A stretch of DNA of 64,000 nucleotides from Mesonia sp. K7 (lineage in GTDB: Bacteria; Bacteroidota; Bacteroidia; Flavobacteriales; Flavobacteriaceae): NCBI RefSeq assembly GCF_003233725.1, contig NZ_QKQV01000002.1, positions 1-64,000 of the forward strand, read 5' to 3'. Below the pieces are notes generated by a model that was not told the origin of the DNA, ran no database searches, and worked only from the letters and a program-made list of their open reading frames with translations. How positions within the stretch are numbered: position 1 is the first letter of the stretch; each line of letters starts with the position of its first letter. Both the position numbers and the translations under genes were made by a program. This document shows, piece after piece, positions 1 through 64,000 of the stretch.

Positions 1-54
1 AAATGCTTCGGAAAACTTACGTTGTTTCTTGATTAATTTTAAATTAGCTTTCAT
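1..54 (-). CDS. Possible 5' end of an unknown gene, cut by the window edge
   Basis: An ATG on the minus strand at 54-52 opens a frame of 18 codons that runs off the left edge without a stop. The peptide begins MKANLKLIKKQRKFSEAF and is Lys-rich and hydrophilic. It is too short to assign. A real gene is plausible because the region between it and aroC would then be a divergent promoter region, but chance is not excluded. Confidence 0.35.
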   Translation of the reverse strand, partial: MKANLKLIKKQRKFSEAF

Positions 55-212
55 ATAAATTGACTTTAGTGGTCAACCTATATCAGGGACGTACACAATT
101 TCAATTCTCACTTCTCACTTCTCACATCAACACACTAGCAGATTAATACATTATCATATCATCAAATTTTCTATTGTCTACCGAAAAAATTACATTTGTT
201 GAAAATCAATCT

Positions 213-1271
213 ATGGCGGGCAATTCTTTCGGTAAAATATTTAAGTTAACCACTTTTGGCGAATCGCATGGAAAAGCCATTGGCGGAATCATAGAAGGTT
301 GCCCTGCAGGTATTGCCATCGATTTCTCGAAAATCCAAGAAGATTTAGACCGTCGTAAACCCGGACAATCCCGATTGGTCACTCAACGAAAGGAAGACGA
401 CAAAGTAGAATTTCTCTCAGGAATCTTTGAAGGAACGACGACAGGAACTCCTATCGGTTTTCTTATCAAAAACACCGACCAGAAGTCGAAAGATTACAGT
501 CATATCAAAGAGGTGTATCGGCCAAGCCATGCCGATTTTACCTACGACGAAAAGTATAAATTTAGGGATTATCGCGGTGGCGGAAGATCAAGCGCTCGCG
601 AAACCGCTTGTCGTGTTGTAGCGGGTGCTGTTGCTAAACAGGTAATTCCGGAAATAAAGATAACGGCTTATACACAATCGGTTGGAAAAGTGGGTTTATC
701 TTCAGGTGATGAAATCCGCTTTAGCGAAATCGAAAACAACAATGTGCGATGCCCAAATGCGGTCGTTGCACAACAGATGGAAGCCCATATCCTTGCCACC
801 AAAAAAGAGGGCGATAGTATTGGGGGCGTGATATTCTGTCATATTACTAACGTGCCTACGGGTTTAGGCGAACCGGTATTTGACAAGCTCCACGCAGAAC
901 TTGGGAAAGCGATGCTTTCCATCAACGCGGTAAAAGGGTTTGAATACGGAAGCGGTTTTGAAGGCACAAAAATGAAAGGTAGCAAACATAACGACCTATT
1001 CAATACCGATAAAACGACCCAAACCAATTACAGTGGCGGAATACAAGGCGGTATTTCCAACGGAAGTGAAATCTATTTTCGTGTGGCTTTTAAACCTGTA
1101 GCTACCCTTATGAAAAGCCAACAAACCATCGATAAAAAAGGTAACAAAGTAGAAATGATGGGCAAAGGCCGTCATGATGCATGTGTGGTTCCTAGAGCCG
1201 TACCAATTGTAGAGGCGATGGCAGCTTTGGTATTAGCAGATTACTATTTATTACAAAAAATCAATCAATAG
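213..1271 (+). CDS. aroC: Chorismate synthase
   Basis: Converts 5-enolpyruvylshikimate-3-phosphate to chorismate, the last common step of aromatic amino acid synthesis, using reduced FMN in the cytosol. The 352-residue protein carries the family signatures in order: GESHG near residue 16, [15 protein letters not shown] near 48, [12 protein letters not shown] near 122, and [20 protein letters not shown] near 322. An in-frame TTG at 174 would add 13 residues, but the ATG at 213 gives the usual start just ahead of the conserved [17 protein letters not shown] stretch, so I chose it. The symporter gene begins 9 bp downstream on the same strand and is probably co-transcribed. Identification is secure. 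Confidence 0.97.
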
Positions 1272-1280
1272 AGAATAAGT

Positions 1281-2585
1281 ATGAAAAAATTAGCATTGCA
1301 CTGGCAAATATTACTAGGAATGGCACTTGGAGTGGTATTTGCACTTCTGATGACCAACTTTACTTGGGGACCAGGTTTTATAGAAGATTGGATCAAACCT
1401 TTCGGAACCATTTTTATCAATGCCTTAAAGCTTATTGCAGTTCCTTTAATATTAGCTTCCCTTATCAAAGGGGTGTCTGATCTAAAAGACATCTCACAGC
1501 TCTCTAAAATGGGTTTTAGAACTATATTGACTTATGTGACCACAACAGTGATTGCTGTTTCTATTGGTTTGGCAGTTGTCAATTTGGTGCAACCCGGAAA
1601 AACCATTAGTGAAGACACACGCGAGGAACTGGTACAAAGTTATGGAGGTGAAGCAGAGTCGAAACGTCAGGACGCCCAAAAACAAAAAGAATCCGGGCCT
1701 TTACAAGCCTTGGTCGATATTGTTCCTGACAATATTATTGGAGCTTCCTCTAACAATGGCAATATGTTGCAAGTGATTTTCTTTGCGATATTCTTTGGGA
1801 TAGGTTTAATTCTCATTCCTGAGAAAACAGCCGAGCCCGTCAAAGCCTTTTTCGACGGGTTTAACGAAGTTATTTTAAAAATGATTGACATCATTATGCT
1901 TTTTGCACCTTATGGTGTTTTTGCACTATTGGCAGCTTTGGTGGTAGAAGCACCAAGTGCAGATCTTTTTGCCGCATTGGCGATGTATTCACTCTGTGTC
2001 GTAGCAGGTTTATTATTGATGATAGGGGTTTATATCTTGTTGGTTTGGATCTTTACCAAACGTACTCCTTCTTTTTTTATCAACGGAATATCGCCTGCGC
2101 AGTTATTGGCTTTTTCAACCAGTTCGAGTGCCGCTACCTTGCCCGTAACGATGGAAAGGGTAGAAGAGCATTTGGGAGTAGAAAAAGAAGTCTCGAGTTT
2201 TGTGCTGCCTATCGGAGCTACCATTAATATGGATGGTACGAGCTTATACCAAGCGGTTGCTGCCGTATTTATTGCACAAGCCTTTGGAATGAATCTTGAT
2301 TTTGCTACGCAACTCGGTATTATAGCGACCGCAACTTTAGCCTCGATTGGTTCTGCGGCGGTTCCTGGAGCAGGAATGGTCATGTTGGTGATTGTACTCG
2401 CCCAAGCAGGAATTCCTGAGGCGGGTCTAGCCCTTATCTTTGCCGTCGATCGACCTTTAGACATGTGTAGGACGACCGTAAATGTAACGGGCGATGGAGC
2501 CGTATCGATGATGGTAGGAAAAGCAGTAGGGAAACTAAGGGATTTCCCAATTGTAAAGAATTGGGATGATAATTATAAAGCTTAA
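1281..2585 (+). CDS. Dicarboxylate/amino acid:cation symporter (DAACS/GltPh family)
   Basis: A 434-residue inner-membrane secondary transporter that takes up acidic amino acids or C4-dicarboxylates with Na+ or H+. The glutamate-transporter core motifs are visible: the serine-rich hairpin STSSSAATLPVTM at about residue 277, the unwound TM7 motif NMDGTS at about 314, and the substrate-binding TM8 segment DRPLDMCRTTVNVTGDG at about 389. In the family the Arg/Asp positions of TM8 separate glutamate, dicarboxylate and neutral substrates. Here CRTTVNVTGD (Arg present) fits an acidic substrate. A charged loop at about residues 110-140 is extended. It lies 9 bp after aroC. Exact substrate is inferred. 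Confidence 0.92.
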   Translation: MKKLALHWQILLGMALGVVFALLMTNFTWGPGFIEDWIKPFGTIFINALKLIAVPLILASLIKGVSDLKDISQLSKMGFRTILTYVTTTVIAVSIGLAVVNLVQPGKTISEDTREELVQSYGGEAESKRQDAQKQKESGPLQALVDIVPDNIIGASSNNGNMLQVIFFAIFFGIGLILIPEKTAEPVKAFFDGFNEVILKMIDIIMLFAPYGVFALLAALVVEAPSADLFAALAMYSLCVVAGLLLMIGVYILLVWIFTKRTPSFFINGISPAQLLAFSTSSSAATLPVTMERVEEHLGVEKEVSSFVLPIGATINMDGTSLYQAVAAVFIAQAFGMNLDFATQLGIIATATLASIGSAAVPGAGMVMLVIVLAQAGIPEAGLALIFAVDRPLDMCRTTVNVTGDGAVSMMVGKAVGKLRDFPIVKNWDDNYKA

Positions 2586-2659
2586 AAAAATAACTCTTAA
2601 AAAAATAGTCTCTTACTTTTCGTATATTCCTTTTACGTATTTTAGTGTAAAAATACACT

Positions 2660-4414
2660 ATGGAAATTGCTTTGGTCATCGGTCTTCTTGTGGTTGTGAT
2701 TATTCTTTTTGCCAGCGAAAAGTTTTCGGTAGATGTGGTGACCATCGGGATGTTGGTTCTGCTCACCCTATTTGGAATCATTAGTCCGAAAGAAGCCTTC
2801 GAAGGTTTTAGTAGCGACTTTATCATTATTCTAGCCTCTATTTTTATCATTTCTGGAGCACTCTCCGAAACAGGTTTACTCGATAAACTAGGTTCACAGA
2901 TGATAAAAGTCGTAAAAAGCAAAACGCTTTTTGTGGGGTACACGATGTTAGTAACTGGTGCACTTTCTGCTTTTATGAACAACACTACGGTTACCGCTTT
3001 GGTTACGGGCCCCGTGATTGGTATGTGCAGAAAACTCGATTTAAGTCCCTCCAAAGTATTGATTCCTGTGGCGTTTGCATCTATTCTTGGCGGAACCTGT
3101 ACGCTTATCGGTACTTCTACCAATATGGCTGTTAGTGGTTATATTGCCCAATCGGGCATGGAACCTCTTTACTTTTTTGAGATTTTTTGGATTGGTCTTG
3201 TTTTTCTAGTAACAGGGGTTGTTTTTATTCTTATTTTTTATAAAAAACTACTTCCTAATTACCAACATGGGGGGTATAACGAACGCTACGAAATTGCACA
3301 ATACCTTTCTGAAGTAGTCGTTTCAGCAGAGTCTAGTTTAGTAGGGCAGGTAGCTTTTTATTCCGATTTGGCTAAACAGGAAATACGTATACTAAAAATT
3401 ATACGCAATAAAGAAGCCTTTATTCCAAGATCTTCTACTTATATACAAGCCAATGATATTCTGCTAGTAGAGTGTAGTATCGAAGATGTCATCAAAATAA
3501 AAGAAGCTTCCGGGCTCGAAGTATTGGCCGATACCATTGCCCAAAAAGAAGAGCCCAACGAAAAAGTAGTAATGGCAGAACTACTCATTACTCCAAGTTC
3601 CAAACTTATTAACCGTAGCTTAAAAAAATCGCGCTTTCGACAAAACTACGATTTGGTTGTTCTGGCCATACAGCGGTTTGGAGAACCAGTGTCGCAAAAA
3701 ATCGGAGATATCAAGCTGCGTATAGGTGATACTTTATTGGTACAAGGAACCCAAGAAGATATCGATAAAAACCGAAACTCCACGCAGTTTTCGGTAGTTG
3801 GCGATTTTAAGGTAAACATGTTTAAGGAAAAGAAAGGTATTTTTACTGCTATTGTTTTCCTGCTTGCCATCATCGCAGGAACCTTCGGCTGGACGCCACT
3901 TTCTATCGCTTTTATGGCCGCAGCATTATTAACAGTGCTCTCTGGAGCCATACATGTAGACCGAGCCTATGAAATCATCAATTGGAAATTACTCATTCTT
4001 ATAGGAGGAATGACTGCTTTTGGTTCCGCTATGCAAAATTCAGGAGCTTCAAAATACCTCGCAGAAAATATTACCAATCTTTTAGGCGATTTTGGTCCGA
4101 TGTACGTACTTGGCGGTTTTGTGATTTTAGTAATCTTACTCACCCAACCCATGAGCAATGCCGCTGCCGCATTGGTTGTCCTTCCGGTAGCCTTGGATAC
4201 TGCCCAGATGCTCAATGCAGACCCTCGTACTTTTGCTATAGGTATTATGCTGGGAGCCTCTGTTTCGCTTATTGCTCCCTTCGAACCCTCTTGCATATTG
4301 GTTTTTGGTCCCGGAAAATATAAATTCATTGACTTTTTAAAAGTAGGACTTCCCTTGACACTACTACTTTTTCTTATACTCATGGCATTGGTCCCTTTCT
4401 TTTGGCGTTTATAA
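2660..4414 (+). CDS. SLC13-family (DASS-like) permease with two RCK_C/TrkA-C domains
   Basis: A 584-residue membrane transporter of the divalent anion:Na+ / ArsB-NhaD superfamily, probably carrying sulfate, dicarboxylate or a related anion. The N-terminal membrane half spans residues 1-195 and includes FMNNTTVTALVTGPV and GGTCTLIGTSTNMAVSG. Two soluble regulatory RCK_C domains follow at about 215-275 and 303-370 (each with an NDILLVE or GDTLLVQGT-type beta ending). The second membrane half runs to the end, with QPMSNAAAALVVLPVA near 500. This membrane/RCK/RCK/membrane order is typical of bacterial SLC13 permeases annotated as citrate or sulfur-oxyanion carriers. It starts 75 bp after the symporter on the same strand. 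Confidence 0.9.
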   Translation: MEIALVIGLLVVVIILFASEKFSVDVVTIGMLVLLTLFGIISPKEAFEGFSSDFIIILASIFIISGALSETGLLDKLGSQMIKVVKSKTLFVGYTMLVTGALSAFMNNTTVTALVTGPVIGMCRKLDLSPSKVLIPVAFASILGGTCTLIGTSTNMAVSGYIAQSGMEPLYFFEIFWIGLVFLVTGVVFILIFYKKLLPNYQHGGYNERYEIAQYLSEVVVSAESSLVGQVAFYSDLAKQEIRILKIIRNKEAFIPRSSTYIQANDILLVECSIEDVIKIKEASGLEVLADTIAQKEEPNEKVVMAELLITPSSKLINRSLKKSRFRQNYDLVVLAIQRFGEPVSQKIGDIKLRIGDTLLVQGTQEDIDKNRNSTQFSVVGDFKVNMFKEKKGIFTAIVFLLAIIAGTFGWTPLSIAFMAAALLTVLSGAIHVDRAYEIINWKLLILIGGMTAFGSAMQNSGASKYLAENITNLLGDFGPMYVLGGFVILVILLTQPMSNAAAALVVLPVALDTAQMLNADPRTFAIGIMLGASVSLIAPFEPSCILVFGPGKYKFIDFLKVGLPLTLLLFLILMALVPFFWRL

Positions 4415-4539
4415 AAAAACATACCACTTTATTCCTTGATACCGTACTATCCAAAGCTTGCTAGCTATGATAACCTAAAAAGACTTATATTCGTTTGGTT
4501 ATAACGAGTTGCCACACTACAATAAAATCATATTACTAA

Positions 4540-5097
4540 TTGAAAATTGTTTTAAAAATAGTTTTAATATTTGTTATTCTAATTTTTTTAGGAATTTTAA
4601 TTATTTCTGATATAGCTGACAGAAATCAATACTATTCAAAATATACTCCAGAAGAAGAGTTAAAAATTTTTATGTGGAAAGACGGTTATGATGAATATCA
4701 AGACCATAGAGATGTTTACAAAGATCATTTTAATAACGAAAAGTATAGATTCCCAAGAAAAAAAGTTTCTAAAGTAAAGTTATTTAAAAATAGTTTTTTA
4801 ATAAGCCGATTAACATCAACAACAATTTCAGAAACAAACAAAATTAGCATAATAAAATTTTTTAATAATCCAAGTAATTTTGATTGGTCCGAAACTACTT
4901 GGGATTTATCTGAATCTGAATATATTCTTAGATTTTATAATCAAGAAAATAAAGTAATTGGGAAAATTTGGTTCTGCTTACAATCTTGTAGAATGACAGA
5001 ATCAGAACCATTTTCGCCAAGTATGAAATACGGTGGATTGAGCAAAAACGGCAGGAAAAAATTAAAAACCTTAATTGATAAAATATTGAGCGAATAA
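4540..5097 (+). CDS. Unknown membrane-anchored protein, possible cassette gene
   Basis: A 185-residue protein with one N-terminal hydrophobic segment (residues 2-23, VLKIVLIFVILIFLGILIIS) and then a hydrophilic, Asp/Tyr/Lys-rich domain that would face the periplasm. I recognise no family. The start is a TTG that directly gives the hydrophobic N-terminus; no ATG lies close upstream in frame. The gene is clearly more AT-rich than the transporter genes before it, and it sits between short inverted-repeat borders (see findings), which suggests horizontally acquired cargo. A C-terminal Cys pair (CLQSC, about residue 147) could form a disulfide. Confidence 0.7.
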   Translation: MKIVLKIVLIFVILIFLGILIISDIADRNQYYSKYTPEEELKIFMWKDGYDEYQDHRDVYKDHFNNEKYRFPRKKVSKVKLFKNSFLISRLTSTTISETNKISIIKFFNNPSNFDWSETTWDLSESEYILRFYNQENKVIGKIWFCLQSCRMTESEPFSPSMKYGGLSKNGRKKLKTLIDKILSE

Positions 5098-5100
5098 AAA

Positions 5101-5246
5101 ACGTGAGGCAACAACATAAATCTCAAATTGCTCCAAATTTATTCCCACGGATAAAACCCCATAAGCTCAACCTATTTTACGCTTTTTAACTATCTTAGAC
5201 CCAAACCTAACGGAACTTGAATTGATATTCTGTCCGTTGTGCTTAA
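5101..5246. repeat. Cassette-border-like imperfect inverted repeat between two unknown genes
   Basis: GCAACAAC at 5108-5115 can pair with GTTGTGC at 5236-5242, leaving one bulged A. Inside it, AACGGA at 5209-5214 pairs with TCCGTT at 5233-5238 around an 18-nt loop. The arrangement of short imperfect arms with an unpaired base, placed exactly between two unrelated AT-rich genes, recalls integron attC sites. The consensus GTTRRRY is not met and no integrase is in the window, so this is only a resemblance. Confidence 0.3.
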
Positions 5247-5256
5247 TGTAAAAAAT

Positions 5257-5748
5257 ATGATAGTTCGACCGAATAAAATAGCACTGATCAAGAAAAACTT
5301 CATTGAATTTTCATTTAATGGAGACGAAGATGACGATGTTGAAATTATACCTGATTTTGAAAAATTTAAAACGCTAAACTCGGCAGAACAATATTTTCTT
5401 GCAGATAAATACAACTGGGATGATGGAACAATAGTGTTGGATTGGATTATTGAAAGTCATAAATGTGACAAAGGAACTGCCTCATTAATATTTTGGCATG
5501 CAGAACCTGACTTCTATTTTGATTATACAGCAGAAACAATCGATGATTTTGAAAAACCTGTTTGGAATTTATTACAAAAGATTGTGAGAAAATTTAGAGA
5601 AAACGGATTTAAGAATAGCAAACTCAAATTTGACCCAATAAAAGAAGGGTATAAAACTGACTGGAAAACTGAATTAGATATTTGGGAAATACCAGCAGAA
5701 TTAAAAACAGCAACGAAAGGAAAAAAGCCGTTCAGATTCGGACTCTGA
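5257..5748 (+). CDS. Unknown cytosolic protein, possible cassette gene
   Basis: Encodes 163 residues from the ATG at 5257. A GTG at 5239 would add six residues but lies inside the putative border repeat, so the later start is preferred. There is no signal peptide or membrane segment. The sequence is acidic in the first third (DEDDDVEIIPDFEKF) and rich in Trp and aromatic residues (WNDDG-like WDDGT, FWHAEPDFYFDYT, FEKPVWNLL), as in small DUF4274/immunity-like alpha/beta proteins, but I cannot name a family. Base composition matches the preceding unknown gene rather than the flanking transporters. Together they form a two-gene accessory patch. Confidence 0.7.
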   Translation: MIVRPNKIALIKKNFIEFSFNGDEDDDVEIIPDFEKFKTLNSAEQYFLADKYNWDDGTIVLDWIIESHKCDKGTASLIFWHAEPDFYFDYTAETIDDFEKPVWNLLQKIVRKFRENGFKNSKLKFDPIKEGYKTDWKTELDIWEIPAELKTATKGKKPFRFGL

Positions 5749-5901
5749 AAAATGAAAAGCACTAGATACAACAAAACCTATAAACAATAATGCTTTGCTT
5801 GAGGCTATTGTTCATCATTAAATCATTGTATGTGGTTAGAAAAATAAAAAAAATGTCCACTTATGGAAGCAGTTTTGGTGCTGAGAACATTTCTATGTTC
5901 G

Positions 5902-5929
5902 ACACTTTAGAAGCCTCAGCGTCCGAGAT
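5902..5929 (+). repeat. 28-bp repeat, copy 1 (GCCTCAG-GTCCG type)
   Basis: Begins ACACTTTAGAAGCCTCAGCG and ends GTCCGAGAT. Two more copies with few changes lie at 6302 and 6599, all on the same strand within 700 bp. Confidence 0.75.
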
Positions 5930-5970
5930 AAGAATACTGCATCACTCTTTAAAAAAAAGAATTCCTCATA

Positions 5971-6158
5971 TTGACGTCATAACCGACCTAAGTTTCACCT
6001 TGGGGTACCCACAGCTGAAGTAGACGTCAAGAATTAAAAGCTGTTTGAAGTTCACTCTGTGAACAAGTTCTTTTAATTTAGCCTGCAAAGCGTGATGGGT
6101 CAATAAGAAACTTAAGTCTTGATCTTTTGCTCCGTTTTGCATCAAGGCAAAATGAAGA
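5971..6158 (+). repeat. Dispersed repeat of about 180 bp, copy A
   Basis: Matches 33330-33519 on the same strand with about a dozen substitutions and small indels. Read on the minus strand, both copies hold a short open frame starting MQN(E/G)AKDQDLSFLL. It ends after 19 codons in the other copy and stays open for longer here. No gene of known family covers it. Confidence 0.85.
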
Positions 6159-6191
6159 TATAAAATCTAAGTCACGTCAAACTTTACAACT

Positions 6192-6218
6192 ATACTTTTT
6201 CCATTGATGAAAAAGTAT
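6192..6218. repeat. Hairpin ATACTTTTT/AAAAAGTAT, copy 1
   Basis: A perfect 9-bp inverted repeat around the loop CCATTGATG. The same loop and near-identical arms occur at 33088-33114, again next to the repeat of about 180 bp. It is not followed by a T-run, so it is not an obvious terminator. Confidence 0.7.
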
Positions 6219-6301
6219 GATAGAAAAAACCAATCTTTACAATTTTGTGTATTCAAGAGAAACAGATAACCTTTCTTTATAAGCTTTGTATCTATAAAAT
6301 G

Positions 6302-6329
6302 ACACTTCGAGAGCCTCAGTGTCCGAGAT
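6302..6329 (+). repeat. 28-bp repeat, copy 2
   Basis: ACACTTCGAGAGCCTCAGTG followed by TCCGAGAT. It differs from copy 1 at only a few positions. Confidence 0.75.
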
Positions 6330-6363
6330 TGTGTTGAGCCCTGAGGTTACTCGAAGGGCAGTG

Positions 6364-6502
6364 TCTGATATTGAGAATACTCCAGTCAGTTCGAGTTTTT
6401 TCTAAAAGAAAAAGTATCGAGAACTAGACCCTTATTGTGTAGCACTTCTCGATACAACCTCACTGCATTCGGCCACTCGAAGTGACAAAATCCACCTATG
6501 TT
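6364..6502 (+). repeat. Repeat of about 135 bp, left member of a pair bracketing 6.5-12.1 kb
   Basis: Collinear with 12066-12195: TCTGAT, TGAGAATACT(C/T)CAGTCA, TTTCTAAAAGAAAAAGTAT, CGAGAAC, CCCTTATTG(T/C)GTAGCACTT, GCATTCGGCCACTCGAAGTG and GACAAAAT appear in the same order. It contains the imperfect palindrome GTCAGTTCGAG...TATCGAGAAC (6385-6424), a motif also found at 8456 and 33678. Confidence 0.85.
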
Positions 6503-6598
6503 ACTCACGTCTCCCAAAAAGCTTTCGTGTGCTGAGTTATAACCGAAACATCATCAATGAAAAAAATGAACATGTAATATACATAAAAAAACAGACTA

Positions 6599-6626
6599 AC
6601 ACTTTAGGAGCCTCAGTGTCCGCTTC
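6599..6626 (+). repeat. 28-bp repeat, copy 3
   Basis: ACACTTTAGGAGCCTCAGTG followed by TCCGCTTC. It ends just before the stop codon of the minus-strand gene at 6636. Confidence 0.7.
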
Positions 6627-6635
6627 GTAATTAAT

Positions 6636-6890
6636 TTAGTGGTTACGCAAAGCATGTATCAATTCTTTTTTGTTCATCTTACTGCGTCCTTCAACACCAA
6701 TATCTTTTGCTTTATCGTAAAGCTCCTGCTTAGTTCTTTCTTCATAGGTACTAGCTTTTCCTCCCTTTTTACCAGGGTTTTTAGAATTGGCAATACGTGC
6801 AGCTTTTTCTTTGCTGTAGCCTTCTCGTCGTAAGGCCTCATAGCGCTCATCGTTCTTGATGCTCGGCCCATGGTCTTTTTGTGGTATCAT
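6636..6890 (-). CDS. DUF7218-like small protein with Rho-N/SAP-like C-terminus
   Basis: An 84-residue, strongly basic soluble protein. The N-terminal half (KNDERYEALRREGYSKEKAA, then RIANS) is the compact motif shared by short DUF7218-type proteins. The C-terminal half (TKQELYDKAKDIGVEGRSKM, then NKKELIHALR) matches the two-helix Rho-N/SAP-like fold used for nucleic-acid binding. This suggests a small DNA- or RNA-associated protein, often found among stress genes in this phylum; that role is inferred. It lies 17 bp downstream of the PfpI gene on the same strand, so the two probably share a transcript. Confidence 0.8.
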   Translation of the reverse strand: MIPQKDHGPSIKNDERYEALRREGYSKEKAARIANSKNPGKKGGKASTYEERTKQELYDKAKDIGVEGRSKMNKKELIHALRNH

Positions 6891-6907
6891 AACTATGTTT
6901 TTTTAGG

Positions 6908-7468
6908 TTAAGCCGTTTGCTCTTCGTGTTTTCCTTCGTAAACTTCTTCTACCAATTTACGGTTAAAAGCCTCAAGGTCTTCAGGTGATCTACTAGTGAC
7001 TAAACCTTCATCAACGACCACTTCTTCATCTACCCAATTGGCTCCTGCATTCAGCATATCTTTTTTGATAGAATCAAAAGAAGTAATTTTCCTTCCTTGC
7101 AACACATCGGCTTCTGCCAAGAGTTGTGGTCCGTGACAAATAGCGGCGACTGGCTTTTTGTTTTCAAAAAACGACTTGACAAATTGCACGGCTTTTTCGT
7201 TACGTCTCAACTTATCCGGATTAATAACGCCGCCCGGAAGCATTAAAGCGTGATAATCGGATTGGCTTACACTGTCTAAGGTCTTATCTACCGTATATTC
7301 GTTACTCCAATTGCCTTCGCTCCATCCTTTGATTTTCCCAGAGTCTTCTGATACAATATGTACTTCTGCTCCAGCTTTTTCCAAAGCAGCTTTAGGGGAG
7401 CTTAATTCGCTTTCTTCAAATCCGTTGGTTGCTAAGATGGCAACCTTCTTTTTATTTAAATTTTCCAT
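6908..7468 (-). CDS. Type 1 glutamine amidotransferase-like DJ-1/PfpI family protein
   Basis: A 186-residue cytosolic protein of the DJ-1/PfpI/YhbO superfamily, linked to glyoxal and carbonyl stress and repair of glycated molecules. The nucleophile elbow AAICHGPQLL puts the reactive Cys at residue 111 followed by His112, and the family Glu lies in GFEESELSSP near residue 18. A YHALMLPGGV strand precedes it, as expected. The frame can be extended 25 codons upstream, but the ATG at 7468 starts directly at the family's usual N-terminus (MENLNKKKVAILATNGFEES). It is the first gene of a pair with the DUF7218-like gene. Whether it acts as a deglycase or a protease is unresolved. Confidence 0.9.
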   Translation of the reverse strand: MENLNKKKVAILATNGFEESELSSPKAALEKAGAEVHIVSEDSGKIKGWSEGNWSNEYTVDKTLDSVSQSDYHALMLPGGVINPDKLRRNEKAVQFVKSFFENKKPVAAICHGPQLLAEADVLQGRKITSFDSIKKDMLNAGANWVDEEVVVDEGLVTSRSPEDLEAFNRKLVEEVYEGKHEEQTA

Positions 7469-7679
7469 GGTATATTGTTTTTTTAATGAATAATTTACTT
7501 CCTCTAATTTATCAAAGCATGGGCTTCCTACCAAAAAAGACAATCGGTTTAACCTAAGTTTAGTAGCCTATGTTAAAGCATCTTAAAAAAGAACATAGCA
7601 GCTAGTATAGTTAGAAATCCGTTCTTTTTAATACCTTTATAGGTATCGTAAAACTCTTTCACGAATTAAAAATTAAAAG

Positions 7680-8399
7680 ATGAGAACACCAGACTTCAGT
7701 AAATTGAAAGCCGTCTATATCAACTGTACGCTTAAAAAATCGCCGCAAAAAAGCCACACCCAAACTTTAATGGACGTCTCCAAAAACATTATGGAAAGGG
7801 AAGGCGTTAAGGTCGAAAATATCAGGTTGGTAGATCACGAAGTCGCACCTGGAGTTTACCCCGATATGACGGAAGAAGGCTGGAGCAAAGACGAATGGCC
7901 AAAGCTGTTTAAAAAAGTAATTGCCGCTGACATCCTTATTATCGGAACACCTATTTGGTTGGGCGAGAAGTCATCGGTAGCTCAAAAACTCATCGAAAGA
8001 CTCTATGCGATGAGCAGCGAAACCAACGAAAAAGGGCAATACCTCTATTACGGGAAAGTAGGAGGTTGTATCATTACCGGAAACGAAGATGGGGTAAAGC
8101 ATTGTGCTATGGGTATTTTATATGCCCTGCAACATATCGGTTATTCCATTCCGCCGCAAGCCGATTGTGGGTGGATAGGTGAAGTAGGACCAGGGCCAAG
8201 TTATGGTGATCAAGAATGGGATGGAAAAAAGCTAGAAAAACCTGTAGGTTTTGATAGTGATTTCACCAATAGAAATACCACCTTTATGACCTATAACTTA
8301 TTACACCTAGCGAGTATGCTTAAATCACATAACGGCTACTCTGCATACGGAAACTCCAGAAAAGGTTGGGACGATGGTAACCGCTGGAATTTTGAATAG
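7680..8399 (+). CDS. Flavodoxin-like NAD(P)H-dependent oxidoreductase
   Basis: A 239-residue cytosolic protein with the flavodoxin/NADPH-dependent FMN reductase fold. The FMN phosphate-binding region is near the N-terminus (KAVYINCTLKKSPQKSHTQT), and the second flavin loop is IIGTPIWLGEKSSVAQKLIE at about residue 98. GKVGGCIITGNEDGVKHCAM lies near 123. Family members reduce quinones, flavins or azo/nitro compounds, often under stress. It is transcribed away from the PfpI gene and precedes the arsenic operon, but a 213-bp gap containing a palindromic repeat separates them, so it is probably not part of that operon. It is not a close ArsH look-alike. Substrate unknown. Confidence 0.85.
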   Translation: MRTPDFSKLKAVYINCTLKKSPQKSHTQTLMDVSKNIMEREGVKVENIRLVDHEVAPGVYPDMTEEGWSKDEWPKLFKKVIAADILIIGTPIWLGEKSSVAQKLIERLYAMSSETNEKGQYLYYGKVGGCIITGNEDGVKHCAMGILYALQHIGYSIPPQADCGWIGEVGPGPSYGDQEWDGKKLEKPVGFDSDFTNRNTTFMTYNLLHLASMLKSHNGYSAYGNSRKGWDDGNRWNFE

Positions 8400-8455
8400 C
8401 CTTCAAAAGATTAAGTTGCTTTATAGCAATTGAATCAATTTTAGTAATTGAAATA

Positions 8456-8498
8456 GTTCTCGATATGATTTTTTTATAAAAAATCACTCGAACTGACA
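8456..8498. repeat. Palindromic repeat of the GTTCTCGAT...ACTCGAACTGAC family
   Basis: GTTCTCGATATGATTTTTT pairs with AAAAAATCACTCGAAC across a short loop. The same ends, with a different stem interior (AATTTCGC/GCGAAAT), occur at 33678-33721, and a related form lies at 6385-6424 in the opposite orientation. It sits in the gap before arsR. Confidence 0.75.
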
Positions 8499-8577
8499 AT
8501 TTAGGAATTGGTTTGAACCAAAATGTAGAATGAATATTAAAAAAATATGTCACCATATTTTGAGGTTAATATATTTA

Positions 8578-8593
8578 ATCGTAATATTGCAAT
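8578..8593. promoter_or_regulatory. Candidate ArsR operator
   Basis: ATCGTAATATTGCAAT, an imperfect 16-bp palindrome (12 of 16 positions symmetric), centred about 27 bp before the arsR start. ArsR-family repressors normally bind AT-rich inverted repeats over their own promoter, so autoregulation here is a reasonable inference. Confidence 0.5.
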
Positions 8594-8612
8594 GTATTAA
8601 TAGAAGTAACCT

Positions 8613-8945
8613 ATGGGACTCGCAAAAACCGAAATATTTACCGATGAACAAAACAAAATAGCGCTTTATGCGAAAGTATTCGGACATCCGGCAAGGGTGG
8701 CTATTTTGCAACACTTGTTTAGAATCGATACTTGTGTTTGTGGTGATTTAGTAAATGAAATCGGATTGGCACAACCTACCATATCCCAACACCTGAAAGA
8801 ACTCAAAACCTTAGGCTTAATAAAGGGAAACGTAGAAGGCACGAGTGTTTGCTATTGTATTCATAAAGAAAATTGGACACATATGAAAAAAGTGATGCTT
8901 GAATTTCTCGATCAGGACCTACAGCAACAAGGAGATTGCTGCTAA
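8613..8945 (+). CDS. arsR: ArsR-family arsenic-responsive transcriptional repressor
   Basis: A 110-residue winged-helix repressor expected to leave its operator when arsenite binds. The HTH runs from about residue 24 to 80 (HPARVAILQHL, then LAQPTISQHLKELKTLGLIK). The As(III)-type motif CVCGDL gives Cys41 and Cys43 in the position of the classical ELCVCDL site, and Cys residues at about 89 and 91 (SVCYCIH) may complete a thiolate site. The protein ends QQQGDCC, an extra Cys pair not needed for the fold. It is the first gene of a same-strand arsenic operon, with a palindromic operator candidate just upstream. Confidence 0.92.
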   Translation: MGLAKTEIFTDEQNKIALYAKVFGHPARVAILQHLFRIDTCVCGDLVNEIGLAQPTISQHLKELKTLGLIKGNVEGTSVCYCIHKENWTHMKKVMLEFLDQDLQQQGDCC

Positions 8946-8986
8946 AAAAATTTAAACTTATTCATCGTATAATTACAATAAAAAAA

Positions 8987-9493
8987 ATGAAATTATCAGA
9001 AGTAAAAAAGGCATTAAAAGCATTAGATACCATCGCTTTTCAACTACCACATGGAGAGTTGGTTCCCCGTCACTTCCATGTGACAGAGGTAGGCAAGGTA
9101 ACCAAGCATTTTATCGATTGTGGAGGACAAGTGCGCCACGAAGAAGTGGTGAATTTCCAATTATGGAGTGCCAACGACTACGACCATCGACTTCATCCCG
9201 AAAAGCTTTTAAAGATCATTCAGTTATCGGAAGAAGTATTGGGAATAACCGACTTGGAAATAGAAGTAGAATACCAAATGCAAAGTCACAAACAAGAAAG
9301 CTCGATAGCACAAAACTTCAATACTATTGGGAAGTTTGGTCTTGCTTTTGACGGCACACACTTTTTACTCACTCCACAACAGACCGATTGCTTGGCAAAA
9401 GACCAATGTGGAGTTCCTACTCAGAAGAAAAAAATAGCTTTAGCGGAGTTAAGCAGTACCTCTTGCTGTACGCCAGAAAGTAATTGTTGTTAA
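8987..9493 (+). CDS. DUF6428 family protein of the ars operon
   Basis: A 168-residue soluble protein of a family known mainly from arsenic operons of Bacteroidota. It opens with an amphipathic helix (MKLSEVKKALKALDTIAFQL) and has conserved HGELVPRHFHVTEVG and FIDCGGQVRHEEVVNFQLW stretches rich in His and Glu. The C-terminal tail is STSCCTPESNCC, two adjacent Cys pairs resembling a soft-metal binding tail. The ATG at 8987 is chosen over a farther in-frame codon because it starts at the family N-terminus and leaves a 41-bp gap after arsR. A role as arsenite chaperone or sensor is only inferred. No enzyme motif was seen. Confidence 0.85.
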   Translation: MKLSEVKKALKALDTIAFQLPHGELVPRHFHVTEVGKVTKHFIDCGGQVRHEEVVNFQLWSANDYDHRLHPEKLLKIIQLSEEVLGITDLEIEVEYQMQSHKQESSIAQNFNTIGKFGLAFDGTHFLLTPQQTDCLAKDQCGVPTQKKKIALAELSSTSCCTPESNCC

Positions 9494-9511
9494 ACCTAAA
9501 TTAAATACCTC

Positions 9512-10144
9512 ATGACTAATTCTTTGTTCCCAAAAATAGAAGAAAGCATAGAGCAATTAGATCTAGCGTCCATTACAGCACCGCGTAAAGCTATTCTACA
9601 ACCGCTGATTGATTTTATACAAGCCAAAGTTAGCAACCATCAAGAAGTTCGTCTTCATTTTATTTGTACACACAATTCCAGAAGAAGCCATTTGTCACAG
9701 GTCTGGGCACAAGCCATGGCGTATAAGTTTAAAATCAAAAACGTGTTTTGTTATTCTGGCGGCACTGAAGCAACGGCGCTTTTCCCAATGGTAGCCAATA
9801 CCTTACAAAATACGGGGTTTAAAATCACGACCATCGCTGCGGGAGACAACCCTATTTACACTATAAAATATGCCGATAGCGTTCATCCTGTTATTGCTTT
9901 TTCAAAAAAACTGGACCATGAGTTTAATCCAGCTACTGGTTTTGCCGCGATTATGACTTGTTCTCAAGCCGATGGAGGTTGCCCTTTTATTGCAGGGGCA
10001 GAAAAACGTATTCCTATTACCTTTGAAGATCCAAAAGCTTTTGATGATTCACCACAACAAGCAGAAAAATACGAAGAAAGAAGCTTACAAATTGCGACAG
10101 AGTTGTATTACATTTTCTCTCAAATCAACCCCAAAAAACAATGA
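9512..10144 (+). CDS. Low-molecular-weight phosphatase-type arsenate reductase homologue
   Basis: A 210-residue cytosolic protein of the LMW protein-tyrosine-phosphatase/ArsC fold. The catalytic P-loop CTHNSRRS (Cys52, CX5R) follows a beta strand, as in thioredoxin-linked arsenate reductases. Another conserved block, [11 protein letters not shown] near residue 149, places two Cys residues where the resolving thiols could be. It should reduce As(V) to As(III) for the pump encoded next. Its stop overlaps the start of that pump gene by 4 bp (ATGA), which implies translational coupling. It is longer than B. subtilis-type ArsC (about 139 residues), with an N-terminal helical extension of about 45 residues. 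The substrate is inferred from context. Confidence 0.88.
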
Positions 10145-11205
10145 GTACAAAAAAATTAAGTTTTCTCGATAGAAACCTCACTTTATGGATTTTTGTTGCT
10201 ATGGCAATAGGAATAGCTTTAGGTTATTTTATTCCAAGCTTTCCTGATATGATCAACTCGTTTAATCAAGGTACTACCAATATTCCCATTGCCATAGGAC
10301 TTATTCTTATGATGTATCCTCCTTTAGCTAAGGTCAATTATGCATTACTGCCAAAAGTCTTTAAAAACACCAAAATACTTTCAATTTCGCTCATCCTAAA
10401 TTGGGTAATTGGTCCGGTACTCATGTTTGTGCTAGCGATTCTATTTTTGAGTGATTACCCCGAGTATATGGTAGGCCTAATTTTGATAGGTTTAGCCCGT
10501 TGCATTGCCATGGTATTGGTGTGGAATGATCTTGCGGAAGGTAATAGTGAATACGGTGCTGCATTAGTAGCCTTAAATAGCATCTTTCAAGTATTTGCCT
10601 ATAGTTTTTATGCGTGGTTGTTTATCACCAAACTACCTCCTTTATTAGGTTTTGAAGGAGCTATTATTGATATTTCGATAGCCACCATTGCCGAAAGTGT
10701 AGCGATCTATTTGGGAATTCCTTTTCTTATGGGAATACTCAGCCGACAACTACTGGTAAAGCTAAAAGGAGAGGAGTGGTACACCCATAACTTTATCCCA
10801 GCTATTTCCCCCATCACCTTGATTGCTTTGTTATTTACCATTGTGGTAATGTTTTCTTTAAAAGGAGAGCTCATCGTAAGCATTCCTATGGATGTGATAC
10901 TTATTGCAATACCTTTACTGCTTTACTTTACGGCGATGTTTATCATTGGTTTTTTCATGACCAAGGCTGTAGGAGCCAATTATGATAAAACCACCTCGGT
11001 AGCTTTTACCGCTGCGGGTAATAATTTTGAATTGGCAATAGCTGTGGCTATTGCGGTATTTGGACTCAATTCAGGGCAAGCATTTGCAGGCGTGATTGGC
11101 CCCTTAGTAGAAGTACCCGCATTGATTTTACTCGTGAAAGTATCTTTTTGGTTGCGTAAAAAATATTACGGTAAAACAGTAAACGCTTCCTCCCAAGTCA
11201 AGTAA
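10141..11205 (+). CDS. acr3: ACR3-family arsenite efflux transporter
   Basis: A 354-residue inner-membrane protein with about ten membrane segments that exports As(OH)3/arsenite. The family signature is clear: LGLAR-type segment [20 protein letters not shown] at about residue 116, including the conserved Cys thought to contact the metalloid, and [18 protein letters not shown] at about 293. It begins [20 protein letters not shown] as in other ACR3 proteins. It overlaps the reductase gene by 4 bp, so reductase and pump are produced together. The classification is secure; the symbol acr3 (also called arsB in many genomes) reflects the family. Confidence 0.94.
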
Positions 11206-11238
11206 ATTTTTCTAAATTTATAAAACAATATTAGGCTT

Positions 11239-12012
11239 ATGGAATGGTGGACTTCACTTTTTTCGGAAGTAGAGTTAGGCGTTGTTCTCTTGCTATTTAT
11301 ACTTGGATTGGTTGCTTTTGTACTTTCAACAATCTCGGGAGGAGGTGGAGCATTAGTCCTGGTGCCTGTTTTAGATTGGATCATCGGAGTCAATAATACC
11401 GCACCAGTACTTAACTTAGGTACTTTTATAGGGCGTCCTTCCAGACTTATTATCTTCTGGAAACATATCAAATGGAAGGTTTGCCTTTATTATGCACCAA
11501 CAGCGATTATTGGAGCTTGGTTAGGGGCTTGGTTGTTTAGTAATTTTAAAATCACGTGGCTGCAAATAGTCGTTGGGCTTTTTCTAATCAGCACGATTTG
11601 GCAGTTTAAATTTGGAAAGAAAGCTAAGTCTTTTGAAATGAAGCTATGGTATTTCATTCCTTTAGGACTTGTCATTTCTATCTTAGGAACCATTATTGGT
11701 GCTTTAGGTCCTGTGCTCAACCCGTTTTACCTAAATTTAGGACTCGACAAAGAAGAACTGATTGCCACCAAGACAGCTAATTCCTTTCTCATGGGACTCT
11801 CACAAATAGGCAGCTATACCTTCTTTGGACTACTACACGACCAGTTATGGGTATACGGAATAGCACTAGGCATAGGAGCCACATTAGGAAATTTGATAGG
11901 GAAAAAGTTTTTGGCTTCTATGAAGAGTAGTACCTTCAGAAAATGGGTGATTGCGTTGATGGTCATCAGTGGTGTTTTCTTGATTTATGGTCAACTAGAA
12001 AAACTGTTTTAA
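11239..12012 (+). CDS. TauE/SafE-family membrane exporter at the end of the ars operon
   Basis: A 257-residue inner-membrane protein of the TSUP (TauE/SafE) family, which carries small sulfur-containing or organic anions. Two similar halves of about four membrane segments are visible. The first has TISGGGGALVLVPVLDWI and the second GTIIGALGPVLNPFYLNLGL, each with the Gly/Pro-rich loop typical of the fold. It starts 33 bp after acr3 on the same strand with no terminator between, so it is probably part of the arsenic operon. A role in exporting an arsenic-thiol or sulfur compound is possible but not shown. It could also be an unrelated passenger. Confidence 0.85.
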   Translation: MEWWTSLFSEVELGVVLLLFILGLVAFVLSTISGGGGALVLVPVLDWIIGVNNTAPVLNLGTFIGRPSRLIIFWKHIKWKVCLYYAPTAIIGAWLGAWLFSNFKITWLQIVVGLFLISTIWQFKFGKKAKSFEMKLWYFIPLGLVISILGTIIGALGPVLNPFYLNLGLDKEELIATKTANSFLMGLSQIGSYTFFGLLHDQLWVYGIALGIGATLGNLIGKKFLASMKSSTFRKWVIALMVISGVFLIYGQLEKLF

Positions 12013-12236
12013 AAAGTTGAAACTAACATAACTCGCTTCGTTACAAAGTTTTTTAAATCGCAGTTTCTGATGCTGAGAATACTTCAGTCATTGCGACAGG
12101 CAGGTTTCTAAAAGAAAAAGTATCGAGAACAGCCCCTTATTGCGTAGCACTTTTCGTGCATTCGGCCACTCGAAGTGACAAAATTCATCTACGTTTATAT
12201 CTATTAAAATTTAAAACTTTACAACTTAGAACCCAC
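12013..12236. other. Gene-free gap holding the right bracket repeat
   Basis: A 224-bp convergent gap between the TauE/SafE gene and the DCC gene. It is occupied mostly by the repeat at 12066-12195. No canonical terminator with a T-run is evident. Confidence 0.7.
12066..12195 (+). repeat. Repeat of about 130 bp, right member of the bracketing pair
   Basis: Same orientation and same order of blocks as 6364-6502. It lacks the CTCGATACAACCTCACT segment present in the left copy, and GTTCGAG is replaced by a GACAGGCAGG stretch. These differences show the copies diverged by small block changes. Confidence 0.85.
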
Positions 12237-12653
12237 TTACTCCAAAAACTTCGTCTTTTCCTCAGCTGTAGGCATACGACAAGTTTCCCGTTTGCCATAC
12301 CATTTATAGCGATTTCGCGCCACAAAGTCGTAGACCACATTCCGAAAGCTTTCCGGTAAAAATATGAAGTTGTGTAAAAAAGAAATCCCTCCACCGAGCT
12401 GCTGAGCAATCTTAAGGGCTGCTGTAGATTTTACATAGTAAGCCTTGCCTGGATCTATCATCACAATAGAATCGACTTCATTAGGGTCAATGCCACGTTC
12501 TTTTAAAAGTTGCTGTCCGAGTTCGCTCTGTAGAGAAGCAAACCTAAAAATATCTTTCTTATCTTTTCGTAGAACATAATCTACGGTGTTGTTGCACAAG
12601 TTGCAAACGCCATCAAAAAGAATGATCAGTTTATCTTCAGGTAGTGTGGTCAT
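12237..12653 (-). CDS. DCC-family thiol-disulfide oxidoreductase-like protein (DUF393)
   Basis: A 138-residue protein of the DCC family, named for the motif DxxCxxC. Here it is FDGVCNLC with Cys17 and Cys20, directly after the first beta strand. FASLQSELGQQLL near residue 37 and SIVMIDPGKAYYVKSTAALK near 62 are also typical. The family is predicted to have a thioredoxin-like fold, but no reaction is firmly established. It overlaps the mutS2 gene by 4 bp, so the two are translated as a pair. A C-terminal YKWYGKRETCRMP stretch adds a third Cys, as in many relatives. Confidence 0.9.
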   Translation of the reverse strand: MTTLPEDKLIILFDGVCNLCNNTVDYVLRKDKKDIFRFASLQSELGQQLLKERGIDPNEVDSIVMIDPGKAYYVKSTAALKIAQQLGGGISFLHNFIFLPESFRNVVYDFVARNRYKWYGKRETCRMPTAEEKTKFLE

Positions 12654-14839
12654 TTTGCTTTTTTAATCAGTTCGAGTTGGTCTAAAGCAATTTCGGTGGT
12701 AAACATCCCGTAGTTAACAATTGCTTTTTTCTTTTCTATTTTATCGATGGTTCCGTTACTTCGGCTACCTTCTATACGTACAGTATCACCAACTTTAAAG
12801 TTAGCAATTTTTTCTTTCCTAATTTCTTGTTCCTTTACCTTTTGTTGCGCTTTTTCTTCTTTTTTCTTTTCTCGAATTACCTCAATTTGTTGGATAGCCT
12901 CTTGTTGTATTTTTTCCTTTTTAGCTTTTTCTGCTTTCGCCTTTTTGGAGGCTAAGGCTCTAGAAGCCTCCCGTTTACTGTTTTCTACCGCAACTATTTT
13001 TTGTAACTCGATCATCAGCTTTTTCTTGTTTTTCTTTTGGAAAAATTCTAATGCCAATTGATCTATCTTTTTACCAATATGAATGTATTTCTGGTTAGCA
13101 TCATACAACTCCTGAAAACCTTCTAATTTCTCTTGTATCTTCGTATTGATTTGGGTAAGCTTTTCTTGTTCTTTCTCGGCACTCTGCTCTTTTTTCTTGA
13201 GTGATTTTGTAGTTTTTTCAAGTTTAGACCGTTCACGTTGTAGTTTAGCGATGTTCTTATCGAAATTGATCTTACCGCGTTCTACTTTCTTTTTAGAACG
13301 GTTGATGAGACTATAAGGAATCCCAATTTTTTGAGCCACTTCAAAAGTAAATGAACTTCCGGCTTCACCAAGTTGCAGCTTATAAATCGGTTCAAAAGTG
13401 TGACTATTAAAAAGCATATTTGCATTGATAATACCTTCGGTTTCCTGTGCCATTTTTTTTAGATTGGCGTAGTGTGTAGTGATAATCCCAAAGGATTGTT
13501 TTTCGTAGAATACTTCTAAAAAAGTTTCCGCTAAAGCGCCACCTAATTCTGGATCACTTCCGGTACCAAATTCATCGATGAGAAACAAGGTGTTTTCATC
13601 ACAATGCCTCAAAAAGTATTTCATATTCTTGAGACGGTAAGAATAAGTACTTAGCTGATTTTCGATACTTTGGTTATCACCAATATCGGTTAAAACCTTA
13701 TTGAACAAACAGACCCGTGAATGCGCGTGAACAGGAATCAACATTCCGCTTTGTAGCATCACTTGTAATAAACCCACGGTTTTAAGCGTAATGCTTTTTC
13801 CTCCAGCATTGGGACCTGAAATCACAATGATCCGATTATCCTTGTTCAGGATAATGTCTTGCGGAAAAGTTTTTTTATGGGTTTTTTTATTCGATAAAAA
13901 TAAAAGGGGATGATAAGCCTGTTTGAGTTCTATTTCTCGGTTGGAAGTAATTTTCGGTAATACCGCATCTATTTGCTTGGCGTAATTCTTTTTTGCGGCA
14001 ATTACATCCATTTGCGAAAGAAAGTTTTGGTAAATTATCAATAACGGACGGTAAGGCTTGATCCGCTGTGTTAGTTCGTTTAGGATACGTTGCACTTCCT
14101 TTTTCTCTTCATATTGCAATTGTGTCAGTCTTCTAGTAAAATGTACCGTATTTTCAGGTTGCATATACACAATACTTCCTGTTTTGGAAGTGCCAAGAAC
14201 AGCACCTTTTACTTTTTTCCGATACATTGCATTCACTGCCAAGACTCGAATGTGATCGACCACCGTTTCCTTGATTTCATCAAGGTATTCCAGCTTTTGA
14301 TAGCGGTTTAAATCGACCTCAAAACTCTTATTGATTTGCTCTTTTACTTCGTCTAATTCTTTTCGTAATTGAAAAAGTAGGGAAGAGGCATCGTTTTTTA
14401 TTTCACCAAACTTATTGATGACCACACCCACATGTTCGCTGATCTCGGTGAGGGATTCTACTTCATTTGAAAATTGATATAAGTAGGGATAAATTTCTTT
14501 ATACTTTCTAAAAAAAAGAATTAATGCATTTGTGGTTTCCGAAATAGCCGCTATTTTTCTAAAACCCAAAACGTCTAAGGTGCTATTCTCTATTGAAAGT
14601 AGATGTATCTCTTTTTCAATTTTATCGAAATAATGATTGGGTATAGGTTTTTCCTGTAACTCAGAAGACAGGTACTCGTTGGTTTGTTCTAGTGCTCTTA
14701 TTACTTCTTGGCGTTTGGCAAAGGGCTTTTGTTGTAAAGCAAGTATTTTTCCTAATTCTGTCGTACAGAATTTTTCTACTTGTTGGCAAACCGTGTTAAA
14801 TTCTAAATCGAGAAGTGCTTTTTCTGTTATCTTTATCAT
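12650..14839 (-). CDS. mutS2: MutS2-type ATPase without the Smr nuclease domain
   Basis: A 729-residue MutS-family ATPase. The clamp/lever region spans residues 1-330. The ATPase holds the Walker A ISGPNAGGKSITLKT at about 342, the MutS signature QSIENQLSTYSYRLKNMKYF at about 385, and Walker B LFLIDEFGTGSDPELGGALA at about 418. A long Lys/Glu-rich coiled coil runs from about 525 to 680, and a KOW-like beta segment (VGDTVRIEGSRSNGTIDKIE) ends the protein. B. subtilis MutS2 is about 785 residues and continues into an Smr domain; this one stops before it. In other bacteria MutS2 limits recombination or rescues collided ribosomes. A TAnnTTTG box lies 29 bp upstream. Gene order: mutS2 then DCC. 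Confidence 0.92.
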   Translation of the reverse strand: MIKITEKALLDLEFNTVCQQVEKFCTTELGKILALQQKPFAKRQEVIRALEQTNEYLSSELQEKPIPNHYFDKIEKEIHLLSIENSTLDVLGFRKIAAISETTNALILFFRKYKEIYPYLYQFSNEVESLTEISEHVGVVINKFGEIKNDASSLLFQLRKELDEVKEQINKSFEVDLNRYQKLEYLDEIKETVVDHIRVLAVNAMYRKKVKGAVLGTSKTGSIVYMQPENTVHFTRRLTQLQYEEKKEVQRILNELTQRIKPYRPLLIIYQNFLSQMDVIAAKKNYAKQIDAVLPKITSNREIELKQAYHPLLFLSNKKTHKKTFPQDIILNKDNRIIVISGPNAGGKSITLKTVGLLQVMLQSGMLIPVHAHSRVCLFNKVLTDIGDNQSIENQLSTYSYRLKNMKYFLRHCDENTLFLIDEFGTGSDPELGGALAETFLEVFYEKQSFGIITTHYANLKKMAQETEGIINANMLFNSHTFEPIYKLQLGEAGSSFTFEVAQKIGIPYSLINRSKKKVERGKINFDKNIAKLQRERSKLEKTTKSLKKKEQSAEKEQEKLTQINTKIQEKLEGFQELYDANQKYIHIGKKIDQLALEFFQKKNKKKLMIELQKIVAVENSKREASRALASKKAKAEKAKKEKIQQEAIQQIEVIREKKKEEKAQQKVKEQEIRKEKIANFKVGDTVRIEGSRSNGTIDKIEKKKAIVNYGMFTTEIALDQLELIKKAK

Positions 14840-14867
14840 TTCAAATCAAAAACCGAGTTCAGGCAAG

Positions 14868-14875
14868 CAAATTTA
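14868..14875 (-). promoter_or_regulatory. Bacteroidetes -7 box candidate for mutS2
   Basis: Minus-strand TAAATTTG matches TAnnTTTG and ends 28 bp before the mutS2 ATG. No convincing -33 TTG element is seen at the usual spacing, so support is modest. Confidence 0.4.
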
Positions 14876-14886
14876 AGCATTATTTT

Positions 14887-15552
14887 ATGACGGTAAACAT
14901 TGAAGAAAGTTGGAAAAAACATTTACAACCCGAATTTGAAAAAACTTATTTTAAAAACTTAGTAGCATTTGCAAAACAAGAATACCAAGCTTATACCTGT
15001 TACCCAAAAGGTCAAGACATTTTTAAGGCCTTTGACTTATGTCCTTTGGATACAACCAAAGTGGTCATAATCGGTCAAGACCCTTATCACGGTCCTAACC
15101 AAGCCCATGGTTTGTGCTTTTCGGTACCAGAAGGGGTTGCTTTTCCGCCGTCGTTGGTCAATATTTTTAAAGAAATAGAACAAGATTTAGGTAAAACATT
15201 TCCGTCGAGCGGAAATTTAGAACGTTGGGCAAAACAAGGAGTGTTGTTACTTAATGCTACTTTAACGGTAAGAGCTCAACAAGCCGGAAGCCATCAAAAC
15301 AAGGGCTGGGAAACCTTTACAGATGAAGTGATTAAAACCATTTCTACAGAAAAAGAAAATATCATTTTTTTACTTTGGGGTGGTTTTGCCAAAAAGAAAA
15401 TTCAGTTAATCGATACCCAAAAACATCACGTCTTGACTTCAGGTCATCCTTCCCCTTTAAGTGCCAATAGAGGTTATTGGTTTGGCAACAAACACTTTAG
15501 TAAAGCTAATGAGTTTTTAAAAAAAATAAACTTAAAACCTATTGATTGGTAG
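14887..15552 (+). CDS. ung: Uracil-DNA glycosylase, family 1
   Basis: A 221-residue base-excision repair enzyme that removes uracil from DNA. The catalytic water-activating motif GQDPYHGP occupies residues 63-70 (Asp65), the Pro/Ser loop FPPSLVNIFKE follows near 90, LLLNATLTVR near 122 supplies the Asn for uracil recognition, and the minor-groove HPSPLSANRG loop lies near 190. Length matches family 1 enzymes (about 220-230). The start is the ATG at 14887; an in-frame codon 72 bp upstream would overlap the start of mutS2 and add an unrelated stretch. Divergent from mutS2, so a short shared promoter region separates two DNA-repair genes. Confidence 0.97.
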   Translation: MTVNIEESWKKHLQPEFEKTYFKNLVAFAKQEYQAYTCYPKGQDIFKAFDLCPLDTTKVVIIGQDPYHGPNQAHGLCFSVPEGVAFPPSLVNIFKEIEQDLGKTFPSSGNLERWAKQGVLLLNATLTVRAQQAGSHQNKGWETFTDEVIKTISTEKENIIFLLWGGFAKKKIQLIDTQKHHVLTSGHPSPLSANRGYWFGNKHFSKANEFLKKINLKPIDW

Positions 15553-15563
15553 GTTTTTAACTA

Positions 15564-16175
15564 TTAGAACCTAAAGCCTAAGTTGACATCAAAAAGAGCG
15601 ATAATTTCTGGAGAATCATCGTTAAAAAGGTTTCTTCCTATTCCGAAATGTAAATCGGTAAAAAAGCCTTTTTTATGCATAAATTTGCCTCCAACACCAA
15701 TACCAATAGCCAAATCTGAATATTCGATGCCTTCATATTCTTCCTGATAATTACCATTTTCATCATAGTAATAGTGAATATACTCATCATACTCACCCGA
15801 AGAATACATCATAAAACCTTTCATATAAAAACCTCTTGCTCGTTTAGTTTCGCTAAAAAACCAGTTATAACTACCTGTAACCGAAAATTCTTTTGCAAAA
15901 ATTTCATCGGTTTCAATATCATCATTAACGTCTTTAAACCTTGTAAAAACACCTAGCTCAACAGAAGTGTTTTCGTTAAGAATACGCTCATAACTAGCAT
16001 CTAAAGCAGCAAATACAATAAGATTGAATGCGTTGAGAGAAAGTTCATTGTTTCCGGTGGCACGTACATTATCTTGTTCGATATCTGGTACACGATAGTC
16101 GTCTTCGTCTTCTTGTGCCTGAAGATGGAAACTTGCTAAAAGTAAAACGCTAAAATATAAAAGTTTTATTTTCAT
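15564..16175 (-). CDS. Outer-membrane beta-barrel-like protein of unknown role
   Basis: A 203-residue protein with a cleavable signal peptide (MKIKLLYFSVLLLASFHLQA, cut before QEDED). An acidic linker (EDEDDYRVPDIEQD) follows. The rest has alternating hydrophobic/aromatic strands (ELSLNAFNLIVFAALDASYE, TGSYNWFFSE, GFYMKGFMMYSSGEYD) and ends in DVNLGFRF, a terminal-Phe signature of barrels inserted by the BAM complex. This resembles OmpW/PorT-like small barrels of Bacteroidota (DUF3575-like). No ligand can be suggested. It is convergent with ung, with only 11 bp between their stops. Confidence 0.75.
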   Translation of the reverse strand: MKIKLLYFSVLLLASFHLQAQEDEDDYRVPDIEQDNVRATGNNELSLNAFNLIVFAALDASYERILNENTSVELGVFTRFKDVNDDIETDEIFAKEFSVTGSYNWFFSETKRARGFYMKGFMMYSSGEYDEYIHYYYDENGNYQEEYEGIEYSDLAIGIGVGGKFMHKKGFFTDLHFGIGRNLFNDDSPEIIALFDVNLGFRF

Positions 16176-16237
16176 CTGAATAATCTTGTTCGTTTCTCTA
16201 TAGATGCAATAACGTAAAAGGGTTGCTTTTAGTATGC

Positions 16238-17089
16238 CTATATTTTTTCACAAATTTTATTGAAGTCAGAGATTTGCTGTATCAAACCGAGTTCAAACAA
16301 TTGCTCTTGCGCATTTCTCACTTCTTGCTCACCAATTTGCTTTTGGCTCCATTCGGTTATTTTTAGCCACTCTTTGATGTCTTTTTCTTTTTGTTGATAA
16401 GCTGCTGCTAATTTTTTACTTATCGAAGGAATGGTTTTAAAATCTTTTGTGAGTTTATTGATAACCGATAACATCTGTTTGATCTCTTTGCTGTTTTCAT
16501 CAATAAAATCCTGGTGAGCTACAATCACAAAACAAGGCCAAGGTGTCGGGCAATTGGCAATTCGTCTAAAAATACCTTTATCAACATAGGGTTTGGTTGT
16601 AAAATGTTCCCACATAAAATATTGCGCTTCGTCTTTAGGTAAAGCCTGTAAAGCCCCTTTTAAATCTTTAACCACTTTAAATTTAACATCGTCGGTATCC
16701 CAATCTTGGTTTTCGGCGTTGATAATCGTCATCAAATGCGAACCAGAACCATACCTGCTTATGGCAGAAGTGGTTTTTTCGATATCGTCTATATCTTGAT
16801 AACTAGAATTGGCGGCAACGTGAATGCCCCAGAGCAGAGGCGTGGCAATGTACTCCTGTATAATTTTGAAAGGAGCTCCGTCTTCTATTTCTTTGATAAT
16901 GCTTTCGGTGAGCACCAAAGCTACATCTACTTCTTTGGCATGTAGCGCTCGGCTAATTTCGCCTGTTCCGCCATAATAATCTTTCCAGGTGACTTCTATA
17001 TGTTGTTGCTGAAATAATTGATCTGCTAAGGCGAGGTGCCAAGGATAATTGAAATGCTCTGGAACACCGCCTACTTTTATCTTTTTCAT
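16238..17089 (-). CDS. Cytosolic periplasmic-binding-protein fold (SsuA/THI5-like)
   Basis: A 283-residue protein with the type II solute-binding fold of the NMT1/THI5/SsuA class. Seen are KIKVGGVPEHFNYPWHLALA at the start, YYGGTGEISRALHAKEVDVA near residue 38, and TTSAISRYGSGSHLMTIINA near 106, the ligand cleft region. Unusually there is no signal peptide or lipobox: the mature-type sequence starts at Met1. No permease or ATPase gene is adjacent. It overlaps ppk by 4 bp and is the last gene of a six-gene operon. It is either a cytosolic ligand binder or enzyme (as in THI5 or menaquinone-pathway MqnA/D relatives) or a sensor. Function unknown. Confidence 0.78.
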   Translation of the reverse strand: MKKIKVGGVPEHFNYPWHLALADQLFQQQHIEVTWKDYYGGTGEISRALHAKEVDVALVLTESIIKEIEDGAPFKIIQEYIATPLLWGIHVAANSSYQDIDDIEKTTSAISRYGSGSHLMTIINAENQDWDTDDVKFKVVKDLKGALQALPKDEAQYFMWEHFTTKPYVDKGIFRRIANCPTPWPCFVIVAHQDFIDENSKEIKQMLSVINKLTKDFKTIPSISKKLAAAYQQKEKDIKEWLKITEWSQKQIGEQEVRNAQEQLFELGLIQQISDFNKICEKI

Positions 17090-19134
17090 GTACTGTGTTT
17101 TTCTTTCAGGTACTCGTAAATTTTATATTGCGAACGAATTTTCTTTTCGCCTTTAGCTGGTTTTACATACTCGTTCTGGTATTTATAATCTTGTATTCTC
17201 GCTTTTACATTGTCTGCCAGCTGAATTTTAAAAATATCATCCAATTCCTTGAATATGTCTTTGTCTAATACTGGAGCTAAAACTTCGATGCGGCGATCGA
17301 GATTTCTGTTCATCCAATCGGCACTTCCAAAATACATGGTTGGTTCACCATGGTTATGGAATTTATAAATTCGTCCGTGTTCTAAAAATCGATCGACAAT
17401 ACTTGTCATATAAATGTTATCGGAAAGATTTTCCCTTCCGCTAATAAGCGAAGTAAACCCACGGACCAACATCCTTATCTTCACGCCTTTTTTGGAAGCT
17501 CTATAAAGAAGTTTAATCATATCTTGATCTTCCATACTATTGATTTTTACATGAATCTCTGCTTTCAAACCTTTTTTGGCGTTGTCCATCTCTTGTAAAA
17601 TCATTTTTTCGAATTCTTTACGCGTGTTGAAAGGAGAAATCAATAAATGTTTAGGTTTGGGAATAATCAACCTGCCTTCTAAAACGCGAAATACTTGATC
17701 TAAATCTTTGGTGATCCGTTTATCGGCAGTAAATAAACCGTGATCACAATAGATTTTACTGGTTTCGGCATTAAAATTACCCGTACCAATATAGGCATAA
17801 CGCTTTTTCTTATCATTTTCAGTACGCTCGACGTAAAAGATTTTAGAATGTACTTTTATCTTTGGATAGCTGTAGATAACGTTTGCTCCCTTTTTCTCGA
17901 ATGTTCTTCCCCAGTTAATGTTGTTTTCTTCGTCAAACCTCGCTTTGGCTTCAATAAAAACAGTTACTTTCTTCCCGTTTTCTAAAGCTTTGAGTAGGGA
18001 AGAAGTGAGTTTAGACTCGTCGGCCACACGGTAAAACGAAATTTTTATCTTGGTGACATGCTTATCGTTGGCAGCATTCTCAATAAACTTCTCAACATAA
18101 TCGAAAGACATATAAGGAAAATGTACCATTCTGTCTTTTTTCCTGACTGTTGCAAAGTAATCTTTACTTTTTTCGAAAGCTGGATGTTTGATTGGTGTGA
18201 GTTTTTTATAGACTAATTTATTCTTGTAAGGGTTCGGGAAACCAAAAAAGTCTCTAAAGTTATGGTACTCGCCACCAGGAACTAAATCTATTTTTCCGAT
18301 GCCGAGGTATTTTCGTATAAGTTTTAAAAAACCATCTGAAATACTTGCGTCATACAATAACCTCGTGGGTTGGCCGCTGGAACGTTGCTCTAAGGACTCG
18401 TATATTTTTTCAGCTAACTCACCTTCAAACTCGTCGAGGTAAAGTTCTGCATCACGTGATATTTTTATTTGGTAGGCACCTATTATTTTTCGTCCTGGAA
18501 AAATACTTTCTAAATGCATTTTTACAATATCGTCTAAAAAAGTAATGTAATGTTTTTTGTCTGCTTTAAACTGATAGAAGCGACCTAAGTCTTTGACAGG
18601 AATATTGATAAAACCTGCTTTATTTTCTTCTTCAAAATGCACACAAAAATAGATGGCATTATTTTCTAAAAAAACGGCCTTTTTCTTGGTTAAATCTACC
18701 AGCTGAGGTTGTAGCAAAGCTGAAACTTCCTTTTCGAAAAACGCTTCAGCTTCTTTAACCTGTGCTTTATTAAATTCACGATGACCAATAATATAGATAT
18801 TATTTTTCTTGAGTTCAGGAATAATCGAATCGTTAAAAATCTCTCCAAATTGGGTTTGTTGTTTCTCAACTTTGGCAATAATTTGTTTTACCAATTTATT
18901 TGGCTTTAATGCCAAACGTTTACGTAAACTTTTTTCGATTTGTTTAATTTGTCGAAGTTGTGATACGCGTACTCTAAAAAATTCATCGAGGTTAGAGGAG
19001 AAGATGGCTAAAAATTTAAGTCGCTCGTAAACGGGATTAGAAGTATCTTCTGCTTCTTGTAAAACTCTATAATTAAAGTTCAACCAATCTAGATCTCTGT
19101 GGATAAGAGGATATTCTGAATTTTCTGTCATCAA
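17086..19134 (-). CDS. ppk1: Polyphosphate kinase 1
   Basis: A 682-residue enzyme that reversibly makes inorganic polyphosphate from ATP. The N-terminal domain starts with the usual RDLDWLNFNYRVLQEA and NLDEFFRVRV. The two C-terminal phospholipase-D-like domains follow: KVHSKIFYVER at about residue 425 holds the His that becomes phosphorylated, with IGTGNFNAETSKIYCDHGLF after it. The second domain has GRIYKFHNHGEPTMYFGSAD, then WMNRNLDRRIEVLAPV, at about 600. Length matches the family (about 690). It starts 2 bp after the nucleoside phosphorylase stop and overlaps the next gene by 4 bp, so translation is coupled along the operon. Assignment is secure. Confidence 0.96.
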   Translation of the reverse strand: MMTENSEYPLIHRDLDWLNFNYRVLQEAEDTSNPVYERLKFLAIFSSNLDEFFRVRVSQLRQIKQIEKSLRKRLALKPNKLVKQIIAKVEKQQTQFGEIFNDSIIPELKKNNIYIIGHREFNKAQVKEAEAFFEKEVSALLQPQLVDLTKKKAVFLENNAIYFCVHFEEENKAGFINIPVKDLGRFYQFKADKKHYITFLDDIVKMHLESIFPGRKIIGAYQIKISRDAELYLDEFEGELAEKIYESLEQRSSGQPTRLLYDASISDGFLKLIRKYLGIGKIDLVPGGEYHNFRDFFGFPNPYKNKLVYKKLTPIKHPAFEKSKDYFATVRKKDRMVHFPYMSFDYVEKFIENAANDKHVTKIKISFYRVADESKLTSSLLKALENGKKVTVFIEAKARFDEENNINWGRTFEKKGANVIYSYPKIKVHSKIFYVERTENDKKKRYAYIGTGNFNAETSKIYCDHGLFTADKRITKDLDQVFRVLEGRLIIPKPKHLLISPFNTRKEFEKMILQEMDNAKKGLKAEIHVKINSMEDQDMIKLLYRASKKGVKIRMLVRGFTSLISGRENLSDNIYMTSIVDRFLEHGRIYKFHNHGEPTMYFGSADWMNRNLDRRIEVLAPVLDKDIFKELDDIFKIQLADNVKARIQDYKYQNEYVKPAKGEKKIRSQYKIYEYLKEKHST

Positions 19135-19136
19135 TC

Positions 19137-20018
19137 TTATAAATTTTCTTCTGTGGCTATTTTGTTTAATGTCAACCGAATTAAATCGTCAACTATTTTT
19201 TCTGGCTGTTTGCTAAAGGTATTGTTGGTACGATTGGCCAAAATAGCATTTAGTGACACGGCTTTATGACCCAATAATCTTGCCATACCATAAATACCAC
19301 TGGTTTCCATTTCTAAATTAGTGATTTTTGTTTTGTTTTCAAACGAACTTAATCGCTCGATAAAATGAGACATAAAAGGTCGTGCTCTTAAAAAACGACC
19401 TTGTGGCGCATAAAAACCCACATTGGTAGCTGTGATTCCGGAAATAAAATTGTTTTCTTTTTCGAAAAGTTGAAAAAGACCTTCGTCGGATTGGATCACA
19501 TAAGGTTTCGGGAATTGAGGGTCTAAATTGAGGTGTGTTGACAGCTTTTCAGCGAAAGCTTTGTCATAAATATGTTCTGCTTGGTAATAATGCAACAAAC
19601 TATCAAAACCAATGGCTTTCTGAGTCACCAGAATACTATCGATAGGAATGTCTTTTTGAATGGCACCAGAAGTACCAATTCTAATAAAGTTTAACGATTG
19701 TTTTTCTGGTTTTACTTCACGGGTTTTCAAATTGATATTGACCAAGGCATCTAATTCGTTAAAAACAATATCAATATTATCAGTGCCAATTCCAGTAGAA
19801 ATCACCGTGATTTTTTTACCTCTATAAGTCCCTGTTTCGGTTTTAAATTCGCGTTTATGTGTCGAAAATTCAATCTTATCAAAATATTGGGTAATCATCG
19901 CCACACGTTCAGGATCACCTACCGTAATGATGGTTTTGCTAATGTTTTCGGGCAATAAATTGAGGTGGTAGACCGATCCGTCAGGATTAAGAATTAATTC
20001 TGAAGCTGGAATTTTCAT
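19137..20018 (-). CDS. Nucleoside phosphorylase (uridine phosphorylase-like)
   Basis: A 293-residue cytosolic enzyme of the PNP_UDP_1 family, cleaving nucleosides with phosphate to base and ribose-1-phosphate. The phosphate-binding TVGDPERVAMITQYFD is near residue 32, ISTGIGTDNIDIVFNEL near 73, the IRIGTSGAIQ strand near 111, and the ribose-binding TNLEMETSGIYGMARLLGHK near 237. These elements fit the uridine-phosphorylase branch better than trimeric purine phosphorylase, though specificity is inferred. It overlaps the DUF1835 gene by one base (TAATG) and precedes ppk1 by 2 bp, linking nucleoside salvage and phosphate polymer metabolism on one transcript. Confidence 0.9.
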   Translation of the reverse strand: MKIPASELILNPDGSVYHLNLLPENISKTIITVGDPERVAMITQYFDKIEFSTHKREFKTETGTYRGKKITVISTGIGTDNIDIVFNELDALVNINLKTREVKPEKQSLNFIRIGTSGAIQKDIPIDSILVTQKAIGFDSLLHYYQAEHIYDKAFAEKLSTHLNLDPQFPKPYVIQSDEGLFQLFEKENNFISGITATNVGFYAPQGRFLRARPFMSHFIERLSSFENKTKITNLEMETSGIYGMARLLGHKAVSLNAILANRTNNTFSKQPEKIVDDLIRLTLNKIATEENL

Positions 20019-20944
20019 TATAGTTTCATGAGTTTACCTTGCTCTGCGATATAGAGAAATTGATACTTTTCTGAACCTCCAAACTTCATTTCGTCTTTCA
20101 TGTCTCGGTAAAAGTTCTGGGTTTTGTTTTTCACTTTCAATCCGTTTTCATTCAAAACCAAGTTTTTATTTTTACTTGTCGTAAACTGTGTAAGTTTTGA
20201 AATGATTTTATTTAACTGAACATCGCTAAAGCCATACTTATGAGGTAAATCTATGGCCAACTGAAGCCATTGTTCTTGGCTAGCTACTTTGTTGGTATCG
20301 ATGAGATTGAGTAATTCTTTTTCTAAAGCATTTAACCCAGTTGTTGCTCCTGGATAACGTTTGAGATGTAATTTTAACAACTCGGGTAAATATTTAAAAC
20401 TTGACTTTATTTCTGAAAGGATTTTAATTTTTAAGGGATTACTTTCACAATAGACACTCCAGACTAAAGAAGCGTATTCGATGTCGTCTAAGGTGAGTCG
20501 TACTCTTTTTTTATAAAACTTTTCCAATTGTTTTTGAGATAAGCTTGTGATTGGAGTCGTTTTTTCAGAATTACTTCCCACAGCAACAAGGCTAATGTCT
20601 TTGTCTAATTTTATATCCAATAAAAACTGAATAGCTGCCAACATATTGATATAGCAATACAAATCGTCTTCAAACCATAAAACGACTCTCGTTTCTTGAT
20701 TTAAATGCTGAAGTTTTTTTAGCGGTTCAATGAACTTATCGCCATAATCTTGTACTTCTAATTGATAATAAGAGGTTAGAAAGTTTTTTCTTATAGATTC
20801 AAACTCTGGGTGAAGTAAATGCATTTTCGATGGCCCTACACAAAGCATCTCACGCCAAACAAAATATTCACCTCCCAAATTCAAAGCTTGAACGTAGGGT
20901 AGTGCGGCATCCCCATTGATAATATGTAAAATCTTATCCTCCAA
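20018..20944 (-). CDS. DUF1835 domain-containing protein
   Basis: A 308-residue soluble protein. The N-terminal 120 residues are the DUF1835 domain: LHIINGDAALPYVQALNLGG, VWREMLCVGPS, then ETRVVLWFEDDLYCYINMLA. The motif order GD, REML and WFExDLYxQ-like is the family signature. The remaining 180 residues are helical, with Lys-rich pieces as in the DUF3658 partner domain. The family has no proven activity; the conserved Gly-Asp and acidic residues hint at nucleotide or phosphate chemistry (inference). It overlaps the SUI1 gene by 11 bp and the phosphorylase gene by 1 bp in the six-gene operon. Confidence 0.88.
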   Translation of the reverse strand: MEDKILHIINGDAALPYVQALNLGGEYFVWREMLCVGPSKMHLLHPEFESIRKNFLTSYYQLEVQDYGDKFIEPLKKLQHLNQETRVVLWFEDDLYCYINMLAAIQFLLDIKLDKDISLVAVGSNSEKTTPITSLSQKQLEKFYKKRVRLTLDDIEYASLVWSVYCESNPLKIKILSEIKSSFKYLPELLKLHLKRYPGATTGLNALEKELLNLIDTNKVASQEQWLQLAIDLPHKYGFSDVQLNKIISKLTQFTTSKNKNLVLNENGLKVKNKTQNFYRDMKDEMKFGGSEKYQFLYIAEQGKLMKL

Positions 20945-21269
20945 CTCTTTTTACTTTAAAACCAAATGTTTTCAACATTTCCATAATTTCATCACGATAA
21001 TCACCTTGTAGGATAATTTCTTCGTTTTTATAGCTTCCACCAACACTTAAAGTGGATTTGAGCTCTTTGGTTAATTTTTTAAAATCATCGTTTGCGCCGT
21101 TATAACCTACAATAATGGTTGTAGGTTTGCCTTTTCGTTTTTCATATTTACACAATAAAGGCTCGTCTTGTAACCAAAAATCTACCGATTCTTTCTTGTT
21201 TTCAGAATTATTATCAGGTTCAGGTTGATGGTCTGGAAATAATTGTTGCAACTGATCTTTTAAATCCAT
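20934..21269 (-). CDS. SUI1/YciH-type translation initiation factor homologue
   Basis: A 111-residue protein with a charged N-terminal stretch (residues 1-40, PDNNSENKKE) and a SUI1/eIF1 domain: CKYEKRKGKPTTIIVGYNG at about 40, then LTKELKSTLSVGGSYKNEEI and ILQGDYRDEIMEMLKTFGFK. The GGS loop and the following QGD-type strand are typical of YciH. Bacterial YciH is thought to influence start-site fidelity or stress translation. It starts on the last base of the oxygenase stop (TAATG) and overlaps DUF1835 by 11 bp, so it is embedded in a translationally coupled operon. Confidence 0.92.
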   Translation of the reverse strand: MDLKDQLQQLFPDHQPEPDNNSENKKESVDFWLQDEPLLCKYEKRKGKPTTIIVGYNGANDDFKKLTKELKSTLSVGGSYKNEEIILQGDYRDEIMEMLKTFGFKVKRVGG

Positions 21270-22231
21270 TACTTTTCTTCTTTAATCAATCCTATGTCTA
21301 TAAGCCGCTGACGTAAAAATTCACCTGCCGTAATATCTTCATACTGTTTTGGGTGTTCTTCGTCTATGCATTCTTCCAAGCAATTGAGTTTCATATCACT
21401 TCTTGGATGCATAAAAAACGGGATGGAATAACGAGGTTCGTTCCATTTATCTCTTGGTGGGTTCGTGACACGATGAATCGTAGAGCGCAACTTATTGTTG
21501 GTGTGACGTTCTAACATGTCTCCTACGTTGATCACCAATTCGTCTTCCTGTGGAATCGCATCAATCCATTCGCCATCTTTTCGCAAAACTTGTAATCCAC
21601 CTGTTGAGGCTCCCATCAACAACGTAATCAAGTTGATATCGCCGTGAGCTCCTGCGCGAACAGCCCCTTTTGGTTCTTCGGTAATGGGAGGGTAGTGAAT
21701 AGGCCTTAGAATGCTATTTCCGTTACTTGCCCAATGGTCAAAATAATGTTCATCGAGCCCTATATAAAGTGCCAAGGCACGCAACACGTAAATACCTGTT
21801 TTCTCTAACATTCTGTAGGCTTCCATTCCTGTCTTATTGAAATCTGGAAGTTCGCTTACGATGATATTTTTCGGATATTCTTCGATAAGGTTTGCGTCTG
21901 GGCTTGGCTCTTGACCAAAATGCCAAAATTCTTTTAAGTCACCTTCTTTTTTTCCTTTTGCATGCTCTTTTCCAAAGGAAATATAGCCTCGCTGTCCGCC
22001 AAGTCCTTCTATTTCGTAAGCTTTTTTCTTTTCTAGTGGAAGGTCAAAAAAAGCTTTTACTTCTTTGTATAATTCGTCCACTAATTCGTCACTTAAAAAA
22101 TGGTTTTTTAAAGAAACAAAACCTATTTCTTCGTAAGCTTTACCTATTTCTTTGACGAATTTATTTTTTCTATCTGAATCTTCCGATAAAAAGTCTGCTA
22201 AATCGACACTTGGTATATTGTTTAAACTCAT
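21269..22231 (-). CDS. Isopenicillin N synthase-like 2-oxoglutarate/Fe(II) dioxygenase
   Basis: A 320-residue cytosolic oxygenase with the double-stranded beta-helix fold. The N-terminal DIOX_N part has VDLADFLSEDSDRKNKFVKE and GFVSLKNHFLS. The Fe(II) facial triad is the HGD of GAHGDINLITLL (about residue 196) plus the His of STIHRVTNPP (about 254). The 2-oxoglutarate-binding Arg is in EPRYSIPFFMHP (about 268). The family hydroxylates or desaturates small molecules, and the substrate here is unknown. It is the first gene of the operon that continues into SUI1, DUF1835, nucleoside phosphorylase, ppk1 and a binding-protein fold, which gives no simple metabolite clue. Confidence 0.88.
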   Translation of the reverse strand: MSLNNIPSVDLADFLSEDSDRKNKFVKEIGKAYEEIGFVSLKNHFLSDELVDELYKEVKAFFDLPLEKKKAYEIEGLGGQRGYISFGKEHAKGKKEGDLKEFWHFGQEPSPDANLIEEYPKNIIVSELPDFNKTGMEAYRMLEKTGIYVLRALALYIGLDEHYFDHWASNGNSILRPIHYPPITEEPKGAVRAGAHGDINLITLLMGASTGGLQVLRKDGEWIDAIPQEDELVINVGDMLERHTNNKLRSTIHRVTNPPRDKWNEPRYSIPFFMHPRSDMKLNCLEECIDEEHPKQYEDITAGEFLRQRLIDIGLIKEEK

Positions 22232-22304
22232 TTGTGTTTTTGTTTGATTACAAAGACTAAAATTACTATTTGCTTTGAAATAATGCTGTTAATTTTACTT
22301 TAAA

Positions 22305-22345
22305 TAATAAAAAAAGGACGATGCTAAAATCGTCCTTTTCAAAAA
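22305..22345 (-). terminator. Intrinsic terminator of the T9SS protein gene
   Basis: Perfect 11-bp stem AAAAGGACGAT/ATCGTCCTTTT (22312-22322 with 22329-22339) and a 6-nt loop. The minus-strand transcript ends in a long T-run (TTTTTTTATTATTT). It lies just after the stop at 22368 and before the promoter of the six-gene operon. Confidence 0.88.
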
Positions 22346-22367
22346 TACAATAAAAATTTGCTAAGAT

Positions 22368-24290
22368 TTAATTTTTGATAAATTTCATTGTTTTAGTTGA
22401 ACCATTTGAACTCAATGTAATAAAATAGATTCCTGTATGTAGTGAGTTTACATCAATACTTACATCTTTATGATGAGTTGATTGTTGCGATACTTCTTTT
22501 CCAGTCATATCCAAAATTTGATATTTGTCGATAGTATTCTCAGAAGAAATATTTAAAATGCCATTCGTAGGGTTTGGATATAAGCTAATTTGAGAAGCTC
22601 CAAAATACGTTGTAGCTAAATTGTTAGCAACAGTAACATCATCAATCACGTTAGAATAGCCAAAATAGTTGATCCCCTCAAAAGCTAATTGATACGTAGC
22701 AGATGGGTTAGGTAAACTTAAAGTTGCTTCAGTCCAACTATCTTGAGGACTGTTGTAATACATTAGCTCTACCCAAGGATCTTGAGTACTTACTCTATAA
22801 TATACTTTAAGCTCATTATAATCACCATCGTAACTTTCTTGTGCATAATGAAACCTTAATCCAGGATTAGATAAGGCACTAAGGTCAAACACAGGACTTA
22901 CATATTTTGTAACTGGATCTCCAACACCTGGGACGCCGACAAAAGAAATATTTTGTGTACCTCCATGTGCTGTTGAAATATTACCCGAAGTTGCCCCTTC
23001 ATGTAGTGTCCATTCTGCATTTCCAATTTCCATAATTTGTGACCAACAGCCTAAAGATGCACTTGTACTTTCAAAATCTTCTATAAATGGAAAGTTAGCA
23101 TAAGGTGCACAGTCTGTCGTAATTACCAAAGGACCTTCTAATCTGCTAAAACCATTTGTATCGCAATCTGCACGTACATATACATCATAAGAAGTTATAG
23201 TGGTTAAACCAGTTATATTGGCGCTTGTGCTGCCAGCTGAAACAGTGCCGTTAGAAATAGGGGTAGCTGTTTCTGGGTCATCACCAAGATTAAAAACCAA
23301 CCATTCGTAACCATTAGTCTCATCTGGAGAAATAGTCCAAGAGATCTGAGCTGTTGTATCTGTAATACTATCTAAAGTTAATGCGGTAGGAGCTAAACAT
23401 GCGGTTAAAGTAGTAAACGTAGTTAAATTAGTTGTATCACTAGTTCGCACTCCACAATCCGTAACTACATAAAAGTCATAGGTTGTTTCTTGATTTAAAC
23501 CTGTTACATTTACACTTGTAACACCTGTAGCAACCGTTCCTGTTTGTACAGGGGAATCAATTAAAGGAATTTCACCGGAATTCATCACGTACCAAGTGTA
23601 GCCATTGGTTTCTGTAGGTGATGCTGTCCAACTAAAGTCTGCACTATCATTCCCTATATTAGAGACACTTACATTACTTGCTGGCAAACAGTCTTCATAG
23701 AGTTCAAAATCATCAATATAGTATCTATTATTTGTATCGATAGAATAAAAATTAATGGCTCCCAACTGCTGACCCGGATAGGGTTCATTTATGACAAAGT
23801 GATTTCCATCAATTTTAACTGAAATAGTATTGGCGTTTAAATCAAGCGAGATAATAACTTCAAACCAAGTATCGGTAGGATAAGTAGTCGAAAGCGTAGA
23901 TTGGTCGTGTGTAATGCTTCCAGAAGCATTTAGATTAAAATCAGCATTCCAAGTACCTGCCGTAAAGGTTTCATGCTCCTGAATGTTCCAGTATCCTGTA
24001 CTATTAGATGGAACGTACATCATCCAAGATACAGCCCAATAATTACTATTCTTATCTCCTAATTTAAAAATCACGTCATCAAGATTATTATCTCGAACAT
24101 ACATAGAATGTGGTGTTGAAAAAGCCTGTGTTGTAGTAACTTGCGGAAAAACTGTAGCTCCCGGCCAAGGGGCGATATTTGGATCTTGTGTCACATCTCC
24201 CGTCGTAAAGGTATCAAAGTCTATGCTATATTGTGCGGTAGCAAAAAGCGTAAACATTAAAAAAAAAGTAGTGAAGTAAATTCTTTTCAT
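22368..24290 (-). CDS. Secreted T9SS-sorted protein with fibronectin type III domains
   Basis: A 640-residue cell-surface or secreted protein. In order: signal peptide (residues 1-19, ending FATAQ); a lectin/laminin-G-like jelly-roll of about residues 20-200 (INFYSIDTNNRYYIDDFELY); two fibronectin type III domains at about 205-295 and 297-390, each starting DSADFSWTASP or TAQISWTISPDET and ending with an NVTGL...YDFYV or NITGL...YDVYV strand; a MAM-like domain at about 395-560; and a type A sorting tail (LYPNPTNGILNISS ... TKTMKFIKN). The tail directs type IX secretion and anchoring. No catalytic motif is seen, so adhesion or polymer binding is likely. It has its own terminator. Confidence 0.88.
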   Translation of the reverse strand: MKRIYFTTFFLMFTLFATAQYSIDFDTFTTGDVTQDPNIAPWPGATVFPQVTTTQAFSTPHSMYVRDNNLDDVIFKLGDKNSNYWAVSWMMYVPSNSTGYWNIQEHETFTAGTWNADFNLNASGSITHDQSTLSTTYPTDTWFEVIISLDLNANTISVKIDGNHFVINEPYPGQQLGAINFYSIDTNNRYYIDDFELYEDCLPASNVSVSNIGNDSADFSWTASPTETNGYTWYVMNSGEIPLIDSPVQTGTVATGVTSVNVTGLNQETTYDFYVVTDCGVRTSDTTNLTTFTTLTACLAPTALTLDSITDTTAQISWTISPDETNGYEWLVFNLGDDPETATPISNGTVSAGSTSANITGLTTITSYDVYVRADCDTNGFSRLEGPLVITTDCAPYANFPFIEDFESTSASLGCWSQIMEIGNAEWTLHEGATSGNISTAHGGTQNISFVGVPGVGDPVTKYVSPVFDLSALSNPGLRFHYAQESYDGDYNELKVYYRVSTQDPWVELMYYNSPQDSWTEATLSLPNPSATYQLAFEGINYFGYSNVIDDVTVANNLATTYFGASQISLYPNPTNGILNISSENTIDKYQILDMTGKEVSQQSTHHKDVSIDVNSLHTGIYFITLSSNGSTKTMKFIKN

Positions 24291-24477
24291 ATGTTAAAAG
24301 TTTAATTAGTTAATACATAAACGGTTAAATTAATAAATGAAAATACAAAAAAAAATATTGAACTCATACTTTTTTCATTTTATTATGTATTAAATTTTAA
24401 AATTTAGAATTCAAATTAAGCTTTCAATAAAATGTTTATTACTTTTAATTCGTATAACTAACAGCTTTTATAAATCC

Positions 24478-26469
24478 ATGAATTCAAGATCCATATCAAC
24501 TGATATTAATATTTCTAAAGAAGAAGTAAAAAATTTACTCTTTCAAATGCTTCAACCACGACTTATCGAAGAAAAAATGCTTATTCTTCTTCGTCAAGGA
24601 CGTATATCCAAATGGTTTAGCGGAATAGGACAAGAAGCGATTGCTGTTGGTGTTACGATGTGTATGCAGCACGATGAATATATTCTTCCGATGCATCGCA
24701 ATTTGGGTGTTTTTACTTCTAGAAATATTCCTTTATACCGTTTGTTTTCGCAGTGGCAAGGAAAAGCTGCTGGTTTTACCAAAGGTCGAGACCGTAGTTT
24801 TCATTTTGGTACCCAAGAATACAAAATCGTCGGCATGATTTCGCATCTTGGTCCACAATTGGGTGTTGCCGACGGTATTGCGCTAGCGCATCAACTGAAA
24901 AATGAAAAAAAAATCACCGCTGTTTTTACAGGCGAAGGAGCTACAAGCGAAGGCGATTTTCATGAGGCACTTAACGTAGCTTCGGTATGGAAGTTACCAG
25001 TTTTGTTCTGTATCGAAAATAATGGTTATGGCTTGTCAACGCCAACTTCTGAACAATACAATTGCGAGAACTTGGCCGATAGAGGAGTAGGGTACGGCAT
25101 GGAAAGTCATATCATTGACGGTAACAATGCACTTGAGGTTTACACAAAAGTAAAAACCATCACCGAATCGATGAGAGAAGATCCACGTCCAGTTCTATTG
25201 GAGTTTAAAACCTTTAGGATGCGTGGTCACGAAGAAGCTAGCGGAACAAAATACGTTCCGCAGGAATTGTTACAGTTTTGGGCTGAGAAAGACCCTGTAG
25301 AGCAATTAAAAAACTATGTGTTGGAAAACAATATTCTTACAGAAGAACAGATTACACATCAGGAAGATATCTATAAAGCAGAAATACAACTACATCTTCA
25401 AAAAGCAGATGACGAGCCTGTTATAGAAGCCCACACAGAAACGGAACTAAACGATGTTTATGCTCCTTTTGATTTTGAAGAAATACAAACTTCATCTCAA
25501 GAAAAAGAAGAAATGCGATTTATCGATGCGATTTCAAAGGGTTTATACCAAGCCATGGAAAAGCACGATAATTTGGTCATTGTGGGGCAAGATATTGCCG
25601 AATATGGAGGTGTCTTTAAAATTACCGAAGGTTTTGTAGACACTTTTGGAAAAGAACGTGTACGCAACACTCCAATTTGTGAGTCGGCGATTGTGACAAC
25701 AGCAATGGGGCTTTCCATAAAAGGCATGAAGGCCATCGTCGAAATGCAGTTTGCCGATTTTGTTTCTTCGGGTTTTAATCCGATTGTAAATTATCTTGCC
25801 AAAGTACATTACCGTTGGGCAGAAAAAGCAGATGTGGTCCTGCGAATGCCTTGCGGTGGAAATGTGGGTGCTGGACCTTTTCATAGTCAAACCAACGAGG
25901 CATGGTTTACCAAAACTCCAGGTTTAAAAGTGGTTTATCCTGCTTTTCCATACGATGCCAAAGGCTTATTGTTAACGGCCATCGAAGACCCAAACCCAGT
26001 ACTGTTCTTTGAACATAAAGCACTCTACCGAAGTGTTTTAGGTGATGTTCCAAAAGATTATTATACGATTCCTTTTGGCAAAGCAAGTTTACTGAAAAAG
26101 GGTAGCAGTATGACCATTATTTCTTATGGAGCTGGAGTTCATTGGGCATTGGAAACCATTGAAAAACTAAACCTAGAAGATGTTGATCTTATAGATCTAA
26201 GGACATTACAACCTTTAGACACCGAAACGATTTATACTTCCGTAAAAAAAACCGGAAAGGTAATTATTTTACAAGAAGATTCACTTTTTGGCGGAATCGC
26301 TTCAGATCTAGCGGCTTTGATCAACGAAAATTGTTTTGAGTACCTCGATGCTCCGGTCAAAAGAGTAGGGAGTTTAGACACCCCTATACCTTTTAACAAG
26401 TCTTTGGAAAATAATTATTTAGCTAAAAGTAGGTTTGAAAAAGCTTTGTTAGAATTACAGGCCTATTAA
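24478..26469 (+). CDS. 2-oxoacid dehydrogenase E1, fused alpha and beta subunits
   Basis: A 663-residue thiamine-diphosphate enzyme, E1 of a branched-chain 2-oxoacid dehydrogenase-type complex. The alpha half (residues 1-330) has FSGIGQEAIAVGV and the ThDP motif GEGATSEGDFHEALN ... NNGYG at about 150-180. The beta half starts near residue 340 (MRFIDAISKGLYQAMEKHDN, GQDIAEYGGVFKITEGF) and ends with the transketolase C-domain (LIDLRTLQPLD, EDSLFGGIASDL, then VGSLDTPIPF). Many bacteria encode the halves separately, whereas Bacteroidota often carry this fusion. It decarboxylates branched 2-oxoacids for iso-fatty acid synthesis or Val/Leu/Ile breakdown. No E2/E3 gene is adjacent. Confidence 0.93.
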   Translation: MNSRSISTDINISKEEVKNLLFQMLQPRLIEEKMLILLRQGRISKWFSGIGQEAIAVGVTMCMQHDEYILPMHRNLGVFTSRNIPLYRLFSQWQGKAAGFTKGRDRSFHFGTQEYKIVGMISHLGPQLGVADGIALAHQLKNEKKITAVFTGEGATSEGDFHEALNVASVWKLPVLFCIENNGYGLSTPTSEQYNCENLADRGVGYGMESHIIDGNNALEVYTKVKTITESMREDPRPVLLEFKTFRMRGHEEASGTKYVPQELLQFWAEKDPVEQLKNYVLENNILTEEQITHQEDIYKAEIQLHLQKADDEPVIEAHTETELNDVYAPFDFEEIQTSSQEKEEMRFIDAISKGLYQAMEKHDNLVIVGQDIAEYGGVFKITEGFVDTFGKERVRNTPICESAIVTTAMGLSIKGMKAIVEMQFADFVSSGFNPIVNYLAKVHYRWAEKADVVLRMPCGGNVGAGPFHSQTNEAWFTKTPGLKVVYPAFPYDAKGLLLTAIEDPNPVLFFEHKALYRSVLGDVPKDYYTIPFGKASLLKKGSSMTIISYGAGVHWALETIEKLNLEDVDLIDLRTLQPLDTETIYTSVKKTGKVIILQEDSLFGGIASDLAALINENCFEYLDAPVKRVGSLDTPIPFNKSLENNYLAKSRFEKALLELQAY

Positions 26470-26536
26470 ATTTAGTTTTCTTTAACATAAAATCGTTAAA
26501 CATTCTTAATAAAAAATATTTTCAAGTTTTCGAGTT

Positions 26537-26544
26537 TATTTTTG
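26537..26544 (+). promoter_or_regulatory. Bacteroidetes -7 box candidate
   Basis: TATTTTTG matches TAnnTTTG and lies 26 bp before the ATG of the lipocalin-like lipoprotein gene. The upstream -33 element is not clear. Confidence 0.45.
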
Positions 26545-26570
26545 GTAGAACATTAACCAAATTTTAGTTT

Positions 26571-27050
26571 ATGAAAAAAATAGTTTTTTTATTGTTGGCT
26601 GTAGCAACATTAACTTCGTGTTACACCACAAAAACAGAAAGACAAGCTGAAAGAGTTTTTAAAGGAGTTTGGACACTTACAAGTATAACTTATCCAAACA
26701 GTTCTACATTTGTAGAATCAACACTTTTTAGAGACGCCACAGCGAAATGCTTTGAAAATTCTAATTGGAATTTTGTACCAAACAATAACCAGGGGAATTA
26801 CTCTTTAACAGGAGCAGGTTGTGATGACACACCAAGAAGTATTGTATGGTCTGTACAAGAAGTAGATGCTTCTACAGGACTTTATTCGTTTTTGTTAAAA
26901 GTAGTAGCTGAAGGTGAAAATGCAAGAAAAGTAGACACTGGTTTTAGAGTACAATTAGCAAGCCTAACAGAAACTACCATGTCTTGGGAACAAACAGCTT
27001 ATTATGAAGGCGAGCCTATCATAATCAGAATGAACTTCACAAAATTATAA
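26571..27050 (+). CDS. Lipocalin-like lipoprotein
   Basis: A 159-residue predicted lipoprotein. The signal peptide ends at the lipobox LTSC with Cys17. The mature part begins with the lipocalin-like GVWTLTSITYP motif (the GxW strand) and continues as an alternating-strand beta-barrel (NNQGNYSLTGAGC, TMSWEQTAYYEGEPIIIRMN, ending FTKL). Three further Cys residues could form a disulfide. Small lipocalin-family lipoproteins of this length are common in flavobacteria and bind hydrophobic ligands, but none is known here. It precedes an OmpA lipoprotein by 30 bp and may be co-transcribed with it. Confidence 0.85.
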   Translation: MKKIVFLLLAVATLTSCYTTKTERQAERVFKGVWTLTSITYPNSSTFVESTLFRDATAKCFENSNWNFVPNNNQGNYSLTGAGCDDTPRSIVWSVQEVDASTGLYSFLLKVVAEGENARKVDTGFRVQLASLTETTMSWEQTAYYEGEPIIIRMNFTKL

Positions 27051-27080
27051 TCAATTAACTTATCTAAAATACAAACAAAA

Positions 27081-27779
27081 ATGAAAAAGTATATCAATAA
27101 ATCTATCGCCCTTGTAGTAGCTTTAAGTTTTATCTTTGCTGGCTGCGAATCAATACAAAATGCAAATAACGCTCAAAAAGGAGGTGCTATTGGAGCTACT
27201 GGTGGAGCTGTAATTGGCGGTGTGATAGGAAATAACGTAGGAGATGGTGACAACACTGCTCTTGGAGCCATTATTGGAGGTGTTGTTGGTGGAGCTGCTG
27301 GTGCATATATTGGTAGCCGAATGGACAAACAAGCACAAGAAATTGAAAACGAAATCCCTGGTGCTGAAGTTACTCGAGTAGGTGAAGGGATTAACGTAAC
27401 TTTCGATGAAAATAGTGGTGTTTATTTTGCAACAAACAAGTCAGACATCAATGCACAATCACAAGAAACCTTAAACAAATTGGTGAAAATTTTTAAAGAA
27501 TACCCACAAACCAATGTATTGGTCGAAGGGCATACAGACAGCACTGGTTCTGAAGCATACAATATGACTTTATCGAAAGAACGTGCGATGTCGGTAACCA
27601 ATTATTTAACTTCTAGTGGTTTAGACAATGGTAGATTTACGACAAAATGGTACGGAGAAACCCAACCAAAATACGATAACACTACTGAAGAAGGAAGAGC
27701 AAAAAATAGAAGAGTAGAGTTAGCGATTGTTGCCAATGAAGAGTTAAAAGAAGAAGCACAACAACAAACAGGAAACTAA
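27081..27779 (+). CDS. OmpA-family lipoprotein with glycine zipper
   Basis: A 232-residue envelope protein. The lipobox is FAGC with Cys22. Residues 30-85 form a glycine zipper (GGAIGATGGAVIGGVIGNNV and a second run GAIIGGVVGGAAGAYIGSRM), a membrane-associating helix pair also seen in Rickettsia 17-kDa antigens. The C-terminal OmpA domain at about 105-225 contains TNVLVEGHTDSTGSEAYNMT, then LSKERAMSVTNYL, and the peptidoglycan-binding AKNRRVELAI. Predicted role: tethering the outer membrane to peptidoglycan. It is followed by an intrinsic terminator. Confidence 0.92.
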   Translation: MKKYINKSIALVVALSFIFAGCESIQNANNAQKGGAIGATGGAVIGGVIGNNVGDGDNTALGAIIGGVVGGAAGAYIGSRMDKQAQEIENEIPGAEVTRVGEGINVTFDENSGVYFATNKSDINAQSQETLNKLVKIFKEYPQTNVLVEGHTDSTGSEAYNMTLSKERAMSVTNYLTSSGLDNGRFTTKWYGETQPKYDNTTEEGRAKNRRVELAIVANEELKEEAQQQTGN

Positions 27780-27813
27780 TTTAGAAAATAGATAGTTTAT
27801 ATTTTTAGTTATG

Positions 27814-27847
27814 AAAAGTCTGGGCTATTGTCCAGACTTTTTTTATC
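27814..27847 (+). terminator. Intrinsic terminator after the OmpA lipoprotein gene
   Basis: 10-bp stem AAAAGTCTGG/CCAGACTTTT around GCTATTGT, followed by TTTTTTATC. Confidence 0.88.
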
Positions 27848-27856
27848 TTTAAGTTT

Positions 27857-28402
27857 ATGAAATTGAAATATTTATACCTTGTCATTTTAGGTTGCGTATT
27901 AAGTAGTTGTGGTACTCCAAAAGATATCAATCCTGCTGATGTCGCTCAGATCAAAGATTGGTTGAAACAAAACGAATATCATATTAAGCTAACGCACGCC
28001 AATCCACAAGTCACTAATGCAATGCAACAAGTAGCCAATAGTGGTGTTTTAGCACTCGGAAATACTGCCAATAGTATCAGTCTAATGGGTTCCACAAGTT
28101 ATGTAGAAATGACAAATGATAGCATTATAGGCTATTTACCTTATTATGGCGAAAGACAAGTGGTAAACAATTTAAATTCAGGTGGAATAGAATTTAATGG
28201 AATCCCAAAAAATTATCAGGTCACCTTTAACGAGAAAAAACAAACACACCAAATTACCTTTGATATCGACCAAGTAGAGTCAAATGAAAACTATCAAATA
28301 CGCATGGAAATCTTTCCCAACAAAAAAGTGTATTTAAATATCAACAGCACACAACGTAGAGGAATCAGTTACGATGGGTATATCCAAGCGCTGGAAGAGT
28401 AA
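27857..28402 (+). CDS. DUF4251-like lipoprotein
   Basis: A 181-residue predicted lipoprotein, lipobox LSSC with Cys18 followed by GTPKD. The body matches the small DUF4251 family of Bacteroidota: an N-terminal helix, a central SYVEMTNDSIIGYLPYYGER segment, then NGIPKNYQVTFNEKKQTHQI and a closing beta sheet with VYLNINSTQRRGISYDGYI. The family has no known activity and is thought to be periplasmic or outer-membrane attached. It begins just after the terminator of the OmpA gene, so it should have its own promoter, and it is followed after 12 bp by another small gene. Confidence 0.82.
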   Translation: MKLKYLYLVILGCVLSSCGTPKDINPADVAQIKDWLKQNEYHIKLTHANPQVTNAMQQVANSGVLALGNTANSISLMGSTSYVEMTNDSIIGYLPYYGERQVVNNLNSGGIEFNGIPKNYQVTFNEKKQTHQITFDIDQVESNENYQIRMEIFPNKKVYLNINSTQRRGISYDGYIQALEE

Positions 28403-28414
28403 AAGTTTATAAAT

Positions 28415-28786
28415 ATGAAAAAATATAAAATTACAATTTTAAATATTTTAGTAATAATTATAATTCTCATAATCTTAAAACAACTGAACCCTGTTTTAGA
28501 GTTAGATGGTTACTCAGGGAATATCAAACGACTTTTATATAATACTGACGATACTGTTTATTCAAATCAATATTTTGATTCTAAATTTCTAGAAATAAAA
28601 GAAGGAATGAGTCTTGATCAGGTTTATGACATTCTAGGCACACCAATTAGAGAAGATAAAGAAGAAAATGAAAATTATTTACTTTGGTTTTCAATGTCAC
28701 CAAATTCACTCAATTACAGAAAAAGAAATGTCATATTAGAGAATAATAAAGTTGTTAAGATTCACTCTGAATATTATATTGACTAA
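28415..28786 (+). CDS. Small membrane-anchored protein with SmpA/OmlA-like domain
   Basis: A 123-residue protein. Residues 5-22 form an uncleaved-looking hydrophobic segment (ITILNILVIIIILIILK) without a lipobox Cys. Residues 63-120 show EIKEGMSLDQVYDILGTPIR and then a short beta meander ending VILENNKVVKIHSEYYID, which resembles the BamE/SmpA fold (the GMS...V..ilG.P pattern). It lies 12 bp after the DUF4251-like gene. Role unknown; BamE-like domains often mediate protein-protein contacts in the envelope. Confidence 0.65.
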   Translation: MKKYKITILNILVIIIILIILKQLNPVLELDGYSGNIKRLLYNTDDTVYSNQYFDSKFLEIKEGMSLDQVYDILGTPIREDKEENENYLLWFSMSPNSLNYRKRNVILENNKVVKIHSEYYID

Positions 28787-28869
28787 ATTATTTTGATTAA
28801 CACAATCCATTTTCCGTGTAGTAAAAAAACTAAAAAGGAGTATAAGACTATTTAATCTTCTAAAGTACA

Positions 28870-28900
<31 letters not shown>

Positions 28901-28974
28901 AAACTTTATAAAATAATAACTATTTACAGTTATTCTTCATATATGATGTAAAAAACAAAACCGCCAACAAAGAG

Positions 28975-29340
28975 CTATTCTTTATAACCTACAGCAATAT
29001 CCCCTAAAAAATCATCTAAATCAAGCTGAAACAAAGTTCCATGAACTAAATCACGTATTTGTGATAATTCTTCTCGCGTCATTGCAAAACTTAAATTTTC
29101 TTGTGGTGTATTCAATAAAAAAGATTTCTCTTGCTTATTTTTCGGACAGCATTGGCATTTATGTGAATGCTCAATAGCCAATTGAATTTGATGGTAAAAT
29201 TCAGCAACTTCATCTTTAGTCAATAATAAACCTGTTTTTCTAAAAACCAATTGTATTTTATTTATTTGGGCAAGATCACCACGTTTCCATTGAAATGTGA
29301 TTCCAAATTGGTTGTAGTAAATAGTTTGTATATCTTCCAT
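28975..29340 (-). CDS. Unknown small protein with a CQCC motif
   Basis: A 121-residue soluble protein starting at the ATG at 29340 (MEDIQTIYYNQFGITFQWKR); an upstream ATG would add nine residues. The central HSHKCQCCPKNKQEKS motif places three Cys and two His within 11 residues, a possible metal or redox site. Helices on both sides (LTKDEVAEFYHQIQLAIE, FAMTREELSQIRDLVHGTLF) suggest a compact helical protein. I recognise no named family with certainty. It stands alone between the minus-strand carbonic anhydrase operon and a 188-bp AT-rich gap in which I see nothing. Confidence 0.65.
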   Translation of the reverse strand: MEDIQTIYYNQFGITFQWKRGDLAQINKIQLVFRKTGLLLTKDEVAEFYHQIQLAIEHSHKCQCCPKNKQEKSFLLNTPQENLSFAMTREELSQIRDLVHGTLFQLDLDDFLGDIAVGYKE

Positions 29341-29436
29341 AATTAAGCTGCTGAATTCGTTATTCAAATTTAATTAGAATTATTCTAAATAACAATCATT
29401 AAAACCTAATCTTTTTTAACTCTTAATTAATACCAA

Positions 29437-29470
29437 TAAAAAAGCTCCTACATTTTTGTAAGAGCTTTTA
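29437..29470 (-). terminator. Intrinsic terminator of the carbonic anhydrase operon
   Basis: AAAAGCTC and GAGCTTTT form an 8-bp outer stem, extended by CTAC/GTA with one mismatch. On the minus strand it is followed by TTTTTTATTGG. It lies 22 bp beyond the stop at 29492. Confidence 0.85.
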
Positions 29471-29491
29471 AATCATTTATATAAGTTTATC

Positions 29492-30058
29492 TTATAAAAA
29501 ATCTACTTTTCCGCTACCTAAGTTATAATACGCCGGAACAATTTGCACATCACCATTGCTAACAGCATTACCAATGATGCTTGATCTGCTTTTTAATTCT
29601 TCTGCCGTTACTTTGGCGTTGGTTTTTACCACGGTATTCACATCGGTTTTGTTTTCACTCTTGTGAATAGCTGGCGTTATGTGTGACACCAAATGATTTA
29701 AGTTGTAACCGTTATCACCACCATTAATGGCTGCCGTTACCGCACCACAAGCTTCGTGACCTAACACTACAATGGTATTGGTTTTGAGGTGTGCTACTGC
29801 ATATTCTATACTCGCAATGGTCGAACTGTTAGCTATATTACCAGCGACACGGCAAACAAATAATTCACCTAAACCGGTATCAAAGGCCAACTCAGGAACA
29901 ACTCTACTGTCTGCACAACTCAAAATAATGGCATATGGCTGTTGTCCACCCGTCAAGTCGTCTCTTCTTGAGCTGTTTTGCAACTTTCCGTCAAGTTTAT
30001 CTTCTACAAATCTTTGGTTTCCTTCTTTTAATCTACTGAGTACTTCGTTTTTCGTCAT
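29492..30058 (-). CDS. Beta-class carbonic anhydrase
   Basis: A 188-residue zinc enzyme interconverting CO2 and bicarbonate, with no signal peptide and so cytosolic. All zinc and catalytic residues are present: Cys48, Asp50 and Arg52 in LSCADSRVVP, and His101 and Cys104 in LGHEACGAV. FVCRVAGNIA near 67 completes the active-site signature. It is the third gene of a minus-strand set, 20 bp after a secreted unknown protein, which itself follows the PagL-like gene. The set ends with a terminator. The link between a cytosolic carbonic anhydrase and two envelope proteins is unexplained. Confidence 0.95.
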   Translation of the reverse strand: MTKNEVLSRLKEGNQRFVEDKLDGKLQNSSRRDDLTGGQQPYAIILSCADSRVVPELAFDTGLGELFVCRVAGNIANSSTIASIEYAVAHLKTNTIVVLGHEACGAVTAAINGGDNGYNLNHLVSHITPAIHKSENKTDVNTVVKTNAKVTAEELKSRSSIIGNAVSNGDVQIVPAYYNLGSGKVDFL

Positions 30059-30078
30059 TTTTATTATATAGTTTTAGT

Positions 30079-30744
30079 TTAATTTTCTCCTTCTTTGATT
30101 ACCATAAGACTCGCTTTGTAACCCGTAGCTAGGTTCCATACGTTTTGCGAGATCATATTTCCTTGGTCATCATACACCTTGAACTCGGCGGTGTTGGGTC
30201 CAGATTCTCCTTGGTTTAAAGCTTTTATTTCTATTTTATTAAATCCTTCTTCAAGGAAAACGTTGACCACTTTATAGGTTGCGTCTAAAAAAATTTGTGC
30301 TACTTGTACTTTGCCATTGACAATTACTTGTACTAAATCACCATCAACCGCCATATGGTCACGACAGGTTATTTTTACAAACTTTCCGTTATTTCTAAAT
30401 TCCCCAAAATCCTGATTTTTTTGATACTTCTCTCCTCTTCCCTTCTCGCCTTCTTTTTTAGCTAAATATTTTGGTGTAAATTTTTTATGGGGGTCTAAAA
30501 ATTCTTCGTCTTCGCGAATGCTCATTTCATTGGCAGAACCTTCTAGTTTGGCATCTTCTGTCGTCTCCAAAAACAAGTTACTTTTCTTTTGGGTTAAACC
30601 CGGTGTCGAACGCGCAAAACCGCCTGTATTCATCGTTGAACCACCTAAAGTTCCCGAAGGTAGCGTATTGCTGTCGAGCTGTGCTTGGCAAAAACCAAAA
30701 GCGCTCAACGAAAAAAGTATACCTAAAAGTGAATTTATTTTCAT
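30079..30744 (-). CDS. Secreted protein of unknown function
   Basis: A 221-residue protein with a signal peptide (residues 1-21, ending FGFCQA before QLDSN). The first half is low-complexity and polar (SGTLGGSTMNTGGFARSTPG, EKGRGEKYQKNQDFGEFRNN). The second half is an Ig-like or CBM-like beta sandwich: VKITCRDHMAVDGDLVQVIV, NGKVQVAQIFL, NVFLEEGFNKIEIKALNQGE, then TAEFKVYDDQGNMISQNVWN. The Cys at the end of the signal region is not in a good lipobox position. The ATG at 30744 is chosen over one seven codons upstream because it opens the signal peptide. It lies between the PagL-like gene (23 bp) and the carbonic anhydrase (20 bp). Confidence 0.75.
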   Translation of the reverse strand: MKINSLLGILFSLSAFGFCQAQLDSNTLPSGTLGGSTMNTGGFARSTPGLTQKKSNLFLETTEDAKLEGSANEMSIREDEEFLDPHKKFTPKYLAKKEGEKGRGEKYQKNQDFGEFRNNGKFVKITCRDHMAVDGDLVQVIVNGKVQVAQIFLDATYKVVNVFLEEGFNKIEIKALNQGESGPNTAEFKVYDDQGNMISQNVWNLATGYKASLMVIKEGEN

Positions 30745-30767
30745 TATAAAAAACTTTTCACACAAAT

Positions 30768-31955
30768 TTACGGAAAAGAATATCCGAATCCAATAGTGAG
30801 CGGAATAGCTACTCCTGGGTTTTCAGTAAATATATTTCCGTTAGAATAATGTGCAATTTTAAAATCTAATTGATATGCTCTTTCATCACCAAAAATCATA
30901 CCTAAACCCATAAAATCTTGAAAAGTTGCTTTTTCTCCGGTATCAATTCCGTCTAAGGTAGCATCAGATAAATAAGTTGGCCCGATAAGCGAGTAGTTAA
31001 AATAAAAATCTACCGGTTGGGTTCGTAAAAACCACCACTTGACATTCGGGTAAACCGATAGTGCCCAAAAATCATCTCCTCCTCGGGTGTTGTAATAACT
31101 AAAACTCGTTCCCAACTCTAATGAAAAAGTTTTTTTAGTCTGAAAAACCGTACGTTGGTAACTTAGCCAAAATCCGTTTTCGGCATAAACATCACCCAAC
31201 CAAAACATCGGAATACTCGTTTGGAGTCCACTAGAAAATTGGCGATTGATGTTAAAGCCCATAAAATCGGAACTATAACCAAACAACAACTGGTTTTTAG
31301 GAAAATAATACGGACTCTCCAAAACGGCTTGTTTTTTTTCTTCTGACAAGGTAGGGACATAAAAATTCATTCCGGCAGCAATAAGGTACGTGCTAGGTTG
31401 GTTGTCACTACTTTTAGGTGGCGAATACGTCGCATTTAGTGTTAAATCGAATTTATCGCTGAGATGATATGCCACTCCTGCTCCACCAATTGGATAGATA
31501 TAATGTAAACTCTCCACATATTCTCGGTCGTCTATGCTAAAACCAACTCGTGTTACATTACTAATTCCAGCTTCGAAAAAAAGGTCCCATTTATCAGAAA
31601 TTCTAAAATCCCGTAAAGCAGAAATCGCCCAGATGTTCGTCCATACGGTTTTGTTCCATTCGGTATGGTCTACATTATTGTAAGACGTCCAAGCGGCAGG
31701 TCGCATCACACTAAATTGTGCTCGATAGTTTTCACCTAAACGGAAACCAAACGCAAACCTACCCCCAAAAGTATTTTTTGCGGTAATGCTTTCCACGTAA
31801 GTGTTTTCGGGCAAAATTTCCTCTCCATAATTATAATTGATCAAACCTAAATTGGCACACACATAAAAGTTTCTCAAGTGATCCAAGTTTCGATCTTGAT
31901 TTTGTGCCAAAAGGAAATTGGAAAGCAAAAGTAAAAACCAACACAGGTGTTTCAT
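30768..31955 (-). CDS. PagL-like (acyloxyacyl hydrolase family) outer-membrane protein with an extra beta-barrel half
   Basis: A 395-residue outer-membrane protein with a signal peptide (residues 1-18, ending LLA before QNQDR). Residues 20-205 look like a first beta-barrel or barrel half with alternating strands (GGRFAFGFRLGENYRAQFSV, KWDLFFEAGISNVTRVGFS). Residues 225-395 resemble PagL lipid A 3-O-deacylase, ending AHYSNGNIFTENPGVA and IPLTIGFGYSF. The PagL catalytic His and Ser are present as HYS. The position of the catalytic Glu appears to be Ala (NPGVA), so activity is uncertain. Typical PagL is about 150-190 residues, so this is roughly doubled. First gene of a three-gene set. Confidence 0.75.
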   Translation of the reverse strand: MKHLCWFLLLLSNFLLAQNQDRNLDHLRNFYVCANLGLINYNYGEEILPENTYVESITAKNTFGGRFAFGFRLGENYRAQFSVMRPAAWTSYNNVDHTEWNKTVWTNIWAISALRDFRISDKWDLFFEAGISNVTRVGFSIDDREYVESLHYIYPIGGAGVAYHLSDKFDLTLNATYSPPKSSDNQPSTYLIAAGMNFYVPTLSEEKKQAVLESPYYFPKNQLLFGYSSDFMGFNINRQFSSGLQTSIPMFWLGDVYAENGFWLSYQRTVFQTKKTFSLELGTSFSYYNTRGGDDFWALSVYPNVKWWFLRTQPVDFYFNYSLIGPTYLSDATLDGIDTGEKATFQDFMGLGMIFGDERAYQLDFKIAHYSNGNIFTENPGVAIPLTIGFGYSFP

Positions 31956-32137
31956 AAGGTATTTTTGAAGCTCGTCAAAGATAAGCTCTTTTTTAAAATT
32001 AGCAGATCTGCTAAAAATCAAAATATTAGGTGTTTCTTTAGGATTTTGTTGACGCTTTTTAACAAAACAATAGCACTCTTAACATAACAATCGAGCAATT
32101 GAACTGTTTTAAAACGAAACACAAAAATTTTTAAACT

Positions 32138-32965
32138 ATGAAAAAGACCTTATTATTCACTTGCATTTCTGCTGCGGTACTCACTTCTTGTGTTTCTAAA
32201 AAGAAATATACCGAGCTTGAAACCGAACTTAATGACACCAAAAGTGTGTTGATGCAAACACGTGTCGAAAAAGAAGAATGTCAAGAAAAGTATGCAGCCA
32301 TCGAGGAAAAAGTAGATAACTACTATGCAAAAATCAATGCTTTACAAGAAGAGAACGACAACAAGTTAGAAATGGTGAACAATGTTGCGGCAATTTCTAA
32401 AAAGTCGAAAGAAGCCATGCGCAAAACACTCCAAAATGTAGATCCTGCGGTTTTAGCGGAAGCAAAAACTATAGAAGACTCTATCGATTTAGCCGTTTCG
32501 CATAATTTGTCTAAATCTTTTGGCGAAGATACCGATGACATCAATATCGATGTCGATAAAACCGTGGTAATGATTACCATATCCGATAAATTATTGTTTA
32601 AAAGTGGTAGCTATTGGGTAAACTCTAAGGCGCACAAACTTTTAGGGAAAATTGCTGATGTGGTAAAATCTGAACCGGCAATGGAAGTTTTAGTCGAAGG
32701 ACATACCGATTCGCAAACCATTGTAGAAGATTCTTATTTAGAAGACAACTGGGATTTAAGTGTGCGTAGAGCGACTTCTATCGTAAGAATTTTGGAAGAT
32801 AAGTTTGGGGTAGATGGGAAACAATTGATTGCTTCTGGTCGATCGAGCTTTCAACCGATTGCCGATAATGCCAGTCGTGATGGGCGTGAGAAAAACAGAA
32901 GAACAAGAATTATCATCTTACCGAACTTAGATAAATTTTTGGCGATGTTAGAAGACAAAGCTTAA
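32138..32965 (+). CDS. OmpA-family lipoprotein with coiled-coil neck
   Basis: A 275-residue envelope lipoprotein, lipobox LTSC with Cys18. Residues 20-75 form a coiled coil (SKKKYTELETELNDTKSVLM ... EEKVDNYYAKINALQEEND), a linker follows to about 135, and the OmpA peptidoglycan-binding domain covers about 145-270: LFKSGSYWVNSKAHKLLGKI, EVLVEGHTDSQTIVEDSYLE, DNWDLSVRRATSIVRILEDK and NRRTRIIILP. The architecture resembles flavobacterial OmpA/MotB lipoproteins that link the outer membrane to peptidoglycan. It stands alone with its own terminator. Confidence 0.92.
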   Translation: MKKTLLFTCISAAVLTSCVSKKKYTELETELNDTKSVLMQTRVEKEECQEKYAAIEEKVDNYYAKINALQEENDNKLEMVNNVAAISKKSKEAMRKTLQNVDPAVLAEAKTIEDSIDLAVSHNLSKSFGEDTDDINIDVDKTVVMITISDKLLFKSGSYWVNSKAHKLLGKIADVVKSEPAMEVLVEGHTDSQTIVEDSYLEDNWDLSVRRATSIVRILEDKFGVDGKQLIASGRSSFQPIADNASRDGREKNRRTRIIILPNLDKFLAMLEDKA

Positions 32966-32985
32966 GATTTAGAATTTTGGTGAAG

Positions 32986-33018
32986 AAAAATCCGCTCTTG
33001 GGCGGATTTTTCGATTTT
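32986..33018 (+). terminator. Intrinsic terminator after the OmpA lipoprotein gene
   Basis: Perfect 10-bp stem AAAAATCCGC/GCGGATTTTT with loop TCTTGG, followed by a CGATTTTT run. Confidence 0.88.
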
Positions 33019-33087
33019 TAACATCACTTCTATTAAAGCACATTTTGAATAATCAGTAAAATAACAATCACTTTAAACTTTATAAAT

Positions 33088-33114
33088 ATGCTTTTTCCAT
33101 TGATGAAAAAGTAT
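33088..33114. repeat. Hairpin (A)TGCTTTTT/AAAAAGTAT, copy 2
   Basis: Same loop CCATTGATG and arms as at 6192-6218, with one change in the outer stem (TGC for TAC). There is no T-run after it. Confidence 0.7.
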
Positions 33115-33329
33115 ACAAAAAATCTAGGCTTATTTTAATTTCTTTAAATTACTACAAAACCATCCTTTACGTACGCAAGGGAAACCGTTTCACTCGTCCC
33201 TTGCTCTTCTCCCTTGCTGCGAATCGTTTTAGCAATATCTACAGAAATTAAAAGTAGGCCGCTTTTGGGTTGTTATATATTCAACTTCATATGAGCTCTT
33301 TTATCTACCTTCTAAAAAGATTATTTTGT

Positions 33330-33519
33330 ATTGACTTTACAACCGACCTAAGTTTCGCCTTGGGGCACCCATAGCTGAAGTAGGCGTAAAAAATTAAAAG
33401 CTGTTTGAAGTTCGCTATGTGAACAAGTTTCTTTTAATTTAGCCTACAAAGCGTGATGGGTCAATAAGAAACTTAAGTCTTGATCTTTTGCTTCGTTTTG
33501 CATCAAGGCAAAATGAAGA
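33330..33519 (+). repeat. Dispersed repeat of about 180 bp, copy B
   Basis: Same strand as copy A at 5971-6158; AACCGACCTAAGTTTC opens the highly similar part and GCATCAAGGCAAAATGAAGA closes it. In this copy the short minus-strand frame MQNEAKDQDLSFLLTHHAL ends at a stop codon. Confidence 0.85.
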
Positions 33520-33535
33520 GATAGCACAAAGTCGC

Positions 33536-33640
33536 TGTAAATTGTTGCGTAACACTTCTCGACTTGCCTGCCGTTGTCATTGAGCTTGTCGAAATGCAGG
33601 CAGGTACAACCTCACTGCATTTGGTCACTCGAAGTGACAA
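33536..33640 (+). repeat. CACTTCTCGA/CACTCGAAGTGACAAAA repeat carrying a nested 42-bp palindrome
   Basis: Collinear with 6437-6490, except that 33563-33604 (starts CTTGCCTGCCG, ends GCAGGCAGG) is inserted between CTTCTCGA and TACAACCTCACTGCATT. The insert has complementary ends TGCCTGC/GCAGGCA. Confidence 0.8.
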
Positions 33641-33677
33641 AACCAAATTGTTACTACCATATCGAAATAACAGTCTA

Positions 33678-33721
33678 GTTCTCGATACAATTTCGCTAAT
33701 GCGAAATCACTCGAACTGACA
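33678..33721. repeat. GTTCTCGAT...ACTCGAACTGACA palindrome
   Basis: GTTCTCGATACAATTTCGC pairs imperfectly with GCGAAATCACTCGAACTGAC around the loop TAAT. It is related to 8456-8498 and, inverted, to 6385-6424. Confidence 0.78.
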
Positions 33722-33791
33722 GTTCATAGGTACAGACTACTTCACTTCGTTCGTAGTACGTAGTAAGGTTTCTTCTCACTGTAGGTACTTC

Positions 33792-34709
33792 TTATAAAGC
33801 ACGTTCGGGATAATCGGTAATAATCCCATCGACACCCAAACTTTTGATGCGATCGATATCTTGTTGCTCGTTAACCGTCCACGGAATTAGTTTCATCCCT
33901 TTCTGATGTACTTTTTTAACAAAAGCACTATCGGTTACTAGCTTATAATATGGACTATAAATCTCAGGTTGAAAACTTAACTTTTGAAGATTTTCCTCCA
34001 TAGTTCCTTCTGACACCAAATAAGCAATTTCAACAGTTGGGTGGTTTTGGTAAATCACTTCCAACACTTGTACATCAAAAGACTGTAAGTTGACTTTGTC
34101 TCGGATATTTTTTTCGTTTACGACTTGCATCACCAAGTCAACAAATTCTTTGGGTTGCGGTTGGTAAATGTTATACTCTTCTGGCTTCGATTTGATTTCG
34201 ATATTGTACTTTACTTCTTTTAGATCGTGATGTCTGATGTAATTTTCAACCGAATCAATAACATCACTCAGCAAGGGTTTATAGGTTTTTTGGGCTTGCT
34301 GTTGCGGAAACTTTTCGTTTCCTTTAGAACCCGCATCAAATAGACGAATGGAATCATAAGGCATCTCATAAAGATTGTACGATTTTTCTTTCGCTTTAGG
34401 GATAGGTTGTCCATCAGGTTGTAACATATATAAGTGATGCATAAAAGGCTCGTGCGAGACCACTACGCGATGATCTTTTGAAATCACCACATCCAACTCG
34501 ATAACTTCAACACCCTTTTTAATAGCGCTTAAAAACCCAGGAATACTGTTTTCTGGAAAGTTTCCTCTGTCGCCACGATGACCCTGTACGGCTACCGATT
34601 TTAGTTGTTGCGCTTGCATCTCTTGCTTGGTTTGGTTGTCTTGATTGATGCAAGAAAAAATACAACAAACGTAGAAAACTAAACTTATAAATTCTAAAGA
34701 TTTTTTCAT
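33792..34709 (-). CDS. Glycerophosphodiester phosphodiesterase, lipoprotein
   Basis: A 305-residue enzyme that cleaves glycerophosphodiesters to glycerol-3-phosphate and an alcohol. It starts at the ATG at 34709, which gives a lipoprotein signal with Cys20 (IFSC); an earlier in-frame ATG would put charged residues first. The TIM-barrel GDPD motifs are present: QGHRGDRGNFPENSIPGFLS at about 42, IELDVVISKDHRVVVSHEP at about 72 (metal-binding Glu and Asp), and the C-terminal GVDGIITDYPERAL. It is the last gene of the susC-susD-phosphoesterase-GDPD series and follows the phosphoesterase after 39 bp. This supports a phosphodiester substrate for the locus. It is predicted to act on the periplasmic face or cell surface. 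Confidence 0.93.
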   Translation of the reverse strand: MKKSLEFISLVFYVCCIFSCINQDNQTKQEMQAQQLKSVAVQGHRGDRGNFPENSIPGFLSAIKKGVEVIELDVVISKDHRVVVSHEPFMHHLYMLQPDGQPIPKAKEKSYNLYEMPYDSIRLFDAGSKGNEKFPQQQAQKTYKPLLSDVIDSVENYIRHHDLKEVKYNIEIKSKPEEYNIYQPQPKEFVDLVMQVVNEKNIRDKVNLQSFDVQVLEVIYQNHPTVEIAYLVSEGTMEENLQKLSFQPEIYSPYYKLVTDSAFVKKVHQKGMKLIPWTVNEQQDIDRIKSLGVDGIITDYPERAL

Positions 34710-34748
34710 GCTTAAAAAGTTAGCCCGACAAATTTTGTCGGGCATGGA

Positions 34749-36326
34749 TTATTGTTTTGGTAAAGCTACCCGATAACTGCTTTTATGAGTATAAGTATTG
34801 CCAAACATATCGGTTGCTTGTATTTCTATCGTATGAGTGCCCACCTCTAATTTTGTTGGAATTTTTGCGTACCAAAGATGAGTGCTTTCAATAGCATTGC
34901 TTCCTCTTCTACCGGCAAGAAGTTCGTCAGACAAATCCCACTCATATAGCGAAACTTCGTAAGCTGGGTCTTGCGCTTTGATGTTTTTCATAGGTTTCCA
35001 GTCGCCTTGATCCACACGGTACATGACGCTGTCTTTCTCACTCCCTATAAAAAAGTTAACGTAGATACCCGATTTATTTCGCCTGTCTTTTTCGACCACT
35101 TTGGGATGAAAAACTTCCATTTGGTAGTCAGCAGGTTGACCCGCAACTTGGTATTTTATTTGGTATTCGTTTCCACGGAAGTGTATAAAAGCATAACCTT
35201 TTGGGGTACCATCTCTCATAGTGGAAACTGGAACTCCTTTTTCATTTAATTTTCCCGAATACCAATCACCCGAAGTGGTGCCTACATTGTAATGATGGTG
35301 TGGCTCGTCTTGTAACCACCCTTCTGCCCTACCAAAAAAATCTTGTTTTTGGATGTGGGTATGTGCCGAAAGTGATAAAGTGTTGGGGTAATCTTTGAGG
35401 AGTTCAAATAAGGCTAATCGATCTTCGTCACGATAAGCATCACCGTCAGGCTCTGAAAGTGGAATATGAAATGCCAACACAATCAAGTGATCTTTTGGCA
35501 CGTGTTTTAAATCGTTTTTAATAAAAGTCAATTGATCTTTTCTTAAACCACCCCAATAGCCTTTCTGATCTCTAGGATCCGGATAGAGTACATCGTCTAA
35601 AACGATAAAATGAACTTTCCCTACATTAAAAGCATAGTTAGCTGGTCCGAAATGAGCTTCGTAAGTTTCGTCAGAAAATACATCTTCGTTGACGTCAAAG
35701 TTCAAATCATGGTTTCCTAAAACATTATACCAAGGTACTCCTATGGCTTGGGTAGCTTTGATATAGGGGTTAAAAAGCGATAGATCATTTCCTACCAAAT
35801 CACCCAAACTTAAACCGAAACTTATATTTTTACTGTTCTTTAATTCGTTGACTACTCCTTTGGTATAATGATTTACTTCTTCGATGGTGTACGGTTGCGG
35901 ATCACCAAAAATAAGAGCGGTAAATTCTTCTTTCTCTTTCATACGCATCAACCCAAAATCGACCGATTTTGGTAATTTACCCGTAGCTGCAACTCCCTTA
36001 AATTCGGTTTGGGGTGAACCTTTAGGCTTATGGATATAAAAGAATTGCGGTAAATTATTTGCATTCACTGCCACTTGATAATCTCGCGGTTTGATCACCG
36101 AAATGATTTGATCGTCACCTATTGGTAGGGTGTATTTTCCTTTTTGATCGGTCAAGACCACTTCTTCGCCATTGGTCACGGCTACTTGAGCGATACCTTT
36201 TTCGCTACGCTCTTTCTTTCCGTTCTGGTTAGTGTCTTCATACACATAACCTTCTACACTATTTTGAGCTGATAAGGCTGACGCTAACGCCAACCCTAAA
36301 CAGCCACCTAACACAAATTTTTTCAT
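34749..36326 (-). CDS. Calcineurin-like metallophosphoesterase with N- and C-terminal accessory domains
   Basis: A 525-residue exported phosphoesterase. Signal peptide: residues 1-20, ending ASALSA before QNSVE. Residues 21-115 are a MetallophosN-like beta sandwich (VEGYVYEDTNQNGKKERSEK). Residues 125-345 are the calcineurin core with GDPQP, SLGDLVGN, NVLGNHDLNF, LAFHIPLSEP and LSAHTHIQ, giving the metal ligands Asp, Asp, Asn, His, His. The C-terminal MetallophosC domain (about 360-520) ends in an Ig-like strand (HTIEIQATDMFGNTYTH). It lies 10 bp after susD. Such proteins hydrolyse phosphomonoesters or diesters; next to a GDPD it fits stepwise breakdown of an imported phosphodiester. Confidence 0.92.
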   Translation of the reverse strand: MKKFVLGGCLGLALASALSAQNSVEGYVYEDTNQNGKKERSEKGIAQVAVTNGEEVVLTDQKGKYTLPIGDDQIISVIKPRDYQVAVNANNLPQFFYIHKPKGSPQTEFKGVAATGKLPKSVDFGLMRMKEKEEFTALIFGDPQPYTIEEVNHYTKGVVNELKNSKNISFGLSLGDLVGNDLSLFNPYIKATQAIGVPWYNVLGNHDLNFDVNEDVFSDETYEAHFGPANYAFNVGKVHFIVLDDVLYPDPRDQKGYWGGLRKDQLTFIKNDLKHVPKDHLIVLAFHIPLSEPDGDAYRDEDRLALFELLKDYPNTLSLSAHTHIQKQDFFGRAEGWLQDEPHHHYNVGTTSGDWYSGKLNEKGVPVSTMRDGTPKGYAFIHFRGNEYQIKYQVAGQPADYQMEVFHPKVVEKDRRNKSGIYVNFFIGSEKDSVMYRVDQGDWKPMKNIKAQDPAYEVSLYEWDLSDELLAGRRGSNAIESTHLWYAKIPTKLEVGTHTIEIQATDMFGNTYTHKSSYRVALPKQ

Positions 36327-36336
36327 TTTTGTTTTT

Positions 36337-37770
36337 TTATTGGTCCCACCATACTTTTACATTAATCTCATCACCTCCCATACGATTGACTGCCTCTTGG
36401 TAATTTTGAAAATTTCGGTCTATTTCATCAATAGGATAATACAATCGTGAAGGCATTTCCTGATTGTTTTCCATGGCCGTGGTGGTTGGCAATACCGGTA
36501 AATCTGTTCTGCGGTGTTCAAACCAAGCTTGGTAATCGGTAAAAAACAAAGCAAAATATTTTTGCACCATGATTCTTTCTAGGCTACCATCATACGCGGC
36601 TGTTGGGTTGCTAAAGTAATCGGTTGGTAATTCGGTGCCCCACATTTCCATTGCAGCCTCAACTCCATTTTCATAGTGCTCTTGGGCATTACCGGTAAAG
36701 CCTCGTTGAGCCATTTCTGCTTTGATAAACTCCAATTCTGCATAACTCATCATCGGAATAATAAGCGGAGCTTCTGCTAAACTATTTTTAACTCCCGAAG
36801 CCGTCGCCACACTATCGGGCAGCGATTCGTTGATGTAATCGATAGGCTCACCAATGTAGCCATAGTCTTCGCCTTCTTGCCCTTTTGCCGTATTGGCATA
36901 AATAGGCCTACGCGGATCATCCCATTCGTTTAAACGATCGATAAAAAACTGGGTGTAAAACCTAAAGGTTCCAAAGTCTTGCGGACGATCCCAAGGAGAC
37001 AACAAAGGAGCAACTCCTGTGATCTCCAATACCGCATCGTCATCATTGCTTGTAAAAACAGGATACTGTGTGGGGTTATTGATGATCGAAGTCATTTTTG
37101 AAAACGCATTCGTTTCAGGACGGTTAGAGATTCTCAATAACAACCGTAAATGAAGTGAATTGGTAAATTTTTGCCACTTCGTTACATCATTCTGAAACAA
37201 GATGTCTTCTACATATGGCAATCCTGACTCTTCATCGTATAAAGCGTTGGCATATTCTAAATCTTCTAATAACTGTAGGTAGATTTCTTCTTGAGGTGTA
37301 AATGCTGGATACCATTCTCCTTCTTCTGCTTGCAAGGCATTGTTTACAGGAACATCTCCAAAAGTATCGGTTAACATAGAAATAGCATAGGCCTTTAAGG
37401 TCAAGGCAATAGCCTCGTAATTGGGCAGTTCATCTCTTAAAGCTGCCGCTTCCATTTCTTTTAGGTTATACAATTGCAGGTAATAGGTATTCCAGAGTGA
37501 AGCCCCCACATTTTGCGTAAAGCTATATAGAAAAGGCGCATTGATGTAATCGCTGGTTTGTATAAACATTTGCATCATAGGAGCTCCTATATTTCTCACT
37601 TCAATAGCATTTCGCTTAGCTAATTCGTAGATGACAGGATTAAGCGCACTACCTGCGGTAATCTCTGTAAGTTTATTAGGATCTGTATTGGTTTCTTCAA
37701 ACTCAGCAGTACAAGAAAGTATTAATAAGCAAGAAAATACCATAAGTATCGTGTATTTAAGTGTTTTCAT
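36337..37770 (-). CDS. SusD/RagB-type nutrient-binding outer-membrane lipoprotein
   Basis: A 477-residue surface lipoprotein that forms the lid over a SusC channel. The lipobox is ILSC with Cys20. The body is helical TPR-like, with the SusD-like_2 family pattern: a FEETNTDPNKLTEITAGSAL start, LTLKAYAISMLTDTFGDVPV near 125 (the conserved TDxFGDVP motif), and IMVQKYFALFFTDYQAWFEH near 400 (the W-E-x-R-type helix). It lies 17 bp downstream of susC and 10 bp upstream of the phosphoesterase gene, as in a single operon. The ligand is unknown; neighbouring genes argue for a phosphodiester rather than a glycan. Confidence 0.94.
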   Translation of the reverse strand: MKTLKYTILMVFSCLLILSCTAEFEETNTDPNKLTEITAGSALNPVIYELAKRNAIEVRNIGAPMMQMFIQTSDYINAPFLYSFTQNVGASLWNTYYLQLYNLKEMEAAALRDELPNYEAIALTLKAYAISMLTDTFGDVPVNNALQAEEGEWYPAFTPQEEIYLQLLEDLEYANALYDEESGLPYVEDILFQNDVTKWQKFTNSLHLRLLLRISNRPETNAFSKMTSIINNPTQYPVFTSNDDDAVLEITGVAPLLSPWDRPQDFGTFRFYTQFFIDRLNEWDDPRRPIYANTAKGQEGEDYGYIGEPIDYINESLPDSVATASGVKNSLAEAPLIIPMMSYAELEFIKAEMAQRGFTGNAQEHYENGVEAAMEMWGTELPTDYFSNPTAAYDGSLERIMVQKYFALFFTDYQAWFEHRRTDLPVLPTTTAMENNQEMPSRLYYPIDEIDRNFQNYQEAVNRMGGDEINVKVWWDQ

Positions 37771-37787
37771 TTTGATGTATTTTTAAA

Positions 37788-40700
37788 TTAAAATCCTATT
37801 TTAATATTCATTCCAAATTCGGTAGGTACAGGCATTTGTCCTACTTCTACACCTGGGTGCATATTGGTTCCTCCTGCTAAACCTGCCACTTCAGGGTCAT
37901 AGATCGGAAAGTCTGAAATCACAGCTAAATTTCTTCCATAAACCGATAAGACCAAATCGTTTAAAAATGTTCTTTTTAAAAATTTCTTAGAAAAACTATA
38001 TTCTAAGGTGACCTCTCTTAGTTTTACAAAAGAAGCATCAAAAGAATTGGCTTCGGTGTTGGCTAATGGGTAGTGTAAATTATAATAATCTGCAATTGGT
38101 AACGCCGTTGTATTGGGTGAATAAGTTCCATCTCCATTATCTACGACACCTTGACCTACCAACTCTCCTGTATCTCTACCTCTAAGGGTATGTCCTAATT
38201 TACCTTGTTGGGTAAGTTTATGGTGCGAGTGCGAATAGATGGTTCCGCCATACTTTCCGTCAATCACGACATTCAAACGTAAGTTTTTGTATTGAAAAGA
38301 GTTGATAAAGCCTGCTACCCACTTTGGTTGTGTATCGCCAATATAAACGATGTCATCGGTCATTTGTGGTATTCCGTTTTCGTCGTAGATAATCTGACCG
38401 TCATCATTTCTTAAATAAGCACGTCCGTAAAGTGCTGCTGGAGAGCCTCCTTCTACTGCGACTAGACGTGCTCCAGAAGAACTTAACATTTCAAGCCTTC
38501 CTTCTTCTGCATTTTCGTGCAGTGATAAAACTTTCCCTTCATTTTTGGCCCATGTCAATGTGGTATTCCAAGTAAAATTATTGGTTTTGATAGGGGTCGC
38601 GTTCAATAGAAGTTCAACCCCTTGGTTTCTTACTTCTCCAGCATTGATCAACACGCTATTATATCCGGAAGATCTTGGTAAAGGTGTAGAAAGAATCTGA
38701 TTTTTAGAATTGTTTTGATATACAGTAGCATCTAATTTTAATCTATTGTCAAACATTCTAAAATCAATACCCAGCTCTTTTCCTGTAGTGATTTCTGGTT
38801 TTAAATCGGTGTTGTACAATGAGGTTGGAGCTACGGCAGAACCTGAGAAGTCTGATCTACCATAATACTTTCTTGTTCTGTACCTGTTGTCATACTGTCC
38901 AGCTCCTCCTACTTGGGCTATCGATGCTCTTAGCTTCATAAAGCTTATAGGCTTTGACATCTCAAACATTTCACTCAACAGAAAACTGGCACTTGCAGAG
39001 GGAAAGAAATAAGATTGATTACCTTCTGGCAAAATACTATTCCAGTCATTACGCCCTGTGATGTCTAAAAATACTTGATCTTTCCATCCTAGACTTACTA
39101 AACTATATAAGGAGTTCACTTTATTATACCCATCGTATTGGCTTGTAAACAACTGGCTTCCGTTTACCAAATTGTACTGTCCTGGTATCTCTAAGCCTTC
39201 TGCCCAAGAATCTTGTCTTAAATAGCTATAATCCATACGGTTTCCGCCAAGGTTAGCGGTAAGGTCAAAATCTCCAAAAGACTTATCATAGGTCAACAAG
39301 AAATCTACATTGGTTTCTTTTTTAAAGACATTGGTTTTTCTGTAATAACCTCTTGCATAGCGGTTGATGTCATAAGGTCTTTCTTGGTCCATGTTTTTAT
39401 TGTACATATTTAAAGCTCCTCTAAGCATCAGATTTAAATTGGGGTGAAGCGCTATGTCTGCACTCATATTACCCGTAACCGCATGTTGGTCTAAAGCATT
39501 TTGTATTTCATAAACCATCGCAAATGGGTTGTCGATATAACTACTATAAGGCCTAATCATATCTATCTGGTCTTGTCCTTCTTTCCAAATTGGGCGGTAC
39601 CAATCTAAATCGACATTAGGGTTTTGGAAAATCATAAAATAGGCAATCGAATGGTTGTTGTAGCCTTGCCCCGGTAGATTGTCACTGGTTTTATGGCGGT
39701 AATTTGCTACTGCATTTAGTTTTATTTTATCCGAAATTTGTTGATTTCCATTAAAGGATAAAGAAAGTTGCTCGAAACCCGTGTTGGGCATCACCCATTC
39801 ATTTTTGGTATGTGTTAATGAAGATCTCATCGCCCCATTGTCATTAGCTCCTTGCACAGAGAGGTTATGGGTTTGGGTAATGCCCGTTTCAAAAAAGTCT
39901 GTACGGTTATCTTCATAGGGTCTCCATAAAGTTCGCGCTGCTCCTTGTCCTTCTACGCTAGGATCGTATTGATAATAGTATTGCCCGTCAAACCTAGGAC
40001 CAAAAGCGCTACTACTACCTGCCGTACTGTTGCCGTCTTCAGAAGCTCCATAACTGTAATACAAGCGATCATTATAAGGAACCGGATTTCCGTTTTCATC
40101 GGTATCTGGTTTTAAGTAACTTCCTTTTCCACTTCCTTGGCCATACTCATATTGCCAATCGGGCCAACGCGTGATCACATCAAGCTTTGTGTTAGAAGAA
40201 TAAGTGACGCCTAAACCTTTTTGTATAGTTCCTTTCTTCGTGGTAATGATGACAGCGCCGTTAGCAGCTTGGTAACCGTATAAAGCAGAAGCAGCAGGTC
40301 CTTTTAATACCGTAATGCTCTCGATGTCTTCTGGATTAAGGTCAGAAATTGCATTTCCGAAATCTACTGGAGTATCATTATTTGCGCTTCCTCCCATATA
40401 ACCATTGGTAGCTCCCGAACCCGGAAACTCATTTTGGATAGGCACGCCATCAATCACGATCAAGGCGCCATTGTTAGAAGGATCTAAAGAAGCATTTCCA
40501 CGCAAGATCAGTTGTTGGGAACTCACTGGACCTCCCAACCCATTGATATTTAACCCTGGTACTTTTCCTCGAAGTGCTTCAGACCAGTTATTGGGTCTTG
40601 CATCGGTAAGTTGTTCTGAAGTAACGGTTTGTTGGGTGTATCCTAGTTTTTTCTCTTCTCTCTTCATTCCTAATGCAGTAATCACCACTTCGTTTAAAGC

Positions 40701-41282
40701 ATTATCACTTTGTTGCAAAACGATATTTAGAATTTGGGGTTGGTCTAAGGTGATTTCCTGCGTTTCGAAACCCATATAAGAGATGACAAGCGTTACCGGA
40801 AAGCTCTCTACCGGAAAGTTATAATTTCCATCAAAATCTGAGGTGGTTCCTTTAGAAGTGCTTTTTTCTACCACACTTGCCCCAGGTAACGGAACTCCTT
40901 GATCATCGGTAATTTTACCCCGTATGCTACTTTCTTGAAAAACAGGTGAAAGTACAGTAATGGTATGGTTGAGTAACTCGTAACGAAAACCTGTTTTTTC
41001 TTGAAGTAAGCTTAAGACTTCTACGATAGAGTTGTTTTCTGTTTTTAAGCTATAGCGTTTTTTATTGTTGATGACCTCTTGGTCAAAAACAAAGGTGTAA
41101 TTGGTTTTCTCTTCGATGCTCAAAAAAACTTCCGTCAAGTTTACACCCGATAAATTTAAAGTGATGTTGTTTTCATCTGGAGTCAAACGACTTGCGTTTG
41201 CTACAAAACCAGTCAGTAATAATGCAAATAGCATTAGCTCCCTTAAGTTAAGTTTTAAAAAAAATTGTAGTTTAGTATTCAT
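37788..41282 (-). CDS. SusC/RagA TonB-dependent transporter with signalling STN domain
   Basis: A 1164-residue outer-membrane active transporter. After the signal peptide (residues 1-30, ending FVANA) come a secretin/TonB short N-terminal domain (about 40-112, TLNLSGVNLTEVFLSIEEKT ... YTFVFDQEV), a carboxypeptidase-regulatory-like domain (119-195, GKITDDQGVPLPGASVVEKS), a plug (about 215-350, with the SusC signature GALIVIDGVPIQNEF and SALYGYQAANGAVIITTKKG), and a 22-strand barrel ending EFGMNIKIGF. The STN domain is the part that contacts FecR-type anti-sigma factors, and a fecR gene lies 90 bp upstream, so substrate binding is probably signalled to transcription. Confidence 0.96.
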   Translation of the reverse strand: MNTKLQFFLKLNLRELMLFALLLTGFVANASRLTPDENNITLNLSGVNLTEVFLSIEEKTNYTFVFDQEVINNKKRYSLKTENNSIVEVLSLLQEKTGFRYELLNHTITVLSPVFQESSIRGKITDDQGVPLPGASVVEKSTSKGTTSDFDGNYNFPVESFPVTLVISYMGFETQEITLDQPQILNIVLQQSDNALNEVVITALGMKREEKKLGYTQQTVTSEQLTDARPNNWSEALRGKVPGLNINGLGGPVSSQQLILRGNASLDPSNNGALIVIDGVPIQNEFPGSGATNGYMGGSANNDTPVDFGNAISDLNPEDIESITVLKGPAASALYGYQAANGAVIITTKKGTIQKGLGVTYSSNTKLDVITRWPDWQYEYGQGSGKGSYLKPDTDENGNPVPYNDRLYYSYGASEDGNSTAGSSSAFGPRFDGQYYYQYDPSVEGQGAARTLWRPYEDNRTDFFETGITQTHNLSVQGANDNGAMRSSLTHTKNEWVMPNTGFEQLSLSFNGNQQISDKIKLNAVANYRHKTSDNLPGQGYNNHSIAYFMIFQNPNVDLDWYRPIWKEGQDQIDMIRPYSSYIDNPFAMVYEIQNALDQHAVTGNMSADIALHPNLNLMLRGALNMYNKNMDQERPYDINRYARGYYRKTNVFKKETNVDFLLTYDKSFGDFDLTANLGGNRMDYSYLRQDSWAEGLEIPGQYNLVNGSQLFTSQYDGYNKVNSLYSLVSLGWKDQVFLDITGRNDWNSILPEGNQSYFFPSASASFLLSEMFEMSKPISFMKLRASIAQVGGAGQYDNRYRTRKYYGRSDFSGSAVAPTSLYNTDLKPEITTGKELGIDFRMFDNRLKLDATVYQNNSKNQILSTPLPRSSGYNSVLINAGEVRNQGVELLLNATPIKTNNFTWNTTLTWAKNEGKVLSLHENAEEGRLEMLSSSGARLVAVEGGSPAALYGRAYLRNDDGQIIYDENGIPQMTDDIVYIGDTQPKWVAGFINSFQYKNLRLNVVIDGKYGGTIYSHSHHKLTQQGKLGHTLRGRDTGELVGQGVVDNGDGTYSPNTTALPIADYYNLHYPLANTEANSFDASFVKLREVTLEYSFSKKFLKRTFLNDLVLSVYGRNLAVISDFPIYDPEVAGLAGGTNMHPGVEVGQMPVPTEFGMNIKIGF

Positions 41283-41322
41283 TTTATTGGCTATGATTTA
41301 TTTTATAGTCTTCATTTTGAAA

Positions 41323-41358
41323 GCCCGTCGCTGTTGCAGCAGTGGCGGGCAATTTTTT
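41323..41358 (+). terminator. Hairpin with T-run between fecR and susC, plus-strand polarity
   Basis: GCCCGTCGCTG and CAGTGGCGGGC form an 11-bp stem around TTGCAG, followed by AATTTTTTTT on the plus strand. The two imperfect pairs are G-U wobbles in a plus-strand RNA but C-A mismatches in a minus-strand RNA, so the structure fits a plus-strand terminator even though both flanking genes are on the minus strand. Confidence 0.55.
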
Positions 41359-41371
41359 TTAATTGGCTTTT

Positions 41372-42316
41372 TCAAATTTTATTTGCTCTTATAAGTAGGT
41401 GTTTTGAGGTTAGTGTGTCTATGTGTAAGTTTTTTAGCAAAGCAATACTTTGCATGATATTTTCTATTTTTTCATTTTTATATTTTCCGGAAATGGTCAA
41501 TTCTTCCAACGTCTCATTTTCAAAATCGATTTGGATGTCATACCAATTCTCTAAAATTTCCGCTGTCTCTTTTAGGGTATGATTCTGCAGCAGAATGACG
41601 TTTTTTGTCCAGGCGATATCATCTTTTGCATTGGTTTTATGGTAAACAAGTTGCTGGTTCAGTAAGCTTGCTTGCTCGTTTTTGTGTAGGACAACTTGAT
41701 GTTGCTTATTGTTCATTTCACTCACTCTTACCACACCCGAGACTACACTTACGGTAGGTTTCTGATGGGTATTGGTGTTGACATCAAAAGAAGTTCCTAA
41801 AACCTCTACTTCCATCTGATTGGTTTTTACGATAAATGGGCTTGATTTATCTCTTGTGACCTGAAAAAAGGCTTGTCCTGTCAATCTTATATTTCTATTG
41901 GTAGTAAAATCTTTAGGATAAGTAATCGAGCTATTGGCATTAAGCATCACTACCGAACCGTCTTGCAAAACAATCTGTTTCTTTTCTCCTTTTTGGGCTA
42001 TTTGGGTAATGAGCTGTGTAGGTGTCAAAAACCGATATCCCAAAAAGCATATCAACACCACTGCGGCAATAGCAGCCACCTTAGGATAGATCTTGGTACG
42101 CTTCTTTGGTAAAGGAAGTTGGTTTTGAATTTTCTGGTATAGCTTTTTGCTTTCTACCGGTGACAACATTGGTACAATTGCTAGCTCTTGTTGTGCCTCA
42201 AAAAAAGATTCCACTATTTTAATCTCATTTGGGGCACAATTTCCTTGTGCATATTTTTCAGTAAGTTGTATAAATTCTTCTTTCTTCAAGGTGCTTGTTT
42301 TACTACAAGTCACCAA
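41372..42316 (-). CDS. FecR-family anti-sigma factor
   Basis: A 314-residue inner-membrane regulator. Residues 1-78 form the cytoplasmic helical anti-sigma region (KKEEFIQLTEKYAQGNCAPN). Residues 79-97 are a single membrane segment (AAIAAVVLICFLGYRFL). The periplasmic FecR domain covers about 105-215 (QKGEKKQIVLQDGSVVMLNA, LTGQAFFQVTRDKSSPFIVK, VLGTSFDVNT), and a DUF4974-type domain ends the protein (TLKETAEILENWYDIQIDFE). It should hold an ECF sigma factor until SusC signals. Such genes normally follow their sigma gene directly; here the nearest sigma gene is 4.2 kb away across plus-strand genes. Confidence 0.95.
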   Translation of the reverse strand: MVTCSKTSTLKKEEFIQLTEKYAQGNCAPNEIKIVESFFEAQQELAIVPMLSPVESKKLYQKIQNQLPLPKKRTKIYPKVAAIAAVVLICFLGYRFLTPTQLITQIAQKGEKKQIVLQDGSVVMLNANSSITYPKDFTTNRNIRLTGQAFFQVTRDKSSPFIVKTNQMEVEVLGTSFDVNTNTHQKPTVSVVSGVVRVSEMNNKQHQVVLHKNEQASLLNQQLVYHKTNAKDDIAWTKNVILLQNHTLKETAEILENWYDIQIDFENETLEELTISGKYKNEKIENIMQSIALLKNLHIDTLTSKHLLIRANKI

Positions 42317-42348
42317 AAAACCTATTTACACGTAAGCAATAAATACAG

Positions 42349-42405
42349 TTTAACGCTTTGTTAATTTACATGCTCCTACATTAACTTTTAGGTAATCTTT
42401 ACCTA
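42349..42405. promoter_or_regulatory. Possible response-regulator site upstream of the kinase gene
   Basis: TTAA recurs with an 11-bp period (TTTAACGCTTTGTTAATTTA at 42349-42368) and is followed by TTAACTTTTAGGTAATCTTT. The 11-bp spacing matches tandem half-sites of OmpR/PhoB-type regulators and resembles the clearer repeat at 44593. It lies in the divergent gap between fecR and the kinase gene. Confidence 0.35.
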
Positions 42406-42495
42406 ATGCTAGATACGAATAAGCATTATTTTCAATTATTTTTATACAATAAATGATATATTGAGCCTTGCAAAGCGCAATTCCCAAATGAAGTA

Positions 42496-43869
42496 ATGAA
42501 ACTAAAATCATTAAAAATATTAGCCATCCTCAGCCTTATAGCCTTGAGTCTCATTCAGAGTTATTTGGTGTACAACACCTACCAATTAAAAAAAAGAACC
42601 CTCATAATAGATGCTAATAGAACCGTGGCGAGGATTTATAATACTCCTACCATCGACTCGATTATGTGGTTGTATAGAAATGATTTTTTAGAAAAGCTTC
42701 GTCTGTATAAGGAAGAAAAAATCGATAAAAAAATACTTCTCAACGAGCTAAAGAAAAAAACTTCAGAGATTAATCCTTTATTTACCGAAGCATATCAGAA
42801 CGCTTTTTTACCCGAAGAAAAAGAGCTAGACATCGATTTTAAAAAATCGGTCAGTTTGATTCAATTAGTCGACTCTAACAATGATGTAGAAGATTTGATT
42901 ACGCCTAACGAACTTCCTATTTTTCTATTAGGCGATAATTTTAAAGAAGAAAACGGAATTCTTATCAATAACTCTACCTGGAATAAAGAACATACTTATA
43001 CAAAAGATAGTCAAGAAATGTATTTTCAATTGGTCTTTAAGACGCAAATACATATGAACCTCGTCAACATCGAAACCAGTATTTTTAGAAAGATGCTCTT
43101 TATTTTTATTCTGTCCTTTTTACTCTTTCTATTTGTAACCGCCCTTTTTTACCTTTCCATCAAAAACCTTAACCAACAAAAACGTTTATCAGAAGTTAAA
43201 TCAGATTTTATCAACAATATTACGCACGAGTTAAAAACACCATTATCAACCTTAGCCATTGCCACTAAAACCCTCACGAGTACATACACCAAACAAAATG
43301 CACACCTAGCAGATGAGGTCATCCAAGTGATCAACCGACAAAATGTAAGGCTACAAAGACTTATTGATCAAGTAATTGACAATAGCCTTGGTTATCAGGA
43401 AATCCAGCTTCATCAAGAACCCATAAATTTACACCAATTGTTAACCGATATCCTCAAAGACTACCAAATTCATTTAGCACCAGAAATTAAGCTTATCTAC
43501 CAATTAAAATCTAAGACTACTGCTCCATCCTATTACGGAGATAAGTTTTTCTTGAACACTGCCATAGTTAACTTACTGAATAATGCGGTAAAGTATGAAG
43601 GAAAAACCATAAACATTACCTACCAGGTAAAAAAAGATATGCACCTTATTTCGATTGAAGATGATGGAATTGGTATTGCTAAAGCGCATCAACCACATAT
43701 TTTTAATAAGTTTTATCGAGTGAGTGAGAAGAATGTTCACAATTATAAAGGTTTAGGTTTGGGCTTGTACTATACAAGTCAAATTATAAAAGCACATCAA
43801 GGTACTATAGAAGTGCAAAGTCGACTCACCAAGGGGACCAGTTTTCTCATCAAATTACCCACTTTATGA
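42496..43869 (+). CDS. Sensor histidine kinase
   Basis: A 457-residue inner-membrane kinase. Membrane segment 1 is residues 7-25 (KILAILSLIALSLIQSYLVY). A periplasmic sensor of about 170 residues with no recognised fold follows, then membrane segment 2 at about 198-222 (MLFIFILSFLLFLFVTALFY). The HisKA box SDFINNITHELKTPLSTLAI puts the phosphoacceptor at His244. The ATPase domain has NLLNNAVKYEG (N box), DDGIGIAKAHQPHIFNKFYR (G1/F) and GLGLGLYYTSQIIKAHQGTI (G2). There is no HAMP domain. It overlaps the response-regulator gene by 4 bp (ATGA), so the pair is translated together. Signal unknown. Confidence 0.94.
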   Translation: MKLKSLKILAILSLIALSLIQSYLVYNTYQLKKRTLIIDANRTVARIYNTPTIDSIMWLYRNDFLEKLRLYKEEKIDKKILLNELKKKTSEINPLFTEAYQNAFLPEEKELDIDFKKSVSLIQLVDSNNDVEDLITPNELPIFLLGDNFKEENGILINNSTWNKEHTYTKDSQEMYFQLVFKTQIHMNLVNIETSIFRKMLFIFILSFLLFLFVTALFYLSIKNLNQQKRLSEVKSDFINNITHELKTPLSTLAIATKTLTSTYTKQNAHLADEVIQVINRQNVRLQRLIDQVIDNSLGYQEIQLHQEPINLHQLLTDILKDYQIHLAPEIKLIYQLKSKTTAPSYYGDKFFLNTAIVNLLNNAVKYEGKTINITYQVKKDMHLISIEDDGIGIAKAHQPHIFNKFYRVSEKNVHNYKGLGLGLYYTSQIIKAHQGTIEVQSRLTKGTSFLIKLPTL

Positions 43870-44564
43870 AAAGGATATTATTAGCAGAAGATGATCATGA
43901 TTTAGGAGTTTCACTAAAAAATTACTTGGTATTGCATGGTTTTGAGGTGTTTTGGGCCAAAGACGGCGAAGAAGCCTACCGTCAATTTTTAGTTAAAACC
44001 TACGATATTGGGGTGCTAGATGTGATGATGCCAAAGATGGATGGTTTTACGCTTGCCAAGAAAATAAGCAAACAACAACCCATGATTCCTTTTATTTTTT
44101 TAACGGCAAAAAACGAAAAAGAAAGTAAAATAGAAGGCTTAAAACTAGGCGCCGATGATTATATAGTTAAGCCTTTTGACGTAGAAGAATTGGTACTTCG
44201 ACTGCACAACATTATCAAAAGAACAACCCAACAAAAATCACTTCAAATAAGCAGTCACATCCCCGCAGAGCATATAGTATTAGGTAGTTATACCTTTATG
44301 CCCCACCAGTTAGAACTTCAATCGCCAACACAGACCTACAAACTCACTCAAAAAGAAACAGATCTCATCTACTTTTTATACCTCCATAAAAACAGCCTTA
44401 TTCCTCGAGAAGAGATTCTTCAAAAAAATTGGAATAAAACCGACTTTTTTACGGGCCGAAGCATGGATGTCTTTATCAGTAGAATTAGAAAATATTTTAA
44501 GGAAGACCAAAGCATTGCTATCAACAGCATCAGAGGGATTGGTCTTGAGTTTATTGTAGAATAA
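43866..44564 (+). CDS. OmpR-family response regulator
   Basis: A 232-residue transcription factor. The receiver domain (1-120) has the acidic pair Asp9/Asp10, the phosphorylation site Asp52 in GVLDVMMPKMDGF, Thr/Ser and Lys switch residues (IFLTAKNEKES, DDYIVKPFDVEELVLRL). The winged-helix output domain (about 135-230) has LTQKETDLIYFLYLHKNSLI, then GRSMDVFISRIRKYFKEDQS and the wing IRGIGLEFIV. It overlaps its kinase gene by 4 bp. Two exact-period 11-bp repeats just downstream, in front of the secreted propeller gene, are candidate binding sites, as this family binds tandem half-sites 11 bp apart. Confidence 0.95.
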   Translation: MKRILLAEDDHDLGVSLKNYLVLHGFEVFWAKDGEEAYRQFLVKTYDIGVLDVMMPKMDGFTLAKKISKQQPMIPFIFLTAKNEKESKIEGLKLGADDYIVKPFDVEELVLRLHNIIKRTTQQKSLQISSHIPAEHIVLGSYTFMPHQLELQSPTQTYKLTQKETDLIYFLYLHKNSLIPREEILQKNWNKTDFFTGRSMDVFISRIRKYFKEDQSIAINSIRGIGLEFIVE

Positions 44565-44592
44565 TAAGCTTAAATCTGTTCTATAGTTTTAG

Positions 44593-44614
44593 GTTAACGT
44601 AAAGTTAACGCAAA
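44593..44614 (+). promoter_or_regulatory. Tandem 11-bp direct repeat, candidate response-regulator binding site
   Basis: GTTAACGTAAA directly followed by GTTAACGCAAA (10 of 11 identical), lying 29 bp after the regulator stop and 108 bp before the next start. The spacing equals one helical turn, as for PhoB/OmpR sites. Confidence 0.55.
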
Positions 44615-44721
44615 GGAAGTGAGTCTTTTATTATAACATATCTTTTATTTTTATAACCATCGAGAAAATAAGTTTCGATCTACAAACAATTACCAAATAG
44701 TTAATAATAAAAACAAAACTT

Positions 44722-46446
44722 ATGAAAAAAATGAAACTCTTTCTTTTATTGATGTGTTGTGCCAGTATGAGTATGGCGCAACAATATTATTCAGGCTCTG
44801 TCTTTGGGGGCCAAGGTCTAGATGTGGTATATGATACCGCACAAGATAGTGAGGGCAACTTATACACCGTTGGTTTATTTCAGACTTCTATTACTGTGGG
44901 AGGTTCTACGGTAAATATTGTCGGGGGCAATGCCGATGGTTTTATTACCAAACACGACAGCAATGGCAACCCGCTTTGGGTAAAAAGTGTCGGAGGTAAT
45001 TTAGATGATGTAATTTTAGGGATTGCTATCGACGGTGAAGATAATATTTATTTAACTGGTTATTTTCAAGGAGCGGGTTCTAATGCTTTTGATGCAGACC
45101 CAGGATCCGGGGTATATACCTTAGAACAGTTATCTCCTATTGCCAGTAGAGATAGTTTTACCATCAAATTAGACAGCAATGCTGATTTTGTTTGGGCAAA
45201 ACAAGTAAGTAACCCTTCTGGAGGTGCTGCAAATGAAGATACACCAACCATTTTAGTAGACGATATGGGTAATGTGTATATTGCCGGATCTTTTATCTAT
45301 GCCGATTTTGATCCTGATCCTAATAGCGACGAAATTCAATTTGCTAACAACAATGGAGCGAATGGCCCTGATGCCTTCTTACTAAAATTAAACAACAATG
45401 GAGAATTTGTATGGGTAAAAACATTACCTGGTTCTGGTTTTACAAAAATTATCGATATGCAGTTTGATGCAAATTATAATTTCTACCTTACAGGACAGTT
45501 TGAAGGCTCCGTCGACCTAGATCCCTCTAATACAGCATCTAGCATGCATACATCTGTAGGTGGTTATGATATCTTTTCACTTAAACTCGATAGCAACGGA
45601 GATTTTGTATGGGGTAATTCTTATGGAAGCATCACCAATGACACTCCAAATACTATTCATGTGGGCACCTCAGGAGTTTATGTAGGTGGTTATTTTACAG
45701 GAGTAACCGATTTTGATCCTAGCAGCAACACCTCTTCTATAACTCCTCTAGGAGATGCCGATGGTTTTGTGAATGTGTTGGATACTTCTGGTAACTATGT
45801 TTATACTTATGTTGTTGGCGGGAATGATGTAGGACTCGAAGAAGTCACCGCAATAAAAGAACACAATAACACGGTTAGGGTTTCAGGAAATTTTGCTGGA
45901 ACAGTAGACTTTGATAACGACAACGCCAATACAGCAAATAGCACTGCTCTTGGTGGGTTTGATGCCTATTTATTAGAATTGGACGCTACTGGTGCCTATC
46001 AAGACCATGTGATTTTAGGAAACAGTGATAACGAAGACTTTACAGGTTTTGAAATCAACAAAGATGATCAGGTTTTACTTATTGGTTCATACCAAAGTAA
46101 TCCTATAGACCTAAACCCATTTTCTGGAACAGATAATTATAACAATGTTGCAGTAAGAGATGTTTACATTTCTAGGTTTACTACACAATCATTAGCTTCG
46201 ACAAGTCAAGCCAGGGTAATTCAGAATTTCAGTTTATACCCTAACCCAGCAAATCATCAAGTAACTATAGCGTCAGATCATACTTTTACGCATTATCAAT
46301 TGAATGATTTTACGGGTCGACTTATTCAAGAAGAACCTCTGTCTAATAACAGTATCGATGTTTCTACTTTGCCACAAGGAGTTTACCTACTTACTTTATC
46401 TTCTGCAGAAGGAAATAAAATGAGCAAGAAGCTTATCAAGCAATAA
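44722..46446 (+). CDS. Secreted T9SS-sorted SBBP-repeat (beta-propeller-like) protein
   Basis: A 574-residue secreted protein. Signal peptide: residues 1-19, ending CASMSMA before QQYYS. Residues 25-480 consist of repeated blades of the SBBP/NHL type, each with a pattern like DGFITKHDSNGNPLWVKSVG, DSFTIKLDSNADFVWAKQV, DAFLLKLNNNGEFVWVKTLP and DIFSLKLDSNGDFVWGNSYG, spaced about 50-60 residues. Asp-Pro-rich DFDPDPNSDEI and DLDPSN loops may bind calcium. The last 75 residues are a type A sorting domain (LYPNPANHQVTIASDHTFTH ... KMSKKLIKQ). It follows the two-component genes, with tandem 11-bp repeats in its upstream region, so it is a likely target. Role probably binding or adhesion. Confidence 0.9.
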   Translation: MKKMKLFLLLMCCASMSMAQQYYSGSVFGGQGLDVVYDTAQDSEGNLYTVGLFQTSITVGGSTVNIVGGNADGFITKHDSNGNPLWVKSVGGNLDDVILGIAIDGEDNIYLTGYFQGAGSNAFDADPGSGVYTLEQLSPIASRDSFTIKLDSNADFVWAKQVSNPSGGAANEDTPTILVDDMGNVYIAGSFIYADFDPDPNSDEIQFANNNGANGPDAFLLKLNNNGEFVWVKTLPGSGFTKIIDMQFDANYNFYLTGQFEGSVDLDPSNTASSMHTSVGGYDIFSLKLDSNGDFVWGNSYGSITNDTPNTIHVGTSGVYVGGYFTGVTDFDPSSNTSSITPLGDADGFVNVLDTSGNYVYTYVVGGNDVGLEEVTAIKEHNNTVRVSGNFAGTVDFDNDNANTANSTALGGFDAYLLELDATGAYQDHVILGNSDNEDFTGFEINKDDQVLLIGSYQSNPIDLNPFSGTDNYNNVAVRDVYISRFTTQSLASTSQARVIQNFSLYPNPANHQVTIASDHTFTHYQLNDFTGRLIQEEPLSNNSIDVSTLPQGVYLLTLSSAEGNKMSKKLIKQ

Positions 46447-46463
46447 CAAAAACAAGCAGAGAG

Positions 46464-46498
46464 AAAAGGGTGGTCGTTGATACCATCCTTTTTTTATT
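46464..46498 (+). terminator. Intrinsic terminator after the SBBP-repeat gene
   Basis: AAAGGGTGGT pairs with ACCATCCTTT (one G-U) around CGTTGAT and runs into TTTTTTATTAT. It reaches the stop codon of the convergent sigma-factor gene at 46497. Confidence 0.8.
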
Positions 46499-47066
46499 AT
46501 AGGCATATAAGGGAAGCTATCACCCCTATTTCAAAAACTCCAGCATGCTTTCTCAAAAAGCTCAACGCATTACTAATGTGGGTTTCTACTGTGCGCGCCG
46601 AGAGGTTGAGTGCTTGGGCAATTTCTTTGTTGCTCTTCTGCTCTATTCTACTTAGTTTAAACACTTCTTTGCATTTTTGGGGCAACAATTCTATGTGGGA
46701 CATCATTGCCTTTTCAAATTCCTTGTACTCCAAAGAATGGTTGGGTTCATCGGGAATGCTTTCGAGGTACTCGATTTGTGCGGTCGAAAATTTTAAACTT
46801 CGTATATGGTTGGCCACTTTATATTTTACCGCTTTCAATAAGTAAGCTTCCAGGTTTAAGATTTTAGAAGCTTTATTTTTATCCCAGAGACTGATAAAAA
46901 CCTCCTGTACAATATCCTCACAAACCGCTTCTTCTTGGTAAATTTTATAGGCATAGGAATATAGACGCTTCCAATAGCGATCAAAAATTGCTTCAAATGC
47001 CTTTCTGTTTCCAGTAGCCAGTTGCAATAATTCAGAATCTTCTAAACTAGAAAAATCAGGGTTCAT
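46497..47066 (-). CDS. ECF-type RNA polymerase sigma factor
   Basis: A 189-residue sigma-70 family factor of the Bacteroidota FecI-like group. Region 2 covers about residues 24-95 (AFEAIFDRYWKRLYSYAYKI, CEDIVQEVFISLWDKNKASK). Region 4 covers about 125-178 (LLPQKCKEVFKLSRIEQKSN, KEIAQALNLSARTVETHISN, ALSFLRK). It ends with a hydrophobic tail (FEIGVIASLICL) that is a little unusual. It is the only sigma gene in the window and therefore the likely partner of the FecR protein at 41.4-42.3 kb, though three plus-strand genes separate them. It faces a short upstream gap shared with the divergent coiled-coil gene. Confidence 0.93.
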   Translation of the reverse strand: MNPDFSSLEDSELLQLATGNRKAFEAIFDRYWKRLYSYAYKIYQEEAVCEDIVQEVFISLWDKNKASKILNLEAYLLKAVKYKVANHIRSLKFSTAQIEYLESIPDEPNHSLEYKEFEKAMMSHIELLPQKCKEVFKLSRIEQKSNKEIAQALNLSARTVETHISNALSFLRKHAGVFEIGVIASLICL

Positions 47067-47252
47067 TTCGCTTTCTTCACTTTTTTACAAAAAAAGAAAA
47101 TCCCTGCTTTATTCCAGAAAAGCCAATTTTAAGTTTAGGTTAGCTTAGCATTAAACTTGTAAAATAGGTAGCGAAGCGTTAAAATTATTTAAATATGCAC
47201 CAGAGATAAATAGCAATCTATTAACTTACCCTATCATCAATCATATCATATT

Positions 47253-47501
47253 ATGGACACACAAGCAAAAATAGAAAAAATGAATGCCGTATTAAACAAA
47301 ATGGAAGACATCAAAAACTCCCAGCAAAGTTTAATCAATAAGATAGGCCAAGTAGAAGTCGATTTATTCGAGATTAAATCAGACGATCTAGATAAAGAGT
47401 TGGATAAAGTGATGAAAAAAGCCACGCGTTCTTTCGAGATCATCAACGAAGCGATTGAAGAGTTTGAGATCAAACGCAACCGTTTGGAGAATGAGGCGTA
47501 A
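47253..47501 (+). CDS. Small coiled-coil protein of unknown function
   Basis: An 82-residue soluble protein that is almost entirely helical with heptad-like spacing (MNAVLNKMEDIKNSQQSLIN, KIGQVEVDLFEIKSDDLDKE, LDKVMKKATRSFEIINEAIE). It is strongly charged, with no Cys, signal or membrane segment. I know no named family; it is likely a self-associating helical hairpin. Its TAA stop lies within the repeat block that begins GTAATGACGT at 47498, so the repeat array directly abuts, and may supply, the end of the gene. A GIY-YIG gene and three small charged-protein genes follow. Confidence 0.75.
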   Translation: MDTQAKIEKMNAVLNKMEDIKNSQQSLINKIGQVEVDLFEIKSDDLDKELDKVMKKATRSFEIINEAIEEFEIKRNRLENEA

Positions 47502-47512
47502 TGACGTAAGGT

Positions 47513-47574
47513 AACACGTGATGGGATTACTTCGTCATCCCGAGTACTCGGGATTCCTCGTAATGACGTGGGGC
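47513..47574. repeat. 62-bp palindrome-bearing repeat, left copy beside the GIY-YIG gene
   Basis: Identical over 62 bp to 48025-48086 and in the same orientation. It contains the perfect palindrome CCCGAGTACTCGGG within an outer inverted pair CGTCAT...TAATGACG. The preceding GTAATGACGT is also shared by both copies. Confidence 0.95.
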
Positions 47575-47576
47575 GA

Positions 47577-47606
47577 ACGCGAGGTACGAGCGAGAAGCAA
47601 TCTAGG
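47577..47606 (+). repeat. CGCGAGGTACGA...GAAGCAATC(T)AGG element, left copy
   Basis: CGCGAGGTACGA, then GAAGCAATCTAGG. A close relative lies at 47944-47971 on the other side of the GIY-YIG gene in the same orientation. The form recalls the widespread intergenic motif GCGAGG-GAAGCAATC. Confidence 0.8.
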
Positions 47607-47615
47607 CATAGGTAA

Positions 47616-47903
47616 TTAAATGGTTTCACTCAAGTCATCCCAATTTGGGTTTACTTTATTAATCAAGGCTTCTTTTGCTTTTCTATTTCCTGCCTTTAGC
47701 TGTTTTTCTCTTGCTATCGCATCTACAATCGAAGAAAACCTTTCAAAATATACCAATTTATCACAGTTATACCTTGCCGTAAAACTCCTTTTATACTTTT
47801 TGGTCTTATGTTGGTGTACGCGTTGTGTCAGATGAGTAGTTACACCGATGTATATAACCGTATTCCTTGCATTGGTCATCATATAAACATGGGAAGTTTT
47901 CAT
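47616..47903 (-). CDS. Single-domain GIY-YIG nuclease
   Basis: A 95-residue protein consisting only of a GIY-YIG endonuclease domain. The first half-motif is VYMMTNARNTVIYIGVTTHL (the GIY equivalent is VYM at 6-8, YIG at 18-20). The catalytic Arg is in LTQRVHQHK (Arg28), KLVYFERF follows at about 50, and AIAREKQLKAGNRKAKEALI at about 63 supplies the Glu. NPNWDDLSETI ends the protein as in the UvrC/YhbQ-like subgroup common in Bacteroidota. No accessory DNA-binding domain is present. Direct repeats lie within a few bases to tens of bases on both sides, so nuclease and repeats may form one unit. Confidence 0.93.
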   Translation of the reverse strand: MKTSHVYMMTNARNTVIYIGVTTHLTQRVHQHKTKKYKRSFTARYNCDKLVYFERFSSIVDAIAREKQLKAGNRKAKEALINKVNPNWDDLSETI

Positions 47904-47943
47904 AGTATAAAGCTACTACTTTTTATCAACACGTCATTGGGAC

Positions 47944-47971
47944 CGCGAGGTACGAATCGGGAAGCAATCCA
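47944..47971 (+). repeat. CGCGAGGTACGA...GAAGCAATCCAGG element, right copy
   Basis: CGCGAGGTACGAATCGGGAA followed by GCAATCCAGG. Pairs with the copy at 47577-47606; together they bound the GIY-YIG gene. Confidence 0.8.
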
Positions 47972-47979
47972 GGGGTTGA

Positions 47980-48024
47980 TGATGGGATTACTTCGTCGTT
48001 ACACTCCTCGTAATGACGTGGGGG
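47980..48024. repeat. Partial copy of the palindromic repeat
   Basis: GATGGGATTACTTCGTCGTT then CTCCTCGTAATGACGTGGGG: the ends of the 62-bp repeat are kept, but the CCCGAGTACTCGGG core is lost. It lies in tandem with the full right copy. Confidence 0.8.
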
Positions 48025-48086
48025 AACACGTGATGGGATTACTTCGTCATCCCGAGTACTCGGGATTCCTCGTAATGACGTGGGGC
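48025..48086. repeat. 62-bp palindrome-bearing repeat, right copy
   Basis: Identical to 47513-47574. It is followed by AACACGTCATTGCGA, a further partial unit. Confidence 0.95.
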
Positions 48087-48230
48087 AACACGTCATTGCG
48101 AACCAATACATAACCTAATTAACGCCGAACGATCTTTAGGATAGGTTTAACAAACACTGTTAATGTGTATTAATCTTCACAAAAAATGAGAATTCATTAC
48201 TTAAATTTAGGAAACCTTTAAAAATATAGT

Positions 48231-48407
48231 ATGATGAGTGATAAAAATAAAATTCCAGGACAAGACGAAAAGAAAACAGGACAAGACGAGAAGAAAAGCA
48301 AAGAAGACAGTGCTATCAATCATAAGGCTAATGAGGCCGATAGTAAAGAAATCAACTACCAAGAAAAGAAGCGCAGAGAAAAACATCAACCTAGGGATAG
48401 CGCCTAA
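48231..48407 (+). CDS. Small charged, probably disordered protein 1
   Basis: A 58-residue protein, MMSDKNKIPGQDEKKTGQDE at the start and REKHQPRDSA at the end. It is almost entirely Lys, Glu, Asp, Gln, Asn and Ser, with an internal repeat GQDEKK(T/S), and no hydrophobic core, Cys or membrane segment, so it is predicted to be intrinsically disordered. A longer frame in another register overlaps it but lacks its coding character. The shared DKNK near the N-terminus and the head-to-tail layout link it to the next two genes. It resembles hydrophilin or general-stress proteins in composition only. Confidence 0.7.
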   Translation: MMSDKNKIPGQDEKKTGQDEKKSKEDSAINHKANEADSKEINYQEKKRREKHQPRDSA

Positions 48408-48412
48408 AATAA

Positions 48413-48526
48413 ATGAATATGGAAAACGATAAAAATAAGAAAGATAAAAAGCCAGAAAGTTTAGATCCTAAAAACCTTAAAGGTCCGCAAAAAGATAAAA
48501 ATCAACCAGTATGGAGATCAGAATAA
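48413..48526 (+). CDS. Small charged, probably disordered protein 2
   Basis: A 37-residue frame: MNMENDKNKKDKKPESLDPK, then NLKGPQKDKNQPVWRSE. It starts 5 bp after the stop of the previous small gene and has the same DKNK element and Lys/Asp/Pro-rich composition. The single Trp near the C-terminus stands out. It is short enough that coding status rests on its spacing and on the likeness to its neighbours. Confidence 0.6.
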   Translation: MNMENDKNKKDKKPESLDPKNLKGPQKDKNQPVWRSE

Positions 48527-48565
48527 GACAACTTGATTGAAGTAAACAGTTTAAAATTTAAGATT

Positions 48566-48790
48566 ATGAACGACAAAAATAAAAGAGCTCCATTACTAGA
48601 TAAAGATCTAGAGAATGAGCAAAATATAGAAAACGAAGACTATCCAGGAGAACCCAACTCTAAGCCCAAGGATAAAAAACCAGAGAAGAATGATTCTAAA
48701 AAGATGCCAGAAGCAAACGACCCAGCTGGATACAGCAAAAAGGAGAGAATCAAGAAATCTCCTTACGATGAGGAGAACAAATCTAAATAG
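48566..48790 (+). CDS. Small charged, probably disordered protein 3
   Basis: A 74-residue protein beginning MNDKNKRAPLLDKDLENEQN and ending KERIKKSPYDEENKSK. The ATG at 48566 is chosen over a non-ATG codon 33 bp upstream because it matches the DKNK start of the two preceding small proteins. The middle (NIENEDYPGEPNSKPKDKKP) is Pro/Lys/Glu-rich. A strong terminator follows after about 20 bp, which makes the three genes look like one short operon (48.2-48.85 kb). Confidence 0.75.
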   Translation: MNDKNKRAPLLDKDLENEQNIENEDYPGEPNSKPKDKKPEKNDSKKMPEANDPAGYSKKERIKKSPYDEENKSK

Positions 48791-48811
48791 GTTTACATAT
48801 ACCTGTTTGGT

Positions 48812-48855
48812 AAAATAGCCGTACTCCTTTTATGGAGGTACGGCTATTTTTATTC
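48812..48855 (+). terminator. Intrinsic terminator closing the small-protein operon
   Basis: A 16-bp stem AAAATAGCCGTACCTCC-type: AAAATAGCCGTACTCC with GGAGGTACGGCTATTTT (one bulged base) around TTTTAT, then TATT. A strong structure just after the third small gene. Confidence 0.85.
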
Positions 48856-49007
48856 CACATCTAAAAATTGTTTCATGGTGATGAAAGAGATTATATGCTA
48901 TGATCCCAGAAAGTAATCCTGAGCAAGCATAAAAACTTAACAAGCTTCGCTTGTCTGTTTTGCATTTTCATACATTACCTAAAGCAAGCTTAGGTCATTT
49001 CTGAAAA
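48856..49007. other. Short gap without recognised features
   Basis: Between the small-protein terminator and the tRNA terminator I see no gene, repeat or promoter that I can support. Confidence 0.5.
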
Positions 49008-49040
49008 CACAAAACCCACAACATTGTTGTGGGTTTTCTT
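49008..49040 (-). terminator. Terminator of tRNA-Ser
   Basis: Perfect 12-bp stem AAAACCCACAAC/GTTGTGGGTTTT (49011-49022 with 49026-49037) with a 3-nt loop, directly 3' of the tRNA on the minus strand. Confidence 0.85.
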
Positions 49041-49043
49041 TTG

Positions 49044-49128
49044 CGGAGAAAGAGGGATTCGAACCCCCGGAGGTGTGACCCTCAACAGTTTTCAAGACTG
49101 CCGCATTCGACCACTCTGCCATTTCTCC
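49044..49128 (-). tRNA. tRNA-Ser(UGA)
   Basis: An 85-nt class II tRNA. The acceptor GGAGAAA (from 49128) pairs with TTTCTCC, discriminator G at 49044; CCA is not encoded. The anticodon loop CTTGAAA is closed by GCAGT/ACTGT and carries anticodon TGA at 49094-49092. A long variable arm (GAGGGTCACACCTC) and T-arm GGGGGTTCGAATCCC-type sequence confirm serine. Confidence 0.95.
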
Positions 49129-49217
49129 TTTCAATACGTTGCAACAATTGCTCGTTGCGGGTGCAAATATAATAACCTTTTTAATTTATTGAAAAATAAA
49201 TGTTACTTTTTTTACAC

Positions 49218-50327
49218 TTACTTCGCTTCTTTTCTCCCCAAAATGGGATAGTCGGTATAACCCTTTTTGCCTAGGGTATAAAAAGTGTTTGTGTCCCAAT
49301 GGGTTAACGGAATGTTTTTTTCAAAACGCTCGACCAAATCGGGGTTAGAAATAAAAGCTTTCCCGTAGGCAACTAGATCGGCAAGCTTGTTTTGAAGCAC
49401 TTCATTGCCCTTTTTTTGGTCAAAATGGGCATTGATCATCAAATTTCTTTTATAAATCGGACGGTAACGTTCTGCAATTTGGGTGATGGCATAAGGTACT
49501 TCGCTCACGTCATTAAAGGGTTCTGATAAATGCAAATAGGCCAAATCATAGGCATTTAGCTTTTTGATGATGTAATCGAAAGTCGGGATGGTGTCTATGT
49601 TTAAATCGATACCAAAAATACCGTGTAAACTTGGGTTAAGCCTCACTCCTACTTTTTGTAACGGAACTTCTTTTTTGATTTCCTTTAAAATATCAAACAA
49701 AATTCTGCTTCGATTTTCTTCATTACCGCCATACATATCGTTACGGTGATTGGAAGAGGTCACAAAAAACTGGTGTAGTAAATACCCATTGGACGCATGG
49801 ATCTCTACGCCATCGAAGCCTGCAGCCATGGCGTTTACAGCGGCTGTTTTATATTCCTCTATGGTTTGTTTGATATCCGCTAAAGTCATTTCTTTAGGGG
49901 TTACCGTAGGCTGCTTTCCGTTGGGTGTTCGCATCACAATGTTGGGATTGATGGCTGAGGGTGCCCAAGGCAATTCACCGTCATGAAAATCGGGGTGCGA
50001 GTTTCTCCCCACATGCCATAACTGCATAAAAATCTTCCCTCCCTTGTCGTGCACCATTTTTGTCACCTCTTTCCAGGCTTCTGTTTGTTCTTTAGTGAAT
50101 ATTCCCGGGATATGACTGTAACCTACCGACTTTGGTGATATCGCTACGCCTTCGGTAATGATTAAACCTGCAGAATACCTTTGCTGGTAATATTTACCAT
50201 GTAGATCTTTACTGACTAACATTTCTGTATTGTCGACTCGATTTCGCGTAAGCGGAGCCATCACTACCCTATTTTTTAAAGAGATTCCGTTAAGATCGAA
50301 AGGTTTTAATAAAGGCTGTTTACTCAT
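49218..50327 (-). CDS. Old Yellow Enzyme-family alkene reductase
   Basis: A 369-residue FMN-dependent, NAD(P)H-using reductase that reduces activated C=C bonds. The TIM-barrel motifs are in order: LLKPFDLNGISLKNRVVMAP, LTRNRVD at about 25, YQQRYSAGLIITEGVAISPK at about 50, the substrate-anion pair in FDGVEIHASNGYLLHQFF at about 176 (His and Asn), DMYGGNEENRSRILFDILKE, and YGKAFISNPDLVERF near the end. The ATG at 50327 is preferred over one seven codons upstream, which would overlap the MFS gene more deeply. It starts 8 bp inside the end of the MFS gene, so the two are coupled. The physiological electrophile is unknown. Confidence 0.93.
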   Translation of the reverse strand: MSKQPLLKPFDLNGISLKNRVVMAPLTRNRVDNTEMLVSKDLHGKYYQQRYSAGLIITEGVAISPKSVGYSHIPGIFTKEQTEAWKEVTKMVHDKGGKIFMQLWHVGRNSHPDFHDGELPWAPSAINPNIVMRTPNGKQPTVTPKEMTLADIKQTIEEYKTAAVNAMAAGFDGVEIHASNGYLLHQFFVTSSNHRNDMYGGNEENRSRILFDILKEIKKEVPLQKVGVRLNPSLHGIFGIDLNIDTIPTFDYIIKKLNAYDLAYLHLSEPFNDVSEVPYAITQIAERYRPIYKRNLMINAHFDQKKGNEVLQNKLADLVAYGKAFISNPDLVERFEKNIPLTHWDTNTFYTLGKKGYTDYPILGRKEAK

Positions 50328-51591
50328 TTTTGATATTATTTTCTTCAAGGTCTGTTTCTAAATCTAAATTTCGAAGTTTAGGGAATTTAAAACCTATTCC
50401 CAATACCGTCAGCAAAGTCATGGTTCCTCCGAATACTACGGCATTTACAGTTCCCATAAGCTTGGCAGTTACTCCGCTCTCGAAAGCGCCAAGTTCGTTA
50501 GACGAGCCTACAAACATCGAGTTGACGGAAGCGACACGACCCCGCATTTCGTCTGGCGTACGTAATTGTAAAATGGTTTGGCGTATAATCATCGAAATGC
50601 CATCGGTCACACCGCTCATAAATAAAAAGAAAACCGAAAGCCAAAAGATAGATGATAAACCAAAACCAATAATGGATACCCCGAAAAAGAACACTGCGGT
50701 AAAAAGCTTCATTCCTGCTTTTTTATTTAAAGGAAAATAGGCCGAGGTAAACATAATAATTAGAGCGCCAACGGCTGGGGCAGCTCTTAAAACACCAAAG
50801 CCTTCGGGACCTACCTTTAAAATATCCTGTGCAAAAATGGGTAATAAAGCCACAGCACCACCAAACAAAACGGCGAACATATCTAAGGAAAGTACCCCCA
50901 GAATGATGCGCGTGTTGAAAACAAAACTGATGCCTTCGCGTAAGCTTTTAAATACTTTTTCTCCTTTATTGGGGTTGAGAATGGGTTTGGTTTTGATTTG
51001 CGATAACGCAATCAACGCGGTAAGCGAACACCCAAAAATAAAGAACATCGTCCAGTTGACCCCAATCCAATGAATGGAAAAGCCTGCTAAAGCAGGGCCA
51101 ACTACGGCTCCTAATTGCCAAACCGAACTGCTCCAAATCGCAGCGTTGGGGTATACTTTTTTAGGAACAATAAGCGCAAACAACGAAAAGATGGTAGGCC
51201 CCATAAAAGCACGTACAACTCCACCACAGAATACCAAAGCATAGATGGTGTATAACACCGTGTTTTCTGATAAGGTACTCGTGATATCGGGTTTGGTAAT
51301 TAGAAATAGGCCTAGGCTAATGACAGAAAACCCCAACAAACATTTGATCAAAAGGCTTTTCTTTTCTTTCTGATCGACCACATGACCTGCAAACAAAGCC
51401 ATCGAAACCGCTGGGATTACCTCCATCAACCCAATAATTCCCAATGACAGTGGATTTTTGGTAATGCTGTAAACTTCCCACTCGATGACGATAAACTGCA
51501 TCGACCAGGCAAATACCATCGCAAAACGAACTAATAAAAAAAGGTTGAACTCTCGAAATTTGAGCGCAGCGTAAGGGTCATTTTTTTCCAA
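50320..51591 (-). CDS. MFS transporter
   Basis: A 423-residue inner-membrane carrier with 12 predicted segments of the major facilitator superfamily. It resembles the enterobactin-exporter/MFS_3 group: AGHVVDQKEKKSLLIKCLLG is the loop 2-3 signature after segment 2, and GGVVRAFMGPTIFSLFALIV near residue 125 and TPDEMRGRVASVNSMFVGSS near 350 are typical. It probably exports a small molecule. Overlap with the alkene-reductase gene (8 bp) suggests a shared physiological purpose such as removal or detoxification of an electrophile, but that is inference. Confidence 0.9.
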   Translation of the reverse strand: MEKNDPYAALKFREFNLFLLVRFAMVFAWSMQFIVIEWEVYSITKNPLSLGIIGLMEVIPAVSMALFAGHVVDQKEKKSLLIKCLLGFSVISLGLFLITKPDITSTLSENTVLYTIYALVFCGGVVRAFMGPTIFSLFALIVPKKVYPNAAIWSSSVWQLGAVVGPALAGFSIHWIGVNWTMFFIFGCSLTALIALSQIKTKPILNPNKGEKVFKSLREGISFVFNTRIILGVLSLDMFAVLFGGAVALLPIFAQDILKVGPEGFGVLRAAPAVGALIIMFTSAYFPLNKKAGMKLFTAVFFFGVSIIGFGLSSIFWLSVFFLFMSGVTDGISMIIRQTILQLRTPDEMRGRVASVNSMFVGSSNELGAFESGVTAKLMGTVNAVVFGGTMTLLTVLGIGFKFPKLRNLDLETDLEENNIKNE

Positions 51592-51818
51592 AATAGGGAA
51601 AGTTTATCATTTGGCTTTGCAAAGATACATTTCTATAAGTAAAAATTTTCCTTAATATAATGATAAAAAATTAGGCATTTTATTAAAAAATTGTTTACTT
51701 TAATCATTCAATAAAAGTATTTAAACCAACTCTATCGGAACACTTCTACCTAACCTATTTATTAACCATTCGATCAAAAGTTTAAACTCTTATTGATTGA
51801 AAATAAAAACAGATTACT
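51592..51818. other. Divergent promoter region between the MFS and HPF genes
   Basis: A 227-bp AT-rich gap between two divergent genes. No consensus TAnnTTTG box or hairpin stood out. Confidence 0.45.
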
Positions 51819-52124
51819 ATGGATGTAAATTTTAATTATGTACACGTAAAAGCAAGTAGTCGTTTAGAAGAAATGACCAAAGACAAACTCAATAAACTCA
51901 AAGAGCGGTATGACTTTTTGGTTGCTGCTGAGGTTTTTTTCAAAACGGAAAATTCGTCTAGCAACGAAAAAGGAAGAATTTGTGAAATAAAACTAAGTCT
52001 TCCTGGACCGTTAATTTTTGCCGCTTCCAATCAAGAAAATTTCGATCAAGCCATCAATAAATGTGTAAGTGAAGTAAGGTCTCAGTTACAAAAAAGAAAA
52101 GAAAAAATGATGTCACATACCTAA
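51819..52124 (+). CDS. Short HPF/RaiA-family ribosome-associated factor
   Basis: A 101-residue protein with the beta-alpha-beta-beta-beta-alpha fold of hibernation-promoting factors: MDVNFNYVHVKASSRLEEMT, KDKLNKLKERYDFLVAAEVF, CEIKLSLPGPLIFAASNQEN and FDQAINKCVSEVRSQLQKRK. It is the short form, lacking the C-terminal dimerisation domain of long HPF, and would bind the 30S decoding region to stop translation in stationary phase or stress. It stands alone with its own terminator. Assignment is secure at family level; the paralogue class is less so. Confidence 0.93.
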   Translation: MDVNFNYVHVKASSRLEEMTKDKLNKLKERYDFLVAAEVFFKTENSSSNEKGRICEIKLSLPGPLIFAASNQENFDQAINKCVSEVRSQLQKRKEKMMSHT

Positions 52125-52150
52125 TACATCAAATAATATTTTAATTTTAC

Positions 52151-52178
52151 AAGCGTGTTTTATACACGCTTTTTTATT
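52151..52178 (+). terminator. Intrinsic terminator after the HPF gene
   Basis: AAGCGTGT/ACACGCTT with loop TTTAT, followed by TTTTTATTT. Confidence 0.9.
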
Positions 52179-52198
52179 TCTAACAAAACCTTAAGGAT

Positions 52199-53203
52199 AT
52201 GAAATACCTTTTATTGATTCCGGCATTTGCTGTTTGTGCCTGCAACGCGCCAAAAAAAACAGTTACTGCAACTGCAGTAAACCCTGAGAACTATGCCAAT
52301 ACCATCACCTCACAAGAACTCAAAGATCACCTGTACACCTTTGCCTCTGATGAGTTTGAAGGTCGGGACACTGGTGAAGAAGGACAGAAAAAAGCTGCCC
52401 AATACATAAAAAACTATTATGAAAAAGAAGCCATAGGCTCGCCTATTGCCGAAGGAGATTACTTTCAGGAAATCCCTTCTGCTTATTTCAATAATAAGTA
52501 TAAAGACTCTGAGAATGTGATTGGTTTTATCAAAGGAAAAGAGTTGCCAAATGAAGTGGTCATTCTGACGGCACATTACGACCACGTCGGAAAAAAAGGA
52601 GAAGAAATATATAATGGTGCCGATGATGATGGCTCGGGAAGTGTTGCTTTATTAGAAATTGCAGAAGCCTTTAAAAAAGCAGTAAAAGATGGTTATCAAC
52701 CCAAAAGATCGGTGGTGTTTTTACACGTTACCGGTGAGGAAAAAGGCTTGTTGGGTTCTAAGTTTTATGTAGAAAACCCAATTTTTCCTTTAGCAAATAC
52801 CGTGGCTAACTTAAATACCGATATGATTGGTAGAATTGATGTAAAACACGAAGGAAAAGAAGACTACATTTACCTTATCGGAAGTGATAAGTTAAGTACA
52901 GATTTACACAACCTATCGGAAGAAGTAAATAAAAAATATGTTCAGTTAGACATCGATTATACTTATAACGATGATAATGACCCTAACCGTTTTTATTACC
53001 GAAGTGATCACTACAACTTCGCCAAACACAACATCCCAATTATTTTTTATTTTAATGGCGTACATGCCGATTACCACAAACCTACCGATACCCCAGAAAA
53101 AATTAATTACGATTTATTGGCAAAACGTACCCAACTTATTTTTTATACCGCTTGGGAAATAGCCAACCGTGACCAACGCATTATCGTTGATAAAGCAAAA
53201 TAG
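52199..53203 (+). CDS. M28-family zinc peptidase, lipoprotein
   Basis: A 334-residue exported metallopeptidase. The signal sequence MKYLLLIPAFAVCAC ends in a lipobox with Cys15. The zinc ligands of M28 enzymes are all visible: His and Asp in ILTAHYDHVG and GADDDGSGSVALLEIAEAF (about residues 123-155), Glu in HVTGEEKGLLGSKFY (catalytic and metal Glu, about 180), Asp in NLNTDMIGRID (about 205), and His in HADYHKPTDTPEK (about 300). Family members are aminopeptidases or glutaminyl cyclase-like enzymes; sequence specificity is unknown. Probably located in the periplasm or on the surface, contributing to peptide use. A terminator follows. Confidence 0.93.
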   Translation: MKYLLLIPAFAVCACNAPKKTVTATAVNPENYANTITSQELKDHLYTFASDEFEGRDTGEEGQKKAAQYIKNYYEKEAIGSPIAEGDYFQEIPSAYFNNKYKDSENVIGFIKGKELPNEVVILTAHYDHVGKKGEEIYNGADDDGSGSVALLEIAEAFKKAVKDGYQPKRSVVFLHVTGEEKGLLGSKFYVENPIFPLANTVANLNTDMIGRIDVKHEGKEDYIYLIGSDKLSTDLHNLSEEVNKKYVQLDIDYTYNDDNDPNRFYYRSDHYNFAKHNIPIIFYFNGVHADYHKPTDTPEKINYDLLAKRTQLIFYTAWEIANRDQRIIVDKAK

Positions 53204-53207
53204 CATA

Positions 53208-53241
53208 CAAAAAAGTCCCCTCTAAACGAGGGGATTTTTTT
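53208..53241 (+). terminator. Intrinsic terminator after the M28 gene
   Basis: TCCCCTC/GAGGGGA stem with loop TAAAC, flanked by A- and T-runs (GATTTTTTTATC). Confidence 0.88.
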
Positions 53242-53288
53242 ATCATGTAAAAATTCTATGATACAGAAAAAGCTGTTTAAAAAGTTTA

Positions 53289-53408
53289 GAAAAACGTCAT
53301 TCTGAACCTGCCTGTCGGCAGACAGGTTTATTTCAGAATCTCACCATTGTTGGTTTACAAATAGTATGAGAACCTGAAACAAGTTCAGGTTGACAGAAAT
53401 TAACTTTT
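53289..53408. repeat. Hairpin-rich intergenic repeat (GTCATTCTGAACCTG type)
   Basis: GTCATTCTGAACCTGCCTGT and GGCAGACAGG form one dyad; GAACCTGAAACAAGTTCAGG forms a second. Related CTGCCTGT/GCAGGCAG words occur in the 33.56 kb insert. It sits between the M28 gene and the convergent lipoprotein gene. Confidence 0.6.
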
Positions 53409-53444
53409 TAGACAGCTTTTTTGCGTTTTTATTTTCAATTCAAC

Positions 53445-53960
53445 TTAAAAAGCGCCTGTTACTATTTCTAAGCGTTGTGGCACTTGTTCGTTTTGAATGT
53501 CGATGGTTAGTTTACCATCTTTCATCACCAAACTTCCTTTTCTTACTTCAAAATAGCCCGCTGCTCCTTTACAGAAACAATGTCTCCCGAAAAGCATTTT
53601 TACGCTTGCTAAATCAGCATCAGTTAAATTCAATTCGGTTACCTCATTACCCACTTCAAATAAAATTTCTTCGATGTAGTGACCATCTACATGCATTTTG
53701 TCTTCGTTTTCTGCAGCTCGATACTTGATTACTTTTACACCTTCTTTCTTTTCGAATTTAGGGTAAAGGATATTTGCATCATCCCTGTCTATTGTCATCG
53801 TCGTGTTTTCCATCACCTCAAAAGTACAAACCGCATTTTTCCAACATTCTGAAAGCGGTTTTAGGTTTTCTGATAATGGTCTTGCGTTTTCAGTTACTTT
53901 TTTAGTGCCATTGCAATTAAAAATAAATGGCATGACCAATAAGATAAGTAGTTTTTTCAT
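53445..53960 (-). CDS. Unknown lipoprotein
   Basis: A 171-residue predicted lipoprotein (lipobox FNC with Cys16, MKKLLILLVMPFIFNCNGTK). Its body carries a pattern of beta strands and three more Cys: AVCTFEVMENTTMTIDRDDA, EEILFEVGNEVTELNLTDAD and FGRHCFCKGAAGYFEVRKGS. The Cys-rich RHCFCKG segment could bind metal or form a disulfide. Similar short lipoproteins occur in flavobacteria without assigned function. It lies 20 bp downstream of the SDR/DUF2867 gene on the minus strand and may share a transcript with it. Confidence 0.7.
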   Translation of the reverse strand: MKKLLILLVMPFIFNCNGTKKVTENARPLSENLKPLSECWKNAVCTFEVMENTTMTIDRDDANILYPKFEKKEGVKVIKYRAAENEDKMHVDGHYIEEILFEVGNEVTELNLTDADLASVKMLFGRHCFCKGAAGYFEVRKGSLVMKDGKLTIDIQNEQVPQRLEIVTGAF

Positions 53961-53980
53961 TTGATTATTGTTTTAAGTTA

Positions 53981-55411
53981 TTATTTATTTCCTGTTGCTA
54001 AGTAATTAACCAATCCTTTAAAAACGATTCCGTGAAAAGGAAATACGGTATACCAGTATAACCTCCCTAAAATTCCTTTGGGTCTAAAAACTGCTTTTTG
54101 TCTCAGCTTGTTATTCTCTAATTTAAATTCTAACCAAGCTTCTCCTGGAAGTTTCATTTCTGCAAAAAGCAGCAATTTACCTTCTTCTCTATCGGCATAC
54201 AACACCCGCCAAAAATCCAGCGCATCTCCTACAGCCAATTTGGTAGGGTGTGTTCTTCCTCTTCTTAGACCAACACCTCCAAAAATTTGATCGATAAATC
54301 CTCTAAGTTTCCATAGGCGTTGTGCGTACCATCCTTGCCTGCCTCCTAAACTCCAGATGCGATCTATGGTTTGTTGTTTGTTTTGATAGGTTTTAGATTT
54401 CAAATCTACAAAACAACCATGTTTAGGTACTTCCATAAATTGTTCCAAAGAATTTTTATGGCTTAAAGAACTTACAAAACTATCGCGCCAGCTTGAGACA
54501 ATTTCATGGGCTTCTATCTTTGATAAGGTACGTTTTATAGCTTCTTTATACCCAAAGGGTTGAACCGCTAGCAACTCATTAATTTTTTGATCTCTTGCCA
54601 CTACCGCTATTTTCATACTGTCTACTAAAGCAACTGCTAAGCGATATGTTGTTGAGGTGATAAAGTACAACCAATAAGAAGAGAGTCTTGGCGTCATCAC
54701 AGGTAACGTATAAATGTAACGCTTTAAACCTCTTTCTTCTGCATATCCTAACAACATTTCTTTGTAAGTTAAGATATCAGGGGAAGCAATATCAAAATTT
54801 TTATCGTAGGTTTTTTCGCAAAATAAAGTCTTGATTAAAAAATCCAAAACATTAGCAATCCCTATAGGTTGACATTTGGTGTGCAACCACTTAGGCGTAA
54901 TCATGATTGGTAATTTTTCTACTAAATCCCTTATAATCTCAAAAGAAGCACTTCCCGAACCTATAATTATCCCTGCCCTTAATGCCGTAAAATGAAAATT
55001 TCCCTTTGTTAACTCCTCTTCTACTTTTAGTCTAGAAGCTAAGTGTTTTGAAAGTTGCTTTTCGTTTACTATTCCAGTGAGGTAAATCACATGCTGGCAA
55101 TTGGTTTTTGAAATAGCTTTTGTAAAATTGATAGCGGTTTGCTGTTCTAAATCTTCAAAATTTTTAGCCCCACTCATCGAATGCATCAAATAGTAAGCCC
55201 CATCGATGTCTTCTGGTATTGCGCTAAGGGTTTCTGGTTTTAAAAAATCAACTTCTATAATTTCTATATGCTCGGCAAAATCATTGTCAGGTTTCTTCAA
55301 CCGGTATTTATCTCGAGTACAGCAAATGACCTTATAGTTATTTTCCAGTAAAGCAGGTAATAATCTTTTGCCTATGTAGCCTGTAGCTCCGGTGAGAAGA
55401 ATTTTTTTCAA
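53981..55411 (-). CDS. SDR-family NAD(P)-binding protein with DUF2867 domain
   Basis: A 476-residue protein of the extended/atypical SDR type. The N-terminal Rossmann domain (residues 1-290) starts with the NAD(P) motif GATGYIGKRLLPALLENNYK and includes GAYYLMHSMSGAKNFEDLEQ near 70 and HVIYLTGIV near 108. The C-terminal DUF2867 domain (about 320-475) includes SLGGRQGWYAQRLWKLRGFI, then GGVGLRRGRTHPTKLAVGDA and FPFHGIVFKGLVNYLA. No canonical YxxxK pair is obvious, so it may bind but not reduce a substrate. Family members are described as NAD-dependent epimerase-like or envelope-linked proteins. Function unknown. Confidence 0.88.
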   Translation of the reverse strand: MKKILLTGATGYIGKRLLPALLENNYKVICCTRDKYRLKKPDNDFAEHIEIIEVDFLKPETLSAIPEDIDGAYYLMHSMSGAKNFEDLEQQTAINFTKAISKTNCQHVIYLTGIVNEKQLSKHLASRLKVEEELTKGNFHFTALRAGIIIGSGSASFEIIRDLVEKLPIMITPKWLHTKCQPIGIANVLDFLIKTLFCEKTYDKNFDIASPDILTYKEMLLGYAEERGLKRYIYTLPVMTPRLSSYWLYFITSTTYRLAVALVDSMKIAVVARDQKINELLAVQPFGYKEAIKRTLSKIEAHEIVSSWRDSFVSSLSHKNSLEQFMEVPKHGCFVDLKSKTYQNKQQTIDRIWSLGGRQGWYAQRLWKLRGFIDQIFGGVGLRRGRTHPTKLAVGDALDFWRVLYADREEGKLLLFAEMKLPGEAWLEFKLENNKLRQKAVFRPKGILGRLYWYTVFPFHGIVFKGLVNYLATGNK

Positions 55412-55478
55412 AAATTGATTTTTGTTTACAATTTAAAAGAAATGATAATTTTAGAATAACAAAAAAATCTTAAAGTTT

Positions 55479-56225
55479 TTAGGTGTTCCAAAGTTTTCTG
55501 GCCTTGATGATATCTTCTGGGGTGTCGATGCCTACTCCTCTATTATTAGTCTCTACCATTTTGATGTTCTTACCATATTCTAGGTAGCGTAAGCACTCTA
55601 TTTTTTCTGAGGCTTCCAACACTTGCATCGGCAGCTGGTAAAAATCTAAGATCGCTTGCTTCCTAAAAGCATAAATACCAATATGCCTATAATAAGGTAC
55701 ATTCATATTTTCTTCGCGTGGATAAGGAATGCGTGAACGCGAAAAATACAAGGCATAATCATTTTGGTTGGTAATGACTTTTACCACATTGGGATTGTTG
55801 ACTTCTTCTTCGTCGGTGATTTTTACCATGAGTGAAGCCAAATCGATATTTTGGGCATCTTCTTGATAAAATACGTTTAACACGCGTTCTAAATCTTCTT
55901 TGGCAATAAAAGGTTCATCACCTTGTACGTTTACGACAATGTCTACATCCAAATTTTCTACCGCCTCAGCAATGCGATCGCTACCACACTGGTGCTCTTT
56001 TTTGCTCATGATGGCTTTTCCACCTTGAGCCGTAATCTCATTAAAAATAATATCGCTATCGGTCACCACGTAAACCTCATCAAACAACTTTGTATGTATG
56101 GCAGCTTCATAAGTTCTAGTGATCACCGTTTTCCCTTTGAGGTCTTGCATGAGTTTTCCCGGGAAACGAGATGCTTCGTAACGCGCAGGAATCATCGCAA
56201 TTATTTTGAGTTTCTGTTTGTTCAT
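55479..56225 (-). CDS. kdsB: CMP-KDO synthetase (3-deoxy-manno-octulosonate cytidylyltransferase)
   Basis: A 248-residue cytosolic enzyme that activates KDO as CMP-KDO for lipopolysaccharide core synthesis. The nucleotide-binding start is [20 protein letters not shown], with [20 protein letters not shown] and [20 protein letters not shown] (the catalytic and CMP loop), [15 protein letters not shown] (metal-binding Asp) and [20 protein letters not shown] at about 180. It ends [20 protein letters not shown], then [11 protein letters not shown]. Length matches family members (about 245-255). It shows that the host makes LPS, consistent with a Gram-negative Bacteroidota. Confidence 0.96.
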
Positions 56226-56244
56226 ATTTTATTAAATTTATTTG

Positions 56245-56342
56245 CCTCCCGAAGACATTGAGCCTGTCGTACTGCAAGGTAAACTTATTTCAGATATTCT
56301 ATTTGCAATTTTATAGATTCCTTCACTTCGTTCGGAATGACA
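56245..56342. repeat. Short intergenic repeat relic (GACATTGAGCCTGTCG type)
   Basis: GACATTGAGCCTGTCG resembles GTCATTGAGCTTGTCGAAAT in the 33.57 kb insert, and CTTCACTTCGTTCGGAATGA resembles CTTCACTTCGTTCGTAGTAC at about 33.74 kb. These look like degraded members of the same repeat families. Confidence 0.5.
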
Positions 56343-56344
56343 CT

Positions 56345-57766
56345 TTACTCCACAAAAAAATCATCTTTAAACCCAATCAGGTACAATTTTTCTTTGGCGC
56401 GTGTGCAAGCCGTGTACAGCCAACGTAAATAGTCTTGCGTAATGCCATCTTTTAGGTAGGGTTGTTCTACAAAAACCGTATTCCATTGGCCACCTTGTGA
56501 TTTATGACAAGTAATCGCATAACTAAACTTCACCTGCAAAGCATTAAAATACTTGTTGTTTTTTACCTTCAGAAACTTCTTATATTTAGAAGTAATCTCG
56601 GCATAATCTTTTAAAACCTCTTGGTACAGTCGGTTAGATTCTTCATAACTAAGCGAAGGGGTTTGCGAACTAAGCGTATCAAGTAATAATACAGTTTCAA
56701 AAGGTTTCATTTTTGGGTAATCTACCATTTGCACCTTTACTTCGGCAAAACGAAAGCCGTATAAGTCTTTAAAACCAAAAATCTCTAAGACCTCAATTAG
56801 GTCTCCGTTGGCAATAAAACCAGCATCGCTTTTTGCATCTACCCAAAAGTAATTATTTTTGACCACCATAAGGTAATCCCCTACATCCAACTCGTTTTCA
56901 CGAAATAAAATACGTGAGCGAATTTGCTGATTATAGATATTTGCCCGCTTGTTGGACATGACCAAAATAGAGGTTTCTTCTTGTCCGTTTTGGTCATAGG
57001 AATCGGTTATCGCATCTAGAATTTCATAACCGTCAACCAAGCGTACAAAATCACCACCTAGAAATTCAAATTTAAAATCGTCGTAAAAGTTAGCTTGCAG
57101 TGTTTCGCGCAGTAGCGTAGCATTTTTAAGAATGTTGCTTTCGGTTTGTTGCCGCACCACTTCATTGAGTTCGATGCTTTGTATTTTCTTTCGGGAATAA
57201 ACCGATAATTTCTCATCATCTAAAGCTGGACTTAAACTTTGATGTACAGGAGGTAATTGTGCGGTATCACCAATAAAAATAAGTTTGCAGTTACTTCCTG
57301 CGTTTACATAGGCGATCAAATCGTCTAAGAGCGAACCATCAGAAAAAAGCTTGGTGTCTTGAGTGCCGTCTGAAATCATCGAGGCTTCATCGACAATAAA
57401 AACAGCATTTTTATGCTTGTTGTTTTGTAAAGTAAAATCTGGAGTTCCGCCTTTATTGCTTTTGGGCCAATAGATTTTTTTGTGAATGGTAAATGCAGTA
57501 TACCTAGAGTAATTGCTCATTACCTTTGCAGCTCTACCGGTTGGTGCAATAAGAATAGGTGTTTTTCTGAGTTTACTTAAGTTTTTTACAATTGTACCAA
57601 TAATGGTTGTCTTTCCTGTTCCGGCATAACCTTTGAGGATAAAAATACTATCAGCAGCATCATCAGTAATAAATTTTGCAATTTTGTCTAAAGCGATATT
57701 CTGCTGAACTGTGGGTTCGTATGGAAAATCTAACTTTAAACGTTTGTAAAATTCTGATGAATTCAT
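56345..57766 (-). CDS. RecD-like superfamily I DNA helicase
   Basis: A 473-residue ATP-dependent DNA helicase of the RecD/TraA-type SF1B group. Seen are the Walker A loop ILKGYAGTGKTTIIGTIVKN near residue 43, a motif Ia RKTPILIAPTGRAAKV, the Walker B VFIVDEASMISDG near 123, motif III LIFIGDTAQLPPVHQ near 163, motif IV region SNKRANIYNQQIRS and the C-terminal AITCHKSQGGQWNTVFVEQP at about 415 followed by YTACTRAKEKLYLIG. It lacks the N-terminal RecB-interacting domain of RecD1 and is RecD2-like in size only partly, so it probably acts alone in DNA repair. Transcribed divergently from the next operon. Confidence 0.92.
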   Translation of the reverse strand: MNSSEFYKRLKLDFPYEPTVQQNIALDKIAKFITDDAADSIFILKGYAGTGKTTIIGTIVKNLSKLRKTPILIAPTGRAAKVMSNYSRYTAFTIHKKIYWPKSNKGGTPDFTLQNNKHKNAVFIVDEASMISDGTQDTKLFSDGSLLDDLIAYVNAGSNCKLIFIGDTAQLPPVHQSLSPALDDEKLSVYSRKKIQSIELNEVVRQQTESNILKNATLLRETLQANFYDDFKFEFLGGDFVRLVDGYEILDAITDSYDQNGQEETSILVMSNKRANIYNQQIRSRILFRENELDVGDYLMVVKNNYFWVDAKSDAGFIANGDLIEVLEIFGFKDLYGFRFAEVKVQMVDYPKMKPFETVLLLDTLSSQTPSLSYEESNRLYQEVLKDYAEITSKYKKFLKVKNNKYFNALQVKFSYAITCHKSQGGQWNTVFVEQPYLKDGITQDYLRWLYTACTRAKEKLYLIGFKDDFFVE

Positions 57767-57840
57767 AGTAAATTTTTAAGAATTTCAAATATAAAGATGC
57801 TTTTTTGGCTTTCGAAACTTTTAGCATTAAAAAAAAATTG

Positions 57841-57848
57841 TAGATTTG
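57841..57848 (+). promoter_or_regulatory. Bacteroidetes -7 box candidate
   Basis: TAGATTTG matches TAnnTTTG and ends 28 bp before the ATG at 57877. No clear -33 partner is seen at the standard distance. Confidence 0.4.
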
Positions 57849-57876
57849 CTACGCAACTGTTTATAAATAAAAAATT

Positions 57877-58530
57877 ATGAGATTTGTTATACAATTAGTT
57901 CTTTGGGTTGTTATTGCTGGTTTAGCTTATTTGACCTTTAACTCTATTTATGAGCCAATACAGTTTAACAAGGTTAAAAAAGCTAGGTATGCTGAAGTTA
58001 TTGAAAGACTAAAAGACATCAGAAGTTCGCAATTGGCGCACAAAGAAGTGAGTGGTGTTTTTGCTAACGATTTTAACTCGTTGATTAAATTTATAGATAC
58101 TGCACAATTTACCATTACCCAACGTAGAGATACTACCGTTTTAGATGAAGAGATGACAAAAAGATACGGTGTAGATCAGTATAAAAGTGAGATTATCATA
58201 GATACTTTAGGCTACGTCCCTGTAAAAGATTCTTTATTTAAAAACTCAAGTCGCTACAAAGAATTAATGTTTGTTCCTACTACAGACAAGCAAGAAAAGT
58301 TTGAGATCAAAGCAGGAACCATCAAAAAGAAAGATATAAATATTCCTGTGTTTGAAGTAAAAGTTAGAAAAGAGGTACTTTTAGAAGACCAAGATAGAGA
58401 ATTGGTGATTCAGGAAAATCAAGTACAGTCGGTAGAAGGTGTAAACGGAGCATACATCAAAGTAGGTTCTATGGAAGAAGTAAACACCAGCGGAAACTGG
58501 CCGAAAATATATGGTGCAAACGACGAATAA
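57877..58530 (+). CDS. Unknown protein with one N-terminal membrane segment
   Basis: A 217-residue protein. Residues 3-25 form a membrane anchor (FVIQLVLWVVIAGLAYLTFN). A short basic segment and a helix with RYAEVIERLKDIRSSQLAHK come next, and then a soluble domain rich in beta strands (RYKELMFVPTTDKQEKFEIK, KDINIPVFEVKVRKEVLLED). The helix plus SGVFANDFNSLIKFIDTAQF resembles type II/IV pilin-like beginnings, but no prepilin cleavage site is visible. No confident family. It begins an operon with the DUF3822 gene (1-bp gap) and rsmD. Confidence 0.72.
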   Translation: MRFVIQLVLWVVIAGLAYLTFNSIYEPIQFNKVKKARYAEVIERLKDIRSSQLAHKEVSGVFANDFNSLIKFIDTAQFTITQRRDTTVLDEEMTKRYGVDQYKSEIIIDTLGYVPVKDSLFKNSSRYKELMFVPTTDKQEKFEIKAGTIKKKDINIPVFEVKVRKEVLLEDQDRELVIQENQVQSVEGVNGAYIKVGSMEEVNTSGNWPKIYGANDE

Positions 58531-58531
58531 T

Positions 58532-59329
58532 ATGAGTTCTGACACACCAAAAAAACTATCCATTCTGGTCACTCAGGATGGATTTTCTTTTTCTATCGGA
58601 AATGAAAATAGCATTACCGATTACCAAAGCAAATATTTTAAAAAACCTCAAAACCCTGACAAGTTATTGCAAGAGATGAGTCTTTTGTTGGAAAAAGAGG
58701 TTTTCAAAAAATATGCTGTGCAAGATTTACAATTAAGGGTTACCTACTCCAACTCACTTTTTACGATTGTTCCTGAGTCTTATTTCGATGAAAACCACCT
58801 GACCGACTACCTTAAATTTAACACCAAACTCCTTGCGACCGACTTTGTGACTTACGACGAAACCCAAACAGGTGATGCAAAAACCGTTTATATTCCGTAT
58901 GTAAACATCAATAACTACTTGTTTGAAAAATTTGGGGAGTTCGACTACCAACATTTGGCAACCTTACTTCTCAATTCGCTAGAAGCGGAAGAAAATAATG
59001 AAGATAAAAAAGCGCATTTAGAAATTTTTGAAACCCATTTTTACCTGCGTGTTTCCGAAAATAAAAAACTAATTTTACTCAATAGCTTCAACTACCAAAC
59101 CAAAGAAGATCTGTTGTATTATGTATTGTTTACTTTTGAGCAACTTCACCTCGACCCCAACACATTAGCAGTAAGTTTAAGTGGAAAAATAAAAGAAAAT
59201 GACGAAATCTACAGTTTACTCTACAGGTACATTAGAAATGTAAAATTGGTAGCTCCAGCAGAAATTGCTGAAACTTTGCGCCCAAAAATCAATTATCCCA
59301 ACCAACTTATTTTTAGACATTTCGCGTGA
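58532..59329 (+). CDS. DUF3822 family protein
   Basis: A 265-residue cytosolic protein found in Bacteroidota beside rsmD. It starts at the ATG at 58532, because an earlier in-frame codon at 58511 would overlap the preceding gene more deeply. The family pattern is recognisable: KKLSILVTQDGFSFSIGNEN, then FTIVPESYFDENHLTDYLKF near 85, VYIPYVNINNYLFEKFGEFD near 125 and HFYLRVSENKKLILLNSFNY near 175. These segments recall an actin-like/ASKHA fold, but no ATP-binding motif is clear. Its TGA stop overlaps the GTG start of rsmD by 4 bp, indicating translational coupling. Confidence 0.88.
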   Translation: MSSDTPKKLSILVTQDGFSFSIGNENSITDYQSKYFKKPQNPDKLLQEMSLLLEKEVFKKYAVQDLQLRVTYSNSLFTIVPESYFDENHLTDYLKFNTKLLATDFVTYDETQTGDAKTVYIPYVNINNYLFEKFGEFDYQHLATLLLNSLEAEENNEDKKAHLEIFETHFYLRVSENKKLILLNSFNYQTKEDLLYYVLFTFEQLHLDPNTLAVSLSGKIKENDEIYSLLYRYIRNVKLVAPAEIAETLRPKINYPNQLIFRHFA

Positions 59330-59868
59330 GAATTATTTCAGGAAAATATAAAGGTAAACGACTTATCGCACCTAAAAAATTACCGATAAGACCCACCACA
59401 GATATCGCCAAAGAAGGCTTGTTCAACATTTTGCGCAACCGTTATTATTTTGACGAAATCAGGGTTTTGGATTTATTTTCGGGTTCGGGTAACATCGCTT
59501 ATGAATTTGCTTCGAGAGGTGTCGAAGAAATCACCGCTGTCGATAATCACGTGGGTTGTTTACAATTCATCAATAAAACAGCACAAGAATTAGAGTTCAA
59601 TATCCATACCATCAAAAGTGATGTATATAGGTTTTTAGAGCACCATTCAGGTTCATACGATATTATTTTTGCCGATCCTCCTTATGATTTCACCGACGAA
59701 CAGTTTCAACAAATTGCACAATTGGTTTTCGAGAGTGATTTATTAGCAGAAGAAGGTACACTTATCATCGAGCACGCCAAGCATACCCAACTCAACACCA
59801 CCGAAAACTTTGTAGAAGACCGAAAATATGGCGGTTCGGTATTTAGTTTCTTTCAGAAAAAAGCATAA
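59326..59868 (+). CDS. rsmD: 16S rRNA (guanine(966)-N2)-methyltransferase
   Basis: A 180-residue SAM-dependent enzyme that modifies G966 of 16S rRNA in the 30S subunit. The start is a GTG that overlaps the DUF3822 stop (GTGA). Motifs are RIISGKYKGKRLIAPKKLPI, RPTTDIAKEGLFNIL, the SAM-binding DLFSGSGNIAYEFASRGVEE at about 48, DNHVGCLQFI, and the catalytic ADPPYDF at about 116, in the place of the usual NPPY/DPPY. GTLIIEHAKHTQL follows. Length fits RsmD (about 180-200). High confidence. Confidence 0.95.
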   Translation: MRIISGKYKGKRLIAPKKLPIRPTTDIAKEGLFNILRNRYYFDEIRVLDLFSGSGNIAYEFASRGVEEITAVDNHVGCLQFINKTAQELEFNIHTIKSDVYRFLEHHSGSYDIIFADPPYDFTDEQFQQIAQLVFESDLLAEEGTLIIEHAKHTQLNTTENFVEDRKYGGSVFSFFQKKA

Positions 59869-59869
59869 T

Positions 59870-61852
59870 CTACTCTTTTTTCGTACGTAAAGCTTGTATT
59901 TTTTGATGGTTAGGGAATTTTTTGAATCCATCTATAACCAAGGTGTTTAGTTCTTGTCGGTTATATTTTAAACGAATAAGTGCCGTGATGTATTCATAAT
60001 AAGCATCGCCATTACTTTCGTTGTATTGACTAAACGCTTTATAAATTTCCTTTACTTCCTCAGGTTTGCCTGCTTGTCCGGCAGCAGCAATTGCATTTTT
60101 ATAATAAAGCATATACCTAGGTTTCATCATAAAAGCTTTTTTGGCATATGCATTGGCACTGTCTATTGCTTTGGTTTTAAAGTAAATAATACTTTTGGTG
60201 TGTGCAACATACGCTGTATAAGGACTATATTGTTGCACGCTATCTAAAACCTTTAACGCTTTATTGTATTTTTTAAAATAAATTAAGTAATTAGCCATTT
60301 TTACACCAATTGGTTCTGTATCTTCCGCAATCGAAGGAAAAGAAGGCATTTTTTCTGAGATTTGATGATAACTGTATTTGGGGTTAAGTGGTGCTCCTTT
60401 GGTAATATGAGCTTTTTCTGAACTCATGAGTTGCTGGAATTCAAAAGACTGATAGATTTTATAATTACCATAAACGGTTGTTACGCTTAAAGCGGAAATA
60501 ATTATAGGTAAAACATAGTTTTTAGAACCACTCTGCAACAAAGTTTCCTTCTCTGAATAGTGTAGTGAAGCTATTCCGCCGAGAGCGAAAACAAAGAAAA
60601 CCTGAATAGGTGGTCGACTCATCGGAAAATTAAACATACAGTCAAAGAAATAAGCAATCAGCACACATAAGAACAATACTGAGAACCACTTTTCTCCACT
60701 TGTAGATTTATCTTTACTTAAAAATATTTTGATGCAAAAGAATACAGCGATACCTATCAATGCTAGATAAACCAGCATATTGACAAGACCTGTTTCTGCT
60801 GCAATATGTAAAAACTCGTTGTGCGGATGTCTCGATACTTTATTTCCGTTGGTGAGTGTATTGTAATATTGCGGAATATACAACTCGTAATTTCCTAAAC
60901 CGTAACCCGTAATAGGTTTATCTGCAATAAAACCTAAGGTATTGTCCCAATACTTTAAGCGAATATGCTTTTTGATAGGTTTACGTACAATACTTTCAAC
61001 AAAACTTGTTGGTTGAGTTCCTTTCTTTAGATTTCTAGTTTTTATACTGCTATCGAGCATATTGAAAGCTAAAAAAGAAAGAATTAGCAATCCACAGAAG
61101 ATGCCAATTTTTATTCCTAACTTTTTTCTATTTTCAGCGGTTTTAAATAAATAAAAAAGTAAAACCAAAACGATGATTATTAACGCCAGAAAGCTAGCTT
61201 TAGAGTTAATAGCCATAATACATATCAAGCTTAATAATAACGTGATAGAAGCTAATACCTTAAGTAGAAGTTTAGGATGGAACAACGTGTAGATTACCAA
61301 TGGAAGTTTCATCACCAACGAAAAAGCAAATACGTTTTTGTTTCCTAAATTTCCTTTTATTCCAGACCAAATTCCTCTAATATTATCGCTATATAAATTT
61401 TTAAAAACAGTGAAAACTTCAGAAGAAACCTCAAAAAAAGTAATAACTGTAACAATAACCGCTAAAGTTTTTAATAAAGCTAAACGCTTATAAAGCAACA
61501 AGAAAAACACAATCGCCATAACCCAAGTAGTCAGGTGTGTTACCAACGTACTTATGCTCTGCGGAATATTAATCGCAAAAAAAATAGAAACACTACTTAA
61601 CGCCAAAAAGACTGTAAGTAAACCAATTAAAATATTATACTTAAAAAGAGAAAAACGAAGTAAGGTCTTTTGTTTGGTGATGATATATCCCAAAGCAATC
61701 GTGTTGATGACCGAAATCAACAACCAATGTAAACCTTTATAATCTATCAGATAGTCCGCAGAAAATAATTCTACTAGAAAATAAGAAGTTAAAATAAGAA
61801 GTGGGAATAAGTTTTCGTTTTTAAAAATGGGTTGATTAGCCGTGTTTTTCAT
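59870..61852 (-). CDS. O-antigen ligase-family membrane protein with C-terminal TPR region
   Basis: A 660-residue inner-membrane protein with about 12 membrane segments across residues 15-450 and a soluble C-terminal region. The Wzy_C signature HPHNEFLHIAAETGLVNMLV lies at about residue 352, after the large periplasmic loop containing GYGLGNYELYIPQYYNTL. Residues 520-655 form helical TPR-like pairs (YNKALKVLDSVQQYSPYTAY, DSANAYAKKAFMMKPRYMLY, GDAYYEYITALIRLKYNRQE). Bacteroidota proteins of this design are annotated as O-antigen ligases or as Wzy-like/protein glycosylation ligases. The stop lies one base from the rsmD stop (convergent). Confidence 0.88.
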   Translation of the reverse strand: MKNTANQPIFKNENLFPLLILTSYFLVELFSADYLIDYKGLHWLLISVINTIALGYIITKQKTLLRFSLFKYNILIGLLTVFLALSSVSIFFAINIPQSISTLVTHLTTWVMAIVFFLLLYKRLALLKTLAVIVTVITFFEVSSEVFTVFKNLYSDNIRGIWSGIKGNLGNKNVFAFSLVMKLPLVIYTLFHPKLLLKVLASITLLLSLICIMAINSKASFLALIIIVLVLLFYLFKTAENRKKLGIKIGIFCGLLILSFLAFNMLDSSIKTRNLKKGTQPTSFVESIVRKPIKKHIRLKYWDNTLGFIADKPITGYGLGNYELYIPQYYNTLTNGNKVSRHPHNEFLHIAAETGLVNMLVYLALIGIAVFFCIKIFLSKDKSTSGEKWFSVLFLCVLIAYFFDCMFNFPMSRPPIQVFFVFALGGIASLHYSEKETLLQSGSKNYVLPIIISALSVTTVYGNYKIYQSFEFQQLMSSEKAHITKGAPLNPKYSYHQISEKMPSFPSIAEDTEPIGVKMANYLIYFKKYNKALKVLDSVQQYSPYTAYVAHTKSIIYFKTKAIDSANAYAKKAFMMKPRYMLYYKNAIAAAGQAGKPEEVKEIYKAFSQYNESNGDAYYEYITALIRLKYNRQELNTLVIDGFKKFPNHQKIQALRTKKE

Positions 61853-61870
61853 TCCATAAATTTAAAAAAA

Positions 61871-62185
61871 AGAGCAGATGTATAAGCCGGATTCTGTATT
61901 TTCTTGCGAAAACCCTTATCATTTATCTACGGTTTTTGTTGCCAAAAACCTTTAGCTGTCTACCCTCCAACATCGGTCGAGCAACCTCAAACGTTGGTTT
62001 ACATGACATTTCACCGCATAGAGTTTACCTGATTTCACTACAGCATTACCTGTACATTCTTTCTGTTGCACTTGTCCTTACCTCACGGCAGACGGCCGTT
62101 AGCCGCTATGCTTCTCTGTGGTGTCCGGACTTTCCTTCCCGAATCCCGATAGCTATCGAGACGGAACGATAAGGCCATCTGCTCG
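61871..62185 (-). ncRNA. rnpB: RNase P RNA component (class A)
   Basis: A region of about 315 nt with the universally conserved elements of bacterial RNase P RNA on the minus strand: GAGCAGATGGCC near the 5' end, GGAAGGAAAGTCCGGAC (62139-62123) as the CR-I core, and GAATCCGGCTTATACATCTG at the 3' end pairing back to the start through GCAGATG/CATCTGC. It matures tRNA 5' ends. Exact ends are estimated from this terminal pairing. Confidence 0.93.
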
Positions 62186-62238
62186 CTGCAAAGATAAAGT
62201 TTATTCATTTGTTTTTCCTAATTCATTTAAAATGGAAC

Positions 62239-62246
62239 TAAATTTG
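62239..62246 (+). promoter_or_regulatory. Bacteroidetes -7 box candidate upstream of the GH16 gene
   Basis: TAAATTTG matches TAnnTTTG and ends 19 bp before the ATG at 62266. A TTTG at 62208 is somewhat too far upstream to be a regular -33 box. Confidence 0.4.
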
Positions 62247-62265
62247 CTTTCGTTTACACGGAATT

Positions 62266-63099
62266 ATGAGCCGCATTCAGAAAACCATATTGCTTATTTT
62301 ATGTATCATGATAAATTTTACCAACGAGTCGACAGCCCAAAAATTTGAACTCGTTTGGGACGAAAGTTTTAATTATTCGGGTAAACCTGATCCGGCAAAA
62401 TGGAATTACGAAACTGGCTATATCCGAAACCAAGAACACCAATATTATACCAAACGAAAAAAAAATGTACGCGTAAAAGATGGTAAACTCATCATTACTG
62501 CTCGCAAAGAAGCATACAAAAACAAAGCCTTCGACAAAGATTCGACCAATTGGCGTCACAACAAAGAAATTGCCGAATACACTTCGGGAAGCATCAATAC
62601 TTTTAAAAAATTTCATATTCAGTACGGAAAAATAGAAGTTCGAGCCAAATTACCCAAAGGCAATGGTATTTGGGCGGCCATTTGGATGATGAGTATCGAT
62701 CTCGAAACTTTAGGTTGGCCCAATGCCGGTGAAATAGATATTATGGAATATGTCGGTAAAGAACCCAATACCATTCACAGCACGGTGCATTATCCTTGGG
62801 AAAACTTTTTGGGTTACGCCTCTAAAGGAGGAAAAATAGACCTCGAAAATCTCACCGAAGATTTTCACACCTATACCATTGTTTGGGACGCAGAAAAAAT
62901 AGATTTTATGGTCGATTCCAACAGCTATTTTTCGTTTAATTTAGCTGAAATTAGTGAAGAAAACCATCCTTTCCGTCGTCCATTTTATCTGATTATCAAC
63001 CTTGCTCTTGGCGGAAACTGGCCTGGAAAAATCGACAAAAGTATTTTCCCTCAGGAGTTTATCATCGATTATGTAAAAGTGTATAAAAAAGTAGATTAA
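62266..63099 (+). CDS. Glycoside hydrolase family 16 (laminarinase-like)
   Basis: A 277-residue exported beta-glucanase-fold enzyme. The signal peptide covers about residues 1-24 (ILLILCIMINFTNESTAQ). The jelly-roll core shows KFELVWDESFNYSGKPDPAK, then WNYETGYIRNQEHQYYTKRK, SGSINTFKKFHIQYGKIEVR and the catalytic motif GEIDIMEYVG, where Glu156 is the nucleophile, Asp158 assists and Glu161 is the acid/base. GLY-like YLIINLALGGNWPGKID and IIDYVKVYKK close the fold. Position and lack of a long loop favour endo-1,3(4)-beta-glucanase (laminarin-type) activity. It has no T9SS tail, so it is probably periplasmic. Confidence 0.93.
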   Translation: MSRIQKTILLILCIMINFTNESTAQKFELVWDESFNYSGKPDPAKWNYETGYIRNQEHQYYTKRKKNVRVKDGKLIITARKEAYKNKAFDKDSTNWRHNKEIAEYTSGSINTFKKFHIQYGKIEVRAKLPKGNGIWAAIWMMSIDLETLGWPNAGEIDIMEYVGKEPNTIHSTVHYPWENFLGYASKGGKIDLENLTEDFHTYTIVWDAEKIDFMVDSNSYFSFNLAEISEENHPFRRPFYLIINLALGGNWPGKIDKSIFPQEFIIDYVKVYKKVD

Positions 63100-63104
63100 G
63101 CTCC

Positions 63105-63133
63105 TTGTTTTTTGGTGGCAATTTTTATCTTTG
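63105..63133 (+). promoter_or_regulatory. Bacteroidetes-type promoter candidate for dnaX
   Basis: TTG at 63105-63107 and TATCTTTG at 63126-63133, separated by 18 bp, match the -33/-7 pattern (TTG, TAnnTTTG). The ATG begins 6 bp after the -7 box, so a transcript would be leaderless or nearly so. Confidence 0.5.
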
Positions 63134-63139
63134 TTAACG

Positions 63140-64000
63140 ATGGAACACTTTATAGTATCAGCTCGCAAGTATCGCCCAAACACCTTTGAAGATGTGGTTG
63201 GACAACAGGCGATTACCAAAACTTTAGAGAATGCTATAAAAAATAATCACTTGGCTCAAGCATTACTGTTTACGGGTCCGCGTGGTGTTGGAAAAACAAC
63301 CTGCGCTAGAATTCTCGCTAAGAAAATTAACCAAGAAGCTTTAGAGGAAAAAACCGATAGTGACTTTGCCTTTAATATTTTTGAGCTGGATGCGGCTTCT
63401 AACAATTCGGTCGACGACATTAGAAATCTTATCGACCAGGTTCGCATACCACCACAAACCGGAAAATATAAAGTTTACATCATCGACGAGGTGCATATGC
63501 TTTCTTCTGCAGCTTTTAATGCCTTTTTAAAAACCTTAGAAGAACCACCAAAGCATGCTATTTTTATTTTAGCAACTACTGAAAAGCACAAAATCATCCC
63601 AACCATTTTATCGCGTTGCCAGATTTTTGATTTTAAACGTATTCGGGTAGCTGATGCAAAAGCTTACCTCGCAAGGATTGCCGAAAATGAAGGTGTGCAA
63701 GCCGAAGATGATGCTTTGCATATCATCGCACAAAAAGCAGACGGAGCGATGCGTGATGCGCTATCTATTTACGATCGTGTGATTAGTTATAGCGGGAAAA
63801 AACTTACTAAAGAAGCGGTTGCCGAGAATCTAAACGTGCTGGATTATGACGTTTATTTTACTTCAACAGCATATATGTTGGAAAATAAAATCCCGGAGCT
63901 TCTCCTCTACTTCAATGAGATTTTAGGCAAAGGTTTTGACGGACAACATTATATCGCTGGTTTGGCTTCACATTTTAGGGATTTGTGGGTTTGCAAAAAC
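63140..64000 (+). CDS. dnaX: DNA polymerase III subunit gamma/tau, 5' part
   Basis: The first 287 codons of the clamp-loader ATPase; the frame is open at the window end. The N-terminus FIVSARKYRPNTFEDVVGQQ, then Walker A TGPRGVGKTTCARILAKK at about residue 45, DEVHMLSSAAFNAFLKTLEE (Walker B with DEVH) at about 117, ILATTEKHKIIPTILSRCQI (sensor 1 and the SRC motif) at about 144 and ADGAMRDALSIYDRVIS (sensor 2) at about 210 are all present. The zinc-binding Cys cluster found in E. coli DnaX between Walker A and DEVH is absent: the segment reads INQEALEEKTDSDFAFNIFE. Assignment is secure. Confidence 0.96.
   Translation, partial: MEHFIVSARKYRPNTFEDVVGQQAITKTLENAIKNNHLAQALLFTGPRGVGKTTCARILAKKINQEALEEKTDSDFAFNIFELDAASNNSVDDIRNLIDQVRIPPQTGKYKVYIIDEVHMLSSAAFNAFLKTLEEPPKHAIFILATTEKHKIIPTILSRCQIFDFKRIRVADAKAYLARIAENEGVQAEDDALHIIAQKADGAMRDALSIYDRVISYSGKKLTKEAVAENLNVLDYDVYFTSTAYMLENKIPELLLYFNEILGKGFDGQHYIAGLASHFRDLWVCKN

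Follow-up and report, generated by a model that had tools for sequence, protein, structure and literature searches.

A single-domain GIY-YIG nuclease gene framed by CGTC-tagged palindromes, a leading candidate for the partner of orphan bacterial REPs

Does a small GIY-YIG nuclease spread the palindromic repeats between which it is encoded? The question arises from a locus in the first 64,000 nucleotides of contig NZ_QKQV01000002.1 of Mesonia sp. K7 (the window). There, a first-pass annotation made from the sequence alone had noticed a GIY-YIG gene between identical 62-bp palindromic repeats and had proposed a nuclease-repeat unit, by analogy with repetitive extragenic palindromic (REP) elements and their RAYT transposases. 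REPs tagged CGTC, or TGTC in many cases, were described in five phyla by Di Nocera et al. 2013 (PMC3733652, available part); they have a stem of 8-9 bp opening with AT, a loop of 4-5 and a tail that is mostly CCA, occur mostly as inverted pairs, and include Neisseria dRS3 and some Rickettsia RPE. In the available part of that paper, its authors found no associated transposase and suggested that these REPs might be bound for extinction or moved by unrelated enzymes. Among the papers listed in searches of the open-access literature, none joins GIY-YIG with repetitive extragenic palindromic elements; the RepRanger paper (PMC12306157) contains neither "GIY" nor "RAYT", and PMC6006769 contains no "GIY" and has CGTC once, in its reference list.

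The gene (47616-47903, minus strand) encodes a protein of 95 residues in which Pfam finds the GIY-YIG domain and nothing else (PF01541, E 1.4e-14; 54.6 bits against a Pfam cut-off of 22.6). AlphaFold2, using 42 sequences, predicts a confident single GIY-YIG domain (pLDDT 96.4). Among solved structures, the closest in fold are the UPF0213 protein 1zg2, SLX1 and the N-terminal domain of UvrC, of which 1zg2 alone passes E 0.001. UPF0213-type small GIY-YIG proteins (PDB 1zg2 and 1ywl, named hypothetical in the PDB) resemble it in both size and fold, while SLX1 and UvrC share the fold weakly and differ in that their GIY-YIG domains are parts of larger repair proteins. Identity as a RAYT was rejected because Pfam finds GIY-YIG alone and no HUH domain of IS200/IS605 type; a RAYT-like way of working may still hold.

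Protein similarity to five small GIY-YIG proteins of the genus (A2), picked as proteins though repeats or hairpins were already visible at their loci, gave at least 556 confirmed relatives. We sampled 80 of these loci, which by their submitters' titles span 30 phylum-level groups and include many metagenome bins. The matched stretch is an open reading stretch in 77 of the 80, and the alignment omits the three with an in-frame stop. Ten residues (Y7, Y18, G20, R28, H32, E66, K67, K70, K77 and N85) are invariant in all 78 aligned rows, the window protein included. Y7, Y18, R28, H32, E66 and N85 among them correspond to the conserved Tyr, Arg and Glu and related residues of catalytic type, whose roles are known from I-TevI and UvrC. 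The window protein lacks two near-invariant tryptophans (72 and 76) and sits on a long branch (0.93) adjoining two Treponema genes (support 98/80), in a tree that is weak because it rests on few columns. Parsimony requires at least six changes for Bacteroidota in this tree, two of them forced by well-supported branches. Among the matches listed in the protein-similarity search, many of the best named relatives are Flavobacteriaceae.

The two 62-bp repeats lie in direct orientation at 47513-47574 (copy 1, downstream of the gene) and 48025-48086 (copy 2, upstream) and are identical in every base, so that a chance origin is excluded. The match widens to 78 bp at 96% identity (47497-47574 and 48009-48086), and a recent duplication or conversion would fit the exact identity. 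Around the gene, the pair belongs to a cluster of some seven tagged palindromes. Its description as palindromic was right about the perfect 18-bp palindrome ATCCCGAGTACTCGGGAT (47537-47554 and 48049-48066) and missed that the repeat is nested, with this CGTC-tagged hairpin enclosed by a larger imperfect palindrome that reads, on the minus strand, CGTCATTACGAGGA...GACGAAGTAATCCC. Read on that strand, the outer repeat runs CGTC-ATTACGAGGA-hairpin-GACGAAGTAAT-CCCA (47526-47568 in copy 1 and 48038-48080 in copy 2, both minus strand); on the plus strand, the hairpin bears a CGTC tag of its own (tag and hairpin at 47533-47554 and 48045-48066, both plus strand).

The cluster has further elements. The inner direct repeats previously seen to bound the gene (47575-47606 and 47941-47973) are real and diverged, matching in blocks of 15-16 bp at 88-93%. 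The first is a degenerate REP that has lost its tag, holds GCGAGGTACGAGCGAGAAGCAATCTAGG and comes to within 9 bp of the gene's stop codon (47575-47606, plus strand), and the second falls within a CGTC-ATTGGGACCGCGAGGTACGAATCGGGAAGCAATCCAGG REP whose tag lies 28 bp upstream of the start codon (47932-47973, plus strand). The partial tandem repeat noted at 47980 was likewise confirmed: the 18-mer TGATGGGATTACTTCGTC of 47519 and 48031 recurs there, and this tandem copy is a CGTC-ATTACGAGGAGTGTAACGACGAAGTAAT REP at 47987-48018 (minus strand). The outer edges are marked by a truncated REP, CGTCATTGCGAACCAATAC (48091-48109, plus strand), and by a truncated tag end, CGTCATTACGC (47496-47506, minus strand), which overlaps the stop codon of an 82-aa gene lying upstream. 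CGTC tags stand beside AT-opening stems at 47533-47536, 47565-47568, 47932-47935 and 48045-48048, the tails read CCCA, CCAGG or TCC, and the REP upstream of the gene is in a non-canonical orientation. As single-stranded DNA, the window REPs fold with unremarkable z-scores (-1.37, -0.15 and -1.26, compared with -3.59 for a perfect family REP), and the strength of the window hairpins is therefore not impressive. An Rfam scan near the locus found a tRNA at 49044-49128 and nothing else.

A BLAST search of the 614-bp stretch against its own genome (2.55 Mb in 34 contigs) recovered the 62-bp repeat at the locus and nowhere else, its remaining matches being short or weak. TGANGAAGYAATCYC occurs twice in the genome, both times at the locus. 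The pattern CGTCATYNCGA has 15 genome matches, six of them at the locus, against five for the reversed pattern. Among the nine off-locus matches, inspection by eye revealed at least two diverged repeats of the same type, an inverted pair of long-type relatives near 204.4 kb of contig C11 (L216) and one long-type copy near 6.6 kb of contig C3 (L214), together with a likely tag end on contig C29 (L221). A different CGTC-type REP is present in seven dispersed copies, some as inverted pairs, and three other genomes of the family contain matches to the window-type palindrome (84-87% over 43-47 bp).

Across the 80 loci, all kept in the hairpin and REP counts without correction for relatedness, GTC-tagged hairpins concentrate sharply around the gene. 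Perfect hairpins with a GTC-AT tag number 100 within 100 bp of it (6.3/kb), then 35 at 100-200 bp, 21 at 200-300 bp and 13 at 300-500 bp, and fall to 0.03-0.08/kb between 0.5 and 10 kb. The density within 100 bp is about 150 times that at 1-10 kb, and a scrambled tag (CTG-AT) gave 0, 0, 0, 0, 1, 0, 0 and 1 hairpins over the eight distance bins. A tagged perfect hairpin lies within 300 bp in 62/80 loci, and one with a single mismatch allowed within 400 bp in 64/80. Under a strict rule, which is blind to long imperfect palindromes, a tagged REP stands within 150 bp of 61 of the 80 GIY-YIG genes (43 on both sides). For the other ORFs of the same loci, taken over 500 bp from the gene, the figure is 35 of 897 (three two-sided), and for other ORFs no longer than 150 codons it is 6 of 190. 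A relaxed palindrome rule accepts 74/80 genes (55 two-sided) and 256 of 3712 background windows (6.9%); with scrambled tags it accepts 7, 11 and 3 of the 80, near background and never two-sided.

The exceptions are few. Sixteen loci fail the strict rule even at 400 bp with one mismatch, and 11 of them pass the relaxed one. By the relaxed rule, a recognisable tagged repeat is missing at 6/80 genes of the subfamily; by eye, GTC-tagged variants are present at L053, L054, L070, L075 and L110, which fail both rules, and the first four of these share a position upstream of a ksgA-like gene. The first-pass annotation had held that related strains carrying the gene without any repeat would speak against it: such genes are rare in this sample, and L012 in the genus and L129 among ten plasmid loci, with no clear repeat, are examples of them. 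The 189 REPs near the genes have the tags TGTC (153), CGTC (22), AGTC (9) and GGTC (5), with GTC and AT set by the search rule, and within the same rule their stems are of 8-9 bp in 183 and their loops of 4-5 in 170; the tail is CCAN in 90/189. A search for a strict one-to-one match between REP sequences and GIY-YIG clades found none at fine scale. In the three genomes with window-like REPs, the GIY-YIG genes are framed by other palindromes, mostly GTC-tagged (by eye).

The arrangement of the repeats is as characteristic as their proximity. In 31 of 46 two-sided loci, the gene lies between two hairpins with their tags pointing outwards; the other layouts are '<>' (5), '>>' (3) and '<<' (7). 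The nearest REP is tag-out in 42/57 cases on the left and in 43/53 on the right. On the left, 26/42 tag-out REPs stop 24-39 bp short of the matched stretch; on the right, 38/43 start 3-33 bp beyond it. At these loci, adjacent REPs with no gene in between are also mostly inverted (42 '><', 36 '<>' and 21 tandem), so the unit resembles a REP pair with the gene in its gap. One genome (G011) has tandem copies of the unit.

We then turned to the numbers of REPs in whole genomes. The window protein finds a match in 14 of 16 genus genomes. The REP pattern GTCATSCTGAANNNNNTTCAGSAT has 139 matches in 13/16 of them (its reversed control none), of which 12 lie within 300 bp of one of 17 subfamily genes, where uniform placement predicts 0.06. 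Counting the subfamily as present when the best match reaches at least 45 bits, the mean is 11.9 GTCATSCTGAANNNNNTTCAGSAT copies in the 11 genomes with it and 1.6 in the five without (Mann-Whitney p 0.01, kinship ignored). Over all subfamilies, a tagged REP, or an exact repeat of at least 14 bp common to both 300-bp flanks, accompanies 47/63 distinct small GIY-YIG genes in the genus, compared with 0/33 large GIY-YIG genes of the same genomes (16 of UvrC size and 17 other); totals over all 63 are used since the regular-expression subfamily labels are crude (several S1 genes fall in S3+). In a survey of 100 family genomes from 99 genera, with the gene called by the A2 profile at E below 1e-26, GTCATSCTGAANNNNNTTCAGSAT has 139 matches in 30 genomes. 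The equal totals of 139 are a coincidence, and the two sets overlap in two genomes and eight matches. REP number is linked to the presence of the gene: 25/30 family genomes with GTCATSCTGAANNNNNTTCAGSAT have it, as opposed to 16/70 without (Fisher 2e-8, kinship ignored). All 18 genomes with at least three copies hold the gene and none of the 59 gene-less genomes reaches three; five genomes have one or two copies and no gene. Here, 24/139 matches have one of the 79 genes at 300 bp or less, where uniform placement predicts 0.075, and 13/79 genes have this REP type within 300 bp. The even spread of repeats that would have spoken against the first-pass proposal is thus not what the genus, the family and the cross-phylum sample reveal, and the enrichment of the repeat type at the subfamily supports the analogy with REP/RAYT. 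The nuclease-repeat unit is real and general. For the one REP type counted, the family numbers fit better with REPs needing the enzyme than with an enzyme merely needing REPs.

Sister subfamilies have flanks of another kind. Among 25 loci of other single-domain GIY-YIG subfamilies scanned in the genus, 15 adjoin a tRNA gene and one a tmRNA gene, and each tRNA-linked subfamily has its own tRNA. In 15/15 tRNA loci, an exact 11-40 bp piece of the same tRNA lies beyond the GIY-YIG gene; the search covered the tRNA's own strand, and the two genes are co-directional in 15/15. For Arg, one Asn and one Leu, the complete tRNA gene follows the GIY-YIG gene and the piece precedes it; for Asp, Phe, two Asn and one Leu, the order is reversed, with the complete tRNA upstream and pieces downstream. 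This arrangement looks like a homing insertion that would restore its target, and because of it, the flanks of GIY-YIG genes may be a target instead of a product.

The unit also occurs on plasmids, where homologous sites with and without it can be compared. A tblastn search with the L113 protein matched 33 of 72,556 plasmid records, including Sinorhizobium, Azospirillum lipoferum, Novosphingobium aromaticivorans, Sphingobium, Rhizobium and two Neisseria gonorrhoeae records. We read ten of these loci by eye. The S. meliloti, Shinella, Rhizobium CIAT894 and Aeromonas loci are two-sided tag-out, as are those of Sphingobium and Novosphingobium, with stems not opening with AT. A. lipoferum and N. 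gonorrhoeae (dRS3-like repeats) have REP pairs on both sides, the nearest ones tag-in; the Planktothrix locus has longer variants, and no clear REP was seen beside the gene of R. tumorigenes (L129). Three of these species, S. meliloti, A. lipoferum and N. aromaticivorans, are named as CGTC-positive in the available part of the paper by Di Nocera and colleagues (PMC3733652).

The comparison of loci with and without the unit, suggested in the first-pass annotation, proved feasible for three plasmid loci and not for the window: the ortholog of its 82-aa neighbour is present in three other genus genomes without the unit, and these were rejected as clean empty sites since synteny is lost. A. lipoferum 4B has the gene between sufB and sufC, flanked on either side by a REP pair; both the gene and these pairs are missing from A. 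ramasamyi, A. oryzae and B510 (95-97% identity in the aligned part). Sinorhizobium K101 (96%) lacks the truncated and complete gene copies of S. meliloti Ak57, keeps REP-like palindromes at the place and has such GIY-YIG genes elsewhere. Sphingobium TomTYG46 and TomMM7A have the gene, and TomTYG74, 72, 64 and 65 (85-91%) do not; at the empty place, TYG64 and, with mismatches, TYG74 retain one palindrome, CGTCACCCCGGG...CCCGGGGTGACG, which might stem from the merging of two REPs or be a lone REP from which the unit started. The cassette is therefore gained or lost at homologous sites, insertion and deletion between repeats both being possible, and recombination between the flanking repeats could delete it with no enzyme. 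No target-site duplication was found in the three comparisons, in which the intergenic sequence is too diverged to fix the junctions.

RAYT (TnpA-REP, REPtron, REPIN) systems have a low gene copy number and an HUH tyrosine enzyme of IS200/IS605 type, unlike the GIY-YIG nuclease found here. The two systems are alike in their short tagged palindromes, in inverted pairs and in having a gene enclosed by palindromes of its own (PMC3733652 and PMC8266576, available parts). They differ in the tag, GTC here (CGTC or TGTC) and GTAG there, which takes part in recognition or cleavage according to the biochemistry of TnpA-REP (PMC8266576, available part); the cleavage is predicted here. The repeats themselves match CGTC-REPs in tag, AT-opening stem and pairing in opposite orientations, and those near the genes of the family appear similar in their stem of about 8 bp, loop of 4-5 and frequent CCA tail. 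The difference is the GIY-YIG gene between them, the available part of PMC3733652 reporting no enzyme; the window copies are in addition long and imperfect, with the standard-looking uninterrupted 18-bp hairpin nested inside. As regards an insertion sequence or MITE, inverted tag-out REPs predominate in the family, and the comparisons at the three empty sites resolved no target-site duplication.

From this association and architecture, we infer binding, cleavage, movement and a copying route as follows. The single-domain GIY-YIG protein encoded between CGTC-REPs would recognise the hairpin, as a single strand or cruciform, through the GTC tag and stem, and would nick or cut beside it as a minimal structure-specific nuclease of SLX1 or UvrC type. 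Subsequent repair would copy the REPs to new sites and occasionally the whole REP-gene-REP unit, so that enzyme and palindromes would move and persist jointly; the GIY-YIG enzyme would play for CGTC-REPs the part that the unrelated RAYT plays for GTAG-REPs. On balance, we lean towards this RAYT-like reading, in which the nuclease spreads the REPs along with its own unit; it is the best-supported one, if unproven, and it puts the GIY-YIG enzyme first among the candidates for the partner that the orphan CGTC-REPs lack. A nuclease of about 95 residues nearly always framed by CGTC-REPs is a concrete, testable partner, small enough for easy biochemistry, and if it does drive their spread, REP/enzyme systems arose at least twice. 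A broader proposal, which we put forward tentatively, is that single-domain GIY-YIG proteins may be a further type of DNA-mobilising enzyme beside DDE, recombinase and HUH enzymes. Each subfamily would be tied to one kind of flank (CGTC-REPs or one tRNA gene), which it would copy or restore on both sides of its own gene, and one lineage would have made the CGTC-REP superfamily across bacteria.

The main rival explanation is that REPs are mere landing sites: the GIY-YIG protein would cut them as its target, the gene would be copied in by repair and the REPs would spread by other means. Free-standing GIY-YIG homing endonucleases are familiar from the seg genes of phages, and I-TevI from an intron. 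They share with the present proteins the catalytic core and a gene at a specific or duplicated target; here there is no separate DNA-binding domain and no intron, and the flanks are multi-copy palindromes. The position of the gene between REPs fits insertion at or beside the putative cleavage target, tandem units exist, and the window genome has a few diverged REPs of the same kind elsewhere. This explanation predicts that REP-rich genomes without the gene should be common, at odds with 0/59 gene-less family genomes reaching three copies of the REP type. The tRNA loci, which resemble target-restoring homing, keep its probability appreciable, and we consider it somewhat unlikely.

Two further explanations are less likely. 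A domesticated SLX1-like enzyme that resolves REP cruciforms as host housekeeping, co-inherited with the repeats and without a part in their spread, would agree with the fold likeness to SLX1 (E above 0.001) and with the constant place before a ksgA-like gene in four loci; the presence or absence of the gene at homologous sites, the patchy tree and a copy number that ranges from zero to several per genome make it improbable. REPs might otherwise insert passively by any small dispensable gene or gene end, GIY-YIG genes being merely small. REPs are indeed intergenic and often lie behind gene ends (PMC3733652, available part), but other small ORFs reach 6/190 where GIY-YIG genes reach 61/80, the layout is inverted and tag-out at short distance, and large GIY-YIG genes are bare. 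Clustering by gene size was rejected on the small-ORF and large-gene controls, leaving it a negligible probability.

The state of the window copy is a separate matter, compatible with the RAYT-like reading of the family as a whole. It may be decaying, as the non-canonical orientation of its upstream REP, its long branch and its lost tryptophans suggest, and the degenerate REPs with a lost tag point the same way. That it is already a relic, once mobile and now in decay, we nevertheless regard as rather doubtful, since the frame is open, all catalytic-type residues are kept and the exactly identical 62-bp pair suggests recent copying or conversion.

At comparison loci in the genus (L numbers), small GIY-YIG genes of other subfamilies have a complete tRNA gene on one side and a fragment of that tRNA on the other, and at times occur in tandem copies. 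Each subfamily is linked to one tRNA of its own, namely tRNA-Asn (L195, L196, and L200), tRNA-Asp (L178, L179, L182, and L188), tRNA-Arg (L186, L192, L193, and L031), tRNA-Phe (L198 and L199), or tRNA-Leu (L201 and L209). The arrangement suggests that these genes make up a class of homing elements with tRNAs as their targets. At L197, a tmRNA gene (1404-1802) is followed about 190 bp downstream by an 80-residue GIY-YIG gene (1992-2234).

The YVYILQC type and its relatives (L036, L028, L190, L176, and L238) form a second repeat-linked GIY-YIG subfamily. Long repeats of a different kind, containing motifs similar to CTCGATACAA, frame these genes, and some of them start with GTCA. A further GIY-YIG gene, at L183, is straddled by a 26-bp repeat read by eye, GTATTAGTAACGGGAGGTGCGGGTTT, whose would-be translation, VLVTGGAG, resembles the start of a nucleotide-sugar epimerase. 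This repeat is perhaps a protein-coding target.

Inspection by eye of the neighborhoods of the REP-framed genes placed a gene with a start resembling that of ksgA directly after the GIY-YIG gene at L053, L054, L070, and L075, four loci retrieved by protein similarity, one of which is labeled Nitrotoga and may be a mis-binned contig. On a Planktothrix agardhii plasmid (L128), the GIY-YIG unit is flanked by genes for a type IIL restriction-modification enzyme and for DISARM DrmA (drmA). In the window, the GIY-YIG/REP unit adjoins several short consecutive ORFs rich in lysine and aspartate (48231-48790), and this stretch includes a 21-bp tandem repeat (48256-48297).
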